A stretch of DNA of 64,000 bases from Ensifer adhaerens (lineage in GTDB: Bacteria; Pseudomonadota; Alphaproteobacteria; Rhizobiales; Rhizobiaceae). The notes beneath the pieces are model-generated. The model saw only the letters and a program-made list of their open reading frames with translations, did no database searches and was not told the origin of the DNA. Every line of letters begins with the position of its first letter. Position 1 is the first letter of the stretch. Both the position numbers and the translations under genes were made by a program. This document shows, piece after piece, positions 1 through 64,000 of the stretch. The stretch is from positions 310,001 to 374,000 of the forward strand of contig NZ_LGAP01000001.1 of NCBI RefSeq assembly GCF_001270265.1, given 5' to 3'.

Positions 1-863
1 ATTTTTGCCTGAGGATCGACCCGAAGCTGCTCAACCGGCGTGTGTTCGAAAGCCTGATCGCCGCCGGCGCCTTCGATTGCTTCGGTTACGATCGGGCCGA
101 GCTGGTCGGCGGTCTCGATCGCATCCTGGGCTTTGCCCAGCGCGCGCAGGAAAACAAGACGAGCGGACAGAGCGATATGTTCGGCGCAGGGGCGGCCACC
201 GGACCGGAACGGATCGCGCTTCCCACCTACACGCCTTGGCTCGCCTCGGAAAAGCTGCATCGCGAATTCCAGGTTCTGGGCTTTTATCTCTCGGCCCATC
301 CGCTCGACACCTATAATCCTCTGCTTGCCAAGATGCGCGTCCAGACCTTCGGCGATTTTGCCGGTGCGGTGAAGAAGGGGGCAACGGCCGGACGGCTCGC
401 CGGCACCGTTACCTCCAAGCAGGAGCGCAAGACCCGGACCGGCAACAAGATGGGCATCATCGCCTTCTCGGATTCATCCGGCCAGTTCGAGGCCGTGCTG
501 TTCTCTGAAATGCTGCACCAGTACCGCGACCTGCTCGAGCCCGGTAAATCGCTGGTGATGACCGTACAGGCGGAGGAACGGCCGGAAGGCATCGGCCTTC
601 GCATCCAGACCCTGCGCTCGCTCGAGGAAGAATCGCTGCAGATGCAGAAGGCATTGCGCGTCTATGTGCGCGATTCAGGACCGCTGAAGTCCATCGCCGC
701 CCATTTGAACGCCAGGGGCGAGGGCCTCGTTTCCTTCATCGTCATCAAGGACAACGGGCAGCGCGAGATCGAGGTCGAACTCAGCGAGAAGTTTCGGATT
801 TCGCCGGAGATCGCAGCAGCACTTCGCTCGGCCCCGGGTGTGGTCGACGTCGAGCTCGTCTGA
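1..863 (+). CDS. dnaE: DNA polymerase III subunit alpha, C-terminal part (5' end outside window)
   Basis: The reading frame is open from the window edge (first full codon at base 3) to TGA at 861-863, giving the last 286 residues or so. It begins in the helix-hairpin-helix/tau-contact area, with a segment on a gene-product 'LIAAGAFDCFGYDRAELV' typical of PolIII alpha. It runs through the OB-fold near 'TGNKMGIIAFSDSSGQFE' to a C-terminal domain ending in 'VVDVELV'. This is the catalytic subunit of the chromosomal replicase. The polymerase and PHP domains lie outside the window. Identity is recognised from family sequence. The exact dnaE1 versus dnaE2 class is inferred: the tail with a complete OB-fold favours the replicative DnaE. 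Confidence 0.9.
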   Translation, partial: FCLRIDPKLLNRRVFESLIAAGAFDCFGYDRAELVGGLDRILGFAQRAQENKTSGQSDMFGAGAATGPERIALPTYTPWLASEKLHREFQVLGFYLSAHPLDTYNPLLAKMRVQTFGDFAGAVKKGATAGRLAGTVTSKQERKTRTGNKMGIIAFSDSSGQFEAVLFSEMLHQYRDLLEPGKSLVMTVQAEERPEGIGLRIQTLRSLEEESLQMQKALRVYVRDSGPLKSIAAHLNARGEGLVSFIVIKDNGQREIEVELSEKFRISPEIAAALRSAPGVVDVELV

Positions 864-967
864 CCGCGCTTACATGATTGCTTGAACAAACGTCGCTTCA
901 CGGACGGTACGGCACGTTAGCCGCGATCGCAGCATTGTTTTGCGTGTCGTATCGGTTAAGCGGGGCG

Positions 968-2206
968 TTAGCCCCGAGGTGATGCGCGGGTGACAGTGAT
1001 GAAATCGGTACCGTCGCCGGTTTCAAGGCCGCTTTCCATATCGGAAATAGACAGCGACGAGCCGTCGGCGAGCAGTTCGCCGATCCGTTTGCGGACATCA
1101 TCGGATACTGTCAGGCGACCAAGCGTTCGCTGCACGGCGTTGAAGGCGGACGGGTCGGCATCAATGGTGATGCCGAGGCGCTTTTTCGTCGCTGACGGCA
1201 GATGGTTTTCGAGCGAAACGCCGTACCATTTGCCATCGGTTTTTCCGCCGTCAGTCTCCTGAAATTGCAGGAAATGTGTGCCGAGCGCCTGCTCTGGGCT
1301 GTCGATTGTGATGCCTGCCTCGAAAATCGGCTTGAAACCCTGGCGAACGAGGATCACGCCATTTGGCGGAGTGTCACGCCCCGCCTTCTTGAAGATGGCT
1401 TCGGTCAGTTCCGGCGTCAGCTTGCCGTCGACGGGCGATCCCTCGGCGGTCTGGAACGCGCTGATGGCGGCGACTGTGTCCGGGCCGATGTGGCCGTCCG
1501 GCACGCCGGCGACATAGCCGAGCTCGTTCAGCGCCGACTGGACCGCACGCCTGATATCGCGCTCGCCGCGTCTGGTAATCAGCAAGCGGATCGGCTCGCG
1601 ATCTTCTGCAGCAATGGCTGACGTCGCGGTGGATGCCTCGGTCATCGCCACTTCGACCGGCATATTCTCGGCCTGGCTGATCGCCGGGCGCAGGGGCACA
1701 TCCGACAGCGGCGCAGGGTTTTCGCCTGGTGCCGGCTCGCGCTGAAAGAGCATGGCGCTTGACACCTCGGTGGGGCTGACCTGCCGGTCCGTAATCAGGA
1801 CATGCATGCCGCGCGACGTCATCTTGAACAGGCTGGCGGCAAACTTGCTCGGCAGGCGCACGCAGCCGTGCGAAGCGGGATAGGCCGGCACGTGATTGGA
1901 GCCATGCAGCGCGATGCCCGACCAGGTCAGCCGCTGCATGAAGGGCATCGGCGCGTTCGAATAAATGTTGGATTTGTGGTGACGGCGTTTCTCCAGGATC
2001 GAGAAGATGCCCGTCGGTGTCGAGTGGCCGGCCTTGCCGGTAGAGACCGCCGAGGTCGCGATCACAGCATCGCCATCATAGACGACGAGCGATTGCTGGT
2101 TCTTGGAAACGATGATCTGCAGCGGTGCGCCGCTTCCGGCAAAGCCGGCCGAAGGCGAAAACAAGAAGACGACGACGCTGGCCGTGAGAGCGAAACGCGA
2201 TACCAT
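968..2206 (-). CDS. L,D-transpeptidase (YkuD domain) with peptidoglycan-binding domain
   Basis: 412 residues. An N-terminal signal peptide is followed by a YkuD catalytic domain (about residues 28-150). It carries the diagnostic HG...SHGCVR signature: H101, H113, nucleophile C115 and R117. Residues about 215-275 form a peptidoglycan-binding-1-like repeat ('LNELGYVAGVPDGHIGPDTV'). The C-terminal 110 residues are not assigned. The family makes 3-3 cross-links in peptidoglycan or attaches proteins to it, in the periplasm. It stands alone between dnaE (convergent) and dinB (same strand, about 100 bp upstream). Confidence 0.88.
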   Translation of the reverse strand: MVSRFALTASVVVFLFSPSAGFAGSGAPLQIIVSKNQQSLVVYDGDAVIATSAVSTGKAGHSTPTGIFSILEKRRHHKSNIYSNAPMPFMQRLTWSGIALHGSNHVPAYPASHGCVRLPSKFAASLFKMTSRGMHVLITDRQVSPTEVSSAMLFQREPAPGENPAPLSDVPLRPAISQAENMPVEVAMTEASTATSAIAAEDREPIRLLITRRGERDIRRAVQSALNELGYVAGVPDGHIGPDTVAAISAFQTAEGSPVDGKLTPELTEAIFKKAGRDTPPNGVILVRQGFKPIFEAGITIDSPEQALGTHFLQFQETDGGKTDGKWYGVSLENHLPSATKKRLGITIDADPSAFNAVQRTLGRLTVSDDVRKRIGELLADGSSLSISDMESGLETGDGTDFITVTRASPRG

Positions 2207-2310
2207 ACACTCATCCCAACACGTAAACTGGCCGACGAGCTTAGGCTGTAATCTTTAAAGAATTCGTCCGGACCCGATGGGCGAAACGTCAAGGTGCCGC
2301 CGATAACGCA

Positions 2311-3603
2311 CTATTGATCGCGCTTGCGGCTGCCGAAGGTGTAGCCGGTTTCGACGCTTGCCTTGCCGAACTTGTCACGCAGCTTGTTGATGGCGTCTTC
2401 GGCGGCAGCGCGGCGGGTCGCGGCTGGGTCGACAAGATCCGGCGGGTCGGCGAGATCGGGGCTGGAAAGATCGCTGACGCCGATGCCGATCAGCCGGTAC
2501 TTCGTGCCGTCGACTTCCTTTTCGAGAAGCTGGAGTCCGGTGCGGAAGATGCGATCGGCGAGCCGGGTCGGGCTATCGAGACGGCGGTTGCGGGTCCTGA
2601 TCTTGAAGGCGGCAGTCTTTAGTTTGAGAACGCCGGTCTGGCCGGCGAGTTCGGGTTTGCGCAGGCGGTGCGCGACCTGTTCGCTCCGCCGGCGCAGATG
2701 TGTGACGAGATCGTCGTAGCGGGCGAGATCGTCGTTGAACGTCGTCTCGGACGACACGCTTTTCGCCTCGCCGTCAATCTCGACGGTCCTCTCATCAAGA
2801 CCACGCGACAGGCGGTAGAGCCTCTGGCCCATGGTGCCGTAGCGGCGCATCAGGTCGGCTTCCTCCATCGTCTGAAGCTGGCCGATCGTGCGAATGCCGT
2901 CGCGCTCCAGCGTGGCGGCGAACGCTTTACCGACACCCCAGATCAAGGTCACCGGTCGTTCTCTAAGGAATTCGAGCGCTTCGGCCTGGCCGATCACCGA
3001 GAAGCCGCGAGGCTTCTGCAGGTCCGATGCAACCTTGGCGAGGAACTTGCAGTAGGAAAGCCCGACGGAGACGGTGATGCCGATCTCCTGTTCGATGCGG
3101 CGGGCAAAGCGGGCGAGCGTGCGGGCAGGGGGATCGTGGTGCAGCCGCTGGGTGCCGTTCAGTTCCAGGAAAGCTTCGTCGATCGAGAGCGGCTGCACCA
3201 GCGGTGTCAACTCCTGCATCAGCGCGCGAACCTCGCGGCCGACGCGAACGTATTTTTCCATATCGGGCTTGATGACGACCGCTTGCGGGCAGGCTTCGAG
3301 CGCCTTGAACATCGGCATGGCCGAGCGCACGCCGTGGATGCGGGCGACGTAGCATGCTGTCGAAACGACGCCGCGCTTGCCGCCGCCGATAATCACCGGC
3401 TTGTCGGCAAGCTCCGGATTGTCCCGCTTCTCGACGGAAGCATAAAACGCGTCGCAATCGATATGGGCGAGGGTCAGATCGTAAAGCTCGGCATGACGCA
3501 GGAGACGCGGACTGCCGCAGCCAAGGCAGCGTCGCGCCGTCGCGGTCTGTTCCCTGAGGCAATCACGGCAGAAGCCTGGAGTTTGAGAACCACTGTCGAG
3601 CAT
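2311..3603 (-). CDS. dinB: DNA polymerase IV (Y-family) with N-terminal C4 zinc-ribbon-like extension
   Basis: 430 residues. Y-family catalytic motifs are clear: '[13 protein letters not shown]' near residue 48 and 'SIDEAFLEL' near 140, followed by little-finger sequence. It copies past damaged template bases. The first 40 residues are an extension with two CxxC pairs (C12/C15 and C26/C29) that look like a small zinc ribbon; the standard Pol IV would begin near '[12 protein letters not shown]'. The extension is in frame with an ATG at its head, so it is probably translated. No clamp-binding motif was confidently seen in the basic C-terminus. Confidence 0.93.
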
Positions 3604-3765
3604 ATCTGGAACAAATGTTGAACATCGCGACTTTACGCTCTACGCTGGCGAGTCTCAAGGGAGGCTGCGTTGGAAATTGCCTTGCACGTCAGATTGCCGA
3701 CGCCAAGCCGCAGGTCGGATTTTGAGCGACGTCGCGCGGATCTCGCCTCGTCGGATCGGACGGCG

Positions 3766-4407
3766 CTACCGTTGGAAATGCGCGCGAATGGCGCTGGCGG
3801 CATCGGTCCAGTCGGCGGCAATGTGAACACATCCATCCGGCGCAGGCGCGAGCGCGCGAAACTCGGCGTTCGCCATCAGGTTGATCAGCAGGCAGGACGG
3901 CGCGTGCGCCTGCACCGATTGCAGGTTGCGCGCGATGTCGTCGATGAAAACAACGGGAAGTGCCCGTCCGGCATGCAGGCGTTGAACGATTGGGCCTTTG
4001 GGGTCCTCGGAGGCGAGCAGCGGATAGGGAAGATCGAGCCGGTCGAGCAGAGCGCGACGCGCGGCCGCATGCCGCGGCGGCATGGCCGTCAGGAAGACGA
4101 TGTCTGCCAGAGCGGACAGTTCGTGAAGAGCCTCGACAACGCCGACAGCCGGCGTCTGCCAGCGATCCTGCGCGGCGTAGAAAGCATCGAGCATGTCTTT
4201 GACGTCGGCCTCGGTCGCCGGCTGTTCCGTCGCGCGATGGATGATGTTGCCGGTCAGCCGGAACGAGCGCGGCAGGAGGACATGGTCGCGGCTTTCGAGA
4301 AAGGCCCGGAAGGGATCCAGGAATTCGAGCACGACTTCGTCGATGTCGCTGACGATCAGCGGACGGTTGCTGAGGCGGATTTCATCGTTAAGGACAGTAT
4401 TGCTCAA
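3766..4407 (-). CDS. HAD-superfamily-like protein of unknown substrate
   Basis: 213 residues. It has three HAD-type motifs: 'IVSDIDEVV' near residue 18 (motif I aspartates), 'VFLTAMP' near 105 (motif II threonine) and 'VVFIDDIARNL' near 148 (motif IV acidic pair). These suggest a phosphohydrolase-type fold. No substrate can be named. Its ATG lies 2 bases after the stop of the DUF3572 gene upstream, so the two are very likely co-transcribed, divergently from divK. Confidence 0.75.
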   Translation of the reverse strand: MSNTVLNDEIRLSNRPLIVSDIDEVVLEFLDPFRAFLESRDHVLLPRSFRLTGNIIHRATEQPATEADVKDMLDAFYAAQDRWQTPAVGVVEALHELSALADIVFLTAMPPRHAAARRALLDRLDLPYPLLASEDPKGPIVQRLHAGRALPVVFIDDIARNLQSVQAHAPSCLLINLMANAEFRALAPAPDGCVHIAADWTDAASAIRAHFQR

Positions 4408-4409
4408 GT

Positions 4410-4682
4410 TCAGCTGTCCTGCAGGTCGGCGGCGCCGGAAAGCTTCTCGTGCGCGCGCACGACATCCCGGGGGGCCGTCCCCGTCGCCTCGCAGAAAGCG
4501 ATCAGCGTCGGTTCGTGGTCCATGAGAAAGGCGACGAGCCCGCCCATGAAGCCCGGCTCGCCGATCGCATTGCGCAGGGAGGACGGATCCGTCCCCGTCA
4601 GCGCCAGAAATCGGGACAGCAGGTCCGGCTCGCCGGCAAGCCAGGAAAGAATGTCGATGGCGATTTCGTCGGCGCTCTTCAA
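4410..4682 (-). CDS. DUF3572 family protein
   Basis: 90 residues. It begins 'MKSADEIAIDILSWLAG' and contains 'LLSRFLALTGTDPSSLR' and 'GFMGGLVAFLMDHEP', which is the pattern of the short DUF3572 family found next to divK in alphaproteobacteria. No catalytic motif is seen and the function is unknown. It is first of a two-gene leftward unit with the HAD-like protein, and its start faces divK across about 155 bases. Confidence 0.8.
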   Translation of the reverse strand: MKSADEIAIDILSWLAGEPDLLSRFLALTGTDPSSLRNAIGEPGFMGGLVAFLMDHEPTLIAFCEATGTAPRDVVRAHEKLSGAADLQDS

Positions 4683-4838
4683 TGTCTTGGCCTCCTACTG
4701 TTTTTACGCCCGGAATTACCTATTTTTCAACCAAATAGGATTATCGTTGAACTCGAGGAAATGGGTCGAGTCGTTGGCTTTGCAACTTAGATGTCTTGAG
4801 AAGACTTGCAAGAAGACGACGGACAGCAAGGGATCGAC

Positions 4839-5210
4839 ATGCCCAAACAGGTAATGATTGTTGAGGATAACGAGCTGAACATGAAGCTCTTCCGAGACCT
4901 GATTGAGGCTTCCGGCTACGCAACGATCCAGACGCGCAACGGTATGGAGGCGCTCGAATTGGCGCGCAAGTATCGTCCCGATCTGATTTTGATGGACATT
5001 CAGCTGCCGGAGGTTTCCGGGCTCGAGGTCACGAAGTGGCTGAAGGAAGACGATGAATTGCACGTGATCCCGGTCATCGCGGTGACCGCTTTCGCGATGA
5101 AGGGCGACGAGGAACGTATCCGCCAGGGTGGATGCGAAGCCTATGTTTCAAAACCGATTTCTGTGCCAAAGTTCATTGAGACGATCAAAACCTACCTTGG
5201 CGATGCCTGA
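4839..5210 (+). CDS. divK: Single-domain response regulator DivK
   Basis: 123 residues, a lone receiver domain: acidic pair E9/D10, phospho-acceptor D53 in 'LILMDIQLP', and the conserved K in 'YVSKPIS'. In Caulobacter and rhizobia DivK relays cell-fate phosphorylation from PleC/DivJ to DivL-CckA and so controls CtrA. I chose the ATG at 4839 ('[11 protein letters not shown]') over the in-frame start at 4806 because it gives the usual family N-terminus. pleD follows 17 bases downstream, as in Caulobacter. Confidence 0.95.
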
Positions 5211-5227
5211 ACGGCGGGAAAATTGAT

Positions 5228-6595
5228 ATGACTGCGCGCATTCTTGTTGTCGATGACGTGCCTGCCAACGTTAAGCTTCTCGAAGCGCGCCTGCTGGCCG
5301 AGTATTTCGATGTGCTGACTGCGGGCGATGGTCATACGGCCCTGTCGCTCTGTGAGACGACGCCGGTCGACCTGGTGTTGCTCGACATCATGATGCCCGG
5401 CATCGACGGCTTCGAGGTCTGCGAGCGGCTGAAGGCCAATCCCCGCACCGCACATATTCCGGTGGTCATGGTGACTGCACTTGACCAGCCTTCCGACCGG
5501 GTTCGTGGATTGAAGGCCGGCGCCGACGATTTCCTGACGAAGCCGGTCAACGATCTGCAGTTGATGTCGCGGGTGAAAAGCCTCGTGCGCCTGAAGAATG
5601 TCAGCGACGAGTTGCGGCTGCGTGCCCAGACGGCCCAGACCATCGGACTTCAGGAACTGGCCCGCCAGGATCGTCCGGACGAGCCGGGCAACATCCTTCT
5701 GGTCGATGGCCGCGGCTCCTCCCAGGAGCGGCTGCAGCGGACGCTCAAGCCGATTGCCGATGTCTCTGTTATCTCCGACCCGCAGGCGGCGCTGTTCGAA
5801 GCGGCCGAGAACAATTTCGATCTCGTCATCGTCAACGCCAATTTCGACGACTACGATCCCTTGCGGCTTTGCTCGCAGCTGCGGTCGCTGGAGCGCACGC
5901 GCTTCATTCCGATCCTGCTGATTACCGAGCAGGGCAACGATGAGATGATCGTGCGTGCGCTCGACCTTGGCGTTACCGACTACATCATCCGGCCGGTTGA
6001 TCCCAATGAGCTTGTTGCCCGCTCGTTGACGCAGATCAGGCGTAAGCACTGCAACGACATGCTGAGGAAGAGCGTGCAGCAGACGATCGAGCTGGCGGTC
6101 ACAGATGGCCTCACAGGGCTGCACAATCGCCGCTACCTCGACAATCACCTGAAGCTGCTGATGGATCGCGCCGCAGCGCGCGGACGCCCGTTGTCGATCT
6201 GTATGACCGATATCGACCGGTTCAAACACGTTAACGACACCTACGGCCATGACGTCGGCGACGAGGTGCTGCGCGAGTTTGCCAGCCGCATCCGCTCGAC
6301 CGTGCGCGGTGCCGATCTTGCCTGCCGCTTCGGCGGCGAAGAGTTCGTCGTGGTCATGCCCGACACGCCGCCGGAGATGGCCGCCGCCGTTGCTGAACGG
6401 CTGCGCCACATCATCGAGAGTCAGCCGTTTTCCATACCGCATGCGGATGGCGCGCTGGTCATCACCGCGTCGATGGGCATTGCCGGCATGAAGCTGGAAG
6501 GCGACACGGCGGAAGCTCTGTTGAAGCGCGCAGATATGGCGCTCTATCAGGCGAAGAACGAAGGCCGCAACAGAGTGGTGGCGGCTGCGGCCTGA
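5228..6595 (+). CDS. pleD: Response regulator / diguanylate cyclase PleD
   Basis: 455 residues with the REC1-REC2-GGDEF layout of PleD. REC1 (about 1-120) has phospho-acceptor D53 in 'LVLLDIMMPG'. REC2 (about 150-275) is degenerate. The C-terminal GGDEF domain has an intact active site, GGEEF in 'CRFGGEEFVVVMP', and an upstream RxxD inhibitory I-site ('RGAD'). It makes cyclic di-GMP when phosphorylated and is feedback-inhibited by it. It sits directly after divK and is probably in the same transcript. Confidence 0.95.
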   Translation: MTARILVVDDVPANVKLLEARLLAEYFDVLTAGDGHTALSLCETTPVDLVLLDIMMPGIDGFEVCERLKANPRTAHIPVVMVTALDQPSDRVRGLKAGADDFLTKPVNDLQLMSRVKSLVRLKNVSDELRLRAQTAQTIGLQELARQDRPDEPGNILLVDGRGSSQERLQRTLKPIADVSVISDPQAALFEAAENNFDLVIVNANFDDYDPLRLCSQLRSLERTRFIPILLITEQGNDEMIVRALDLGVTDYIIRPVDPNELVARSLTQIRRKHCNDMLRKSVQQTIELAVTDGLTGLHNRRYLDNHLKLLMDRAAARGRPLSICMTDIDRFKHVNDTYGHDVGDEVLREFASRIRSTVRGADLACRFGGEEFVVVMPDTPPEMAAAVAERLRHIIESQPFSIPHADGALVITASMGIAGMKLEGDTAEALLKRADMALYQAKNEGRNRVVAAAA

Positions 6596-6835
6596 CGGGA
6601 GGATCTGGGCTACGTCATCCGCTGGCGGTTTGACGAAAATCCAGGCCCTCTCTTGCGACATGCCCTTAAAGTTGTATTCTTCGCCGCGTCGATGCTACCG
6701 AGGGGTTTGGTGGCCGCGATGGCCATGCGTTTCCATGTCCTAGGACGATACAGAATTAACCATGCGCCGAGCAACACCGCTTCGCGCATTAAGAATTCGT
6801 TGATTTTTTTCTATTTTCAGGTGATGCTGATAAAC

Positions 6836-7008
6836 ACGGGGAGATAGTCTCCACCAATTTCGGTTACCCCATGATGCTCAGGTCCGCCGCATCTCCTGGG
6901 TCGTGGGGTCGGTCGGTTGGCTTTTGACACCTGCGGAATCCTCGTGCCGCGGTTAGAAGCCAGCCGACCCCCATTCAAAGCGCTGTTCCGGAAGGGGCGG
7001 CGCTTTTT
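6836..7008 (+). ncRNA. Candidate structured small RNA of unknown family
   Basis: No ORF fits this stretch, but it can fold extensively. There is a short hairpin GGAGA/TCTCC near 6839-6851. A longer arm has GGGGTCGG...TTGGCTT (about 6904-6925) pairing with AAGCCAGCCGACCCC (about 6957-6971), with a small bulge. A strong terminator follows at 6977-7008. Structure then terminator is what a free-standing sRNA, or a structured 3' UTR of pleD, would show. It does not carry the SRP RNA, tmRNA or RNase P signatures I know. A rhizobial 'alpha-r' sRNA family is possible but not established here. The 5' end is a guess and no clear promoter was found. Confidence 0.4.
6977..7008 (+). terminator. Rho-independent terminator
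   Basis: A 13-bp stem (6977-6989 with 6994-7006, including G-U pairs) is closed by a GGAA tetraloop and followed by a run of T to 7008. The T-run is on the plus strand, so it ends rightward transcripts (the candidate sRNA or pleD read-through). Confidence 0.7.
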
Positions 7009-7104
7009 GATTCGTGCCTGTGCGCATGCACGGTCGCGGGAGGCATGAAAAGGGGGCGGGGCCGCCGAATTGGCTTCGGCCGCTTCATGGCGCATCAACG
7101 GAAA

Positions 7105-7133
7105 GGGGCGCCAAACCTTGCGGTTGGCGCCCC
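7105..7133 (-). terminator. Terminator of rpmG (leftward)
   Basis: A perfect 10-bp stem GGGGCGCCAA/TTGGCGCCCC (7105-7114 with 7124-7133) lies just after the rpmG stop. On the minus strand it is followed by a short T-rich tail. Confidence 0.6.
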
Positions 7134-7156
7134 CTGATCCCACGAAACGTCAGATC

Positions 7157-7324
7157 TTACTTGATCTTGGTTTCCTTGAATTCGACGTGCTTCTTGGCGA
7201 CCGGGTCATACTTGGTCTTGGTCATCTTGTCCGTCATCGTACGGCTGTTCTTGGTCGTGACGTAGAAGAAACCCGTGTCGGCTGTCGACAGCAACTTGAT
7301 CTTGATGGTGGTGGCTTTTGCCAT
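7157..7324 (-). CDS. rpmG: 50S ribosomal protein L33
   Basis: 55 residues starting '[20 protein letters not shown]' and ending '[14 protein letters not shown]', the standard short L33 of the large subunit. The ATG is at 7322-7324 on the reverse strand and TAA at 7157-7159. This form has no CxxC zinc motif, so it is the non-zinc (C-minus) type. It is monocistronic by position: a terminator follows and an MFS gene lies about 90 bases upstream. Confidence 0.93.
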
Positions 7325-7417
7325 GGTCGTCCTGCCTTTATGAAATTGAAAGCCGTGGACAACCGGTTGCGGGCCACGGGCAAGGTTGGCGCGAAACTAC
7401 AAATCGCGGCCGAAAAG

Positions 7418-8602
7418 TCAAGGCCGTTTTGGATTCAAAACGATCCTTACAACCGAAAGCGCGACGTAGAGACCGAAAAACCCGGCAATCGCCCAGGCAA
7501 AACCGTTGTTGCCAGCCACATCCATCGACGCACCGATGACCTGTGGTCCGGCAACGGTGCCGACCGCATAGGAGAAGACGAACGCGGCATTGGCAGCAGC
7601 TAGGTCGGCGCCTTGCAGTCGCGAGCCGAGATGGCTGAGGCCGACCGTATAGAGGCCGGAGACGCAGCCGCCCCAGAACAATAACACGACCGCCATCAGG
7701 AACCAGCTTTCCGCCAGCATCGGCAGACAGAGGGCTCCGATAAGGCCGATGACGGTCATGGCGGACAGCAATGTGCGCTTGTCCTTGACGCGGTCGGATA
7801 GCATGCCGAGCGGGATCTGGAAGATGAAGTTGCCGATGCCCATCACCGTAAGCAGCAGCGCCGCCTGTGATTCGGTGAACCCCGATCGTGTCCCGTAGAT
7901 CGGAAAGAGCGACAACCCGCCCGATTCGACCGCGCCGAAGATGAAGACCGCGGCCGTGGCGGTCGGGACCAGGAAGATATAGCGCATGAAATGGCGATCG
8001 GGCTTTTCGTCGATTACCGGGCTTTCGTCGCGCGCGATGAAGATCGGCACGGCGGCCAGCAGAATGACACCCGCGCCGACCACGAACGGCAGGACGCCCT
8101 CGCTGCCGAGGATGGAAAACAACAGCGGGCCGGTCAGGAAGCCCAGGGATAGAACGGTGCCATAGATGCCGAGCACGAAGCCGCGTCTCGCCGGTGGGGC
8201 GGTGGCGTTGATCCAGAACTCCGAAAGGATGAAGAGCACGGTTATGGCGCCGTGGAAGACGACACGCAGCGGAAACCAGAGCCAGAAGTTGGTGATGTAG
8301 TAGAAGCCGAAGGAACTGATCGCTGCCAGCAGGACGGCCCAGAGCATGGTCGGTGCAACGCCGTGACGATGGGCGAATTTGGTCGTGAAAGACGCCGCGA
8401 CCATGGAGGCAAGGCCGGCCATGGCCGAGTTGAGGCCGATCAGCGTCGACGAGATGCCGCGCTTTTCCATGATGATCGAAAGCAGCGGCAGGCCAAGGCC
8501 GATCGCGATGCCGACGGCGCTGATGGCGGAGACCGCCGCGATCAGCGATGGCCAGTGAATTTCCTCAACCGGTGCGGGGCACCCGGGCGTCGGCTGTGAC
8601 AT
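7418..8602 (-). CDS. MFS transporter
   Basis: 394 residues from the ATG at 8602; the in-frame start at 8644 would overlap the Nudix gene, and an AAGGA lies about 10 bases before 8602. About 12 hydrophobic segments are visible. The loop after helix 8 has 'QIPLGMLSDRVKDKR', the D-R-x-x-[KR] signature of the major facilitator superfamily. A related motif lies at 'SMVAASFTTKFAHRHG'. It is an inner-membrane secondary transporter with no assignable substrate. It follows the Nudix gene by 13 bases. Confidence 0.87.
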   Translation of the reverse strand: MSQPTPGCPAPVEEIHWPSLIAAVSAISAVGIAIGLGLPLLSIIMEKRGISSTLIGLNSAMAGLASMVAASFTTKFAHRHGVAPTMLWAVLLAAISSFGFYYITNFWLWFPLRVVFHGAITVLFILSEFWINATAPPARRGFVLGIYGTVLSLGFLTGPLLFSILGSEGVLPFVVGAGVILLAAVPIFIARDESPVIDEKPDRHFMRYIFLVPTATAAVFIFGAVESGGLSLFPIYGTRSGFTESQAALLLTVMGIGNFIFQIPLGMLSDRVKDKRTLLSAMTVIGLIGALCLPMLAESWFLMAVVLLFWGGCVSGLYTVGLSHLGSRLQGADLAAANAAFVFSYAVGTVAGPQVIGASMDVAGNNGFAWAIAGFFGLYVALSVVRIVLNPKRP

Positions 8603-8615
8603 GCGACTGTGGTCC

Positions 8616-9320
8616 TTAGAGAAGCGTGCGGATGAGCCGCCCACGGCGCGTGAAATAGAAAGGCACGGAGCGCTCGTAAGGGAGCGATGGGTCCGCGTTA
8701 AGGCCGCTTCTCAGATCCGAAAGGATGATGGCGGTTATCTCCGGTATCCGGAGCGAGGGGAGGTCGTTGACATCGATCCACTGCAAATCCTGGAGCTCCC
8801 GGCTTTCCAGAACCCGCGATGTATCGACTTCGGCTTCGTCCGCGAAGATCGCGAAGAAGCGCGTATCGAACCGCCTCGAGTGTCCCGGAGGAGTAATGGC
8901 CCGAGCCATATAGCGCAAGTTTGCGAGATCTGGAAGAAAGGGCAGCGGCGCTTCCGCCTCGGCGTGGGGCGTGCCCAGCGGAACGCCCGCTTCTTCATAG
9001 AGCTCCCTCAGTGCCGCCAGGGCCAGCGCCCTGGCGCGAGCATCGCTGACCGGCTGGCCCTCGACGATCTTCAGCGCCTGGAGAACGGCAGGGTTGAGGT
9101 CGCTGGAGAAGGCAAGGCGATGGTCCGTCGGATCTCGGCGCCCACCGGGAAAGACATAGAGATCGGGCATGAAGACATGTGCACTGCTGCGCCGGCCCAT
9201 CAGCACGCGCACGTGGCCGCCCGAACGGTCAAGCAGCATGACCGACGCTGCGTCACGCGGTCTTGCGCGCCCCAGGGGGGTGCCCGAGGCCCGGGCGACG
9301 CTCTCGCGCCCTGACATCAT
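8616..9320 (-). CDS. Nudix hydrolase (NUDT19-like arrangement)
   Basis: 234 residues. The Nudix box is split: 'VFPGGRRD' is separated by an insertion of about 35 residues from 'ALRELYEEAG' (REUXEEXG core). A long insertion between GG and the REXXEE helix is typical of the NUDT19-type CoA/acyl-CoA diphosphatase group. The substrate is therefore inferred and not certain. Its start overlaps the stop of the DUF983 gene by 4 bases, which implies translational coupling. Confidence 0.85.
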   Translation of the reverse strand: MMSGRESVARASGTPLGRARPRDAASVMLLDRSGGHVRVLMGRRSSAHVFMPDLYVFPGGRRDPTDHRLAFSSDLNPAVLQALKIVEGQPVSDARARALALAALRELYEEAGVPLGTPHAEAEAPLPFLPDLANLRYMARAITPPGHSRRFDTRFFAIFADEAEVDTSRVLESRELQDLQWIDVNDLPSLRIPEITAIILSDLRSGLNADPSLPYERSVPFYFTRRGRLIRTLL

Positions 9321-9772
9321 GCGGAGGGGTCTCGCGCAGGCAGAACGTCCTCGGGCGTGTCCTCATGGCCGCCGAAGCCGTGCATCTTCAGCGCCCATTG
9401 CAGGCCGATGACCGCGCCCTTGATTGGCTGCAGCAGCGCAAGCGAGCTCACCAACGTGATTGGCGTCCAGATGGCGAGGTGCTGCCAGGTCGTCAAGGGC
9501 AGGATCATATCGGTCATCATGTAGCCGCCGAGCACCAGGTGGCCGACGATGGTGACGACGATATAGGGCGGGAAGTCATCGGCACGCTGATGGTCCATGC
9601 GCTCGCCGCACGCCGCACAGGCATCGACAGATTTGACGTAGCTGCGGAACAGCTTGCCGCTGCCGCAGGCCGGACAGGTGCCGAGAAAGCCGCGGCGCAT
9701 GGATCGACCGACCGGACGTTCGTCGGCGGCATGACCACCGAGGTGAAGCGTTTCCTTGTCCGTTGCCGTCAT
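9317..9772 (-). CDS. DUF983 family zinc-ribbon membrane protein
   Basis: 151 residues. An N-terminal zinc ribbon has two CxxC pairs ('CPACG' and 'CAACG', about residues 36-60). The DUF983 motif 'RADDFPPYIVV' and two to three hydrophobic segments follow. The ATG at 9772 is chosen because AAGGAGAG lies 8 bases upstream; the ATG six bases earlier would be too close to it. Function unknown. It lies between rnr and the Nudix gene in the same leftward unit. Confidence 0.85.
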   Translation of the reverse strand: MTATDKETLHLGGHAADERPVGRSMRRGFLGTCPACGSGKLFRSYVKSVDACAACGERMDHQRADDFPPYIVVTIVGHLVLGGYMMTDMILPLTTWQHLAIWTPITLVSSLALLQPIKGAVIGLQWALKMHGFGGHEDTPEDVLPARDPSA

Positions 9773-9815
9773 GTGCATTCTCTCCTTGTCGAAGCCGCCG
9801 GCCGCTGCTTGTGGC

Positions 9816-12185
9816 CTAGCGCTTTCCGCGCGGCGGTCGTGTTCCCGGCTTCTTGCGCGGGCCCGAGCGATCACGACGCCCCGACTTGTGGAAGGAGCGC
9901 GTGGCGGTCGGCATCTTACGCCCTTCGCTGATCATCTCGAAGCGAAGCGCGCCGGCAAGCGGCACGGCTTCGACCAATTTGACCTGCACCGAATCGCCGA
10001 GACGAAAGCCAAGGCCGGTCTTTTCGCCGGAAAGGGCCTGATGCGCTTCATCATAGATGAAGTAGTCTCGTCCGAGCGTAGATATAGGCACGAAGCCGTT
10101 GGCGCCATAGGCCGGCAGGGTGACAAAAAGTCCCGCCTTGGTGACGCCGGCAACGCGGCCTTCGAATTCTTCGCCGATGCGGCCGTTCAGGTGATGGGCG
10201 ATCAGTCGGTCGACGGTGTCGCGCTCGGCGGCCATCGCCCGGCGCTCGAAGGTCGAGATTTCCGCGGCGATATCGTCGAGCACGCCCTCTTCCGGCGGCG
10301 TGAGCCCGCCTTCGCCAAGCCCCAGCGAACCGACCAGCGCCCGGTGGACGATCAAGTCGGCGTAACGCCGGATCGGCGAGGTGAAGTGCGCATATTTCAA
10401 GAGGTTCAGACCAAAATGGCCGATGTTCTCGGGGCTATAGATTGCCTGGCTCTGGGAGCGCAACACCATCTCGTTGACCATTGTTTCGAAGGGCTTGCCT
10501 TCGGCCTTGGCCAGGACGCCGTTGAAGTGGTTCGAGCGCATGTTGCCGCCCTTGACGAGCGCGATGTCGAGCGTGGCGAGGAACTCGCGCAGGCTCTCCT
10601 GCTTGGCCAGCGACGGCTGGTCGTGCACGCGGTAGATCAGCACTTGGCGTTTCTGCTCGAGCGTCTCTGCGGCAGCGACGTTCGCCTGGATCATCATCTC
10701 TTCGATCAGCTTGTGGGCGTCGAGGCGGTCCGGCACGAAAACGCGATCGACGGTGCCATCGGACTTCAGGATGATCTTGCGCTCGGGCATGTTCAGCTCG
10801 AGCGGCTGGCGGCGGTCTCGACCGCGCGTCAAGATGCGATAGGCCTCCCAGAGCGGCTTCAGGATCGTGTCGAGGATCGGGCCGGTCTTGTCATCGGGAT
10901 TGCCGTCGATGGCGGCCTGAGCCTGCTGGTAGGAAAGCTTGGCCGCGCTCTTCATCATGATGCGATGGAAGGTGTGGCCCGCCTTGCGGCCCTCCTTGGA
11001 GAAACGCATGCGCACGGCGAGCGCCGGCCGATCGACGCCTTCCTTGAGAGAGCAGAGGTCGTTGGAAATCCGCTCCGGCAGCATCGGCACGACGCGATCC
11101 GGGAAATAGACCGAGTTGCCGCGCTTCAACGCTTCCAGGTCGAGTGCCGATTTCGGCCGGACATACCAGGAGACGTCGGCGATTGCGACGGTGACGATGA
11201 CGCCGCCGGGGTTGTCTTCCGATGGGTCCGGCTCCGCGTGGACCGCGTCGTCGTGGTCCTTCGCATCGGCCGGATCGATGGTGATCAGCGGCAGCGAGCG
11301 CCAGTCTTCCCTATGCGCCATGGTAGCCGGGCCGGCGTCTTGCGCTTCCTTCAGCACGGGTTCCGGAAAGACGTGCGGTATGCCGTGGGCATAGATGGCG
11401 ATCATCGAGATCGCCTTTTCCGAGGCGACCGAACCGACGACGTTTTGAACCTGAGCGCGCGGCAGGCCGTAGCGGCCAAGGCGCGTGAGCTGGACCTCGA
11501 TGAGATCGCCATCCTTGGCGTCGCCGACGAAGTCCGGATCGACCAGAATTTCCTCGCCGCGCTTTTCGATCGGCATCAGGCGCCCGCCGCCGCCCGGCGT
11601 GGCGCGGAAGACGCCGAGGACGGCGTCCCTGCGCTTGTCGAGCACCTTGATGATGCGTGCGGTATAGGCCGGACCGCCACGGTCCTTGGCCGGGAAGATC
11701 TTGGCAAGCACACGGTCGCCGAGGCCGGCGACCGGCGTCTTGCCTTTGTCCTTGCCGACAGACGACTGCTTGATCAGCACCGCTGGTGCGACGCCGTCAT
11801 CGTCCAGCCACTCGGCCGGGCGGCCGATCAGTTCGCCATCGACATCGCGCACGGTGATATCGAGCACGGTAACCGGGGGAAGGGCGCCCGGACGCACGAG
11901 CGACTTGCGCTTCTTCTCGACCAGACCGTCTGCTTCCAGCGAACGCAGCAAGGCTTTGAGCTCGACGCGCGTATCGCCCTTGAGGCCGAAGGCCTTGACA
12001 ATTTCACGCTTGGAGGCGCGGTCCGGGTTCTCGGCGATGAAGCGCATCAGCACGTCGCGCGGGGGAACCGCACCGTGGATGATCGAGGTTTTCTCCGGTG
12101 CCGGCGCGGCCCTTGCCGCGCGGCCCTCTTTCCTGCCGGAACCTTTTCCGGATCGTTCGGTCGGGTCGCGCGGTATTCTGGTCAA
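9816..12185 (-). CDS. rnr: Ribonuclease R
   Basis: 789 residues. It has an N-terminal winged helix, cold-shock-like domains and an RNB catalytic domain with 'IDPADAKDHDDAVHA' (metal-binding aspartates). Further RNB motifs are 'LALPVRM'-type strands and 'HFTSPIRRYADLIVHR'. An S1 domain near residue 640 onwards and a basic tail ('GRRDRSGPRKKPGTRPP') complete the RNase R layout. It is a 3'-5' exoribonuclease that degrades structured RNA. It begins 2 bases after the topA stop, so the two are almost certainly co-transcribed. Confidence 0.95.
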   Translation of the reverse strand: MTRIPRDPTERSGKGSGRKEGRAARAAPAPEKTSIIHGAVPPRDVLMRFIAENPDRASKREIVKAFGLKGDTRVELKALLRSLEADGLVEKKRKSLVRPGALPPVTVLDITVRDVDGELIGRPAEWLDDDGVAPAVLIKQSSVGKDKGKTPVAGLGDRVLAKIFPAKDRGGPAYTARIIKVLDKRRDAVLGVFRATPGGGGRLMPIEKRGEEILVDPDFVGDAKDGDLIEVQLTRLGRYGLPRAQVQNVVGSVASEKAISMIAIYAHGIPHVFPEPVLKEAQDAGPATMAHREDWRSLPLITIDPADAKDHDDAVHAEPDPSEDNPGGVIVTVAIADVSWYVRPKSALDLEALKRGNSVYFPDRVVPMLPERISNDLCSLKEGVDRPALAVRMRFSKEGRKAGHTFHRIMMKSAAKLSYQQAQAAIDGNPDDKTGPILDTILKPLWEAYRILTRGRDRRQPLELNMPERKIILKSDGTVDRVFVPDRLDAHKLIEEMMIQANVAAAETLEQKRQVLIYRVHDQPSLAKQESLREFLATLDIALVKGGNMRSNHFNGVLAKAEGKPFETMVNEMVLRSQSQAIYSPENIGHFGLNLLKYAHFTSPIRRYADLIVHRALVGSLGLGEGGLTPPEEGVLDDIAAEISTFERRAMAAERDTVDRLIAHHLNGRIGEEFEGRVAGVTKAGLFVTLPAYGANGFVPISTLGRDYFIYDEAHQALSGEKTGLGFRLGDSVQVKLVEAVPLAGALRFEMISEGRKMPTATRSFHKSGRRDRSGPRKKPGTRPPRGKR

Positions 12186-12187
12186 GG

Positions 12188-14866
12188 TCAGTCCTTCTTG
12201 GCCTTCGCGGCCGTCTTTGGTTTTGTCTTGGCGGGCGCCTTTGCCTTTGTCGTCGTCTTGGCCTTGGCTGCACCGTCAGCCGCCGCCTTGGACGACTTCG
12301 TCACCTTTGCCTTCGTCGCCTTGCCCTTGCCCGTGCCGCTCTTGGCGGCGCGCTCGGCAACGAGTGCGAGCGCCTCTTCGACTGTGACGGACTGCGGATC
12401 CTTGCCCTGCGGCAAGGTCGCGTTGACCTTACCCCAGTTGACATAGGGGCCGTAACGTCCGTCGCGAACGGTAATTGCGCCACCTTCGGGGTGATCGCCC
12501 AGCTCCTTCAGCGCAACCGCCGCGGTGCGGCCGCGGCCGGCACCGGCCTTGGATTGCTTGTCGGCGATCACCGAAACGGCACGGTTCAGGCCGATCGAGA
12601 AGACGTCCTCGATCGATTCGAGGTTCGCATAGGTGCCGTCATGCAGCACGAAGGGGCCGTAGCGGCCAAGACCGGACGAGATCATCTTGCCTGATTCGGG
12701 ATGCGCGCCGATATCGCGCGGCAGCGAGAGCAGGGCGACAGCCTTCTCGTGGTCGATCGACGATGGCGTCCAGCCCTTGGGCAGGCTCGAGCGCTTGGCT
12801 TCCTTGCCGTCGCCACGCTGGACATAGGGGCCGAAGCGGCCGCTGCGCAGCGTGATTTCCTCGCCGGTATGCGGATCCTTGCCGAGTGCCTGCGGCTCGT
12901 TCGAGACCGAAGCTTCGGCGTCGCCGTTGCCGTCAGAGGAAAGCTGGCGGGTGAAGTTGCATTCGGGGTAGTTCGAGCAGCCGACAAAGGCGCCGTACTT
13001 GCCGAGTTTCAGCGACAGCTTGCCGGTGCCGCAGACCTGGCAGATGCGTGGATCGCCACCGTCTTCGCGCTTGGGGAAGACCAGCGGTGCCAGTTCCTCG
13101 TTCAGGGCGTCGAGCACGTTGGTAACGCGCAGTTCCTTGGTTTCCTCGATCTGCGCAAAGAAATCCTTCCAGAAGTCGCGAAGAACGTCCTTCCAGTTGA
13201 CCTCGCCCGCCGAGACCTGGTCGAGCTTTTCTTCGAGCGATGCCGTGAAGTCGTAGCCGACATAGCGTGTGAAGAAGCTTTCCAGAAACGCCGTGACGAG
13301 CCGCCCCTTGGCTTGGGGCACGAGCTTGCGCTTGTCGTTGGTGATGTAGTCGCGATCGAGAAGGGTCGTCACCGTCGCGGCATAGGTGGAAGGACGGCCG
13401 ATGCCGAGCTCTTCCATCTTCTTGATCAATGTTGCTTCCGAGTAGCGTGGCGGCGGCTCGGTGAAATGCTGCGAGGCATTGATCTTCTGCTTTGCCAGGC
13501 TTTCGCGCGCATTGATCTCCGGCAGGCGACCATCTTCGTCGTCGTCGGCCTGCTCGCCGTCTTCCTTGGCGTCGGTATAGGCTGCAATGAAGCCGTCGAA
13601 GCGAATGACGGAACCGGTGGCACGCAGGCCGGCCTTGTTGCCAGCGTTGTCGGCGGTAATCTCGGCAGTCGTGCGTTCGATCTCGGCGGAAGCCATCTGG
13701 CTGGCGATGCCGCGCTTCCAGACGAGATCGTAAAGCTTCAGCATGTCGCCGTCGAGGAAGCGGCGGACCTGATCCGGCGTGCGGTTGAAGTCGGTCGGGC
13801 GAATGGCCTCGTGCGCTTCCTGGGCGTTTTTCGCCTTGGTGGAGTAGAAGCGTGGCTTTTCCGGCAAATAGCGGGCGCCGAACTGGCTGCCGATCGCTTC
13901 ACGCGCGGCCTCGATCGATTCTGGCGCCATCTGCACGCCGTCGGTACGCATATAGGTGATGAGACCGACGGTTTCGCCGCCGATGTCCACACCTTCATAA
14001 AGCTTCTGGGCGACCTGCATGGTGCGCGATGCGGAGAAGCCGAGCTTCGACGAGGCGGCCTGCTGCAGGGTCGATGTCGTGAACGGCGGCGAGGGGTTCC
14101 GCTTGACCGGCTTGGCTTCGATGCTGTCGACGACATAGGTCGCACCGTCGAGCAGGGTCTTCAGCCGGTTGGCTTCTTCGCCGTTGCCGACGGCGCGCGG
14201 TGCCAGCCGCTTTCCGTCGGCCGAAACGAGCCGTGCCTCGAATTCATCGCCGCGCGGCGTCTTCAGAAGCGCCGACAGGTTCCAGTATTCTTCCGAAATG
14301 AAGCGCTCGATTTCCGCTTCACGATCGCAAACCAGCCGCAGCGTGACCGACTGGACGCGGCCGGCAGAGCGGGCGCCGGGCAGCTTGCGCCAAAGCACCG
14401 GCGACAGGTTGAAGCCAACGAGGTAGTCGAGCGCGCGGCGGGCCAGGTAGGCGTCGACCAGGGGAATGTCGAGGTCGCGCGGATGGGCGATAGCGTCAAG
14501 CACGGCCTTCTTGGTGATGGCATTGAAGGCGACGCGTTTGACGGGCTTGTCGCCCAGCACCTTCTTCTTCCGGAGAAGATCGAGCACGTGCCAGGAAATC
14601 GCTTCGCCTTCGCGATCCGGGTCGGTCGCGAGGATGAGGCCGTCCGATGCCTTCACGGCATCGGCAATATCCTTCATGCGTTTGGCCGACGCGGCGTCGA
14701 CCTCCCAGGACATCTCAAAATCTTCGTCAGGACGGACCGAGCCGTCCTTGGCAGGCAGATCCCGCACATGGCCGAACGATGCAAGAACCTTGTAGCCGGG
14801 GCCGAGGTACTTGTTGATCGTCTTTGCCTTCGAAGGCGATTCCACCACTACAACATTCATCGTCAT
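12188..14866 (-). CDS. topA: DNA topoisomerase I
   Basis: 892 residues. The Toprim domain begins 'VVVVESPSKAKTINKYL' with 'DPDREGEAISWH'. The active-site tyrosine is in 'LITYMRTDG' near residue 320. One clear C4 zinc finger ('CQVCGTG...CSNYPEC', about 600-630) and further topoisomerase C-terminal repeats ('RYGPYVQ', 'RYGPFVL', 'RYGPYVN') follow. The tail is a lysine/alanine-rich segment of about 50 residues. It relaxes negative supercoils by cutting a single strand. The start could also be 14860 ('MNVVVVES'); neither has a clear Shine-Dalgarno. Confidence 0.95.
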   Translation of the reverse strand: MTMNVVVVESPSKAKTINKYLGPGYKVLASFGHVRDLPAKDGSVRPDEDFEMSWEVDAASAKRMKDIADAVKASDGLILATDPDREGEAISWHVLDLLRKKKVLGDKPVKRVAFNAITKKAVLDAIAHPRDLDIPLVDAYLARRALDYLVGFNLSPVLWRKLPGARSAGRVQSVTLRLVCDREAEIERFISEEYWNLSALLKTPRGDEFEARLVSADGKRLAPRAVGNGEEANRLKTLLDGATYVVDSIEAKPVKRNPSPPFTTSTLQQAASSKLGFSASRTMQVAQKLYEGVDIGGETVGLITYMRTDGVQMAPESIEAAREAIGSQFGARYLPEKPRFYSTKAKNAQEAHEAIRPTDFNRTPDQVRRFLDGDMLKLYDLVWKRGIASQMASAEIERTTAEITADNAGNKAGLRATGSVIRFDGFIAAYTDAKEDGEQADDDEDGRLPEINARESLAKQKINASQHFTEPPPRYSEATLIKKMEELGIGRPSTYAATVTTLLDRDYITNDKRKLVPQAKGRLVTAFLESFFTRYVGYDFTASLEEKLDQVSAGEVNWKDVLRDFWKDFFAQIEETKELRVTNVLDALNEELAPLVFPKREDGGDPRICQVCGTGKLSLKLGKYGAFVGCSNYPECNFTRQLSSDGNGDAEASVSNEPQALGKDPHTGEEITLRSGRFGPYVQRGDGKEAKRSSLPKGWTPSSIDHEKAVALLSLPRDIGAHPESGKMISSGLGRYGPFVLHDGTYANLESIEDVFSIGLNRAVSVIADKQSKAGAGRGRTAAVALKELGDHPEGGAITVRDGRYGPYVNWGKVNATLPQGKDPQSVTVEEALALVAERAAKSGTGKGKATKAKVTKSSKAAADGAAKAKTTTKAKAPAKTKPKTAAKAKKD

Positions 14867-15126
14867 TTTTCTGAGACAACCGGGTTTGGTCTTGCATCAG
14901 CGCTGTTTGCACTGAGCATCGCCGAATATCGATGCCCCGAAATGGACAGGGATTCGAGCGCGGTCAAGGGGTTTCATTCAAAATAACGACAGCGCTGCGT
15001 TATGCAGCCATTGCGAGAATAGATAATTATATCTCTTATGGGTTGAGTAAGTCATGTTTTCTTCGTATCTGCGAATGTGCTTTTGTGTCGTCGGTTGCCG
15101 ACTGGACAGTGCACAAACAAGAAGTT
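14867..15126 (-). promoter_or_regulatory. topA: Upstream region of topA
   Basis: 260 bases between dprA and topA, both leftward. By position it should hold the topA promoter. It is noticeably A/T-rich near 15015-15060. I did not find a clean -35/-10 pair and see no ORF or tRNA. Confidence 0.35.
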
Positions 15127-16278
15127 TTATTGGTCCGCATTGAGCGACACCAGTCCGCCGGCATGGCGGCTAAGACGTCCGGCAAGGTCAAGCTCGAGCA
15201 GCGCGAGATAGACCTCAGCCGCGGGCAGCCCCGTGTGGCGAATGACATCGTCGACCTCGGCCGGTGTCGGGCCGAGTGCATCGATGATCGCTGCCCGGTC
15301 GCCGTCACCGAGCGGCGCCGACTGTCTCGACGGGGTTTCAAAGCCCGGCTCCTCGGCTCCTGCCGACAAGGGCAGCTTGTATTGGCTGAGAGGCGCAAGC
15401 TCGTCGATTACATCGTCCGATGTCGTCGTGACGATGGCGCCCTGTTTGAGCAGGTCGTTGGTTCCGTGACAGCGCGGATCGAGTGGAGAGCCGGGAACGG
15501 CAAACACCAGGCGGCCGAAATCGGCGGCATAACGGGCAGTGATCAGGGAGCCCGACCGGTTCGCCGCCTCGACGATCGTGACGCCGAGACTGATACCGGC
15601 AATCAGTCGGTTGCGCCTGGGAAAATCGCGAGCGCGCGGCTCCCAGCCGAACGGCATCTCGCTGACCGCCAGGCCTTGGCCCGCCATGATGTCGTTGAGC
15701 AGTCCGACATTCTCCGGCGGATATGGCCGGTCGATACCGCCTGCAAGCACCGCGATTGTTCCGCTCTCCAGGCTTGCCCGGTGGGCGGCGGTGTCGATGC
15801 CGCGCGCAAGTCCTGAAGTGATCACATAGCCGGCTCGCCCGGCATCGCGCGCGATCATCGCAGCGAATTTGGCGCCGCTGACCGAGGCGTTGCGCGAGCC
15901 GACGATACCGAGAGACGATCGCGTCGCGGCGTTGAGGTTGCCCTTGACGGCGAGAAGCGGAGGGGCGCCATCGATCTGGCGAAGGGCGAAGGGGTAGTTC
16001 GGTTCGCCGACGCCGACGAAGGTCGCGCCGAAACGATGAGCGATTTCGAGTTCGCGCTCTGCTTCCGCCACCGTGGCGACGCGGGACGTCCGCGCTCCGG
16101 CGCCGCGCCGGGATAGTTCGGGCAAGGCGTCAAGCGCAGCTTCGGCGGTGCCGAAGTGATTGATGAGATCGCGGAATGTCGCGGGGCCGACATTGTCGCT
16201 GCGGATCAGTCGCAGCCAGGAAATCTTCTGTCGTTCGGTCAGCGCAACTCCGGTTCGTCGGGCACTGACGTCCAACAT
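15127..16278 (-). CDS. dprA: DNA-processing protein DprA
   Basis: 383 residues from the ATG at 16278. The longer open frame runs through plsY in another frame and is not real. The Rossmann-like DprA domain has 'VGSRNASVSGAKFAA', 'SGLARGIDTAAHRASL' and 'GGIDRPYPPEN'. An N-terminal helical region and a C-terminal winged helix ('PTPAEVDDVIRHTGLPAAEV') complete the family layout. It loads RecA on single-stranded DNA taken up during transformation. Start and plsY stop overlap by one base (TAATG). Confidence 0.93.
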   Translation of the reverse strand: MLDVSARRTGVALTERQKISWLRLIRSDNVGPATFRDLINHFGTAEAALDALPELSRRGAGARTSRVATVAEAERELEIAHRFGATFVGVGEPNYPFALRQIDGAPPLLAVKGNLNAATRSSLGIVGSRNASVSGAKFAAMIARDAGRAGYVITSGLARGIDTAAHRASLESGTIAVLAGGIDRPYPPENVGLLNDIMAGQGLAVSEMPFGWEPRARDFPRRNRLIAGISLGVTIVEAANRSGSLITARYAADFGRLVFAVPGSPLDPRCHGTNDLLKQGAIVTTTSDDVIDELAPLSQYKLPLSAGAEEPGFETPSRQSAPLGDGDRAAIIDALGPTPAEVDDVIRHTGLPAAEVYLALLELDLAGRLSRHAGGLVSLNADQ

Positions 16279-16889
16279 TATCCCTTTTCTCCGATCTTGC
16301 TTTCGGTGCCTGCAAGCAGCCGCTGGATGTTGGCGCGATGTTTCACCCACGTGATCAGGGTCATGACCGCAAACAGCAGGGCGACTTTCTCCTGTCCCGT
16401 GACGTAGAGTACAACCGGAATGACTACGGTTGCAACCAGTGCCGACAGGGAGGAGTAACGGCTGATTTTCGCCATAGCCAACCAGACCGCGATGAAGACA
16501 AGAACCATCAGCGGCGCGAGGCCGAGCAGCACACCGATATAGGTGGCGACGCCCTTGCCGCCCTTGAAGCCGAGCCAGACGGGGAAGAGGTGGCCGAGGA
16601 AGGCGGCAAGGCCCGCGGCGATGCCGGCTTCGACGCCCCACAGAGACGCGATCGCGGCAGCGGCCGTGCCTTTCAGGGCATCAAGCAGCAGGGTGGCGGC
16701 GGCAAGCTTCTTGTTGCCGGTCCGCAGAACGTTGGTGGCGCCGATATTGCCTGAACCGATCTTGCGAACGTCACCGAGCCCGGCCATGCGCGTCAGGATC
16801 AGCCCGAAGGGGATCGAGCCGAGCAGGTAGCCGAAAGCAAGGCTCAAGACCGTTAAGGGCAGTCCGAGCTGCCAGGAAAAAAGATCCAC
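16278..16889 (-). CDS. plsY: Glycerol-3-phosphate acyltransferase PlsY
   Basis: 203 residues, a multi-pass membrane protein. It has the PlsY motifs '[12 protein letters not shown]' (N-terminal), '[15 protein letters not shown]' (phosphate-loop-like GSGNxGxTNVLR) and '[17 protein letters not shown]'. It transfers acyl groups from acyl-phosphate to glycerol-3-phosphate, the first step in phospholipid synthesis. It lies 27 bases after the pyrC-like gene and is translationally linked to dprA. Confidence 0.96.
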
Positions 16890-16916
16890 CGATTCCTCCC
16901 GCGCGACCGCTGTCGT

Positions 16917-18209
16917 CTATGCCGAATGCACAAGCTTGCCGGCAACATAGGTTTGCACAACCCGTCCGGTAAAGCGCGCATTTTCGAATGGCGTGTTCTT
17001 CGACCGCGAAACGATCGCTTCCTTGTAGAGGACCCAGGGCTCTTCGAGATCGATGACCGTGATGTCGGCCCTTGCCCCCGGCTTCAGGGTGCCGGCGTCA
17101 AGCTCGAAGATCGCAGCCGGACGCGTGGACATTGCATCGATGAGGCGCATTAGCGGAACCTGGCCGCTGTTATGCAGGCGCAGCGCTGCGGCAAGCATCG
17201 TCTCGAGCCCGATCGCGCCGTTCTCCGCATCGGAGAAGGGCAGGCGCTTGGTGTCGACGTCCTGCGGATCATGCGAGGAAACGATGATGTCGATCCTGCC
17301 GTTGGCAAGCGCTTCCGCCATCGCGACGCGGTCGTCCTCGCGGCGCAGCGGCGGCGAGAGCTTGAAGAAGGTCCGGTACTCGCCGATGTCGTTCTCGTTG
17401 AGCGTCAGATGATTGATCGAGATGCCGCAGGTGACGTTGGCGCCGCGGTTGCGGGCGGTCAGGACGGCGTCGGCAGATTCGGGCACCGAGATGTTGGCGG
17501 CGTGGTAGGCGGCCTTGGTAAGGCCGGCGATACGCAGGTCACGCTCGAGGGGGATGATTTCCGCTTCGCGCGGCACACCGGCCAGGCCGAGCCAGCTTGC
17601 AAGCAGCCCTTCGTTCATCACGCCGTTGGCGCCGAGATATTTGTCGCGCGTTTCAAGCGCGATCACCGCGCCGAACTCGCGGGCATAGGTCATGGCGCGG
17701 CGCAGCATCAGCGTGTCGTGGATCGCCTTGCGACCGTTGGAAAAGCAGGCGGCGCCCGCCTCTCGCAGCAGGCCGAACTCGGTCATCTCTTCGCCGGCAA
17801 GACCCTTGGTCATCGCGGCTGCCGGATAGACATTGACGAGCGCCTTGTCGCGGGCCGTCTTCTGCATGAACTCGACAAGCGCGATGTCGTCGATCACAGG
17901 ATCCGTGTCCGGCATTGAAATGAAGGAGGTGACGCCGCCGACGGCTGCTGCGCGCGATGCCGATTCGATCGTTTCGCGGTGCTCGGCACCTGGCTCGCCG
18001 ACAAACACGCGCGCGTCGACGAGGCCCGGGACGGCTGTCAGCCCGTCGCAGTCCTTGACGAAGGCGCCATCCGGCGTGCCCTGATTGAGCGCATCCTTGC
18101 CTGCGGCCAGGATACGGCCATCGTCGCCGACGATGATCGTGCCTGTTTCGTCGAGGTTGCGGGACGGATCGACGATGCGAAGGTTTGTAAGAACGAGCGG
18201 TCTGGTCAT
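16917..18209 (-). CDS. pyrC: Dihydroorotase-like protein, probably catalytically inactive (pseudo-DHOase partner of ATCase)
   Basis: 430 residues with the amidohydrolase/class I dihydroorotase outline: '[18 protein letters not shown]' near residue 60 and '[15 protein letters not shown]' near 335. Catalytic ligands are missing. The usual D-x-H-x-H-x-R after 'PGLVD' reads D-A-R-V-F-V-G. The segment before the second domain reads 'ALETRDKY' without the metal-binding His. The usual 'TDHAPH' reads 'SSHDPQ'. In Pseudomonas an equivalent inactive pyrC' protein is a structural partner of PyrB. The gene overlaps pyrB by 4 bases, supporting the same role here. A functional dihydroorotase must then lie elsewhere in the genome. 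Confidence 0.85.
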
Positions 18210-19147
18210 ACGCGCGGCCCCTGGTTCTGGGAAAGAAGAAGCGTTTCCATTACCGCCATCCGCACGGCGACACCCATCTCGACCTGCTGCTCGATCACGC
18301 TCTGCGGCCCATCGGCGATTTCGGACGCGATCTCGACGCCGCGGTTCATCGGTCCGGGATGCATGACGAGCGCGTCGTCCTTGGCGGCTTTCAGTTTTTC
18401 GGCATCGAGGCCGTAGTAGTGGAAGTACTCGCGCACCGACGGCACGAAGGAGCCGGCCATGCGCTCGCGCTGCAGGCGCAGCATCATCACCACGTCAGCA
18501 CCCTTCAGTCCCTCGGTCATCGAGTGGTAGACCTCGACGCCCATGTCGGCGATCCCGGAGGGCAGCAAGGTCGCTGGTGCTACCACGCGCACCCGTGCGC
18601 CCATCTGGTTGAGCAGAAGGATGTTGGAGCGGGCGACACGCGAATGCAGCACGTCGCCGCAGATCGCCACGATGATGCGCGAGAGCTTGCCCTTGATGCG
18701 GCGGATCGTCAGCGCGTCGAGCAGGGCCTGGGTCGGGTGTTCGTGCTGGCCGTCGCCGGCATTGACCACCGAGCAGGAAACCTTCTGCGCCAGAAGTGCT
18801 GCGGCACCCGCCGAGGAATGGCGCACGACCAGCACGTCGGGGTGCATGGCGTTCAGCGTCATCGCCGTATCGATCAGCGTTTCGCCCTTCTTCACCGACG
18901 AGTTGCCGACCGACATGTTCATCACGTCGGCGCCAAGCCGTTTGCCGGCAAGTTCGAAGGAGGATTGCGTCCTCGTGGACGCTTCGAAGAAGAGATTGAT
19001 CTGCGTCAGCCCTCGAAGGGTGGACGTCTTCTTCTCTCTCTGACGGGAGATCTTGACGGCTTCATCGGCGCGATCGAGCAGGTAGGTGATGTCCTGCTCC
19101 GTGAGACCTTTGATGCCGAGCAGGTGGCGATGCGGGAAAATGGTCAT
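18206..19147 (-). CDS. pyrB: Aspartate carbamoyltransferase catalytic subunit
   Basis: 313 residues. The carbamoyl-phosphate-binding signature is '[13 protein letters not shown]' near residue 55; '[12 protein letters not shown]' near 140 and '[12 protein letters not shown]' near 270 are also present. It forms carbamoyl-aspartate, the first committed step of pyrimidine synthesis. Its last 4 bases overlap the start of the dihydroorotase-like gene, so coupled translation and a mixed complex are likely. A promoter fits about 33-60 bases upstream. Confidence 0.96.
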
Positions 19148-19179
19148 GGGCCGCCCTTGCGCTCTGGAATGTGGCTCGC

Positions 19180-19208
19180 TCTATAAGACTTGACCCCCGG
19201 TACGGCAA
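19180..19208 (-). promoter_or_regulatory. Candidate sigma-70 promoter of pyrB
   Basis: On the minus strand TTGCCG (19203-19208) and TATAGA (19180-19185) are 17 bases apart, ending about 33 bases before the pyrB start. Spacing and position fit a vegetative promoter. Confidence 0.5.
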
Positions 19209-19304
19209 GCGGTGCGCGAGCCCTTCCGCAGAAAACTTGGCTGCGGCATCCTATCTTTTCCTGGCCCCGTTTCGTGGTCGGCAAACTTGCGCTAGAACCG
19301 GCCC

Positions 19305-20957
19305 ATGAATCAGATGAACCGGACCGAACAGAAACTCGCCGAGCTGAACCAGCCCAAGCCCTGGTCCGGCATCAATGCCTATCGTTCCGATCCGCTGATC
19401 GTGGACATCACATCGGGCATGGCGAAGGCCCTGCGCGACGAGTTCGATACGCTCGGCCGTTATGTGACCTCGCCGGAGGCGCAGGAACTTGCGCGCATGG
19501 CCAACGAAGGCGTGCCGAAGCTGAAGACGCACGGACCGCGCGGCGAGCGCCTCGATGTCGTCGAGTTCCATCCGGCCTGGCATGCCCTGATACGCCGCTC
19601 GATGACCTCGGGCCTGCATGCATCCGCCTGGGAAAACCTGCCTGACGAGCGCAACCAGTCGCACAAGACCAGAGCGATCCGTTTCTATCTGACGGCTCAG
19701 CTGGAATGCGGCCATCTTTGCCCGCTGACGATGACGAGCGCTTCGCTTGCCGCAATTACCGCGTCGCCCGCCGTACAGAAGGAATGGGCGCCGAAGATCC
19801 TGTCGCGCAAATATGATTCGTCGAACAAGCCGTGGATGCAGAAGTCTGCGGTCACCGTCGGCATGGGCATGACGGAAAAGCAGGGCGGTACCGATGTGCG
19901 CGCCAACACCTCGACCGCCGAGCGGGTGGGCGAAGGTATCTACCGTCTGAACGGCCACAAGTGGTTCATGTCGGCGCCGATGAGCGACGCTTTCGTGATG
20001 CTGGCGCAGACCCGCGACGGGCTCGGCTGCTTCCTCGTGCCGCGGCTTCTGGAAGACGGTGCCGCCAACGGCCTGCGCTTCCAGCGTCTGAAGGACAAAC
20101 TCGGCAACCGCTCCAACGCATCCTCCGAGGTGGAGTTTTCCGACACGTTCGGTTTCGTGCTCGGCGCGCCCGATGCCGGTATCCGCACCATTCTCGACAT
20201 GGTGACGCTGACGCGTCTCGATTGCGCGCTGGCGTCCGCCGGCATCATGCGGGCGTCGCTCGCCGAGGCCGTCCACCACACGCGTGGCCGCAAGGTCTTC
20301 GGCAAGCCGCTCGTCGGCCAGCCTATGATGACCCGCGTTCTCGCCGACATGGCGCTCGATGTCGCTGCCGCCAGTGCCTTGTCGTTCCGCCTCGCCGATG
20401 CCTTCGACAAGGCCCACGGCAGTGCCGACGAGGCCGCCTATGCGCGCATCATGACGCCGGTTGCGAAATACTGGTGCTGCAAGATCGCCCCGGCACTGAT
20501 TTACGAGGCAATGGAATGCCTCGGCGGCAACGGCTATGTCGAAGAGCGGGCGCTGGCGCGGCACTATCGCGAGGCGCCGGTCAATGCCATCTGGGAAGGC
20601 TCCGGCAACGTCATGGCGCTGGATGTCCTGCGTGTGCTGCTCAAGCGCAAGGATCTTTTCGAACAGCTGTTTGCCGTCCTCAGCCGCGATCTCGGGCCTG
20701 CCGGACGCAAGACGATCGACGTGCTGCGCGCGGCGATGTCACTTTGCGAGCGCGACGAGGGCGCCGCCCGCATGCTCGTCGAGCAATTGGCGCTGGCCGC
20801 CGCTGCAGCCGAACTCTATCGCCTTGGCGCCGGCCGTATCGCCGATGCCTTCCTCGAATCGCGCCTTGCCGCCGGATGGCGGTCGACCTACGGCATGCTC
20901 GATTCGCGCTTCGACTCCGCTTACATCCTTGATCTGCTCTATCCGGCCGCCACGTAG
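19305..20957 (+). CDS. AidB-like acyl-CoA dehydrogenase
   Basis: 550 residues. The length and N-terminal domain ('NQPKPWSGINAYRSDPL') are those of the AidB subfamily. Acyl-CoA dehydrogenase motifs include 'GMGMTEKQGGTDVRANTS' (FAD/substrate binding), 'NGHKWFMSAPMSDAF' and 'MECLGGNGYVEE'. AidB binds DNA in E. coli and is induced by alkylation damage; whether this copy does so is inference. The start is the first ATG, with a weak ribosome-binding site; ATG at 19314 is an alternative. Its last 19 bases overlap the AEC gene tail to tail. Confidence 0.9.
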   Translation: MNQMNRTEQKLAELNQPKPWSGINAYRSDPLIVDITSGMAKALRDEFDTLGRYVTSPEAQELARMANEGVPKLKTHGPRGERLDVVEFHPAWHALIRRSMTSGLHASAWENLPDERNQSHKTRAIRFYLTAQLECGHLCPLTMTSASLAAITASPAVQKEWAPKILSRKYDSSNKPWMQKSAVTVGMGMTEKQGGTDVRANTSTAERVGEGIYRLNGHKWFMSAPMSDAFVMLAQTRDGLGCFLVPRLLEDGAANGLRFQRLKDKLGNRSNASSEVEFSDTFGFVLGAPDAGIRTILDMVTLTRLDCALASAGIMRASLAEAVHHTRGRKVFGKPLVGQPMMTRVLADMALDVAAASALSFRLADAFDKAHGSADEAAYARIMTPVAKYWCCKIAPALIYEAMECLGGNGYVEERALARHYREAPVNAIWEGSGNVMALDVLRVLLKRKDLFEQLFAVLSRDLGPAGRKTIDVLRAAMSLCERDEGAARMLVEQLALAAAAAELYRLGAGRIADAFLESRLAAGWRSTYGMLDSRFDSAYILDLLYPAAT

Positions 20958-21874
20958 GCGGTCACGGATAGCACGAGCGGTATCGTGAAGAAGGAGACGA
21001 CGGTCTGGACCGTCGCCACCGCCGCATAAAGCTCGGCGTCGCCTCCCATCTGTTTGGCCAGGAGATAACCGTTCATCGCGGTCGGAACAGCAGCGCCAAG
21101 TGCAATGACGCACAGCGCGTCGCCGCGGATGCCGAGCAGGAAGCTGGCGCCCACCATGAACACCGGCATGACGATCAGCTTCAGGAAGACGGCCAGCATT
21201 GCCGACCCGCTCGGCTTCAACGCGTCGGACACCCGCAATCCGGCGCCGACCATCACCAGCCCGAGGCTGAGCGAGGCGCTTGCCAGCATGTCGATGGTCG
21301 TCATCACCGGCCCGTAGACGGTTATGCCCGCCAGGTTGAACAGAATGCCCAGCACCGATGCGACGATTAACGGATTGGTGACGATCTTGGCAAAGAAACG
21401 CCGGAAATCCCGGTTGCCGCCGCCGAACCAAACCAGCACGCCGACGTTGTAGAGATTGATCGGGATGATCACGAGCGTCATCACCAGTGCCGTCAGCGTC
21501 AGTCCGATCGGTCCGTAGAGCTTTTGGGCGATCGCCAGCGCCATGAACCCGTTCCACCGTGTCGCCGTCTGGAAGACGGAAGTGAAGGAGGCGCCCGAAA
21601 CCTCTCTGTTGCGAAACAGCGGCCAGAGGAAGAGGACGAAGATCGACATCAGGCTGACACTGCCGATCGTGGCGATCGCCGTGGCGTCCGCCTTCATGCC
21701 GGAAAAATCGGCCTGGACCAGCGTCGAAAACAACAGGGCGGGGAAGAGGATGTAATAGCCGAACTGTTCGAGGCCCAACCAGAGATTCTGATCGACCAGC
21801 GTTGTGCGTTTCAGCCATGCGCCGAGCAGCACCAAAAGGAAGATGGGAAGGATACTTTCAAAGACGATGATCAT
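20939..21874 (-). CDS. AEC family transporter (auxin efflux carrier fold)
   Basis: 311 residues with about ten hydrophobic segments in the 5+5 arrangement of the AEC/BART superfamily. It begins 'MIIVFESILPIFLLVLLGAWLK', and 'INLYNVGVLVW' near residue 120 has the conserved half-helix N. Bacterial members export or import small organic acids; no substrate can be assigned. It is convergent with the AidB-like gene. Confidence 0.88.
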   Translation of the reverse strand: MIIVFESILPIFLLVLLGAWLKRTTLVDQNLWLGLEQFGYYILFPALLFSTLVQADFSGMKADATAIATIGSVSLMSIFVLFLWPLFRNREVSGASFTSVFQTATRWNGFMALAIAQKLYGPIGLTLTALVMTLVIIPINLYNVGVLVWFGGGNRDFRRFFAKIVTNPLIVASVLGILFNLAGITVYGPVMTTIDMLASASLSLGLVMVGAGLRVSDALKPSGSAMLAVFLKLIVMPVFMVGASFLLGIRGDALCVIALGAAVPTAMNGYLLAKQMGGDAELYAAVATVQTVVSFFTIPLVLSVTAYVAAG

Positions 21875-22060
21875 GGCGGGGCCTGCGCGGGAAGAGGGCC
21901 CACCGTTACTGCATAATCCGTCAAACCGGAATCGATTTAAGACGAAATCATGCCGCGAGTTTCAAGCTTTGCGGCGTCCTTCGCCCATCAGGTTTGACGG
22001 GCGCGCATTAGAGGGAGGCCGCGTCGACCGCAGCCGGGCAGGAGCCTGTGAAAATTAACC

Positions 22061-22076
22061 TTAACAAATGGTTTAC
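22061..22076 (+). promoter_or_regulatory. Candidate CtrA-type binding site
   Basis: TTAA-N7-TTTAC (22061-22076) differs by one base from the CtrA consensus TTAA-N7-TTAAC, and a further TTAAC half-site abuts it at 22055-22059. It lies about 70 bases before the small membrane-protein pair. The call rests on similarity only. Confidence 0.35.
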
Positions 22077-22145
22077 ATTGCGCGATCGCCGGCGAGTGTG
22101 GACAGTGGCTGGGTAACGCAAAGAAATCCGGAACGGAGCGGTTCG

Positions 22146-22301
22146 GTGAGAACTGGTCTTATGATCATCATGATGATGTTTTTCGCCGGACTGGCGCTCG
22201 ATATCGTGGTCCCCGCGATCGTGCTGCTTGCCTTGATATTGGCAGATCGCGCGATCTATCCATTGTTCTATCGACGCATATCGGAAAGGGGGGCCGCATG
22301 A
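22146..22301 (+). CDS. Small membrane protein, unknown function
   Basis: 51 residues from a GTG start with GGAG about 8 bases upstream; ATG at 22161 is the alternative. It has one long hydrophobic stretch ('MFFAGLALDIVVPAIVLLALILA') with a short basic C-terminus. I do not recognise the family. Its TGA overlaps the ATG of the next gene by 4 bases, which argues that it is translated and coupled. Confidence 0.5.
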   Translation: MRTGLMIIMMMFFAGLALDIVVPAIVLLALILADRAIYPLFYRRISERGAA

Positions 22302-22642
22302 AGTGGTTTCTGATCCTGTGGGCATGCCCCGTCATGCTTTTGGCCGGCTGGTACGGCCTTTCCTATTACGACATGAGCTTCGGCTTCTTCATGCTGACGC
22401 GCGAGACCCATGACCTGGTCTTCCAGATCTATGGCAACGTGCTCGGCATTCCGCCGGAAAGCATCCCACCGCTCGTCGCGCGCGCCATGATAGTGGACAG
22501 CTTCATCGTCCTCGGCATCGTCGCCTTCCGCAAGCGTCGCGAGCTTGCTGCCTGGTATCGCCGCCGTTTCGGCGCAGGCGCCGTTCAGTCGGTTGATGCG
22601 CGGTCTCTGCCAAGAGACGCCAGCCTGTCGAGCGCGCCTTGA
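22298..22642 (+). CDS. Small membrane protein, unknown function
   Basis: 114 residues. An N-terminal hydrophobic helix ('[21 protein letters not shown]') is followed by a short periplasmic or cytoplasmic loop. A second helix ('[18 protein letters not shown]') with a basic C-terminus completes it. No family recognised. It is coupled to the small gene upstream. Its last 58 bases run under the 3' end of ruvX on the opposite strand. Confidence 0.65.
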
Positions 22643-23073
22643 AGAATGAAGGATGCGGCGGCCGAGTCGATGCGCTCGGCCCGCTTCTTGCGTGACACGT
22701 CCATCTCGATCAGCACCCGCTCGGCCGCGACCGTCGAGAGCCGCTCATCCCAGTAAACGAAGGGAAGGGGCGTCTTCTCGACCATGTTTCGCACGAAGGC
22801 GCGGGTCGCCTGACACCGCGGTCCTTCGCTGCCGTCCATGTTGACAGGCAGGCCGATGACGAAGGCTGCGACCCTTTCCTTCTCGGCTGCCGCCAGAAGC
22901 GCCACCGCATCAATGCCGAACTTGACCCGTCGGATCACCTCGCGCGGTGTCGCGATCCGGCGTCCAAGGTCGGATACCGAGATGCCGATCGTCTTGGTGC
23001 CAAGATCGAGGCCGGCGATGGCCTGGTTGGGCTGAAGCTGGCTCGCGAGCTCTTCGATGGTCAGAATTGTCAT
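22585..23073 (-). CDS. ruvX: Putative pre-16S rRNA nuclease / Holliday junction resolvase-like YqgF
   Basis: 162 residues from the ATG at 23073 ('[14 protein letters not shown]'). An RNase H-like fold is indicated by '[18 protein letters not shown]' near residue 18, '[16 protein letters not shown]' near 80 and '[14 protein letters not shown]' near 120, the YqgF family motifs. The E. coli protein processes the 5' end of 16S rRNA. The upstream in-frame extension overlaps the divergent UPF0173 gene and is unlikely. Confidence 0.93.
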
Positions 23074-23155
23074 TTGATTTGCCGATTCGATCTTTGCAGG
23101 TGTTCGTTTCGTTCCATATAGCTGCTCCAAAGCACAAATCATCTGGGAGAATGTC

Positions 23156-23860
23156 ATGAAGATCAAATGGCTCGGCCATTCGGCTTTCCACATCGAAACG
23201 GCAACGTCGAAGATCCTGATCGATCCCTTCTTTACCGGCAACCCGGCTTTTCCCGGCAGCGAACGCAAGCAGGTGACGGCCGGGCTCACCCACATTCTTC
23301 TGACGCACGGTCATGGCGATCACGTCGGCGATACCGTGGCCATCGCCAAGGAAACGGGAGCGGTGGTCGTGGCCAACTTCGATCTCTGCATGTGGCTCGG
23401 CCGTCAGGGCGTCTCAGTGATGGAGCCCGGCAATACCGGCGGTACCATTCATCTCTCCGGCTTTTCCGCCACTTTCGTCAACGCGCTGCATTCTTCGGCG
23501 CAGATTACCGAAGACGGCGTTTCGCATTCGCTCGGCAATGCCAACGGCCTAGTCCTGCATTTCGAGGACGAGCCGACGCTCTACCATATGGGCGACACGG
23601 ACATCTTCTCGGACATGGCATTGATCGAAGAGCTGCACCAGCCCGAGATCGGCCTTGTTCCGATCGGCGACCGCTTCACCATGGGCGGCGCCGTGGCCGC
23701 GCTCGCCTGCCAGCGCTACTTCAAGTTCTCGACCGCCATTCCCTGCCACTACGGATCCTTCCCGATCATCGACCAGACGCCGGAAAACTTCGTCGTGGGC
23801 ATGGATAGCGCCTCGACCAAGGTCGCGACACCGGCCGTCGGCGGCGTCATAAGCGTCTGA
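23156..23860 (+). CDS. UPF0173 metal-dependent hydrolase (metallo-beta-lactamase fold)
   Basis: 234 residues, starting '[15 protein letters not shown]' and carrying the HxHxDH metal motif in '[12 protein letters not shown]' near residue 50. Later ligands are in '[12 protein letters not shown]' and '[10 protein letters not shown]'. This is the UPF0173/YtkL group; the substrate is unknown. GGGAGA lies about 5 bases before the ATG. It is divergent from ruvX and upstream of gatCA. Confidence 0.9.
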
Positions 23861-23970
23861 CGCCGAAGACCGTCAGCACTGCGGCAGGCGAGTGATCCGG
23901 CGATTCCCCCGTTGCGCGCCTCGCCGCGCACCATTATAGCGGGGGAAAGTTCCAGATACCGGAGACGACC

Positions 23971-24258
23971 ATGTCCGTAGACCTTGCCACCGTGAAGCGC
24001 GTTGCGCGCCTCGCCCGCATCGCCGTCAGTGAAGATGAAGCCACGCGGATGGTGGGCGAAATCAACGGCATCCTTGGTTTCGTCGAGCAGCTCTCCGAAG
24101 TGAATGTCGATGGCGTCGAGCCCATGACGTCGGTGACGCCGATGGAAATGAAGAAGCGCCTGGACGTCGTTTCCGATGGCAGCAAGGCCGACGATATCGT
24201 CGCCAACGCTCCCAATACCGATCGCAACTTCTTCCTCGTCCCGAAGGTTGTCGAATAA
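23971..24258 (+). CDS. gatC: Aspartyl/glutamyl-tRNA amidotransferase subunit C
   Basis: 95 residues: '[24 protein letters not shown]', '[21 protein letters not shown]' and '[11 protein letters not shown]' are the GatC hallmarks. It stabilises GatA in the GatCAB complex that converts Glu-tRNA(Gln) and/or Asp-tRNA(Asn). GGAGA precedes the ATG. gatA follows after 52 bases. Confidence 0.96.
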
Positions 24259-24310
24259 TCCGACCGCCTGCCGCCCCGACGTACCCGATTTGCGAAAGCC
24301 CGATTTCACC

Positions 24311-25792
24311 ATGACCGAACTCACCAGCCTGACGATCGCCGAAGCCCGCACCAAGCTTGCGGCCAAGGAAATCACCGCCGTTGAACTGACCGACGCCTAT
24401 ATCGCGGCGATCGATAGCGCCAACGACGCGATCAACGCCTATATCGCCGTCACGCCCGACAAGGCGCGCGAGATGGCCAAGGCATCGGACGCCCGCATCG
24501 CTGCCGGCAAGGCCGGCGCGCTTGAAGGCATTCCGCTCGGCATCAAGGATCTCTTCGGCACCGAAGGCGTGCACACGCAGGCCTGCAGCCACATACTCGA
24601 TGGTTTCGCGCCGCCCTACGAATCGACCGTGACCCAGAACTTGTGGAACGACGGTGCCGTGATGCTCGGCAAGCTGAACATGGACGAGTTCGCCATGGGC
24701 TCCTCCAACGAGACGTCCTACTACGGTGCCGTGAAGAACCCCTGGCGCGCCAAGGGATCCAACCTCGATCTGGTCCCGGGCGGTTCGTCGGGCGGTTCGG
24801 CCGCTGCCGTAGCTGCGCATCTGTGCGCTGGTGCTACGGCAACCGACACCGGTGGCTCCATCCGTCAGCCGGCGGCATTCACCGGCACCGTTGGCATCAA
24901 GCCGACCTATGGCCGCTGCTCGCGCTGGGGCGTCGTCGCCTTCGCGTCGTCGCTGGACCAAGCCGGGCCGATCGCTCGTGACGTGCGCGACGCCGCGATC
25001 CTTCTGAAGTCGATGGCAAGCGTCGATGTGAAGGACACCACCTCCGTCGATCTGCCGGTGCCGAACTACGAAGCTTCGATCGGCCAGTCGATCAAGGGCA
25101 TGAAGATCGGCATTCCCCGGGAATACCGGGTTGAAGGCATGCCGGAAGAGATCGAAACCCTGTGGCAGCAGGGCATCGCCTGGCTCAAGGACGCTGGCGC
25201 CGAGATCGTCGACATCACGCTTCCGCACACCAAATACGCGCTGCCGGCTTACTACATCGTCGCGCCGGCCGAAGCGTCCTCGAACCTTGCCCGCTACGAT
25301 GGCGTCCGCTACGGCCTGCGCGTCGACGGCAAGGATATCGCCGACATGTACGAGAAGACCCGTGCTGCCGGCTTCGGCCAGGAGGTCAAGCGCCGCATCA
25401 TGATCGGCACCTACGTGCTTTCCGCCGGCTATTACGACGCCTACTACCTGCGCGCCCAGAAGGTTCGCACGCTGATCAAGCGCGACTTCGAGCTGGCCTT
25501 CCACGCCGGTGTCGACGCGATCCTGACGCCGGCCACGCCATCCTCCGCCTTCGGTATCGCCGACGAGGATCTCGCATCCGATCCGGTCAAGATGTACCTG
25601 AACGACATCTTCACGGTGACGGTCAACATGGCCGGTCTGCCGGGCATCGCCGTTCCCGGCGGCGTTGATCACAAGGGCCTGCCGCTTGGTCTGCAGTTGA
25701 TCGGCAAGCCGTTCGAGGAAGAGACCCTCTTCAAGACCGCCCATGTGATCGAACAGGCGGCCGGTCGTTTCACGCCCACCAAGTGGTGGTAA
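24311..25792 (+). CDS. gatA: Aspartyl/glutamyl-tRNA amidotransferase subunit A
   Basis: 493 residues from the ATG at 24311; the longer open frame overlaps gatC out of frame. Amidase-signature catalytic triad: Lys in '[10 protein letters not shown]', Ser in '[13 protein letters not shown]' and nucleophile Ser in '[12 protein letters not shown]'. It releases ammonia from glutamine for GatB. It is second in the gatCA operon and is followed by strong hairpins. Confidence 0.97.
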
Positions 25793-25801
25793 AGCACTGA
25801 G

Positions 25802-25876
25802 GGCGTAGCACTACACGTGTGCTACGCCGCCTTAAAGTGTTACAGCGCCGCGCGTCACGCATGACGCGCGGCGCTG
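25802..25876. terminator. Two adjacent strong hairpins after gatA
   Basis: Hairpin 1 has a 10-bp stem GGCGTAGCAC/GTGCTACGCC (25802-25811 with 25819-25828). Hairpin 2 has a perfect 15-bp stem (25843-25857 with 25862-25876) around a CGCA loop. Neither has a clear T-run, so they could be a 3'-end stabilising structure or a bidirectional terminator between gatA and the convergent YjhX-like gene. A weaker 8-bp hairpin (AGATGCCG/CGGCATCT) follows near 25950-25975. Confidence 0.5.
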
Positions 25877-25990
25877 TCGTGATGCGGAGACGAGAGCCGT
25901 ACTTTGCCTTTGATCCGTCATGCTCAAATTCGCTGGAGGTCTCGGACGAGATGCCGAGCGTGCGCCCGGCATCTCCACGGGTTTCTCCGA

Positions 25991-26245
25991 TTAGCGATTG
26001 TTGAGTTCCGATCGGACCAGATGCAGGCCCCGCTCGGTGATGCGATAGGGCTTGCCGGCCGATGACGAGATCGCTTTCTTGCGCTTCAGTTTGCGGAAGA
26101 GTCCGAGGTCGAAGCCTGGATAGACCCATCCGTCGCGTGTGAAGCATCGGATTTCGCTGATCGCCTTGCCGTCACGGATGATTTCGATACGGCCGCCTTG
26201 GGCCAAATGATGAAGAATGCGCTGCTCAGCGCGTGAGATATCCAT
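25991..26245 (-). CDS. YjhX family (UPF0386) toxin-like protein
   Basis: 84 residues, full length for UPF0386: 'MDISRAEQRILHHLAQGGRIEIIRDGKAI', 'CFTRDGWVYPGFDL' and 'ITERGLHLVRSELNNR'. In E. coli YjhX is the proposed toxin of the YjhX/YjhQ pair. Here no adjacent yjhQ-type gene lies on the same strand, though two unrelated-looking GNAT genes follow gatB. It may be a domesticated chromosomal copy. The Shine-Dalgarno is weak. Confidence 0.85.
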   Translation of the reverse strand: MDISRAEQRILHHLAQGGRIEIIRDGKAISEIRCFTRDGWVYPGFDLGLFRKLKRKKAISSSAGKPYRITERGLHLVRSELNNR

Positions 26246-26421
26246 TTCTGAATGTTCCGGAATAGCGTTCGTGAGAACGCAAAAAAACGTTCCGCAAATC
26301 TTGGGAAAAGCGGGGTTACGTTTCCGGCCCGTGCGCGCAATCTTTTAGGAGAAAGCGGGCAAGGGCCCTTACCGGGACTCAGAAGAAGAGAACATCAAAA
26401 CTCCATTCGAACGAACGCTTC

Positions 26422-26733
26422 CTAGAAGAGACCGGCGAAGGCGTCAAGATATCCGCCGGCAACGAATGTGCAGGCGATGACCGCGATCGTCTGAAACAGG
26501 ACGATCAGGATGAGTTGTGTTCGAAACGGCTCCTTGCGCGTCTTGTGCCTGAAGACCTGGCGGCCGGCCATCGCACCGATGCTGCCGCCAAAGAACGCCG
26601 ACGACAGCAATGTCCGCTCACGAATGCGGCGCCAGCCTGATCGCGCCGCATGCTTGTCGTACCAAAAGAGACAGAAGGTTGTGGCGTTGATCGCGACAAG
26701 GAAGCACAGGAGGGCGGCGGCGGTGACGGGCAT
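26422..26733 (-). CDS. DUF1294 family membrane protein
   Basis: 103 residues. An N-terminal helix ('ALLCFLVAINATTFCLFWYDKHAA') is followed by the DUF1294 core 'RIRERTLLSSAFFGGSIGAMAGRQVFRHKTRK'. A final transmembrane segment completes the family pattern. The function is unknown. It lies alone between the YjhX-like gene and gatB, which faces it. Confidence 0.85.
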   Translation of the reverse strand: MPVTAAALLCFLVAINATTFCLFWYDKHAARSGWRRIRERTLLSSAFFGGSIGAMAGRQVFRHKTRKEPFRTQLILIVLFQTIAVIACTFVAGGYLDAFAGLF

Positions 26734-26882
26734 ATCCGCCTTTTGCCATGGGAGGCGCTAAGCGGCGGTTAAACCGTGCGCCCCGTCATCGCGGGATGGC
26801 TGATCGCGCCTAACAACTTGCACCATTGCGGCAATTGCTCTACCGAGAAACCAAGAATTCAGGCTTCAAAGAAGAGCATGAT

Positions 26883-28385
26883 ATGAGCATTGTCGACGTC
26901 CGCACTCCCGATTCCAAACGCTTCATCCCTGGCGCCACCGGCGACTGGGAGGTCATCATCGGCATGGAGGTCCATGCCCAGGTGCTTTCCAATTCGAAGC
27001 TCTTTTCGGGTGCATCGACCGAATTCGGCAAGCCGGCGAACGCCAATGTGTCGCTGGTCGACGCGGCCATGCCTGGCATGTTGCCCGTCATCAACGAGGA
27101 ATGCGTCAAGCAGGCGGTGCGCACCGGCCTCGGCCTCAAGGCCGTGATCAACAATCGCTCGATCTTCGACCGTAAGAACTATTTCTACCCCGACCTGCCG
27201 CAGGGCTATCAGATCTCGCAGTTCAAGGACCCGATCGTCGGCGAAGGCAAGATCATCATTTCCGTCGGGCCCGATCGCCAGGGGCAGTTCGAAGACGTCG
27301 AGATCGGCATCGAGCGCCTGCATCTCGAGCAGGACGCGGGCAAGTCCATGCACGACCAGCATCCGTCGATGTCCTATGTCGACCTCAACCGCTCTGGCGT
27401 CGCGCTGATGGAAATCGTCTCCAAGCCCGACATGCGGTCGTCCGACGAGGCCAAGGCCTATATGACCAAGCTGCGTTCGATCGTGCGCTATCTCGGCACC
27501 TGCGATGGCAACATGGACGAAGGCTCGATGCGCGCCGACGTCAACGTCTCTGTCCGCCGCCCCGGTGAAGGCTTTGGCACGCGCTGCGAAATCAAGAATG
27601 TCAACTCCATCCGCTTCATCGGTCAGGCGATCGAGTACGAAGCGCGACGCCAGATCGGCATTCTCGAAGATGGTGGTTCCATCGACCAGGAAACGCGTCT
27701 GTTTGACCCGAACAAGGGCGAGACGCGCTCGATGCGCTCGAAGGAAGATGCGCACGACTACCGCTACTTCCCGGATCCGGATCTGCTGCCGCTCGAGTTC
27801 GACCAGGCCTTCGTCGATGCGCTAAAGGCCGACCTGCCGGAACTGCCTGACGACAAGAAGGAACGCTTTGTCAGCGACATGGGCCTGTCGGTCTATGACG
27901 CCTCGGTGCTCGTATCCGAAAAGTCGATTGCCGATTATTTCGAGGCCGTGGCCGAGGGCCGTGACGGCAAGATCGCCGCAAACTGGGTTATCAACGACCT
28001 GCTCGGCGCCTTGAACAAAGCCGGCAAAGCCATTGAAGAGACTCCGGTTTCCCCCGCTCAGCTCGGCGGCATCATCGATCTCATCAAGGCCGAGACGATT
28101 TCCGGCAAAATTGCCAAGGATCTCTTCGAAATAGTCTGGAACGAAGGCGGAAATCCCGCGGAGATCGTCGAAGCGCGCGGCATGAAGCAGGTGACGGACA
28201 CCGGCGCCATCGAGAAGGCAGTCGACGAGATCATCGCCGCCAACCCGGATCAGGTCGCCAAGGTTCAGGCAAAGCCGTCGCTGGCCGGCTGGTTCGTCGG
28301 CCAGGTGATGAAGTCGACCGGTGGCAAGGCCAACCCGCAGGCCGTCCAGGCTCTGGTCAAGGCCAAGCTCGGCATCGAGGAATAA
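26883..28385 (+). CDS. gatB: Aspartyl/glutamyl-tRNA amidotransferase subunit B
   Basis: 500 residues from the ATG at 26883. GatB motifs: '[20 protein letters not shown]', '[17 protein letters not shown]' and '[15 protein letters not shown]', with a C-terminal YqeY-like helical domain ending '[13 protein letters not shown]'. It activates the misacylated tRNA and transfers ammonia from GatA. It is separated from gatCA by two leftward genes, a common rhizobial layout. A GNAT gene follows after 3 bases. Confidence 0.97.
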
Positions 28386-28388
28386 ACG

Positions 28389-28886
28389 ATGTTCTTCGTC
28401 CGCACGGCGAGCGAGCGCGATCTGGAAAAGGTTCGCGCGCTGCTCGTCGAGACGTGGCATGCGACCTATGACACCTTCTATGGCGTGGAGAAGGTCAACG
28501 AACTGACAGGGCGCTGGCATTCGCTGCCGGCGCTCAAAGCCCGGCTGGAGCGCAAGAACGCGGAGTTCCTCGTCGCCGACGACGGTCGCAGCATCGGTGG
28601 CATGGGCTATGCGGCCATGTCCGATACGTTGAAGAAGACCGTTGTGCTCCACCAGCTTTACGTTCTGCCGAAACTCCAGAGGCAGGGCATCGGACGCGAC
28701 ATTTTCGCCGAACTCGAAACCTGCTTCCCCGACGCCGAACGTATGCGGGTCGAAGTCGAAGCGCAAAACCTTCATGCCCTCGCATTCTACCAGGCTCACG
28801 GCTTTTCCGAAGTCGGTCAAACCAGCAATTGCGGCGACGATCAATCGGGACTTCCGGCACTCATCCTCGAAAAGCCGCTGGTTTGA
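28389..28886 (+). CDS. GNAT family N-acetyltransferase
   Basis: 165 residues. The acetyl-CoA-binding motif is 'LYVLPKLQRQGIGRDIFAEL' (V-x-P-x-x-Q-x-x-G-I-G) near residue 95. The C-terminal 'VEAQNLHALAFYQAHGFSEVG' has the N-x-x-A-x-x-F-Y-x-x-x-G-F pattern. The substrate is unknown. It follows the gatB stop by 3 bases and is probably co-transcribed. Confidence 0.9.
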   Translation: MFFVRTASERDLEKVRALLVETWHATYDTFYGVEKVNELTGRWHSLPALKARLERKNAEFLVADDGRSIGGMGYAAMSDTLKKTVVLHQLYVLPKLQRQGIGRDIFAELETCFPDAERMRVEVEAQNLHALAFYQAHGFSEVGQTSNCGDDQSGLPALILEKPLV

Positions 28887-29033
28887 CACGCCCTTCCTTC
28901 TGACGTTGGGGCTATAGATTTACGGCCGTGGCTTTGTTCCGTGGAAAAAAGCGCGGAGCAATGTCGCTGTCACGAACCTGTTGCCTTGTGATGATTGACG
29001 CTTGGCGCTCATTGCCAAGCCTCGAGAGGCTAC

Positions 29034-29504
29034 ATGGACCCGACAACTGACTTCGAGATCCGCAAGGCCGAACTGGCGGATCTTCCTGCCATCATCTCGC
29101 TCTTTGCCGCTGACGAGGTTGGCGGACACGGAGATACGACCGAGCCTGAGGCTTTCGCTGACTATCTCGCCGCTTTCGCGCGGATCGAAGCATCGCCACT
29201 TCAGATGCTTTATGTTGCCCGCCTCGGTGAAGAAGTGGTCGGGACTTTCCAGACGGCATTATTGACGTCTCTTCCTGGGCGCGGCCAGCCGAGACTGGTG
29301 ATCGAGGCGGTGCAAACCCGAGAAGACATGCGCGGCCGCGGCATTGGCGCGTGCATGATGCGCCACGCGATCGAGCGTGCGCGCGAGGAGGGGGCAGGAA
29401 AGGTGCAACTCTCCTCGAATGCGACGCGAACGGCTGCGCATCGCTTCTACGCGCGTCTCGGTTTTGTGCGCAGCCATTTCGGCTTTCACATGCGGTTGAA
29501 ATGA
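29034..29504 (+). CDS. GNAT family N-acetyltransferase
   Basis: 156 residues from the ATG at 29034, with AGAGG upstream. It has 'EAVQTREDMRGRGIGACMMRHAI' (acetyl-CoA loop R-G-x-G-I-G) and 'LSSNATRTAAHRFYARLGFVRS', both typical of GNATs. The substrate is unknown. The intervals on each side are about 108-148 bases and hold no gene. Confidence 0.9.
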   Translation: MDPTTDFEIRKAELADLPAIISLFAADEVGGHGDTTEPEAFADYLAAFARIEASPLQMLYVARLGEEVVGTFQTALLTSLPGRGQPRLVIEAVQTREDMRGRGIGACMMRHAIERAREEGAGKVQLSSNATRTAAHRFYARLGFVRSHFGFHMRLK

Positions 29505-29612
29505 CCGTGCTCGCCTCGGAATCACTGGACAAGCCGGGAGTAGCGGGGCATAAGCGGGGACATAGTTTTGGTATCCGGCCGCCTTCCCAACGGTCGGTTG
29601 AGGACGGCATCC

Positions 29613-30008
29613 ATGAAGCTCCTGCTGCAGATTTTCACCTGGTGGAACCAACAGACGATCGGAACGCGGTTTCATACCTGGCGTAACGGTCAACGTGTCG
29701 GCGAAGACGAGCTCGGCAACGTCTATTATCAGGGCGGCAAGGACTCCGAAGGCCGTACGCGCCGCTGGGTGATTTACAACGGTTATGCGGAAGCCTCTGC
29801 CATTCCGGCCGGCTGGCACGGCTGGATGCATCATCGCACCGACGTTTCGCCTGCAGACGAAAAATACGTCGCACGCGAGTGGCAGAAGCCGCATCGCCCG
29901 AACCCGACCGGTACGGCCAACGCCTACCGTCCGCAGGGTTCGATCGCAGGTGCTGGAGCACGTCCGCGTGTGACGGGCGACTACGACGCCTGGACGCCGG
30001 GTTCCTGA
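29613..30008 (+). CDS. NDUFA12-type accessory protein of NADH:ubiquinone oxidoreductase
   Basis: 131 residues from the ATG at 29613. The NDUFA12 (B17.2) pattern is clear: 'WWNQQTIGTRFHTWRNGQRVGEDELGN', then 'RRWVIYNGYAEASAIPAGWHGWMHH' and 'KPHRPNPTGTANAYRPQGS'. In alphaproteobacteria it is one of the few supernumerary complex I subunits shared with mitochondria. It is encoded away from the nuo operon and followed by a DUF2155 gene. Confidence 0.92.
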   Translation: MKLLLQIFTWWNQQTIGTRFHTWRNGQRVGEDELGNVYYQGGKDSEGRTRRWVIYNGYAEASAIPAGWHGWMHHRTDVSPADEKYVAREWQKPHRPNPTGTANAYRPQGSIAGAGARPRVTGDYDAWTPGS

Positions 30009-30135
30009 GACGCTTGTCGTCGGACAAGGCGCGCCGCCCGTGAAATGGTCCAGTGACCACGGGGCGGCCACATTTCATGTTTAGCGCCTGATATCCATCA
30101 ACGGTGAATGCGAAGCGCGCGGGAGACAGGCGGGA

Positions 30136-30588
30136 ATGGCGGGTTCTTATCTGCGGAAAACAATCGGCCAGATGTCGAGCCGGCTCTGTGTCGCCGCGCT
30201 TGCCGCGCTGCCGATGGTTTCCTCGACCGGTACGGCCGAGGCCGCGCGGATAAACAACGCCGTCGCCGTGTTTTCCGGCATCGACAAGATCACCGGCCGC
30301 ATCACGACGTTTGACGTCTATATCGGCGAGACCGTCCAGTTCGGCGCCCTGCAGGTAACGCCGCGCGTCTGCTATAACAGGGACGACACCGAAGCTCAGA
30401 AGATCACGACCTTCGTCGAAGTCGACGAGATCACGCTCGACCGCAAGATCAGGCGGATCTTCACCGGCTGGATGTTCGCCGACAGTCCTGGTCTGAATGC
30501 CGTCGAACACCCCGTCTATGACGTCTGGCTGCAGTCCTGCAAGGCAACCTCCGAGTTGCCACCGCCAGACACCGCCTCCAAGAAATAG
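30136..30588 (+). CDS. DUF2155 domain secreted protein
   Basis: 150 residues. A signal peptide ('LCVAALAALPMVSSTGTAEA') is followed by the DUF2155 core: 'VFSGIDKITGRITTFDVYIGET', 'LQVTPRVCYNR' and 'RRIFTGWMFADSPGLNAVEHPVYDVWLQSCK'. Two conserved cysteines may form a disulphide in the periplasm. The function is unknown. It sits beside the NDUFA12 homologue, which is a recurring rhizobial neighbourhood. Confidence 0.87.
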   Translation: MAGSYLRKTIGQMSSRLCVAALAALPMVSSTGTAEAARINNAVAVFSGIDKITGRITTFDVYIGETVQFGALQVTPRVCYNRDDTEAQKITTFVEVDEITLDRKIRRIFTGWMFADSPGLNAVEHPVYDVWLQSCKATSELPPPDTASKK

Positions 30589-30981
30589 CGTTGTCTTGGC
30601 TGTCGCGCTCGAAAGCGGCAGCGATACCCTCAATCAAATTTTCCTGTCCTCGGCCTGTCTTTGAAACGCCCGCGACTCTCGCGCCCGTGCAGCGAGCGGC
30701 GAGTCATAACGGGGTGCGCCCGCTTCGTCTTGCTGGATGTCTGCACCGACCTTGCCGCGATCAAAACGGACCACCGAAAGCTTTTCCAACGAACGTGCGA
30801 AGCGGCTTCCCGTCAGGAAATGCATAAAAACAAAGAGATAGAGCGCTTGCGTGACTCTGTTTGCGAACGGAAGCGCTTTATTTGGCACGCGGCGCTGCAC
30901 GCCGCCCGAAAGGTCTGAACCTGGATGAAAGGGTCCGCGAAATACAGGTCCCGGTGGGGATGGCCCATATCGGCCATGCGC
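30589..30981. other. 393-base interval without a convincing gene
   Basis: Between the DUF2155 gene (rightward) and aat (leftward, ending here). Short ORFs exist on both strands but none shows a recognisable domain or ribosome-binding site. I found no strong terminator with a T-run and no tRNA. Confidence 0.5.
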
Positions 30982-31596
30982 TCAAAACGATAGATCGGGC
31001 GAGTTCATCGCGTTGGCGAGCATGATCTCGTACTCGGCTTTCGGCACATCGATCGCGCCGAAGGATTTGAGATGCTCGGTAGTGAACTGGGTGTCCAGCA
31101 GTTCAAAGCCTCTGGCACGGAGGCGCTCCACCAGATGCACGAGGCAGATCTTTGAAGCGTTCGTGCGTCGGGAAAACATGCTTTCGCCGAAGAATGCCGA
31201 GCCCAGAGAGACGCCGTAAAGGCCGCCGACCAGCACGTCGTCCTCCCAGGCTTCGACACTGTGTGCGTAGCCCATGGAGTGAAGGGTGGCGTAGAGGCTG
31301 CGGATCTTGGTGTTGATCCAGGTGGTCGGGCGATCAGGCGCCGGCGCGGCGCAGCCTTCCATGACGGCCCCAAAGGCAGTGTTGAAGCGGATGTCGAAGT
31401 GGCTCTTGCGGATTGTCTTTGCGAGACTGCGCGAGATGTGAAAGCCATCAAGCGGGATGACGCCGCGAATTTCCGGCTCGACCCAGAAAAGCTCCGGGTC
31501 ATCTGCCGAATCGGCCATTGGAAACAGGCCTATGGAATAGGCGCGCAGCAGCATGTCCGGTGTTACGTCGGGTTGCTTGCTGCGCGTCCCTTTCAA
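30982..31596 (-). CDS. aat: Leucyl/phenylalanyl-tRNA--protein transferase
   Basis: 204 residues. Family motifs: '[26 protein letters not shown]', '[25 protein letters not shown]' and '[19 protein letters not shown]'. It adds Leu or Phe to proteins with N-terminal Lys/Arg, marking them for ClpAP. It ends the leftward run accB-accC-aat, with 9 bases between the accC stop and its start. Confidence 0.95.
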
Positions 31597-31605
31597 TGCA
31601 CGGTC

Positions 31606-32949
31606 CTATTCGGACGTAGTGGCCAGATGGTGCTCCAGCCAATGGATGTCGTATTCGCCGTTCGCGATATCCTGATTGTTGATCAGGTCCTGGAATAGCG
31701 GCAGCGTCGTCTTGATGCCGTCGATGACGAACTCGTCAAGCACGCGACGAAGGCGCATCATGCATTCGACACGTGTGCGGCCATGCACGATAAGCTTGCC
31801 GATCAAGCTGTCGTAGTAAGGCGGGATCCGGTAGCCCTGATAGGCGCCCGAATCGACACGAACGCCGAGACCGCCTGGTGCGTGGAAATGCGTGATCGTG
31901 CCCGGCGAGGGGACGAAGGTACGCGGATCTTCGGCATTGATGCGGCACTCGATCGCGTGGCCGGAAAACACGATGTCTTCCTGCTTGACCGAAAGCCCGC
32001 CGCCCGATGCGACACGGATCTGTTCGTGCACAAGGTCAATGCCGGTGATTGCTTCGGTGATCGGATGCTCCACCTGAAGGCGGGTGTTCATTTCGATGAA
32101 ATAGAACTCGCCGTTCTCGTAGAGGAACTCGATCGTGCCTGCGCCGCGGTACTTCAGCTTCTTCATGGCATCGGCGCAAACCTGGCCGATCTTCATGCGC
32201 TGTTCGACGTTAAGGGCAGGGGAATTTGCCTCTTCCCAGACCTTCTGGTGGCGTCGCTGCAAGGAGCAGTCGCGCTCGCCGAGATGGATGGCATTGCCTT
32301 CGCCGTCGCCGACGATCTGGATTTCGATGTGGCGCGGCCTGCCGAGAAACTTCTCCATATAGACCGCGTCATTACCGAAGGCCGCGAGCGCCTCGGAACG
32401 AGCGGTTGACACAGCCTCGTCGAGGTCAGCCTCGGTCCTTGCGACCTTCATGCCGCGACCGCCGCCGCCAGCAGTCGCCTTGATCAGAACCGGGAAACCA
32501 ATCTGGCGCGCGACTTCGAGCGCATTTTCCGGCCTCACTTCGCCGTCCGAGCCCGGAACCACGGGGATGCCAAGCTCCTGCGCCGTCTTCTTGGCGGTGA
32601 TCTTGTCGCCCATGATGCGGATATGTTCCGCCGTCGGGCCGATGAAGGTGATGTCGTGCGCATCGAGAATTTCGGCGAACTTGGCGTTTTCCGACAGGAA
32701 GCCGTAGCCCGGATGCACGGCATCAGCGCCAGTGATTTCGCAGGCGGCGACGATCTGGTGAATGTTCAGATAGCTATCGCGCGACGGCGGAGGACCGATG
32801 CAGACGCTTTCGTCGGCGAGGCGCACGTGCATGGCGTCGCTGTCGGCCGTGGAATGGACGGCCACCGTCGCAATGCCGAGCTCTTTACAGGCGCGCAGCA
32901 CGCGAAGGGCGATTTCGCCGCGATTGGCAATGAGAATTTTCGAGATCAT
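31606..32949 (-). CDS. accC: Biotin carboxylase subunit of acetyl-CoA carboxylase
   Basis: 447 residues. ATP-grasp biotin carboxylase: '[20 protein letters not shown]', the Gly-rich loop '[13 protein letters not shown]' and '[16 protein letters not shown]'. Its C-terminal domain has '[11 protein letters not shown]'. It carboxylates biotin on AccB for malonyl-CoA synthesis. It lies 12 bases after accB. Confidence 0.97.
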
Positions 32950-32961
32950 CGCAGCGCCGCC

Positions 32962-33426
32962 TTATTCGATTACGATCAGCGGCTCGCCATACTCGACGGG
33001 GGCTGCGTCCTGGACGAAGATTTCGGTCACCTTGCCCGAACGCGGGGCAGGGATCTGGTTCATGGTCTTCATCGCTTCGATGATCAGGACGGTCTGGCCT
33101 TCCTTGACCACGGTACCGACCTCGATGAACGGGCGGGCGCCTGGAGCCGGCGCAAGGTAGGCCGTGCCGACCATCGGGGCCGTGAGGGCGTTCTTGGAGT
33201 TGCGGCTGGTCTCGGCCGGAGCGGCAGCCGCAACGGGCTGCGCAGCGTGAACTGCCGGCTGGGCCTGGTAGGTCGGCATCGAGACGGCGACAGGCGTGCC
33301 GGCGCGCGATACGCGGATGCGAAGGTCTTCCTGCTCCACTTCGATCTCGGTGAGATCGGTGTCGTTCAGGATATTGGCGAGATCGCGGATCAGCGCTTGG
33401 TCGATACCGGGTTTCTTGTCAGCCAT
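32962..33426 (-). CDS. accB: Biotin carboxyl carrier protein of acetyl-CoA carboxylase
   Basis: 154 residues. The biotin-accepting lysine is K120 in 'LIIEAMKTMNQIPAP' (E-A-M-K-[TM]-M). An Ala/Pro-rich linker (about 47-80) joins an N-terminal dimerisation region to the biotinyl domain. It is first in accB-accC-aat and follows aroQ by 23 bases. Confidence 0.97.
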   Translation of the reverse strand: MADKKPGIDQALIRDLANILNDTDLTEIEVEQEDLRIRVSRAGTPVAVSMPTYQAQPAVHAAQPVAAAAPAETSRNSKNALTAPMVGTAYLAPAPGARPFIEVGTVVKEGQTVLIIEAMKTMNQIPAPRSGKVTEIFVQDAAPVEYGEPLIVIE

Positions 33427-33449
33427 GGGATATGAGCCTCGTGTTCTTT

Positions 33450-33896
33450 TTATTTCGACGTTTCTGTCAGGTTCTTTAGCGCATGCAGCGCCAGAATGTA
33501 ACTCTGCGCGCCGAAACCGCAGATGACGCCTTTGACCGCCGGGGCAATCATCGACTTGTGGCGGAATTCTTCACGCGCGTGGATGTTGGAAAGATGCAGT
33601 TCGACCACCGGGATGCCGATCGCGCGGATGGCATCGTGCAGCGCGATCGACGTATGGCCGTAGGCCGCTGGATTGATCGCGACACCTGCCGCCTTTTCAC
33701 CGGCCTCATGCAGCCAGTCCACGAGCGTGCCTTCATGGTTGGATTGCCGGAAATCGACTTCCAGTCCCAATGCCTTGCCTTCCGTGGTGCACATCGCCTC
33801 GATGTCGGCGAGTGTCTGGCCGCCATAGATCCCCGGTTCGCGCTTGCCGAGCGCATTCAGGTTGGGGCCGTTCAGCACGAAAATTTTGGTGGGCAT
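33450..33896 (-). CDS. aroQ: Type II 3-dehydroquinate dehydratase
   Basis: 148 residues. Type II motifs are 'VLNGPNLNALGKREPGIYG' near residue 6 and 'GVAINPAAYGHTSIALHDAI' near 75, with 'VVELHLSNIHAREEFR' near 97. It forms 3-dehydroshikimate in the shikimate pathway. It is upstream of accB on the same strand, an arrangement common in bacteria. Confidence 0.97.
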   Translation of the reverse strand: MPTKIFVLNGPNLNALGKREPGIYGGQTLADIEAMCTTEGKALGLEVDFRQSNHEGTLVDWLHEAGEKAAGVAINPAAYGHTSIALHDAIRAIGIPVVELHLSNIHAREEFRHKSMIAPAVKGVICGFGAQSYILALHALKNLTETSK

Positions 33897-34014
33897 GCGG
33901 GATTCCGGTCCAGTGATAGAGGGTTACCTATAGACTGATGGTCCCGCGAGGAAAAGCCCTTTGGGTCCTCGCGGGATTTGTCCACAGTTGGGACAGATCG
34001 TCCAATGCGGGCGG

Positions 34015-34782
34015 TCAGCAGGCGGTCTTGCCGCAGCTGCGCATATTGGCCACCTTGGCGCTGATTTCCTCGGCGCCGACTGCGCCGAACACGGCCTCGT
34101 TGCCGATCACGTAGGACGGCGTGCCGGTGATGCCGAGGTCGTTGGCAAGGGTGTAGGCCTCGCGCACGGCCGCGTCATGCGGCTCTTTCTCCATCTTCTC
34201 ACGCAGCTGCTTTTCGGTGACGCCGAGCTTGCCGGCAACGGCAATCGCCGTTTCCTCAGTTGCGCGGTCCTCGCCGCCGAGCAGGGCCCGGTGGAACTCG
34301 CCGTACTTCTCGGGCGCGACCAGCCGGAAGGCAGCACTGACCTTGTGGGCTGCCAGCGAATCCGGGCCGAGGATCGGCAGTTCCTTCAGCACGAAGCGGA
34401 TGTTCTTGTCCTTCGACAGGATCTCGTCCATGTCCGTCAGCGCACGTTTGCAGTAACCACAGTTGTAGTCGTAGAACTCGACGACCGTGACGTCGCCGTC
34501 CGGATTGCCCAGCACCATGTCGTAGTCGGAGTTGAAGATCGCCTTCTTGTTTTCGGTGATCGCACCTTCCGCCGCTTCCTGCTGCTTGGCGCGCTGCTTG
34601 GTTGCAAGCGCCTCCTGGACGTCGAGCATGATTTCCGGATTTGCGAGCAGATATTCCTTGATGAAGGCGCCAAACTCTTCCTTCTGTTTCTGGTCGAGTG
34701 CGAGTGCGCTTTGCGGCAAGCTGACGCCTGCCATGAACGCGGCAATCGTTCCGGCGGCAATCATTTTCGTGCTGAAATTCAT
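34015..34782 (-). CDS. DsbA family thiol:disulphide oxidoreductase
   Basis: 255 residues with a signal peptide ('MIAAGTIAAFMAGVSLPQSALA'). The DSBA-like thioredoxin fold carries the active site C-G-Y-C in 'EFYDYNCGYCKRALTDMD' near residue 125. The cis-Pro loop is at 'GITGTPSYVIGNEAVFGA'. The N-terminal helical region ('LANPEIMLDVQEAL') is like Com1/ScsC-type proteins. It acts in the periplasm; whether as oxidase or isomerase is not decidable. Confidence 0.9.
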   Translation of the reverse strand: MNFSTKMIAAGTIAAFMAGVSLPQSALALDQKQKEEFGAFIKEYLLANPEIMLDVQEALATKQRAKQQEAAEGAITENKKAIFNSDYDMVLGNPDGDVTVVEFYDYNCGYCKRALTDMDEILSKDKNIRFVLKELPILGPDSLAAHKVSAAFRLVAPEKYGEFHRALLGGEDRATEETAIAVAGKLGVTEKQLREKMEKEPHDAAVREAYTLANDLGITGTPSYVIGNEAVFGAVGAEEISAKVANMRSCGKTAC

Positions 34783-35037
34783 TTCTACCTCGTTGTCTCT
34801 GCCTGCCCTGTCTGTCGTCTATGTCGCGATACGGCGTCAATGCGCGCTTGTAAAAGACAACAGGAATCTCCAACACCGCAACACGCGGGCAGCATAGGGT
34901 GGGCCCCGGCGAAACGAAACGGCAAAATCGGCGGAAATACGGCGCTCGCGCACTTGTGAAGCTTTAAGCGATCGGGCAAAGGGGCGGCATGTCGTATCAA
35001 CGCGGGTTGGTATAGGCCGCTTCTTGAGGATATTGCC

Positions 35038-36195
35038 TTGGTAGAATTGTCGAACCGCAGCGCCGTCGAACCGTTTCATGCCATGGATGTACTGGCAGAG
35101 GCGACGCGCCGACGTGACGCCGGCCACCCGGTGATTTCAATGGCGGTCGGGCAACCAGCGCACCCTGCGCCGAAAGCCGCCTTGGATGCGGCGCGCAAGG
35201 CGCTCGAGCATGGTCGGCTCGGCTACACCGATGCGCTTGGCACGTTGTCGCTGCGAACCGCGATCGCCCACCACTATCAGAAGCGGCATGGTATCGCGCT
35301 CGACCCACAACGCATTGCGGTAACCACCGGATCGTCAGCCGGCTTCAATCTTGCCTTCCTCGCGCTCTTCGATCCCGGCGATTGCGTGGCGATCGCCCGG
35401 CCCGGCTATCCCGCCTACCGTAACATTCTCGCAGCGCTCGGCCTGACGGTCGTCGAGGTGGAAGCCAATGCCGAGAGCGGCTTCACGCTGACGCCGGAAA
35501 ATCTGGCGCGCGCAGCCGCGAAGGTAGGGCGGCCGCTGAAGGGGGTTCTTCTGGCAAGCCCGGCCAACCCGACGGGAACGGTCACGGGCAGGGCGGGTCT
35601 CAAGGCGCTGGCCGACTATTGTCGCGCCGAAAACATCGCCTTCATCTCCGACGAAATCTATCACGGGCTGACCTTCGCCGGCGAAGAGGCAAGCGCTCTG
35701 GAGCTGACCGACGACGTCGTCGTCATCAACTCCTTCTCCAAATATTATTGCATGACGGGTTGGCGGATCGGCTGGATGGTGCTGCCGGAAGCGCAGGTTC
35801 GCGGTTTTGAGCGCATCGCCCAGAGCCTCTACATCTCGCCGCCGGAATTGTCGCAGATTGCGGCGGAGGCGGCACTCGGTGCACAGATAGAACTCGACGG
35901 CTACAAGGCGGCCTACGCGGCCAATCGCGACATGCTGCTGAGGCGCCTGCCGGAGATCGGCTTGTCGATCGCGTCACCGATGGATGGTGCCTTCTACGCC
36001 TATGCGGATGTTAGCCGCTTTACCAACGACAGCATGGCGTTTGCCCGCCGGATGCTGGCCGAAATCAACGTGGCAGCAACGCCCGGCTTCGATTTCGATC
36101 CGCTTGAAGGGCATCGTACGATGCGGTTCTCCTATGCCGGATCGACAGCCGACATGAACGAAGCGATGGACCGGATCGCCCGTTGGATTGCCTGA
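35038..36195 (+). CDS. Pyridoxal-phosphate aminotransferase, class I/II
   Basis: 385 residues from a TTG start; TGAGGA lies about 7 bases upstream, and no ATG fits before the conserved N-terminal region. Family motifs: 'GLKALADYCRAENIAFISDEIYHGLTF' and the PLP-lysine region 'VINSFSKYYCMTGWRIGW' (K in S-F-S-K). It is close to aspartate/alanine aminotransferases, but the substrate is uncertain. It is divergent from the DsbA-type gene and followed by a bidirectional terminator. Confidence 0.88.
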   Translation: MVELSNRSAVEPFHAMDVLAEATRRRDAGHPVISMAVGQPAHPAPKAALDAARKALEHGRLGYTDALGTLSLRTAIAHHYQKRHGIALDPQRIAVTTGSSAGFNLAFLALFDPGDCVAIARPGYPAYRNILAALGLTVVEVEANAESGFTLTPENLARAAAKVGRPLKGVLLASPANPTGTVTGRAGLKALADYCRAENIAFISDEIYHGLTFAGEEASALELTDDVVVINSFSKYYCMTGWRIGWMVLPEAQVRGFERIAQSLYISPPELSQIAAEAALGAQIELDGYKAAYAANRDMLLRRLPEIGLSIASPMDGAFYAYADVSRFTNDSMAFARRMLAEINVAATPGFDFDPLEGHRTMRFSYAGSTADMNEAMDRIARWIA

Positions 36196-36304
36196 TCCTC
36201 AGTTGTTTCAGCGGCTTGCCGCCGTTGCCGGACTCTCTTTGAGAGGCCCCTGATTCAAACTTGCAGCCAAATAGGCGGTTGCAGTTGTCGCCAAACGGAA
36301 ACGA

Positions 36305-36332
36305 AAAAGCCCGGACCAAGGTCCGGGCTTTT
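36305..36332. terminator. Bidirectional terminator between aminotransferase and rne
   Basis: A perfect 13-bp stem (36305-36317 with 36320-36332), GC-rich core with A-run before and T-run after, so it works for both converging genes. Confidence 0.85.
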
Positions 36333-36358
36333 CTGTTCTTCCGAGGTTCAGATGTGGC

Positions 36359-39175
36359 TTAGAAGAAGCCGCGGCGCTGCCACCATCCGCCCTTCTTGGG
36401 CTTGGACTGGTCTTCTTCGGTGCCTTCGTTCTTGTTCGTGACCGTCGAGGTCAGCACCGGTTCTGACGCGATCGTCGAAAGGTCGCGGTTTGCCCGTGCA
36501 GGCTTGCCTTCTTCGAGATCAGCGGCCGCTTCTTCGGCAACCGCGGGAACGGGCTCAGCCGCCTCCGGCTGGGCTTCGACCGCAGTCTGCGCTGCCTCGT
36601 CGGCACTGACGACAGGCTCCTCGGCCTTAACGGCTTTCTTGCGTGTGCGCTTCGGCTTGGCGGCCTTTTCGACGACCGGTTCCACCTCTTCCGCGACGAT
36701 CTCGGCTTCGGCAACCACGGCTACCGCTTCAACCTCGGCTTCCGCCGGTGCTTCGACGTCGCCTTGCTCGCCCGCTTCGTCGTCGCCGGATGCAGCAGCC
36801 TGCTCCTCGCCTTCGACTTCACCTTCGCCCAGTTCCGGGCGATTGCGGCGACCGCCACGCTTGCCGCGACGGCGACGCTTGCGCTTTTGTTCGCCGTCGG
36901 CGGTCAGCGCATCCGTATCGTTTTCGTCCTCGTCACCATCGGTTTCGGCGGCGTCGTCAGCATCGTCTGCAGAATCGCCTTCCTGTGCGGCAGCGCCTTC
37001 GGCCTGCTGGCTGCCCTTGCCGCGACGACGGCGGCGGCGCTTGCGCTTGCGGCCGTTCTGGTCATCGGCCTGGGCGGCGGCCTTCGGCTGCTCCTGGCGC
37101 TGTTCGACGACAACTTCTTCTGCCTCTTCCTCATCGAGATCCTCTTCGATCACGATGTCGTCGTCCTCTGGCTCCGGCTCGAAGTGCAGGATCTGTTCGA
37201 TCTTGACGGGGTTTTCAACCGGCTCGCCGCGGTCGATCGCAAAGTGCTGTGCGCCGACATGGCCGTCAGCCTCGATGATGATCGAGACGCCGAAGCGCTG
37301 TTCGTAATCCATGATCGTGCCGCGCTTCTGGTTGAGCAGATAGAGCGCGATATCGGGGATCGTGCGAACGGTGATGTTGTGGGTGGTGTTCTTGAGCAGA
37401 TGCTCTTCGATGCCGCGCAGCACATGCAACGCGACCGAAGACTGCGAGCGGACGTGACCCGTGCCGTTGCAATGAGGGCAGGTCTGCATCGTGCTTTCGA
37501 GAACCGAAGCGCGAATGCGCTGGCGCGACATTTCGAGCAGACCGAAATGCGAGATGCGGCCGACCTGGATGCGGGCGCGATCGTTCTTCAGGCAATCCTT
37601 CAGCCGCTTCTCGACCGAGCGGTTGTTCCGCTTTTCTTCCATGTCGATGAAGTCGATGACGACCAGGCCGGCAAGGTCGCGAAGGCGCAACTGGCGGGCG
37701 ACTTCTTCTGCGGCTTCGAGGTTCGTCTGAAGTGCCGTGTCCTCGATCGAATGCTCGCGCGTCGAACGACCGGAATTGACGTCGATCGAAACCAGGGCTT
37801 CCGTCTGGTTGATGATGATGTAGCCGCCCGACTTCAGCGTTACCTGCGGCTGCAGCATGCGATCAAGCTGCGCTTCGATGCCGGAGCGCGAGAATATCGG
37901 GTGCACGTCGCGGTAAGGCTGAACCACCTTGGCGTGGCTCGGCATCAGCATCTTCATGAAGCCCTTGGCTTCCTTGTAGCCTTCCTCGCCGGAAACGACG
38001 ATCTCGCTGATGTCCTTGTTGTAGAGGTCGCGGATCGAGCGCTTGATCAGGCTGCCTTCCTCGTAAACGAGGCAGGGGGCAGTCGAGTTGAGCGTCAGCG
38101 TGCGGACGTTCTCCCAAAGGCGCATCAGATACTCGAAGTCGCGCTTGATCTCGACCTTGGTGCGGTTGGCACCGGCCGTGCGCAGAATGACTCCCATGCC
38201 CTGCGGCACTTCGAGGCCACGCGCAATTTCCTTCAGACGCTTGCGGTCCTGCAGGTTGGTGATCTTGCGGGAAATGCCGCCGCCACGTGCCGTGTTCGGC
38301 ATCAATACCGAGTAGCGACCGGCAAGCGACAGGTAGGTCGTCAGCGCTGCGCCCTTGTTGCCACGTTCTTCCTTGGCGACCTGAACGAGCAGGATCTGGC
38401 GGCGCTTGATGACTTCCTGGATGCGGTACTGCTTGCGCGGCTTGCGCACCTGGCGATCCGGAACCTCTTCCATAGCGTCTTCAGCGCCGACGGATTCGAT
38501 GATTTCCTTCTCGCCGTCATGGCTGTCGTCATCGTCGTCGTCGTCATCGCGGCGACGACGGCTGTCGACATCCTCGGAGATCGAATCGGTGTCGACCATG
38601 GCGGCCATCTCGCCGCCATTGCCTTCTTCGCCTGCATCCGCCGCTTCGGTTGCTGCAGTTGCAGCGGCCTCTTCGGCGATTTTCGCCTTCGTGCGGCGCG
38701 GGCGCTTCGGCTTTGCCTTGGGCTTCTCGGCGGGCACGTCGGCCTCGACGGCTGCTTCGGCTACCGTCTCGGTGGTTTCCGCGACGGCTTCCGTTTCAGC
38801 GGCAATCTCCAGATCGACAGGCACGCTGAGCGCGCTCTGCGTCGGCGTTGCCGTTTCGACGTGTTCGACATCGTCGTCGCGGCGCGCTTCTTCGGCTTCC
38901 GCCTTCAACAGCGCCTGACGATCGGCGAGGGGGATCTGGTAATAGTCGGGGTGGATTTCGGCGAAGGCCAGGAACCCGTGGCGATTGCCGCCGTAGTCGA
39001 CGAAGGCCGCCTGGAGCGAAGGCTCCACTCGCGTTACCTTTGCCAGGTAGATGTTGCCGCGGATCTGTTTCTTGTGTTCCGATTCGAAGTCGAACTCTTC
39101 TATGCGGTTCCCGCGAACGACAACGACGCGCGTCTCTTCAGAGTGAGACGCATCGATAAGCATTTTCTCTGCCAT
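36359..39175 (-). CDS. rne: Ribonuclease E
   Basis: 938 residues. The N-terminal S1 domain ('GNIYLAKVTRVEPSLQAAFVDYG') is interrupted after about residue 90. A low-complexity insertion of about 170 residues follows (acidic/Ala-rich, then D-rich 'RRRRDDDDDDDDSHD'). S1-like sequence then resumes ('QILLVQVAKEERGNKGA'). The DNase I-like catalytic domain has 'VSIDVNSGR' and 'LVVIDFIDMEEKRN' aspartates, and the zinc-link is 'CPHCNGTG'. The C-terminal 270 residues are an acidic/basic scaffold that ends 'KKGGWWQRRGFF'. It starts mRNA decay and processes rRNA/tRNA. Confidence 0.96.
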   Translation of the reverse strand: MAEKMLIDASHSEETRVVVVRGNRIEEFDFESEHKKQIRGNIYLAKVTRVEPSLQAAFVDYGGNRHGFLAFAEIHPDYYQIPLADRQALLKAEAEEARRDDDVEHVETATPTQSALSVPVDLEIAAETEAVAETTETVAEAAVEADVPAEKPKAKPKRPRRTKAKIAEEAAATAATEAADAGEEGNGGEMAAMVDTDSISEDVDSRRRRDDDDDDDDSHDGEKEIIESVGAEDAMEEVPDRQVRKPRKQYRIQEVIKRRQILLVQVAKEERGNKGAALTTYLSLAGRYSVLMPNTARGGGISRKITNLQDRKRLKEIARGLEVPQGMGVILRTAGANRTKVEIKRDFEYLMRLWENVRTLTLNSTAPCLVYEEGSLIKRSIRDLYNKDISEIVVSGEEGYKEAKGFMKMLMPSHAKVVQPYRDVHPIFSRSGIEAQLDRMLQPQVTLKSGGYIIINQTEALVSIDVNSGRSTREHSIEDTALQTNLEAAEEVARQLRLRDLAGLVVIDFIDMEEKRNNRSVEKRLKDCLKNDRARIQVGRISHFGLLEMSRQRIRASVLESTMQTCPHCNGTGHVRSQSSVALHVLRGIEEHLLKNTTHNITVRTIPDIALYLLNQKRGTIMDYEQRFGVSIIIEADGHVGAQHFAIDRGEPVENPVKIEQILHFEPEPEDDDIVIEEDLDEEEAEEVVVEQRQEQPKAAAQADDQNGRKRKRRRRRRGKGSQQAEGAAAQEGDSADDADDAAETDGDEDENDTDALTADGEQKRKRRRRGKRGGRRNRPELGEGEVEGEEQAAASGDDEAGEQGDVEAPAEAEVEAVAVVAEAEIVAEEVEPVVEKAAKPKRTRKKAVKAEEPVVSADEAAQTAVEAQPEAAEPVPAVAEEAAADLEEGKPARANRDLSTIASEPVLTSTVTNKNEGTEEDQSKPKKGGWWQRRGFF

Positions 39176-39914
39176 CTAAGTTGTGCTCCTCGGCGCGACA
39201 ACGGAACGGGCGGCAGACGTTCTTCCATGGGAAGACTGCCACTCGCGTCAGAGGTTGCGCCGGATGTGAAAGGTCCTGTCTGGTGCAGGTGATGGTGCAG
39301 CAGCCAGATGGCAGCCGGAACGGTTACGTCCCGGGGCCTCTCTACTTCTGACCGATACCGCTGAGTCAACATCAATGACCAAACAAGAATGCCAATGTCA
39401 AAGGTCTCATAAAGACCCGATGAATGCGCCCGCTTGCGGGCTTGCCGGTGAAAAATCACCGCTAAGAACTCCGGCCACCGCCGGAAATTTACGATCCAGT
39501 GTACGGGGAGGAAATGCAGCGACGGCGGATGAACACCTTGCGGCCGCGGAAAGATGATACGGTTGCAACCGGCAATTCCGGCTCGATCACTCCCTGGCGC
39601 CAAGCTCTGGAAAGCTCCGGCTGCCCGGCCGACGATTCTATCCCGTCAACACTTTCTCCTTGTGATGCTTTTATGTTTTCTATGTCACATTGGCAAGGGA
39701 AAAGCCTGTGCCGCCACAATAATGATCGATTCGCTTGCCCCGGTAGAGTAGGTCGGGAGACGGCGAATCGGATGTCTTGGTCGCGTTGCTCAAGGAGCGC
39801 TGTCAAGCTTTGGTTAACCATAAGGGTTCATTGATCAAGGGATGTCGCGGTGTGCGCGGGCGGACGCCCGACGCATCTGCCGCTCGGATTTCGTGGATTG
39901 ACGGAGAGACCGGC
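39176..39914. promoter_or_regulatory. Shared upstream region of rne (leftward) and amidase gene (rightward)
   Basis: 739 bases without a convincing gene. Next to rne it is a long leader with small stems, for example GCCCGC/GCGGGC at 39428-39441 and GGTGA/TCACC at about 39446-39460. On the minus strand TTGACA near 39392-39397 could be a -35, but no good -10 was seen. In other bacteria the rne leader is the target of RNase E self-regulation, so the same is possible here. Nothing can be said about the right half except A/T-rich patches near 39660-39730. Confidence 0.4.
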
Positions 39915-41177
39915 GTGAAGCCTTGGGCTATTCATATGCACGCTTCACTGTTGCCGGCACTGCTGCGCGGCGGCGCGCGTGTCGTGGCTTCAGTGTTCGT
40001 GGCAGGCGCTTTGCTTGGGACTGTGCCGATGGCATACGCGGCCGAGCCCGTGCCGTTGCTGGCGTTCGGCGCACGGGTTGCCGGTGACGATGCGCGCACT
40101 CGGGTGGTCGTCGAGTTCGACCGGAAGCCCGACTTCTCCATTCATTATGTGGCAAACCCGGTACGTGTCGTCGTCGATCTGCCGGAAACCGCCTTCGGCC
40201 TGAAGGCAGAGAGCCTCGAGCCGCGGGGATTGTTCGAGGCCATCCGTTATGGCGGTATGGGCGCCGGCAATTCTCGCCTCGTGTTGTCAGCAAAGGGGCC
40301 GATCGCCGTCACCCACGCTGAAGTTATCGAGGTGGAGGGTGGCAAGAGTTATCGTCTGGTCATCGATGCTGAGAAGGTCGACCAGACCCGCTTCGACGCA
40401 CTTTTGGGCGACCAGCAGTGGACCGGCTCGGTCGTCGCCGCCAAGACGGATCGGCCGACAATCGTGCCTGCGGAAAAGAGCGGCGCCTTCGTGATCGCCA
40501 TCGATGCGGGCCACGGCGGCATCGACACCGGCGCGATCGGCAGCGGCACGAAGACTGAGGAAAAACATGTCACGCTCGCCTTCGCGCAGGAGCTTGTGGC
40601 CACGCTCAACCGTGAAAGTGGCATCGAAGCCTTTCTGACGCGCGACAAAGATGTCTTCCTGTCGCTGCCGCAGCGGGTGCAGATCGCCCGCAACAAGGGC
40701 GCCAATCTGTTCATTTCGATTCATGCCGACACGCTCAGGCAGAAGGACATTCGCGGTGCGACGGTCTATACGATCTCCGACAAGGCGTCCGACCATCTGG
40801 CCGCCGACCTGGCGCAGCGTGAAAACCTCTCCGACGAGATCGCCGGCGTACCGCTCCAGAGCGAGCCGGCAGAAGTCGCCGATATCCTGATCGACCTGAC
40901 GCGCCGCGAGACCCAGGCTTTCTCGGTCAACATGGCGCGCACCGTAGTGTCGTCCTTCGAGGGGCAGATCAATCTCATCAACAATCCGCACCGTCACGCG
41001 GGCTTCCGCGTACTGCAGGCGCCGGATGTTCCGTCGATCCTGCTCGAGCTCGGATTCATGTCGAATATGGACGACGAGAAGCTGTTGCTCGATCCGGAAT
41101 GGCGCAAGAAAGTGTCCGGTCTGCTTGCTGTTGCCATCAAGCGCTACCGCGAACAGGCGGTCGCAAACGGCGGCTGA
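39915..41177 (+). CDS. N-acetylmuramoyl-L-alanine amidase (AmiC type)
   Basis: 420 residues from GTG at 39915, preceded by GGAGAG; longer in-frame starts lack a signal peptide at the N-terminus. A signal peptide is followed by an AMIN domain (about residues 50-150) and Amidase_3. Zinc ligands and catalytic Glu are in 'IDAGHGGIDTGA', 'EKHVTLAFAQE', 'FISIHADTL' and 'ILLELGFMSN'. It cleaves septal peptidoglycan in the periplasm during division. It lies upstream of PBP1A with a 356-base gap. Confidence 0.9.
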   Translation: MKPWAIHMHASLLPALLRGGARVVASVFVAGALLGTVPMAYAAEPVPLLAFGARVAGDDARTRVVVEFDRKPDFSIHYVANPVRVVVDLPETAFGLKAESLEPRGLFEAIRYGGMGAGNSRLVLSAKGPIAVTHAEVIEVEGGKSYRLVIDAEKVDQTRFDALLGDQQWTGSVVAAKTDRPTIVPAEKSGAFVIAIDAGHGGIDTGAIGSGTKTEEKHVTLAFAQELVATLNRESGIEAFLTRDKDVFLSLPQRVQIARNKGANLFISIHADTLRQKDIRGATVYTISDKASDHLAADLAQRENLSDEIAGVPLQSEPAEVADILIDLTRRETQAFSVNMARTVVSSFEGQINLINNPHRHAGFRVLQAPDVPSILLELGFMSNMDDEKLLLDPEWRKKVSGLLAVAIKRYREQAVANGG

Positions 41178-41533
41178 GGTCTGATCGCGACGATCTGTTT
41201 GACGGCGCAGCGAAGGAAGTGATTTGTGTCGCCCCGGTAACAGCGATATGCTTTTCAACAGGATGCGCACTCGATAATCGGAAACAAGCCCTATTTTACG
41301 CACAATCCGGGACCTAACCCGAATTGCGCCCGGATTTGTTGGGAAACAGTGTTGATGCCCGGTGCCCCTCGCCATATGAGGAACTGGGTGGGCGCGTGTA
41401 GCCGCGATGCCAGACGATTTCTGATGGAAGCGTTTGGCCGGGCCGACGGAATGCGGGCCGATGGGACGGGAAGCGTCTCGATCGGTCTTTGTGGCCTGGC
41501 GATTGACGATAATAAGGTACCGGTATCTGACTG
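41178..41533. other. 356-base interval before the PBP1A gene
   Basis: No gene seen. A hairpin with stem AATCCGGG/CCCGGATT (41304-41311 with 41329-41336) could terminate the amidase transcript or structure the next leader. The PBP1A promoter should lie to its right; no clear boxes found. Confidence 0.45.
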
Positions 41534-43987
41534 ATGATCAGACTGATTGGATATTTCTTCGGCATTGGTGCGTTCTTGCTGCTCGGTGTCGCCGCGGCCG
41601 TTGCCATCTATCTCGGCAGCGTCACCAAAGATTTGCCGGATTACGAGGTGTTGGCGAAGTATTCACCGCCGGTCACCACGCGCTTTCACGCCGGCAACGG
41701 CGCGTTGATGGCGGAATACGCCCGCGAGCGGCGCCTCTATCTGCCGATCCAGGCGATCCCGGACCGCGTCAAGGCGGCGTTCATTTCGGCTGAAGACAAG
41801 AACTTCTATCAGCACCCCGGCGTCGATATCACCGGGCTTGCTCGCGCCATCGCCGTCAACCTTCAGAATTTCGGATCAGGTCGCCGCCCCGTCGGCGCGT
41901 CGACGATCACCCAGCAGGTCGCCAAGAACTTCCTGCTCTCGTCGGACCAGACGATCGACCGTAAGGTCAAGGAAGCGATCCTCTCCTTCCGCATCGAGCA
42001 GGCCTATAGCAAGGATCGTATTCTCGAGCTCTATCTCAACGAGATCTTCTTCGGCCTCAATTCCTACGGCATTGCCGGCGCAGCGCTCACCTATTTCGAC
42101 AAATCGGTGACGGAACTGACCGTTGCCGAGACCGCCTACCTGGCGGCTCTGCCAAAGGGCCCGGCCAACTATCATCCCTACCGCAAGGCCGATGCTGCGA
42201 TCGAGCGGCGCAACTGGGTCATCGACCGCATGGTTGAGAACGGCTACGTCACCAAGGCGGATGGCGAAGACGCGAAGAAGCAGCCGCTCGGCGTCAATCC
42301 GCGCCGCGGTGGCGCGCATCTCTTCGCCTCCGATTTCTTCGCCGAGGAAGTGCGTCGGCAGATCATCCAGAAATACGGCGACAACGCCCTTTATGAGGGC
42401 GGCCTTTCGGTCCGCACCTCGCTCGATCCGCGCATGCAGATCGCGGCGCGCAAGGCACTGCAGGAAGGGTTGCTCAGCTATGACGAGCGCCGTGGTTTCC
42501 ACGGTCCAGTCAAGTCGATCGAGATCGGCGGCGACTGGGGCGAGCCGCTCGGCAAGGTCGTTGCCTTGGCCGACGTGCCGGAATGGAAACTGGCCGTCGT
42601 GCTCTCGGCCGATGGCCAGGGTGTCGAGATCGGCATTCAGCCGGACAAGGAAGCGTCCGGCAAGATCATCGCGGAGCGCGTGACCGGCCATATCTCCGCA
42701 AAGAACATGCAGTGGGCCTATCGCTCGGCCGGCGGCGAGCGCAAGTCAGCCAAGTCGCCCGAGGGCGTCCTGGGCCCGGGCGACGTCGTCTATGTCGAGC
42801 CGCTGGCGGACAAGGGTGAATACCGCCTGCGTCAGCCGCCGAAGGTTCAGGGCGGCCTCGTCGCGATGGACCCGCAGACCGGCCGCGTGCTGGCCATGGT
42901 CGGCGGCTTCTCCTACGGTCAGTCGGAGTTCAACCGCGCGACCCAGGCAATGCGCCAGCCGGGTTCGTCGTTCAAGCCATTCGTCTACGCTGCCGCGCTC
43001 GACAACGGCTATACGCCCGCATCCGTTATCCTCGATGCGCCGATCGAAATTGTCGCCGGTGGCCAGGTCTGGCGCCCGGAAAACTATGGTGGCGGCTCGG
43101 CCGGCCCGTCGACGTTGCGCCTCGGCATCGAAAAATCGCGTAACCTGATGACGGTTCGCCTCGCAAACGACATGGGCATGAACATCGTTGCCGAATATGC
43201 CGAACGCTTCGGCATATACGACAAGATGCCGCCGCTGCTGGCGATGTCGCTGGGTTCGGGCGAAACGACGGTTCTGCGCATGGTTTCGGCCTATTCGGTT
43301 CTTGCCAATGGCGGCAAGCAGATCAAACCTTCGCTGATCGACCGGATTCAGGATCGCTACGGCAAGACGATCTTCCGTCACGAGGACCGCACTTGCGACA
43401 ACTGCAACGCAGCTGACTGGGGTAACCAGGAAGAGCCTGTCCTGACCGACAATCGCGAGCAGGTTCTCGATCCGATGACCTCCTACCAGATCACCTCGAT
43501 GATGGAGGGGGTAGTTCTCAGGGGCACGGCGGCCGGCAAGATCACGCTCGATCGCCCGGTTGCCGGCAAGACCGGTACTACCAATGATGAGAAGGACGCC
43601 TGGTTCGTGGGTTACACGCCTGATCTCGTTGCCGGCCTCTACCTCGGCTTCGACAACCCGGCCCCGCTCGGCCGCGGCGCGACCGGCGGCAGCCTTGCTG
43701 TGCCGATCTTCAACAATTTTATGCAGGAAGCCATCAAGGGCACACGCCCAGGCAAGTTCGTGGTGCCGGAAGGCATGAACATGATCGCGGTCAACCGCAA
43801 GACCGGCATGGCCGCCTATGAAGGCGAGCCGGACACGATCATCGAAGCCTTCAAGCCCGGCACTGGCCCGGCCGACACCTTCTCGGTCATCGGTGGCCTC
43901 GACCAGTACGTGCCGCCGGAGGAAATCTTGAAGAATTCTCCGCAGGCTAACCAGGCCGTCACCTCCGGTTCCAACGGTCTGTTCTAG
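41534..43987 (+). CDS. mrcA: Penicillin-binding protein 1A (bifunctional glycosyltransferase/transpeptidase)
   Basis: 817 residues. An N-terminal membrane anchor is followed by a GT51 glycosyltransferase domain ('FISAEDKNFYQHPGVD', 'GASTITQQVAKNF'). An OB-like insert (about 315-420) comes next. The transpeptidase has SxxK at S478-S-F-K481, S-R-N in 'EKSRNLMTV' and K-T-G-T in 'VAGKTGTTNDEKDAW'. It polymerises and cross-links peptidoglycan at the inner membrane. It is followed by a perfect 11-bp hairpin. Confidence 0.95.
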   Translation: MIRLIGYFFGIGAFLLLGVAAAVAIYLGSVTKDLPDYEVLAKYSPPVTTRFHAGNGALMAEYARERRLYLPIQAIPDRVKAAFISAEDKNFYQHPGVDITGLARAIAVNLQNFGSGRRPVGASTITQQVAKNFLLSSDQTIDRKVKEAILSFRIEQAYSKDRILELYLNEIFFGLNSYGIAGAALTYFDKSVTELTVAETAYLAALPKGPANYHPYRKADAAIERRNWVIDRMVENGYVTKADGEDAKKQPLGVNPRRGGAHLFASDFFAEEVRRQIIQKYGDNALYEGGLSVRTSLDPRMQIAARKALQEGLLSYDERRGFHGPVKSIEIGGDWGEPLGKVVALADVPEWKLAVVLSADGQGVEIGIQPDKEASGKIIAERVTGHISAKNMQWAYRSAGGERKSAKSPEGVLGPGDVVYVEPLADKGEYRLRQPPKVQGGLVAMDPQTGRVLAMVGGFSYGQSEFNRATQAMRQPGSSFKPFVYAAALDNGYTPASVILDAPIEIVAGGQVWRPENYGGGSAGPSTLRLGIEKSRNLMTVRLANDMGMNIVAEYAERFGIYDKMPPLLAMSLGSGETTVLRMVSAYSVLANGGKQIKPSLIDRIQDRYGKTIFRHEDRTCDNCNAADWGNQEEPVLTDNREQVLDPMTSYQITSMMEGVVLRGTAAGKITLDRPVAGKTGTTNDEKDAWFVGYTPDLVAGLYLGFDNPAPLGRGATGGSLAVPIFNNFMQEAIKGTRPGKFVVPEGMNMIAVNRKTGMAAYEGEPDTIIEAFKPGTGPADTFSVIGGLDQYVPPEEILKNSPQANQAVTSGSNGLF

Positions 43988-44006
43988 ACCTATCCTCCGT
44001 CTCGCA

Positions 44007-44038
44007 ATGCCCGCCGCCTTTACATCAGCGGCGGGCAT
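44007..44038 (+). terminator. Hairpin after PBP1A gene
   Basis: Perfect 11-bp stem ATGCCCGCCGC/GCGGCGGGCAT (44007-44017 with 44028-44038), 20 bases after the stop. A long T-run is absent, so termination strength is uncertain. Confidence 0.5.
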
Positions 44039-44084
44039 CGCTATTTGACGCTCACGTTAAATCGGGTTCACAAGAAGCAGGATC

Positions 44085-45216
44085 ATGCGCAGCGAAATCG
44101 AGAACATTGTCGACGAAATCAAGCAGGCCATAAGCCTGCTGAGGAGGCATCTTTGACTGGGATCAGGCGGTAAGACGACTGGACTGGTTAAACAACAAGG
44201 CGGAAGATCCGTCGCTGTGGAATGATGCTGCAGAGGCACAGAAGCTGATGCGCGAGCGCCAGCAGCTCGACGATGGCATCAACGGCCTGCGCCGTTTCGA
44301 GCAGCAGCTCAGCGACAACATCGAACTGATCGAGCTCGGCGAAGAAGAGGGCGACGCGGCCATCGTTGCCGACGCCGAACAGGCGCTGCGCGAACTGCGC
44401 AACGAAGCGGCCAAGAAGCAGGTCGAGGCGATGCTGTCCGGCGAAGCCGATCAGAACGACACCTATCTCGAAGTGCATTCCGGTGCCGGCGGCACCGAGA
44501 GCCAGGACTGGGCGAACATGCTGTTGCGCATGTATACCCGCTGGTCCGAGCGCCAGGGATACAAGGTCGAACTGATGGAAATTCAGGACGGCGAAGAGGC
44601 GGGCATCAAATCGGCCACGTTGCTGGTCAAGGGCCACAATGCCTATGGCTGGCTGAAGACGGAATCCGGCGTTCACCGCCTGGTGCGCATCTCGCCCTAT
44701 GACAGCAACGCGCGTCGCCACACCTCGTTCTCTTCGATCTGGGTCTATCCTGTTGTCGATGACTCGATCCAGATCGACATCAACGAGAGCGACTGCCGCA
44801 TCGACACCTATCGCTCGTCGGGCGCCGGCGGCCAGCACGTCAACACCACCGACTCCGCCGTGCGCATCACGCACATGCCGTCGGGGATCGTCGTCCAGTG
44901 CCAGCAGGAACGCTCGCAGCACAAGAACCGGGCCAAGGCCTGGGACATGCTGCGCGCCCGTCTCTACGAGTCAGAGTTGAAGAAGCGCGAAGACGCGGCT
45001 AACGCCGAGGCGGCCTCCAAGACCGATATCGGCTGGGGCCACCAGATCCGTTCCTACGTGCTGCAGCCCTACCAGTTGGTCAAGGACCTGCGCACCGGTG
45101 TCGAAAGCACGGCACCGGGCGACGTACTGGACGGCGAGCTGAACGAGTTCATGGAGGCAGCCCTTGCTCACCGCGTCAGCGGCGGCGCGGATGCCGCCGT
45201 GGATGACTTGAACTAG
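44085..45216 (+). CDS. prfB: Peptide chain release factor 2, with programmed +1 frameshift
   Basis: The ORF opens with 23 codons ('[23 protein letters not shown]'-type start) and hits TGA at 44154-44156. Reading continues in the +1 frame from GAC at 44155, giving 376 residues. The frameshift signal is the classic one: AGGAGG, three bases, then CTT TGA C. RF2 features follow: '[20 protein letters not shown]' (GGQ peptidyl-hydrolysis loop) and '[14 protein letters not shown]', where the stop-codon tripeptide reads S-P-Y, not S-P-F. It recognises UGA/UAA, so low RF2 favours frameshifting and its own synthesis. Confidence 0.95.
44142..44157 (+). promoter_or_regulatory. prfB: Programmed +1 frameshift site of prfB
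   Basis: Internal Shine-Dalgarno AGGAGG (44142-44147), CAT, then slippery CTT and in-frame TGA followed by C (44151-44157). Spacing matches the E. coli prfB element. Confidence 0.93.
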
Positions 45217-45275
45217 CCCCGCATTGCTGGCGGCGCCTTGCCCGCCGGCATCAGATTGCGAGTACGAAATGAAAT

Positions 45276-45306
45276 GGCCGGATGTCTTCATCCGGCCTTT
45301 CTTTTT
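45276..45306 (+). terminator. Terminator of prfB
   Basis: 9-bp stem GGCCGGATG/CATCCGGCC (45276-45284 with 45289-45297), loop TCTT, followed by a long T-rich tail. It lies just before the convergent secreted-protein gene. Confidence 0.85.
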
Positions 45307-45311
45307 GAGGC

Positions 45312-45821
45312 TTAGTTCGATGCCCGCTCGACCTTGATGTCGCCGAGGTCGTCGATGAGCACGGTCCACGACTCCGGCTCGCGGGCGGCAGGATCGGTCT
45401 TCAGATAGACGGTTGCAAACATGCCGGGCTGTGCGGTCACACCTGTAGACGTTTCCGGCCGTATATCCGTGACATAGGCCCGCAGCGACGAGAACTCCTC
45501 GAGTTCCGCGGAAGAGACGACCTCCGGCCCGGCGGGTGTCGCCTCGATCTGCTGCAGATGGATCTGCGCGGTGCCGTCCGGTTGCCGTAGCGCGATCAGC
45601 TTGTAGTAGCCGCGTCGGGCGCCTTCGGCACTCCTCGGTTCGGCGGGTGTTTCTCCCTGCGTCTGATTAGGGTCCAGTGCCGAAAGCGGATCGCCGCTTT
45701 CTTCCCAGTAGCCCGTGCTGGTGACGAAGGTCACTTCCGGCGAAACCACAGTCGCGTCCTCGGCATGGGCGTTCGCGCCGGCCATGGCGAGAAGAAGCGC
45801 AAGGAGGAGAGGCTTGTGCAT
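45312..45821 (-). CDS. Secreted protein of unknown function
   Basis: 169 residues from the ATG at 45821. It begins with a clear signal peptide ('MHKPLLLALLLAMAGANAHA'). The mature part is acidic and lacks cysteines: 'VTFVTSTGYWEESGD', 'RRGYYKLIALRQPDGTAQIHLQQIEAT' and 'SWTVLIDDLGDIKVERAS'. I do not recognise a domain. The longer frame upstream runs into nadK and is not real. It is convergent with prfB. Confidence 0.75.
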   Translation of the reverse strand: MHKPLLLALLLAMAGANAHAEDATVVSPEVTFVTSTGYWEESGDPLSALDPNQTQGETPAEPRSAEGARRGYYKLIALRQPDGTAQIHLQQIEATPAGPEVVSSAELEEFSSLRAYVTDIRPETSTGVTAQPGMFATVYLKTDPAAREPESWTVLIDDLGDIKVERASN

Positions 45822-45934
45822 CGCTTTTGATTTCCTGTTCGAACCGCGACGCGGTGCTTGCTGCAAAATTGATCCTTCGCCGGGCGTCCGGCGGTCGCGG
45901 AAATCATACCATATCGCGCGGTGAGACCGTCGGC

Positions 45935-46708
45935 TCAATTGGAAAATTGCTCGGCCAGGATGCGGTCGGACCAGGAATGATCGGGATCCGAGAGAATGCG
46001 GGCGGTCATGTTTTCCGATTCGGCGATGCGCACCTTCGCTACCGACTTGACCTCCTGATGGTCGGCCACGGCGTTGACCGGGCGCTTGTCGGCCTCGAGG
46101 ATCTCGATCTCGACGGTGACATGGTTCGGCAGTAGGGCGCCGCGCCACCGCCGCGGACGGAACGGGCTGACGGGCGTCAGCGCCAGTAGAGGGGCCTCCA
46201 GCGGCAGGATCGGCCCATGGGCTGAGAGATTATAGGCGGTGGAGCCTGCGGGCGTGGCCAGCAGCAGCCCGTCGCAGGTCAACTCCTCGAGCCGGGTCTT
46301 GCCGTCGATGACGACACGCAGCTTGGCCGCCTGGTAGGATTGACGGAACAGATAGACCTCGTTGATGGCGAGCGCCGTGAATGTCGCACCTTCACTGTCG
46401 GTGGTCTGCATCTCCAGGGGGTGAAAGGCGTTCTCGACGGCATTGCAGATGCGCGTTGTGAGGTTTTCGGTGCTGTAGCGGTTCATCAGGAACCCCACCG
46501 ATCCCCGGTTCATGCCGTAGACGAGCTTGCCCGAGTTCATCGTCTGGTGCAGCGTCTGCAACATGAAGCCGTCGCCGCCGAGCGCGACGATGACGTCGGC
46601 CTTGTCGGCATCATGATCGCCGTAGATCGCCTGCAGATCAGCTGCCGCCTTTTGCGCCTCTTCGGCGGGCGAAGCCAGGAACGCGAGAGAAGTGAACGTG
46701 CGGGCCAT
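45935..46708 (-). CDS. nadK: NAD kinase
   Basis: 257 residues. The G-G-D-G motif is in 'VIVALGGDGFMLQTLHQ' near residue 45. 'VYGMNRGSVGFLMN' and the Gly-rich 'CDGLLLATPAGSTAYNLSAHGPILP' near 155 are also present. It phosphorylates NAD to NADP. It ends 113 bases upstream of the secreted-protein gene and starts 160 bases from the divergent tRNA-Thr. Confidence 0.96.
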   Translation of the reverse strand: MARTFTSLAFLASPAEEAQKAAADLQAIYGDHDADKADVIVALGGDGFMLQTLHQTMNSGKLVYGMNRGSVGFLMNRYSTENLTTRICNAVENAFHPLEMQTTDSEGATFTALAINEVYLFRQSYQAAKLRVVIDGKTRLEELTCDGLLLATPAGSTAYNLSAHGPILPLEAPLLALTPVSPFRPRRWRGALLPNHVTVEIEILEADKRPVNAVADHQEVKSVAKVRIAESENMTARILSDPDHSWSDRILAEQFSN

Positions 46709-46867
46709 GAATTTTCAGTCCGTTCAACATGTTGAGCACCGCCGCGGTGGCCGAGCCTAGGCTTCGTTTCTGGCACGGCGTGGCCCTAAACGCATCTGAA
46801 AAATTGGGAGAATTCGCAATTTTGCTTTACACGCTGTGAGATTATGATAACTCCCACCGCTGAAAGT

Positions 46868-46943
46868 GCCCTTATAGCTCAGTTGGTAGAGCATCTGATT
46901 TGTAATCAGAGGGTCGGGAGTTCGAGTCTCTCTGGGGGCACCA
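46868..46943 (+). tRNA. tRNA-Thr (anticodon TGT)
   Basis: 76 bases with a full cloverleaf: acceptor GCCCTTA/TGGGGGC, D-stem GCTC/GAGC, anticodon stem TCTGA/TCAGA with loop TTTGTAA, T-loop TTCGAGT, and encoded CCA. The three T-G type pairs in the acceptor are unusual but paired. Its 3' end is repeated downstream (see repeat entry), marking a likely integration site. Confidence 0.95.
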
Positions 46944-47046
46944 TTAAGTTTCGCTGAAAAGCATTGAAAAGCCTCAGTTTTCTGGAAAGCCCAGACTGAG
47001 GCTTTTAAGCCATCAGGTTGTGGCTTGGGGGCACCCTGGGGGCACC
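46932..47046 (+). repeat. Direct repeats of the tRNA-Thr 3' end (candidate att sites)
   Basis: CTGGGGGCACC occurs at 46932-46942 (inside the tRNA 3' end) and at 47036-47046. A one-base variant, TTGGGGGCACC, abuts the second copy at 47025-47035. Copies of a tRNA 3' end just downstream of the gene are what tyrosine-recombinase integration or excision leaves behind. No integrase gene is intact nearby. Confidence 0.6.
46967..47006 (+). terminator. Terminator of tRNA-Thr
   Basis: Perfect 11-bp stem AAAAGCCTCAG/CTGAGGCTTTT (46967-46977 with 46996-47006), ending in TTTT. Confidence 0.8.
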
Positions 47047-47165
47047 TACGCTTTTTCCCGAGATTCGCAAAATATCCACAGATTCCAAGACTCGGGGTCT
47101 AAAGCGCAGACCTCACGATCTGTCCCCGGCGGAACGACGTCGACATCTGCTCGTGGAGTCAAGCT

Positions 47166-47900
47166 TTAGCCAAAATGGATTTTTCCAACCGTTAACGTCC
47201 CGTTGAGATTGAAGCTGCCGGATTGAAAACCTCCCTCATCAAAACCATAGTCTTCGAAGCTCTCGAAAAGATCGCCTTGTTTTAAGGGGTTTTCGCGCAG
47301 AGGAAGTTTTATACGCTTTGCCTTGCTGAGCACAGCATTGCGGGAAAATCCAAGAATGCGGCCGATCTCAGTGCCGGAATAGTAGAACTCCCACAGCATG
47401 CCCAGAACACGAACGGCTTCCTCAGTCCATCTGCCGTGGGTCTTCTTATTGTGGGGCCAGACGACGGGAATGCGACGCTTTTCGATTGCGTCACGGATAG
47501 GCTGCATCCCGAAGGCGTCGAACACTGCGTGTTGGTTCCGAGACATTATCGCGAGCTGATAAAACATGAACGGATACGGCACGAATTGCGCGGCGTTCTC
47601 TCGAAAATACTCGAGCACTCGCCGGTGATCGCTGATCATCGTCCCGCCGCCCGGGAGCAGCATTCCAACTTGGACCGGGTCGCCGACGCCGAAAACGGAG
47701 TTCGAAAGAACATCGATGAAATGGCCGCCAACCGACCCACCGATGAACTCGAAGCCATCGATCTGGTTATAATATTTGAAGTCCTGAATGAAGTATCGCT
47801 GGCCGTCTTCGTGCCTGAAGACAGGAGTGCACAGACCAGGCGCGTCATCTGTAGCACACACGACGCCAACAACTGCGTATCTACCTTCCTCTTCAGACAT
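47166..47900 (-). CDS. Unknown protein with GcrA-like C-terminal helix-turn-helix
   Basis: 244 residues from the ATG at 47900, with AGGGA 5 bases upstream. Residues 1-150 have no domain I recognise ('EEGRYAVVGVVCATDDAPGL', 'YFIQDFKYYNQIDGFEFIGG', 'MISDHRRVLEYFRENAAQFV'). Residues 158-202 align closely to the start of GcrA: W-T-E-E-x-V...L-x-x-L-W, then I-x-x-x-L-G and S-R-N-A-V-x-x-K-x-x-R-x-x-L. GcrA binds CcrM-methylated GANTC and recruits RNA polymerase. The last 40 residues are acidic/Gly-rich. Its start overlaps the end of the upstream gene by 8 bases. The A/T-richer composition suggests transfer. Confidence 0.65.
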   Translation of the reverse strand: MSEEEGRYAVVGVVCATDDAPGLCTPVFRHEDGQRYFIQDFKYYNQIDGFEFIGGSVGGHFIDVLSNSVFGVGDPVQVGMLLPGGGTMISDHRRVLEYFRENAAQFVPYPFMFYQLAIMSRNQHAVFDAFGMQPIRDAIEKRRIPVVWPHNKKTHGRWTEEAVRVLGMLWEFYYSGTEIGRILGFSRNAVLSKAKRIKLPLRENPLKQGDLFESFEDYGFDEGGFQSGSFNLNGTLTVGKIHFG

Positions 47901-48657
47901 TGTATCCCTCGTTTCGGAGGAAGTCTTTGGCCGCTGAGGCGACCACGCCAAACGATTGCTTGGGGTTCCACACGTTGATCTCGTATGCCCTCACTCTAAT
48001 TCCCTGCTTGTCTATGAAGTCTCTGAAGAAAGGGGACTCGAGATATTGGATTGGAACGATCATCGCCTTGAGCAGTCCATTCGCGAATGGCACCGTCTTA
48101 CCCGCTTGGACCTCGATCGTCACGCGACGTTCGTCAGCTCCGCTGCCCACATGCGAGCGCGTCATCTCCATGAAGGCTGTGCTTTCAAAGTCCAGCGTAT
48201 CGATTTCCCGTTCATTCGGTCGAGAGTTGAGGTAGTTCGCATTGTTGTCGAAAAACTTCAGAACGATATCCGCGATCCTGCGCGTATCCGGCTCGATCTC
48301 GAAATCCGCTAGCGCCATTTTGTCGTCCATGAAAGCCTTGAGGAAATCATGGTGCATGGCTCCACTGTCGAACGGATAGATACGTTTGATGTCCTCGATG
48401 AGTTCGAGATCGAAGATGAAACAAACCGGGTATAGGCTCAGCTGGGTCGTCGCCAGATCAGTGAGTCCGTACTTGTAGGCGGCCCGGCCATAGAAGAGAT
48501 AAGTGACTTGCTCATTGAACACCTCGCAGACGTCGTCAGTAACGAGTTCGCCCCGGCGCATGTGCTTGCGAGCAAAGAATCCATCGCACGTGTGGAAAAG
48601 TGGCAGAAACTGGAAGGTCTCGTTGGCGCGGGGCACCTGCTCAGAAAAGGTACTCAT
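47893..48657 (-). CDS. Unknown protein, partner of the GcrA-like gene
   Basis: 254 residues from the ATG at 48657, chosen because AAGGAAAG lies just upstream; the longer frame begins with TTG at 48714. No family recognised with certainty. Notable features: 'FQFLPLFHTCDGFFARKHMR' near residue 16, 'VTYLFYGRAAYKYG' near 51, 'YPVCFIFD' near 76 and 'IYPFDSGAMHHDF' near 93. The order F-H-T...L-F-Y-G-R-x-A-Y loosely recalls ADP-ribosyltransferase-like folds, but this is inference only. It has no signal peptide. It overlaps the following gene by 8 bases and should be co-translated with it. Confidence 0.6.
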   Translation of the reverse strand: MSTFSEQVPRANETFQFLPLFHTCDGFFARKHMRRGELVTDDVCEVFNEQVTYLFYGRAAYKYGLTDLATTQLSLYPVCFIFDLELIEDIKRIYPFDSGAMHHDFLKAFMDDKMALADFEIEPDTRRIADIVLKFFDNNANYLNSRPNEREIDTLDFESTAFMEMTRSHVGSGADERRVTIEVQAGKTVPFANGLLKAMIVPIQYLESPFFRDFIDKQGIRVRAYEINVWNPKQSFGVVASAAKDFLRNEGYNV

Positions 48658-49367
48658 CGACTTTCCTTGGTTGTTCTCCGCTTGAACTTCTACCTGCAGC
48701 GTTTCGTTAGTCAATTGCGGCGACGCACTGACTGGAGGCCTATGTCACCGGCTTCGTCGAAAGGAGCGATTACTCGACGAACGTCCGCAATGCCGCCACT
48801 CCGATGCCCCAACGCGGGCGTCAACAAAGGGTATAGCCGTCATGCAGTTGCAAAGGACGGCACCGACCAGGCTCTCTTGATCTCGGCGTGTATCCACCAC
48901 AGCATTGAAGGAACGATGGCGAACACAGGCGACGACAGGCTTGAGCGATAACCAGGAAGAATTTGACGCACTCCGCAAAGGAGCAGCGTATCCTTTCGTG
49001 AATGAACACGGCAAGGATGCCGAAGGCCTGCGTCGTGTTTGCGAAGACTTCATGCGCCGTTGGCGCGAGACCCGCGGCCCGCATGGAAAAGATGATCGCG
49101 GTCTTATCAACGACGTCGTGCGCTGGACGATGAACCGGTACAATCGGCCGCGCTATAGGCCGAAGCGAAGCCGTGAGGAACGCGCAGCGACCTTCTTGAT
49201 CGCCCCGGAGGCGTTGGGTTTCGCGTGCAAGCCGGCCCGGCTTTGAGGTAGGTCGAATTTGCGGTCGAAACCGGCCGAACGGTTGCCGTATCCGGGCCGC
49301 GGTTTGGACTGATCGGCCTTACTCGGCTGCGCGACGCAGCGCCTGTCCACGGCGGCCCTGTGCGCGC
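48658..49367. other. Right flank of the island; no certain gene
   Basis: About 700 bases between the unknown gene pair and the LysR gene. It should contain the promoter of the leftward pair. One ORF (48905-49246) is listed with low confidence. I found no integrase, transposase or inverted repeat, and the right boundary of the island is not visible as a clean repeat. Confidence 0.5.
48905..49246 (+). CDS. Possible small protein or gene remnant in the island
   Basis: 113 residues from a TTG start with no clear ribosome-binding site. The central part ('EEFDALRKGAAYPFVNEHGKDAEGLRRVCEDFMRRW', shortened here to its key features: acidic helix then R-rich helix) has normal-looking protein composition. 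It is followed by a basic stretch. I recognise no domain. It may be a remnant of a mobile-element gene or a chance ORF. Confidence 0.3.
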   Translation: MKERWRTQATTGLSDNQEEFDALRKGAAYPFVNEHGKDAEGLRRVCEDFMRRWRETRGPHGKDDRGLINDVVRWTMNRYNRPRYRPKRSREERAATFLIAPEALGFACKPARL

Positions 49368-50309
49368 TCAGATCTCGAACGACCCTGCCGCCTTCGGGAC
49401 AATCTCGCGGCATTTCTGCAGGGCGTTCAGGAGATTGTCGGCGAGATAATCGATCAGGGCGCGCGTCGCCGGCAGCATGCCGTGGCGCGAGGGGAAGACG
49501 AGATGGACGACGACGTCGCCGGAAGTCCATTCCGGCAGCACAGGCGCAAGCACGCCGGCGCGGAAGGCGCGTTCGCAGATGTGGTCGGGCAGCAACGCCA
49601 CGCCCATGCCCTCAATGGCCGCACGCTCGAGGATGAGGAAATCGCTGCAGCCGATGATCGGCCGGTGCGAAATTTCCGTGGTATTTCCTTCGCCATCGAC
49701 CAGGCGCCAGACATCGGTGGCGTGCTGCTCGTTCATCGACAGCGTCGGCATCTCGCTCAGATTGTCGATCGTGATGTCGTCGAAGCGCGCGAGCAGGGTG
49801 GGGCTTGCCGCCAGCCTCTGACGCACCTCTCCGAATCTGCGGATAATCAGCTGATTGTCAGTGTCGAGTTGATCGCGGGCGCGCAACGCCACGTCGATCC
49901 GCTCCTCGATCAGATCGATCCGCCGGTTGGTGGTGGTAATCAGCAGACGGACGCCGGGGTAGCGACGATGGAAGGCGGGCAGGATGTCGGCGAGCATCGG
50001 CGTAAAGCCGAGCGGGCAGGCGAGCCTGACCGTGCCCGTCGGCTCGGCCTTGACGGCGGCGATCTCGGCTTCCGCCATGGCGACGCCATCGAGCAAGCTC
50101 TGGCAATGTTCGTAGAACACCTGCCCGATCTCGGTGACGCGCAGTTTGCGGGTCGAGCGCTCCAGCAGCCGGACGCCGAGCTGCTCTTCGAGGCGCGCCA
50201 CGTGTTTGCTGAGCTTGGATTTAGGGATGTTCAGATCGCGCGCGGCGGCGCTAAAGCCGTTGTTACGCACCACGGCCGCGAAGAGGGCGAGGTCGTTCAG
50301 GTCCTGCAT
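49368..50309 (-). CDS. LysR family transcriptional regulator
   Basis: 313 residues from the ATG at 50309, with GGGAG about 10 bases upstream; longer in-frame starts exist. The N-terminal winged HTH is typical ('LALFAAVVRNNGFSAAARDLNIPKSKLSKHVARLEEQLGVRL'-type order, HTH about 15-60). It is followed by a substrate-binding domain of the CrgA/YafC-like subgroup. It is divergent from the azoreductase gene with about 140 bases between, the classical arrangement for a LysR regulator and its target. Confidence 0.93.
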   Translation of the reverse strand: MQDLNDLALFAAVVRNNGFSAAARDLNIPKSKLSKHVARLEEQLGVRLLERSTRKLRVTEIGQVFYEHCQSLLDGVAMAEAEIAAVKAEPTGTVRLACPLGFTPMLADILPAFHRRYPGVRLLITTTNRRIDLIEERIDVALRARDQLDTDNQLIIRRFGEVRQRLAASPTLLARFDDITIDNLSEMPTLSMNEQHATDVWRLVDGEGNTTEISHRPIIGCSDFLILERAAIEGMGVALLPDHICERAFRAGVLAPVLPEWTSGDVVVHLVFPSRHGMLPATRALIDYLADNLLNALQKCREIVPKAAGSFEI

Positions 50310-50450
50310 CTGTCTTTCGTCTCCCATCGCCGGATCGCCGGTCTCACTGTTTCCATTTGGAAACAGTATGTCAAATAACCGCTGACTTATCGTGCGATTG
50401 TTTTCCAATCATATGTGATGCACCGCAACGCCAACACAAAGGTGCTTCAC

Positions 50451-51071
50451 ATGAACGTCCTTCACATCGACTCCGGTATTCTGGGTGATCACTCCGTTTC
50501 CCGTCGCCTGACGGCGGCGATCACCGCCCAGATCAAGGCTGACCGCCTGGATGCCAACGTCACCTATCGCGATCTCGCCACCAGCCAGATCCCGCATCTG
50601 ACCGGCGCCCAGATCATGGCACCCGCCGATCTCGCAGGTGTTGATGCCAAGCTGGCTGCCGAAGTCAAGATCGGCCGCGAGATGCTCGAAGAATTCTTGG
50701 CTGCCGACACGGTCGTCGTCGGCGCGCCGATGTACAACTTCTCCATCCCGAGCCAGCTCAAGGCCTGGATCGATCGCTTGGCTGTCGCCGGCAAGACCTT
50801 CCGTTATACCGAATCCGGCCCGGAAGGCCTCGCCAAGGGCAAGAAGGTCATCGTCGCCTCGACCCGCGGCGGCCACTATTCCGCCGGCCCGGCCTCGGCG
50901 ATGGATCACCAGGAAGCTTACCTGAAGACGGTCTTCGGCTTCTTCGGCATCACCGATGTTGAATTCGTCCGCGCCGAAGGCCTGAACCTCAGCGCCGACT
51001 CCAAGCAGTTCGCGATCGCCGAAGCCGAAAAGACCATTGCTGAAGGCACCGTCCTTCGCCTGGCAAGCTAA
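50451..51071 (+). CDS. azoR: FMN-dependent NADH-azoreductase
   Basis: 206 residues from the ATG at 50451, with AAGGTG upstream. Flavodoxin-like fold: 'MNVLHIDSGILGDHSVSRRLT' (phosphate loop S-x-x-x-x-S-V-S), 'VVGAPMYNFSIPSQLKAWIDR' and 'VIVASTRGGHYS'. It reduces azo compounds and quinones with NADH. It is probably controlled by the divergent LysR protein. A terminator follows. Confidence 0.94.
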   Translation: MNVLHIDSGILGDHSVSRRLTAAITAQIKADRLDANVTYRDLATSQIPHLTGAQIMAPADLAGVDAKLAAEVKIGREMLEEFLAADTVVVGAPMYNFSIPSQLKAWIDRLAVAGKTFRYTESGPEGLAKGKKVIVASTRGGHYSAGPASAMDHQEAYLKTVFGFFGITDVEFVRAEGLNLSADSKQFAIAEAEKTIAEGTVLRLAS

Positions 51072-51128
51072 AACAAGAGTTCAGCGGATCACGTCAGTGG
51101 TCCGGTGAAGGGGCGTTGGCCCCCATTG

Positions 51129-51170
51129 CGGACGGTGCCGGTTGCACATGCAGCCGGCATTGTCCGTTTT
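51129..51170 (+). terminator. Terminator of azoR
   Basis: 13-bp stem (51129-51141 with 51054+100 region, that is 51154-51166, including two G-U pairs) around a 12-base loop, followed by TTTT. Confidence 0.65.
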
Positions 51171-51201
51171 CGTGTGAGCGGATCTGTATTATGATGTGCT
51201 C

Positions 51202-51498
51202 ATGAGAGACCGGCGGAGAAGGCCCTTGGCTGTCATCGCTGCGGTGGTCGCATTGGTGGCCGCCGATGTCGGGTATGCGTCGCCCCCTGACCCGCGCTGC
51301 ACCTGCCGCAACCGGGACGGCTCCAAATACGAGCTCGGCCAGATCGCCTGCCTTCGCGTCGGCGGCATCTCTTATCTCGCCCGCTGCGAGATGAACCTCA
51401 ACGTCACCACATGGAAGAAACTTCGCGACGGCTGCCCGACAGCGAACAACCAGACCCTATGGCTTCGCGTGGATAAAGATATAGCGATGCGTTTCTGA
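51202..51498 (+). CDS. Small secreted protein, unknown function
   Basis: 98 residues from the ATG at 51202 (an in-frame GTG lies two codons upstream). A signal peptide or membrane anchor ('PLAVIAAVVALVAADVGYA') is followed by a short domain with four cysteines ('CTCRNRDGSKYELGQIACLRVGGISYLARCEMN'-type pattern, plus C in 'LRDGCPT'). The cysteines suggest a disulphide-bonded periplasmic protein. No family recognised with certainty. Confidence 0.7.
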   Translation: MRDRRRRPLAVIAAVVALVAADVGYASPPDPRCTCRNRDGSKYELGQIACLRVGGISYLARCEMNLNVTTWKKLRDGCPTANNQTLWLRVDKDIAMRF

Positions 51499-51617
51499 CG
51501 ACAGCGGCGGCTTGCACGACAATCGGCTGCGAGGCGAGGATCGCGTCGTGCAGCATCGGTGCAGAGACCCGTAAATCGGTCGAACACACCCAATCAACCG
51601 TTACGACAGATGCCCCA

Positions 51618-51647
51618 ATCTCTCCGGTTGCAAGCAGCCGGAGAGAT
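51618..51647 (-). terminator. Hairpin after the rRNA methyltransferase gene
   Basis: Perfect 10-bp stem ATCTCTCCGG/CCGGAGAGAT (51618-51627 with 51638-51647), 21 bases beyond the stop of the leftward gene. T-run on the minus strand is weak. Confidence 0.5.
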
Positions 51648-51668
51648 GGCGGGCTTAACGACCGGGAC

Positions 51669-52544
51669 TTACTTGTTCAGGAACTGGCGCGCCGCATACA
51701 TGGCGATCGCGGCCGCATTCGAAACATTGAGCGATTTGATCGCGCCGGGCATGTCGAGGCGGGCGAGGGCCTTGACGGTCGATCGTGTCTTCTGCCGGAG
51801 GCCCTTGCCCTCGGATCCGAGCACCAGGGCGACCTTGTCGCCCGCGAAGGTGCCTTCAAGCGGGGCCGGGCCTTCCGAATCGAGCCCGATGGTGTGGAAA
51901 CCAAGCCGATGCAGCTCCTCGATCGTGTCGGCGAGGTTGGTGATCTGGATATAGGGGATCATTTCCAGAGCGCCGGAGGCCGATTTCGCAAGAACGCCCG
52001 ATTCGGTCGGACTATGGCGGATCGTGGTGATCAACGCACCCGCATCAAATGCCACGGCCGACCGCATGATCGCGCCGACATTATGCGGGTCAGTGACCTG
52101 ATCGAGCACGAGAATCAGCCGGCATTCGCTGAGTGCTTCAAGCTTGCGCAGTGGCAGCGGCTTTGTTTCGAGCATCACGCCCTGGTGGATCGCGTCTGGA
52201 CCGAGAATCTTGTCGAGATCCTGCGGCGCCACGGTCTCGACCGGAAAGGGGAGTTCCGAGAGTTCGCCGAGCTCGAGCCGGGCGGCGGCATTCTGGGTCA
52301 CGCACAGGCGAACGATCTGGCGCGTCGGGTTGTCGAGGGCGGCCCGAACGGTGTGCAGGCCGTAGAGGAGCACCTGCTCGGGTGCGAGCGCCGGCGGCTT
52401 CCAGTCGCCTGGCTGCTTGCGCCAACGCTCCTGCTTTGGCGTCGGGATTTCCCCGCGTTCGCGCTTGGCGTCGCGATGCGCGCGTCTGAGAGTGGCGTAG
52501 TGGGTGTTCTTGGCGCTCTTGTCGCCCGCGTTATCTTTGCTCAT
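51669..52544 (-). CDS. rlmB: TrmH/SpoU family RNA 2'-O-methyltransferase (RlmB-like)
   Basis: 291 residues from the ATG at 52544 ('MSKDNAGDKSAKNTHYATLRRAHRD'). A basic N-terminal tail and a substrate-binding domain starting 'LLYGLHTVRAALDNP' come first. The SPOUT knot has 'LDQVTDPHNVGAIMRSAVAF' (motif 1), 'LVLGSEGKGLRQKTRS' (motif 2) and 'LNVSNAAAIAMY' (motif 3). It probably methylates G2251-equivalent in 23S rRNA; the exact target is inferred from the family. Confidence 0.92.
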   Translation of the reverse strand: MSKDNAGDKSAKNTHYATLRRAHRDAKRERGEIPTPKQERWRKQPGDWKPPALAPEQVLLYGLHTVRAALDNPTRQIVRLCVTQNAAARLELGELSELPFPVETVAPQDLDKILGPDAIHQGVMLETKPLPLRKLEALSECRLILVLDQVTDPHNVGAIMRSAVAFDAGALITTIRHSPTESGVLAKSASGALEMIPYIQITNLADTIEELHRLGFHTIGLDSEGPAPLEGTFAGDKVALVLGSEGKGLRQKTRSTVKALARLDMPGAIKSLNVSNAAAIAMYAARQFLNK

Positions 52545-52645
52545 GCCCGCCTTATAGAGCGCTTCGCTTGGCCTGGGAACGGAATTCGATGGCAGTGGAC
52601 AAAGCGGGCCTGTGGAGAATTTCACAAATTTTCCGTTTTGGCGTG

Positions 52646-52674
52646 TTGACAGGAGCAAGGCGGGCGGTCATATA
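52646..52674 (+). promoter_or_regulatory. Promoter of the tRNA-Tyr/tRNA-Gly unit
   Basis: TTGACA (52646-52651) and CATATA (52669-52674) with a 17-base spacer, a strong rhizobial sigma-70 pattern. It lies about 90 bases before tRNA-Tyr, divergent from the methyltransferase gene. Confidence 0.6.
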
Positions 52675-52762
52675 CCCGGCGCAGATCGAGAGGCGGCAAC
52701 GACAAATCGCTGGATGTCTCACGATCTCAAATGCTTGGTCGACTTGATCCCGACAGAATAAT

Positions 52763-52847
52763 GGAGGGATGCCCGAGTGGTTAAAGGGGACGGACTGTAA
52801 ATCCGTTGGCTTCGCCTACGTTGGTTCAAATCCAACTCCCTCCACCA
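52763..52847 (+). tRNA. tRNA-Tyr (anticodon GTA)
   Basis: 85 bases, class II with a long variable arm. Acceptor GGAGGGA/TCCCTCC, anticodon stem ACGGA/TCCGT with loop CTGTAAA, T-loop TTCAAAT, encoded CCA. Confidence 0.95.
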
Positions 52848-52870
52848 TTCTGCTTCTGGATCGAAGGCCC

Positions 52871-52944
52871 GCGGGTATAGCTCAATGGTAGAGCAGCAGC
52901 CTTCCAAGCTGAATACGCGGGTTCGATTCCCGCTACCCGCTCCA
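52871..52944 (+). tRNA. tRNA-Gly (anticodon TCC)
   Basis: 74 bases. Acceptor GCGGGTA/TACCCGC, D-stem GCTC/GAGC, anticodon loop CTTCCAA, T-loop TTCGATT, encoded CCA. The top pair of the anticodon stem is a mismatch (G-A). It lies 23 bases after tRNA-Tyr and upstream of tuf, a widely conserved order. Confidence 0.95.
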
Positions 52945-53216
52945 GCAGCGCTGACCTTCTTTTCCTATTTAATGTTAAGCTTCAATTGCTCTTCGTAAGC
53001 CGTTGTTTGTTCTTTCGTCGCTCGACGAAATGATTCGGGAATCCGCCCAACTTGCATCTCCGATGCGCCGTTCTTATATGACGGTAGGAAAAGGCGGCCG
53101 TGGCTGGTCCGGGCGCACGCAATTAAGTCTTGCGCAAATCCCTTGAAACCCTTAAACGGCTCCACAAACCGGCCCCGCCGGCTGATCAATCATACTTGAC
53201 CACAGGAAACGTACCC

Positions 53217-54392
<1,176 letters not shown>

Positions 54393-54435
54393 TCCCGGGG
54401 TTACTTTAATCCCAGGATTGCATCGGTTCAAAAGG

Positions 54436-54461
54436 CCCCGCTGGAAACAGCGGGGTTTTTT
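54436..54461 (+). terminator. Terminator of tuf
   Basis: 8-bp stem CCCCGCTG/CAGCGGGG (54436-54443 with 54448-54455), GAAA tetraloop, then TTTTTT. Confidence 0.9.
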
Positions 54462-54875
54462 CGTTGAGGGTGAACCTGTTGCCAGGTTTGGGGCAGCAGG
54501 GAGGCCCGACCCCGGTGCCGTTGCGAGTCCAGTATGACGCAAGGCATGACGCGGCCCGCCGCGGGGGCGTGGTGGCGGGCGCCTGCCGCCCAGCTTGGCG
54601 AGGCAAAGCCAAGCCGGCGGCTCGACGCGTGTGGCCCTTTGCGTGCATCTCCGTGCGGTCGCAACACTGCCGAGACCATGCAAGAGCCTGGTGCGCATCG
54701 CGCGCGACGGACCATGCGACGCAGAGTGAAAAGGCGCGTCGCGCGCTGTCGCATCTTTTGCCACAAGAATTTGAATCTTTTCCGTCAAAGACGCTTGTCA
54801 TCGCCCGGCAAACTGAATAATAAGCCGCTGACTTGATGCACTGACCGGTTCGAGAATGACCGGCCGGCGCGATCT
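54462..54875. other. 414-base interval between tuf and tRNA-Trp
   Basis: No convincing gene. It is very G/C-rich around 54540-54620, with a 7-bp hairpin GCTTGGC/GCCAAGC near 54593-54615, and A/T-richer to the right. A candidate promoter is at 54795-54823. Confidence 0.55.
54795..54823 (+). promoter_or_regulatory. Candidate promoter of tRNA-Trp-secE-nusG
   Basis: TTGTCA (54795-54800) and TAATAA (54818-54823), spacer 17. It ends about 52 bases before tRNA-Trp. Confidence 0.45.
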
Positions 54876-54951
<76 letters not shown>

Positions 54952-55031
54952 TTGCTTCCGACCTTTGCAAGCGGCTCAAAGCCGAGTAGGGTAGGGGGAG
55001 GTCGGATAAGCCGGCCGTCGAAATTCACAGA

Positions 55032-55073
55032 AAAGACCGATTACCTCTTGTGATTTGTAGAATCGGTCTTTAT
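55032..55073 (+). terminator. Terminator/attenuator after tRNA-Trp
   Basis: 11-bp stem AAAGACCGATT/AATCGGTCTTT (55032-55042 with 55061-55071). The short T-run suggests partial read-through into secE. Confidence 0.6.
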
Positions 55074-55147
55074 GTAGGGTCCAAACAGACACGCGGTGCG
55101 TGGGGCTGAATCATCGGCTTTACGCGCCGTAATGGCGTGAGCATTAC

Positions 55148-55348
55148 ATGGCATCCAAAACGAATCCGTTTACGTTTCTGCAGCAGGTTCGCTCAGAGGC
55201 GTCGAAAGTAACTTGGCCGTCCAGGCGCGAGACGATGATCTCGACGCTGATGGTTTTTGTCATGGTCTTTTTTGCCGCTGCCTTCTTCTTCGCTGCGGAC
55301 CAGTTGATGGGTTGGCTGATCGGCCTAGTCCTCAACGCTGGCGTTTGA
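55148..55348 (+). CDS. secE: Preprotein translocase subunit SecE
   Basis: 66 residues, the short single-span SecE form. '[23 protein letters not shown]' is the amphipathic conserved region. One transmembrane helix ('[24 protein letters not shown]') follows. It clamps SecY in the translocon. nusG follows after 16 bases. Confidence 0.95.
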
Positions 55349-55364
55349 TTGGGTGGAGGGTAGC

Positions 55365-55895
55365 ATGGCTGCACGCTGGTATATTGTTCACGCCTATTCG
55401 AATTTCGAAAAGAAGGTGGCTGAATCGATCGAGGAGAAGGCCAAGCAAAAAGGCCTTGAGCACCTGTTCGAAAAGATCCTCGTTCCGACCGAAAAGGTCG
55501 TCGAAGTTCGTCGTGGCCGCAAGGTTGATGCTGAACGCAAGTTCTTCCCGGGTTATGTCCTGGTGCGCGCCAACCTGACGGATGAGGCCTATCACCTCAT
55601 CAAGAATACGCCGAAGGTCACCGGTTTCCTCGGGACCGACAGCAAGCCGGTTCCGATTCCGGACCATGAGGCCGATCGTATCCTCGGTCAGGTCCAGGAT
55701 GGCGTCGAGCGTCCGAAGCCGTCCGTCTCCTTTGAGATCGGCGAGCAGGTTCGCGTCTCGGATGGTCCGTTCGCCTCGTTCAACGGCATCGTTCAGGATG
55801 TCGACGAGGAGCGGTCGCGCCTGAAGGTCGAAGTTTCAATCTTCGGCCGTGCGACCCCGGTCGAACTGGAATACGGCCAGGTCGAGAAGGTCTGA
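55365..55895 (+). CDS. nusG: Transcription termination/antitermination protein NusG
   Basis: 176 residues from the ATG at 55365 (GGAGGG upstream; the GTG at 55353 is less likely). NGN domain '[19 protein letters not shown]', '[32 protein letters not shown]', and KOW domain '[31 protein letters not shown]'. It binds RNA polymerase and links it to Rho or the ribosome. rplK follows after about 208 bases. Confidence 0.97.
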
Positions 55896-56103
55896 GAAGA
55901 TCAACAAAGATTGGGCAAGTCGTTTAGGCCTGCCCGGGCGGAGAAATCCGCATGCGCGTGGAAGGACGTCGGCCTTAGCCGGGTCGAAGGGTCCGCACCA
56001 CGCAACCGCAGCCGCCGATCCCTGATCGGCAGAATGCCGGGAAACCGGCGCAACAGTTCCTCCTTTCGATCCGTCGAAATGAGGCAATGAGAGGCAGAGA
56101 GAA

Positions 56104-56532
56104 ATGGCTAAGAAAGTTGCAGGCCAGCTCAAGCTGCAGGTGAAGGCAGGGTCGGCCAATCCGTCCCCGCCGATCGGTCCTGCACTCGGTCAGCGTGGCA
56201 TTAACATCATGGAATTCTGCAAGGCGTTCAATGCCGCCACGCAGGAAATGGAAAAGGGTATGCCGATCCCGGTCGTCATCACCTATTACCAGGACAAGTC
56301 GTTCACCTTCGTCATGAAGCAGCCGCCGGTCAGCTACTTCCTGAAGAAGGAATCGAAGATCACGTCCGGTTCGAAGACCCCAGGTAAGGCCAAGGCTGGC
56401 TCGATCACCAAGGCTCAGATCCGCACGATCGCAGAGGCCAAGATGAAGGACCTCAACGCGGCCGATATCGAAGGCGCAATGGCAATGGTCGAGGGCTCTG
56501 CCCGCTCCATGGGCCTGGAAGTGGCGGGCTAA
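56104..56532 (+). CDS. rplK: 50S ribosomal protein L11
   Basis: 142 residues: '[39 protein letters not shown]'-type N-terminus, proline-rich, and the C-terminal RNA-binding helix region '[25 protein letters not shown]'. It binds the GTPase-associated centre of 23S rRNA. rplA follows after 4 bases. Confidence 0.97.
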
Positions 56533-56536
56533 GACC

Positions 56537-57235
56537 ATGGCGAAGATTGCAAAGCGTGTACAGAAGTCCCGCGAGGGCATCGACCCGACGAAGATCTACG
56601 GCCTCACCGAAGCCGTTTCGCTGGTCAAGGAACGTGCAACTGCCAAGTTCGACGAGACTGTTGAAGTCGCGATGAACCTCGGCGTTGACCCGCGCCACGC
56701 CGACCAGATGGTTCGCGGCGTCGTCAACCTGCCGAACGGCACGGGCCGCTCGGTTCGCGTTGCCGTGTTCGCACGTGGCGCCAAGGCCGATGAAGCCAAG
56801 GCCGCCGGCGCAGACATCGTCGGCGCTGAAGAACTGGTCGAAATCGTTCAGGGCGGCAAGATCGACTTCGATCGTTGCATCGCGACCCCGGACATGATGC
56901 CGCTCGTCGGCCGCCTCGGTAAGGTTCTCGGCCCGCGCGGCATGATGCCGAACCCGAAGGTCGGAACGGTCACCATGGACGTTGCCGGTGCCGTCAAGGC
57001 ATCCAAGGGCGGCGCAGTCGAGTTCCGCGTCGAGAAGGCTGGTATCATCCACGCCGGCATCGGCAAGGCTTCGTTCGACGCCAAGGCTCTGGAAGAAAAC
57101 ATCCGCGCCTTCGCTGACGCGGTCGTCAAGGCCAAGCCGGCCGGCGCCAAGGGCAACTACGTCAAGCGCGTAGCGATTTCGTCGACCATGGGCCCGGGCC
57201 TGAAGATCGACCCGGCAACGCTCAGCGTCGCCTAA
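56537..57235 (+). CDS. rplA: 50S ribosomal protein L1
   Basis: 232 residues. L1 motifs: '[41 protein letters not shown]' region, '[27 protein letters not shown]' and '[13 protein letters not shown]'. It binds the L1 stalk and represses its own operon in other bacteria. It is followed by three small tetraloop hairpins. Confidence 0.97.
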
Positions 57236-57241
57236 CGAATT

Positions 57242-57305
57242 TCGGGCTTCGGCCCGAGAAAGAATTTCCGGCCCTTCGGGGCCGGAAATCCGGATCTCGA
57301 TCCGG
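57242..57305 (+). terminator. Three consecutive tetraloop hairpins after rplA
   Basis: Stem 1: TCGGGC/GCCCGA, loop TTCG (57242-57257). Stem 2: 11 bp ATTTCCGGCCC/GGGCCGGAAAT, loop TTCG (57264-57289). Stem 3: CCGGAT/ATCCGG, loop CTCG (57290-57305). No T-run follows, so they may stabilise the 3' end, mark a processing site or give partial termination between L11-L1 and L10-L12. Confidence 0.65.
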
Positions 57306-57568
57306 AACTCCTGTCCGAGATTGCGGGTGGTTTTACCTTAATCACTTCGGCCTGCATGAGACGGGTAAGATCTGAATTTCGCAATGACGCCGGAGGCGTC
57401 GAAATTCGGTTCGAGCCTCGCTTGCCTTGTGTCAGACCCGGCTTTCCGGGAACGCCAAGGGACAGGATCCTCAAGCGTTACTTGGGATCTTCTTCGATGA
57501 TCCCTGGTGACAAAGGCAAACCCGGCAGGGGCTGCAGTTCATGCAACCCTGTCAACTGGAGACAGACA
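57306..57568 (+). promoter_or_regulatory. rplJ: Leader of rplJ (candidate L10-binding autoregulatory region)
   Basis: 263 bases with no gene between the hairpins and the rplJ GTG. In most bacteria this place holds the L10 leader bound by L10(L12)4. Here the stretch about 57430-57530 has internal G/C-rich arms such as GGATC/GATCC pairs and CCCGG/CCGGG. The call is based mainly on position; I did not fold it fully. Confidence 0.55.
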
Positions 57569-58087
57569 GTGGAAAGAGCGGAAAAACGCGAATTCGTCAC
57601 GGAGCTGAACGAAGTCTTCAAGGCTTCCGGTTCGGTTGTCGTGGCCCACTATGCTGGTGTCACAGTTGCGCAGATGAACGACTTCCGTTCGAAGATGCGC
57701 GCTGCTGGCGGCACCGTCAAAGTCGCGAAAAACCGCCTGGCCAAGATCGCTCTTCAGGGCACCGAGTCGGAAGGGATGACAGATCTCTTCAAGGGTCAGA
57801 CGCTGATCGCATTCAGCCAAGACCCGATCACGGCTCCTAAGGTCGTCATGGATTTCGCCAAGACCAACGACAAGCTCGTTGTTCTCGGTGGTTCCATGGG
57901 AACAACCACGCTCACCGCCGATGCAGTCAAGTCGCTTGCGACCCTGCCTTCGCTGGACGAGCTGCGCGCAAAGCTGCTGGGCCTTCTCAATGCCCCGGCA
58001 ACTCGCGTCGCTACGGTTGTTGCAGCACCGGCAAGCCAGCTTGCCCGCGTGTTCGCCGCCTATGCCAAGAAGGACGAAGCCGCCTAA
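57569..58087 (+). CDS. rplJ: 50S ribosomal protein L10
   Basis: 172 residues from a GTG start with TGGAGA upstream. '[36 protein letters not shown]' region, '[15 protein letters not shown]' and the C-terminal L12-binding helix end '[15 protein letters not shown]' are L10 hallmarks. The longer in-frame ATG at 57356 would translate the leader and is rejected. rplL follows after 58 bases. Confidence 0.96.
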
Positions 58088-58145
58088 GGCGGATTTTCGC
58101 TGTTGTATTTAAAACCAGTTCGAACCGAACAAAAGGAAAAGTAAA

Positions 58146-58523
58146 ATGGCTGATCTCGCAAAGATCGTTGAAGACCTCTCCTCGCTGACCGTCCTGGAAG
58201 CTGCTGAGCTTTCCAAGCTGCTCGAAGAGAAGTGGGGCGTTTCTGCAGCTGCTCCGGTAGCTGTTGCTGCTGCTGGCGGCGCCGGCGCTGCTGCTCCGGT
58301 CGAAGAAGAAAAGACCGAGTTTGACGTTATCCTCGTTGACGCTGGCGCCAACAAGATCAACGTCATCAAGGAAGTCCGCGCTATCACCGGTCTCGGCCTC
58401 AAGGAAGCCAAGGACCTGGTCGAAGGCGCTCCGAAGGCGGTCAAGGAAGCAGTTTCCAAGGCTGAAGCTGCTGACCTCAAGAAGAAGCTCGAAGAAGCTG
58501 GCGCCAAGGTTGACGTCAAGTAA
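58146..58523 (+). CDS. rplL: 50S ribosomal protein L7/L12
   Basis: 125 residues. N-terminal dimer domain '[31 protein letters not shown]' region, Ala-rich hinge (about 38-54), and C-terminal factor-binding domain '[23 protein letters not shown]'. Present in several copies on the ribosome stalk. Gene order rplJ-rplL-rpoB is conserved. Confidence 0.98.
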
Positions 58524-58540
58524 TTCGGCATTTTGCAAGG

Positions 58541-58569
58541 GGAGGTGGCCATTTCGGCCGCCTCTCTTT
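58541..58569 (+). terminator. Hairpin after rplL (attenuator)
   Basis: 10-bp stem (58541-58550 with 58556-58565, two G-U pairs), loop ATTTC, followed by CTCTTT-like tail. It probably reduces read-through from ribosomal genes into rpoBC. Confidence 0.5.
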
Positions 58570-58587
58570 GACCGTTTTTAGAACATA

Positions 58588-58624
58588 TTACCCAAAAGCC
58601 TGTCGCAAAACGGCTTTTGGGTAA
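58588..58624 (+). promoter_or_regulatory. Second hairpin in the rplL-rpoB interval
   Basis: Perfect 13-bp stem TTACCCAAAAGCC/GGCTTTTGGGTAA (58588-58600 with 58612-58624), loop 11 bases. No T-run, so a processing (RNase III type) site or attenuator is as likely as a terminator. Confidence 0.5.
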
Positions 58625-58789
58625 TGGGTTCTTCAAGAGGATGGTCTCGACCGGAATTCAGCACAGCAATCCGCGCTGGGCGTTTTCCGCAAGTTAGACG
58701 AGATTGAACTACTCATTGATTGACGGGGTCGACTGGCCATCGGTTCCCGTCCGTTGCAGGCCCGGATGCAAGATTGACAAGGAGCGACG

Positions 58790-62929
<4,140 letters not shown>

Positions 62930-62939
62930 GAAACATCAA

Positions 62940-62966
62940 GGTGCGTGCCGCATCGCGGCGCGCACC
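62940..62966 (+). promoter_or_regulatory. Hairpin between rpoB and rpoC
   Basis: 12-bp stem GGTGCGTGCCGC/GCGGCGCGCACC (62940-62951 with 62955-62966, one G-U pair) around ATC, just after rpoB. No T-run; it may be an mRNA-stability or processing element. Confidence 0.5.
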
Positions 62967-63029
62967 GCTTCCTCCGCAAGGCTTCATTGGCAAGCGAGAG
63001 GAACGGGGCCGCATCAAATGCGGTTTTAG

Positions 63030-64000
<971 letters not shown>

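Follow-up and report, generated by a model that had tools for sequence, protein, structure and literature searches.

Within the window, that is, the whole 64,000-nucleotide stretch of Ensifer adhaerens DNA that was analyzed, two minus-strand genes form an operon inside an accessory segment at the end of a tRNA-Thr gene (Table 1). On the left, flank matches stopped at the tRNA end in the six congeners examined closely (position 46943, at most 46945), and on the right the matches to 15 congeners resumed between 49273 and 49401. Because the flanks of the congeners match the window separately, the approximately 2.3 kb between them were inserted at the 3′ end of tRNA-Thr. A full-length relative of the gene 2 product (P0001) was found in none of the 15 congeners, in which the matches covered the helix-turn-helix (HTH) only, and the description of the locus in the first-pass annotation as an accessory and likely mobile cassette was supported by both observations.

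The flank-to-flank gap measured about 74 to 212 bases in eight congeners and about 0.4 to 42 kb in the other seven, which suggests an insertion hotspot at the 3′ end of tRNA-Thr. A second copy of the tRNA end was present between the flanks of G005, which lie about 42 kb apart. By eye, no integrase was recognized among the ORFs of the insert, and its 113-aa ORF had no plasmid relative by tblastn at E 0.001. The cassette is presumably bordered by NAD kinase and tRNA-Thr on one side and by a LysR gene on the other, and no recognized defense gene adjoins it.

Table 1. Features of the insertion and of the two-gene operon (window coordinates)
Feature	Position	Strand	Basis or remark
tRNA-Thr (TGT)	46868..46943	plus	ARAGORN; 3′ end is the integration site
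Inserted accessory segment, right end approximate	46944..49311		Congener flank matches
Cluster of four GANTC sites (99 bp) immediately downstream of gene 2	47062..47160		Site count
Gene 2 (stop included)	47166..47900	minus	ORF, translation P0001, Pfam GcrA
C-terminal tail of gene 2, residues 205-244	47169..47288	minus	pLDDT <50 at 205-207 and 209-244
GcrA-type HTH of gene 2, cargo domain of the window system	47277..47432	minus	PF07750 and model helices
N-terminal partner domain of gene 2, about residues 1-140	47481..47900	minus	AlphaFold2 model and family profile
Gene 1, 254 aa (P0002)	47893..48657	minus	Upstream of gene 2, overlapping it by 8 bases
113-aa ORF within the insert	48905..49246	plus	ORF list

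The GcrA-type protein and the adjoining enzyme

The product of gene 2 is 244 aa long, counted from the ATG at 47900. A GcrA-type HTH had been proposed at 47295-47429 of the minus strand; the ORF is real, the coordinates are right and correspond to residues 158-202 from the ATG, and the C-terminal placement of the motif within the 244 residues was confirmed. The Pfam family GcrA (PF07750) matched gene 2 with 30.7 bits against a cut-off of 26.9 (E 5e-7), profile positions 2-54 of 155 being aligned to residues 158-209 of the 245-residue translation, and was the sole family listed up to E 10, a range in which the filters remove most matches above about 0.1. The full-length GcrA equivalog of NCBIfam (NF050816) remained below its cut-off of 280 with 19.2 bits (E 0.0012). 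Further matches were to the biotin-repressor domain of NCBIfam (E 0.019) and to PHROGs (E 0.0044, a D5-like regulator, and 0.0071). Competing HTH families scored no better than GcrA, and the profile comparison thus supported the proposed identity.

Three helices of the HTH were predicted in the AlphaFold2 model (residues 160-171, 176-183, and 187-196 from the ATG), and the N-terminal domain was modeled as strands between residues 8 and 91 followed by helices. A Foldseek search of the PDB with the gene 2 model gave nothing at E ≤0.001, for the N-terminal fold or otherwise; among the best 50 of its 326 matches GcrA was absent, and the TyrR DNA-binding domain was the top HTH with good probability. 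Against PDB sequences, phmmer with the window protein found GcrA alone and weakly (E 0.016), and the profile of an alignment including the full GcrA fusion of L032 (alignment A5) found GcrA at 2.8e-7.

Members of the GcrA family bind methylated GANTC and activate sigma-70 promoters. The sigma-interacting domain of GcrA was not detected in the window protein, the Pfam match ending at profile position 54 of 155, and the protein appears to hold the DNA-binding half of GcrA only. The window genome has its own gcrA elsewhere (219 bits), with which the HTH shares 21 of 46 positions; its identity to frames of 187-188 aa in the 15 congeners was 39-44%. The same domain order was found in the closest relative of the window system, L032 from Bradyrhizobium sp. 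CSS354, whose second protein carries in the same place a complete GcrA with its DNA-binding and sigma-interacting domains. Because a whole GcrA occupies this place in L032, the HTH of the window protein most likely goes back to a captured GcrA. A chance HTH or an HTH of another class was ruled out by the Pfam score together with the L032 fusion. Apart from the fusion, three GcrA matches in the L032 genome (G308) exceed the cut-off, and one more falls short of it.

Gene 1 was modeled from 65 aligned sequences with a pLDDT of 94.2 and a pTM of 0.91 (AlphaFold2), and the predicted structure is a DarT-like ADP-ribosyltransferase (ART) fold. Foldseek ranked seven DarT chains and one Tpt1 (tRNA 2′-phosphotransferase) highest among PDB structures, at E 6.3e-4 to 0.069, after which the next match jumped to E 2.1; the TM-scores of these eight on the target were modest (0.28-0.62), so the likeness to DarT is one of fold only. 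Of the 16 Pfam families that had a match at E 1 in at least one of the 65 gene 1 relatives, none was DarT, which likewise places the likeness at the fold level. No convincing family was found for gene 1 in Pfam, NCBIfam, PHROGs, or PADLOC (best Pfam match MELT at 0.04, best PHROG 0.27), and the family profile had 0 matches among PDB sequences. Five matches were obtained in BFVD at E 0.001, the best being a protein of Bacillus phage CP-51 (1.1e-4) and the others coming from giant viruses and phage G.

Residues D97, D175, R177, and E182 of gene 1 are present in 65 of 65 sequences and H22 in all 62 that are ungapped there, and position 58 is R in 52 and K in 13 of the 65. A DarT review names H13, R51, and E160 (PMC9967889). 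We infer from order and spacing, rather than from a superposition, that H22, R/K58, and E182 of gene 1 correspond to these three.

A family of gene pairs with varied C-terminal domains

Relatives were traced through gene 1, since P0001 itself gave few: none in phages or viral contigs and, among plasmids, three records that match 20-24% of its length, two of these carrying a GcrA annotation. The enzyme family was found at 79 loci among 84,980 species genomes (a single search pattern, with 102 matching stretches), in 12 of 72,556 plasmid records (13 and 12 with two other queries), 4 of these 12 being typed as conjugative, and in four viral contigs. By taxon, it was present in 7 of 297 genomes of the family and 13 of 397 of the order, the window genome being counted in both, in 12 of 398 of the phylum (window genome included, five repeating those of the order level), and in 2 of 341 of one Bacillota class, one of which was the center of that search. 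Relatives of the L032 gene 1 were absent from phage records.

The 98 gene 1/gene 2 pairs that were kept, mostly alphaproteobacterial, consist of 71 of the 79 loci from the species collection and 27 others, namely, the window, 6 loci, 16 loci from further searches, and 4 viral ones. Left out were loci at contig ends (L060, L065, and L077), loci with gene 1 or gene 2 truncated or interrupted (L054, L078, L098, and L108), L163, in which the second gene ends early, L166, in which gene 1 is in two pieces at a contig end, and the duplicates (L022=L072, L024=L085, L025=L092, L026=L096, and L140=L036). The plasmid loci L183-L187, of which L187 has a truncated gene 1, are outside the count of 98, as are L021 and L055, at least, where gene 1 occurs without a recognizable gene 2.

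The two genes are closely coupled. Among 94 measured pairs, 93 were at most 30 bases apart and 72 overlapped, a spacing that leans close by construction, the choice of gene 2 start having preferred an ATG within 30 bases of the gene 1 stop. A common N-terminal domain (N-domain) is present throughout the second proteins, which range from 188 to 1134 aa: in two-fold cross-validation, which is favored by near-identical pairs within the set (L051/L124 and L079/L093), its profile recovered 98 of 98 second genes and 0 of 98 shuffled ones, and the enzyme profile recovered 98 of 98 with no shuffled match. As expected of partners, the distances of gene 1 and of the N-domain were correlated (r 0.73 over 92 rows, six of the 98 having been removed as duplicate or short, here and for the tree; 0.345 for pairs with different cargo), and none of 500 permutations reached as high a value.

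Beyond residue 115, the C-termini of the 98 second proteins fall into 42 clusters, a coarse division (E <1e-6 over at least 60 residues) that lumps the SpoT protein (L083) and the TPR protein (L097) with a class of about 900 aa via the stretch before the cargo. Pfam scans covered 84 of the 98 proteins, for 78 of them as the best 25 of 28 families. Fifteen clusters had a recognized member, and in the other 27, all but three of which were reached by the scan, no homologue was recognized. The second proteins of about 900 aa with an unrecognized fold are L030, L068, L084, L086, L087, L089, L092, L100, L101, L104, and L110. A protein of 243-244 aa with a conserved unrecognized C-terminal domain also recurs (L044, L051, L061, L070, and L124).

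Copies of ordinary cell proteins are the cargo of 10 of the 98 systems. According to Pfam, these are GcrA (the HTH in the window and the complete protein in L032), whole ribosomal protein S9 (L059 and L071), full SpoT with HD, synthetase, TGS, AH/RIS, and ACT domains (L083), full MurC (L151), a cold-shock domain (L074), an acyl-AMP ligase (L109), and an SNF2 helicase (L064, with a RapA_C match below the cut-off at E 0.041). The tenth, the IF2 C-terminal domain of L073, was below the cut-off by Pfam alone, and was assigned from an alignment of 90 residues, 76% identical, with an 850-aa frame of its own genome that was taken as IF2. Other cargo comprises a LuxR-type HTH (L144 and L147), RES (L042), FecR (L039), Z1 (L102), TPR (L097), an FGE-sulfatase domain (L123), and a STAND NTPase (L164 by Pfam, with which L161 and L162 cluster). 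In ten second proteins the first cargo residue lies between 139 and 175 (GcrA 158 and 168, S9 139 twice, FecR 153, LuxR 151 and 146, IF2 154, MurC about 150, and cold shock 175), and the cargo begins later in STAND (196), RES (211), SpoT (about 282), and the AMP ligase (287). An assembly chimera was rejected as the general cause of such fusions, those with S9 being found in two genomes (58.5% identical proteins) and those with GcrA in two.

Different cargo is borne by similar enzymes, and it is this pairwise identity that shows the exchange of cargo. Gene 1 of the SpoT system is 64% identical to that of L101, of the 900-aa class, and 62.5% identical to that of the TPR system L097; the corresponding values are 47% between the IF2 and cold-shock systems, 48% between the cold-shock system and L142, and 47% between an S9 system and L062. 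The gene 1 tree, built by a quick method with SH-aLRT support only (92 rows), pairs the window with L032 (support 100) and places the SpoT system within the set of TPR and 900-aa systems (support 93, drawn open). The fewest cargo-label changes on this tree were 43 for 44 labels, the possible minimum, so each cargo class can have a single origin and there is no sign of repeated uptake of one cargo.

A normal host gene was present besides the cargo copy in seven of the seven genomes checked (gcrA in the window genome and that of L032, S9 in two genomes, SpoT, MurC, and IF2). Identity between cargo and host protein was 73% and 81% for S9, 66% for MurC, whose host copy is an open frame of 470 residues, 63% for SpoT, and 48% for the L032 GcrA. 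The 63% of SpoT, over 732 positions, is unevenly distributed (TGS 83%, synthetase 69%, HD 59%), and the hydrolase motifs LHDTIEDTEA, KLADRLHNM, and THPLEV of the host read IHGGSAETEA, KLAARLHEM, and SSPAAI in the fused protein, which is altered in the FGFRVI region of the synthetase as well. We take the altered motifs to be catalytic. The fused MurC keeps its P-loop, and on visual inspection the copies of MurC, S9, and the cold-shock domain seem mostly intact, so that SpoT is the one copy that points to a dead mimic.

The neighborhoods of the pairs were scanned over 134 ORFs, called by length alone, after 3 of 137 had been dropped for size. Among the best 25 of 118 and of 120 families, counted without a control set, were MzaE/AIPR (9 ORFs), AbiU (9, best E 9e-25, perhaps the same ORFs), phage integrase (6), mad3 (3), PbeA (3), and type IV restriction (3). 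In L030, the gene 2 of the 900-aa class follows Z1, PD-(D/E)XK, and AIPR genes annotated as an Mza cluster.

Possible functions of the exchangeable cargo

From this arrangement we infer the toxicity of gene 1, its inhibition by the N-domain, a bait function of the cargo, and a phage trigger, in the following scheme. The ADP-ribosyltransferase would probably be a toxin to its own cell, and the N-domain of gene 2 probably binds gene 1 and restrains the enzyme. The C-terminal domain would be an exchangeable bait, which in at least ten systems copies a host protein. A phage or another invader acting on that host protein, by binding or altering it, would also strike the bait copy; the N-domain would then release the enzyme, nucleic acid or protein would be modified, and the infection would be stopped. 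That the GcrA HTH of the window is the cargo of such a toxin-partner-bait operon of two genes, most likely working as bait, is our leading, still tentative, interpretation.

We favor a bait as the single best explanation on three grounds: similar enzymes differ in their cargo, the cargo that was checked duplicates a normal gene of the genome, and in SpoT the copy has changed catalytic motifs. STAND and FGE domains occur in immune sensors, and their presence as cargo was counted in its favor, as were the MzaE/AIPR, mad3, type IV restriction, and phage integrase neighbors. Against it count the recognition of host-protein mimicry in only a minority of clusters; MurC, acyl-AMP ligase, and FecR, which are not obvious phage targets; RES, helicase, and Z1 cargo, which could be active effectors; and the single origin of each cargo class that the tree allows. 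So do the retention of only the HTH half of GcrA in the window, the systems L021 and L055, at least, with their gene 1 lacking a recognizable partner, and the absence of either window gene from the PADLOC models (no match up to E 1), along with the position of the cassette away from defense genes.

The main rival, which we consider unlikely, is an antitoxin that mimics the target: the ART would attack a host protein, and gene 2 would protect as a copy of it. The operon has the layout of toxin-antitoxin pairs, and the host proteins represented by the cargo exist separately in the same genomes, as this scheme would have it. However, with enzymes 47-64% identical bearing different cargo, the target would have to switch upon a moderate change of the enzyme, and the nearest solved folds to gene 1 are nucleic-acid-acting enzymes.

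It is improbable that gene 2 serves as an address, taking the enzyme to a machine such as RNA polymerase or the ribosome. GcrA, S9, IF2, and SpoT all touch one or the other, and the association of several cargoes with them fits such a role, as do the TGS domain as the best-kept region of SpoT and the SNF2 helicase, which could be RapA-like, its RapA_C match below the cut-off notwithstanding. MurC, acyl-AMP ligase, FecR, RES, and FGE domains, however, do not fit.

Still less probable is a reader of methylation or autoregulator, in which the HTH would bind methylated GANTC and control the operon or compete with GcrA. The HTH match above the Pfam cut-off and the LuxR HTH cargo of two systems speak for it, and so does L032, where both GcrA domains are present and GANTC occurs three times within 150 bp upstream of the operon (L032 5904-5969), the most among 77 systems counted; these sites would, however, be coding if gene 1 has a longer start. 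GANTC is missing from the 150 bp ahead of the window operon, and the four-site cluster downstream of gene 2 is only suggestive as a signal, since 287 of 5000 uniform random placements (about 6%) produced at least one such cluster in the window. Judged from site counts, the GANTC evidence on autoregulation is mixed. The first-pass annotation had suggested that the cassette may read host GANTC methylation or compete with GcrA; of this reading, the GcrA identity and the accessory nature of the locus held, whereas GANTC reading or competition as the general logic of the cassette did not, the same slot in relatives being filled by S9, SpoT, MurC, IF2, cold-shock, and LuxR domains and most recognized cargo not being DNA-binding.

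The least probable alternative is a cargo that is itself the active effector, with the ART-like protein as its regulator or modifier, as RES, SNF2, Z1, AMP-ligase, and MurC could be enzymes but the SpoT catalytic motifs are altered, neither S9 nor the IF2 fragment nor a lone HTH is an enzyme, and the invariant residues sit in the ART.

With somewhat less confidence than is given to the bait in the window, the pairs may together be an immune-system family built like plant NLRs, carrying spliced copies of the host proteins that invaders attack, with the list of cargo as a readout of phage targets. If the bait explanation is true, integrated decoys made from host proteins exist in bacteria, each system names through its cargo a host protein worth attacking, and genomes would reveal phage targets in the cell cycle (GcrA), the ribosome (S9 and IF2), the stringent response (SpoT), and the cell wall (MurC). 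Under the rival explanations, too, there is a conserved ADP-ribosyltransferase with a partner bearing whole housekeeping proteins, and the architecture makes a concrete set of tests possible. No description of such an architecture was found among the papers listed by searches of an open-access library with few subscription papers and no bioRxiv preprints, judged by titles and abstract openings.

Comparison with known systems

The pair resembles DarTG in the DarT-like fold of gene 1, whose conserved H, R/K, and E presumably correspond to the DarT residues, being arranged in that order, and in being a two-gene operon in accessory DNA. It differs in having no Pfam DarT match in gene 1 and in the partner, which has a new N-domain with exchangeable cargo in place of a macrodomain: the window protein matched GcrA alone, and neither macrodomain nor NADAR was among the best 25 of 28 Pfam families of 78 second proteins. 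From GcrA itself, to which it is linked by the HTH at residues 158-202 and by the two GcrA domains of L032, the window protein differs in that the HTH is C-terminal to a foreign domain and is an extra copy beside the true gcrA. The Mza defense genes (AIPR and Z1) are represented by nine MzaE/AIPR ORFs among the 134 neighbors; the pair also occurs without Mza and is not in PADLOC.

Panoptes, PARIS, and PrrC-EcoprrI are described as using decoy nucleotides or sensing anti-restriction proteins (PMC12657218 and PMC12409349). They share with the proposed scheme a two-component logic in which a restrained toxin is freed by a protein of the invader, but as described there they have no varied housekeeping copies fused to one conserved domain.

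A counterpart in architecture lies in another kingdom and in other proteins, and here a separate ART is the putative output. To our knowledge, integrated host-protein decoys are known only from plant immune receptors. In plant NLR receptors with integrated decoys, a conserved part is fused to varied copies of host proteins, and the same combination of a conserved core with varied host-protein copies is seen in 10 of the 98 systems, with the host copy found in seven.
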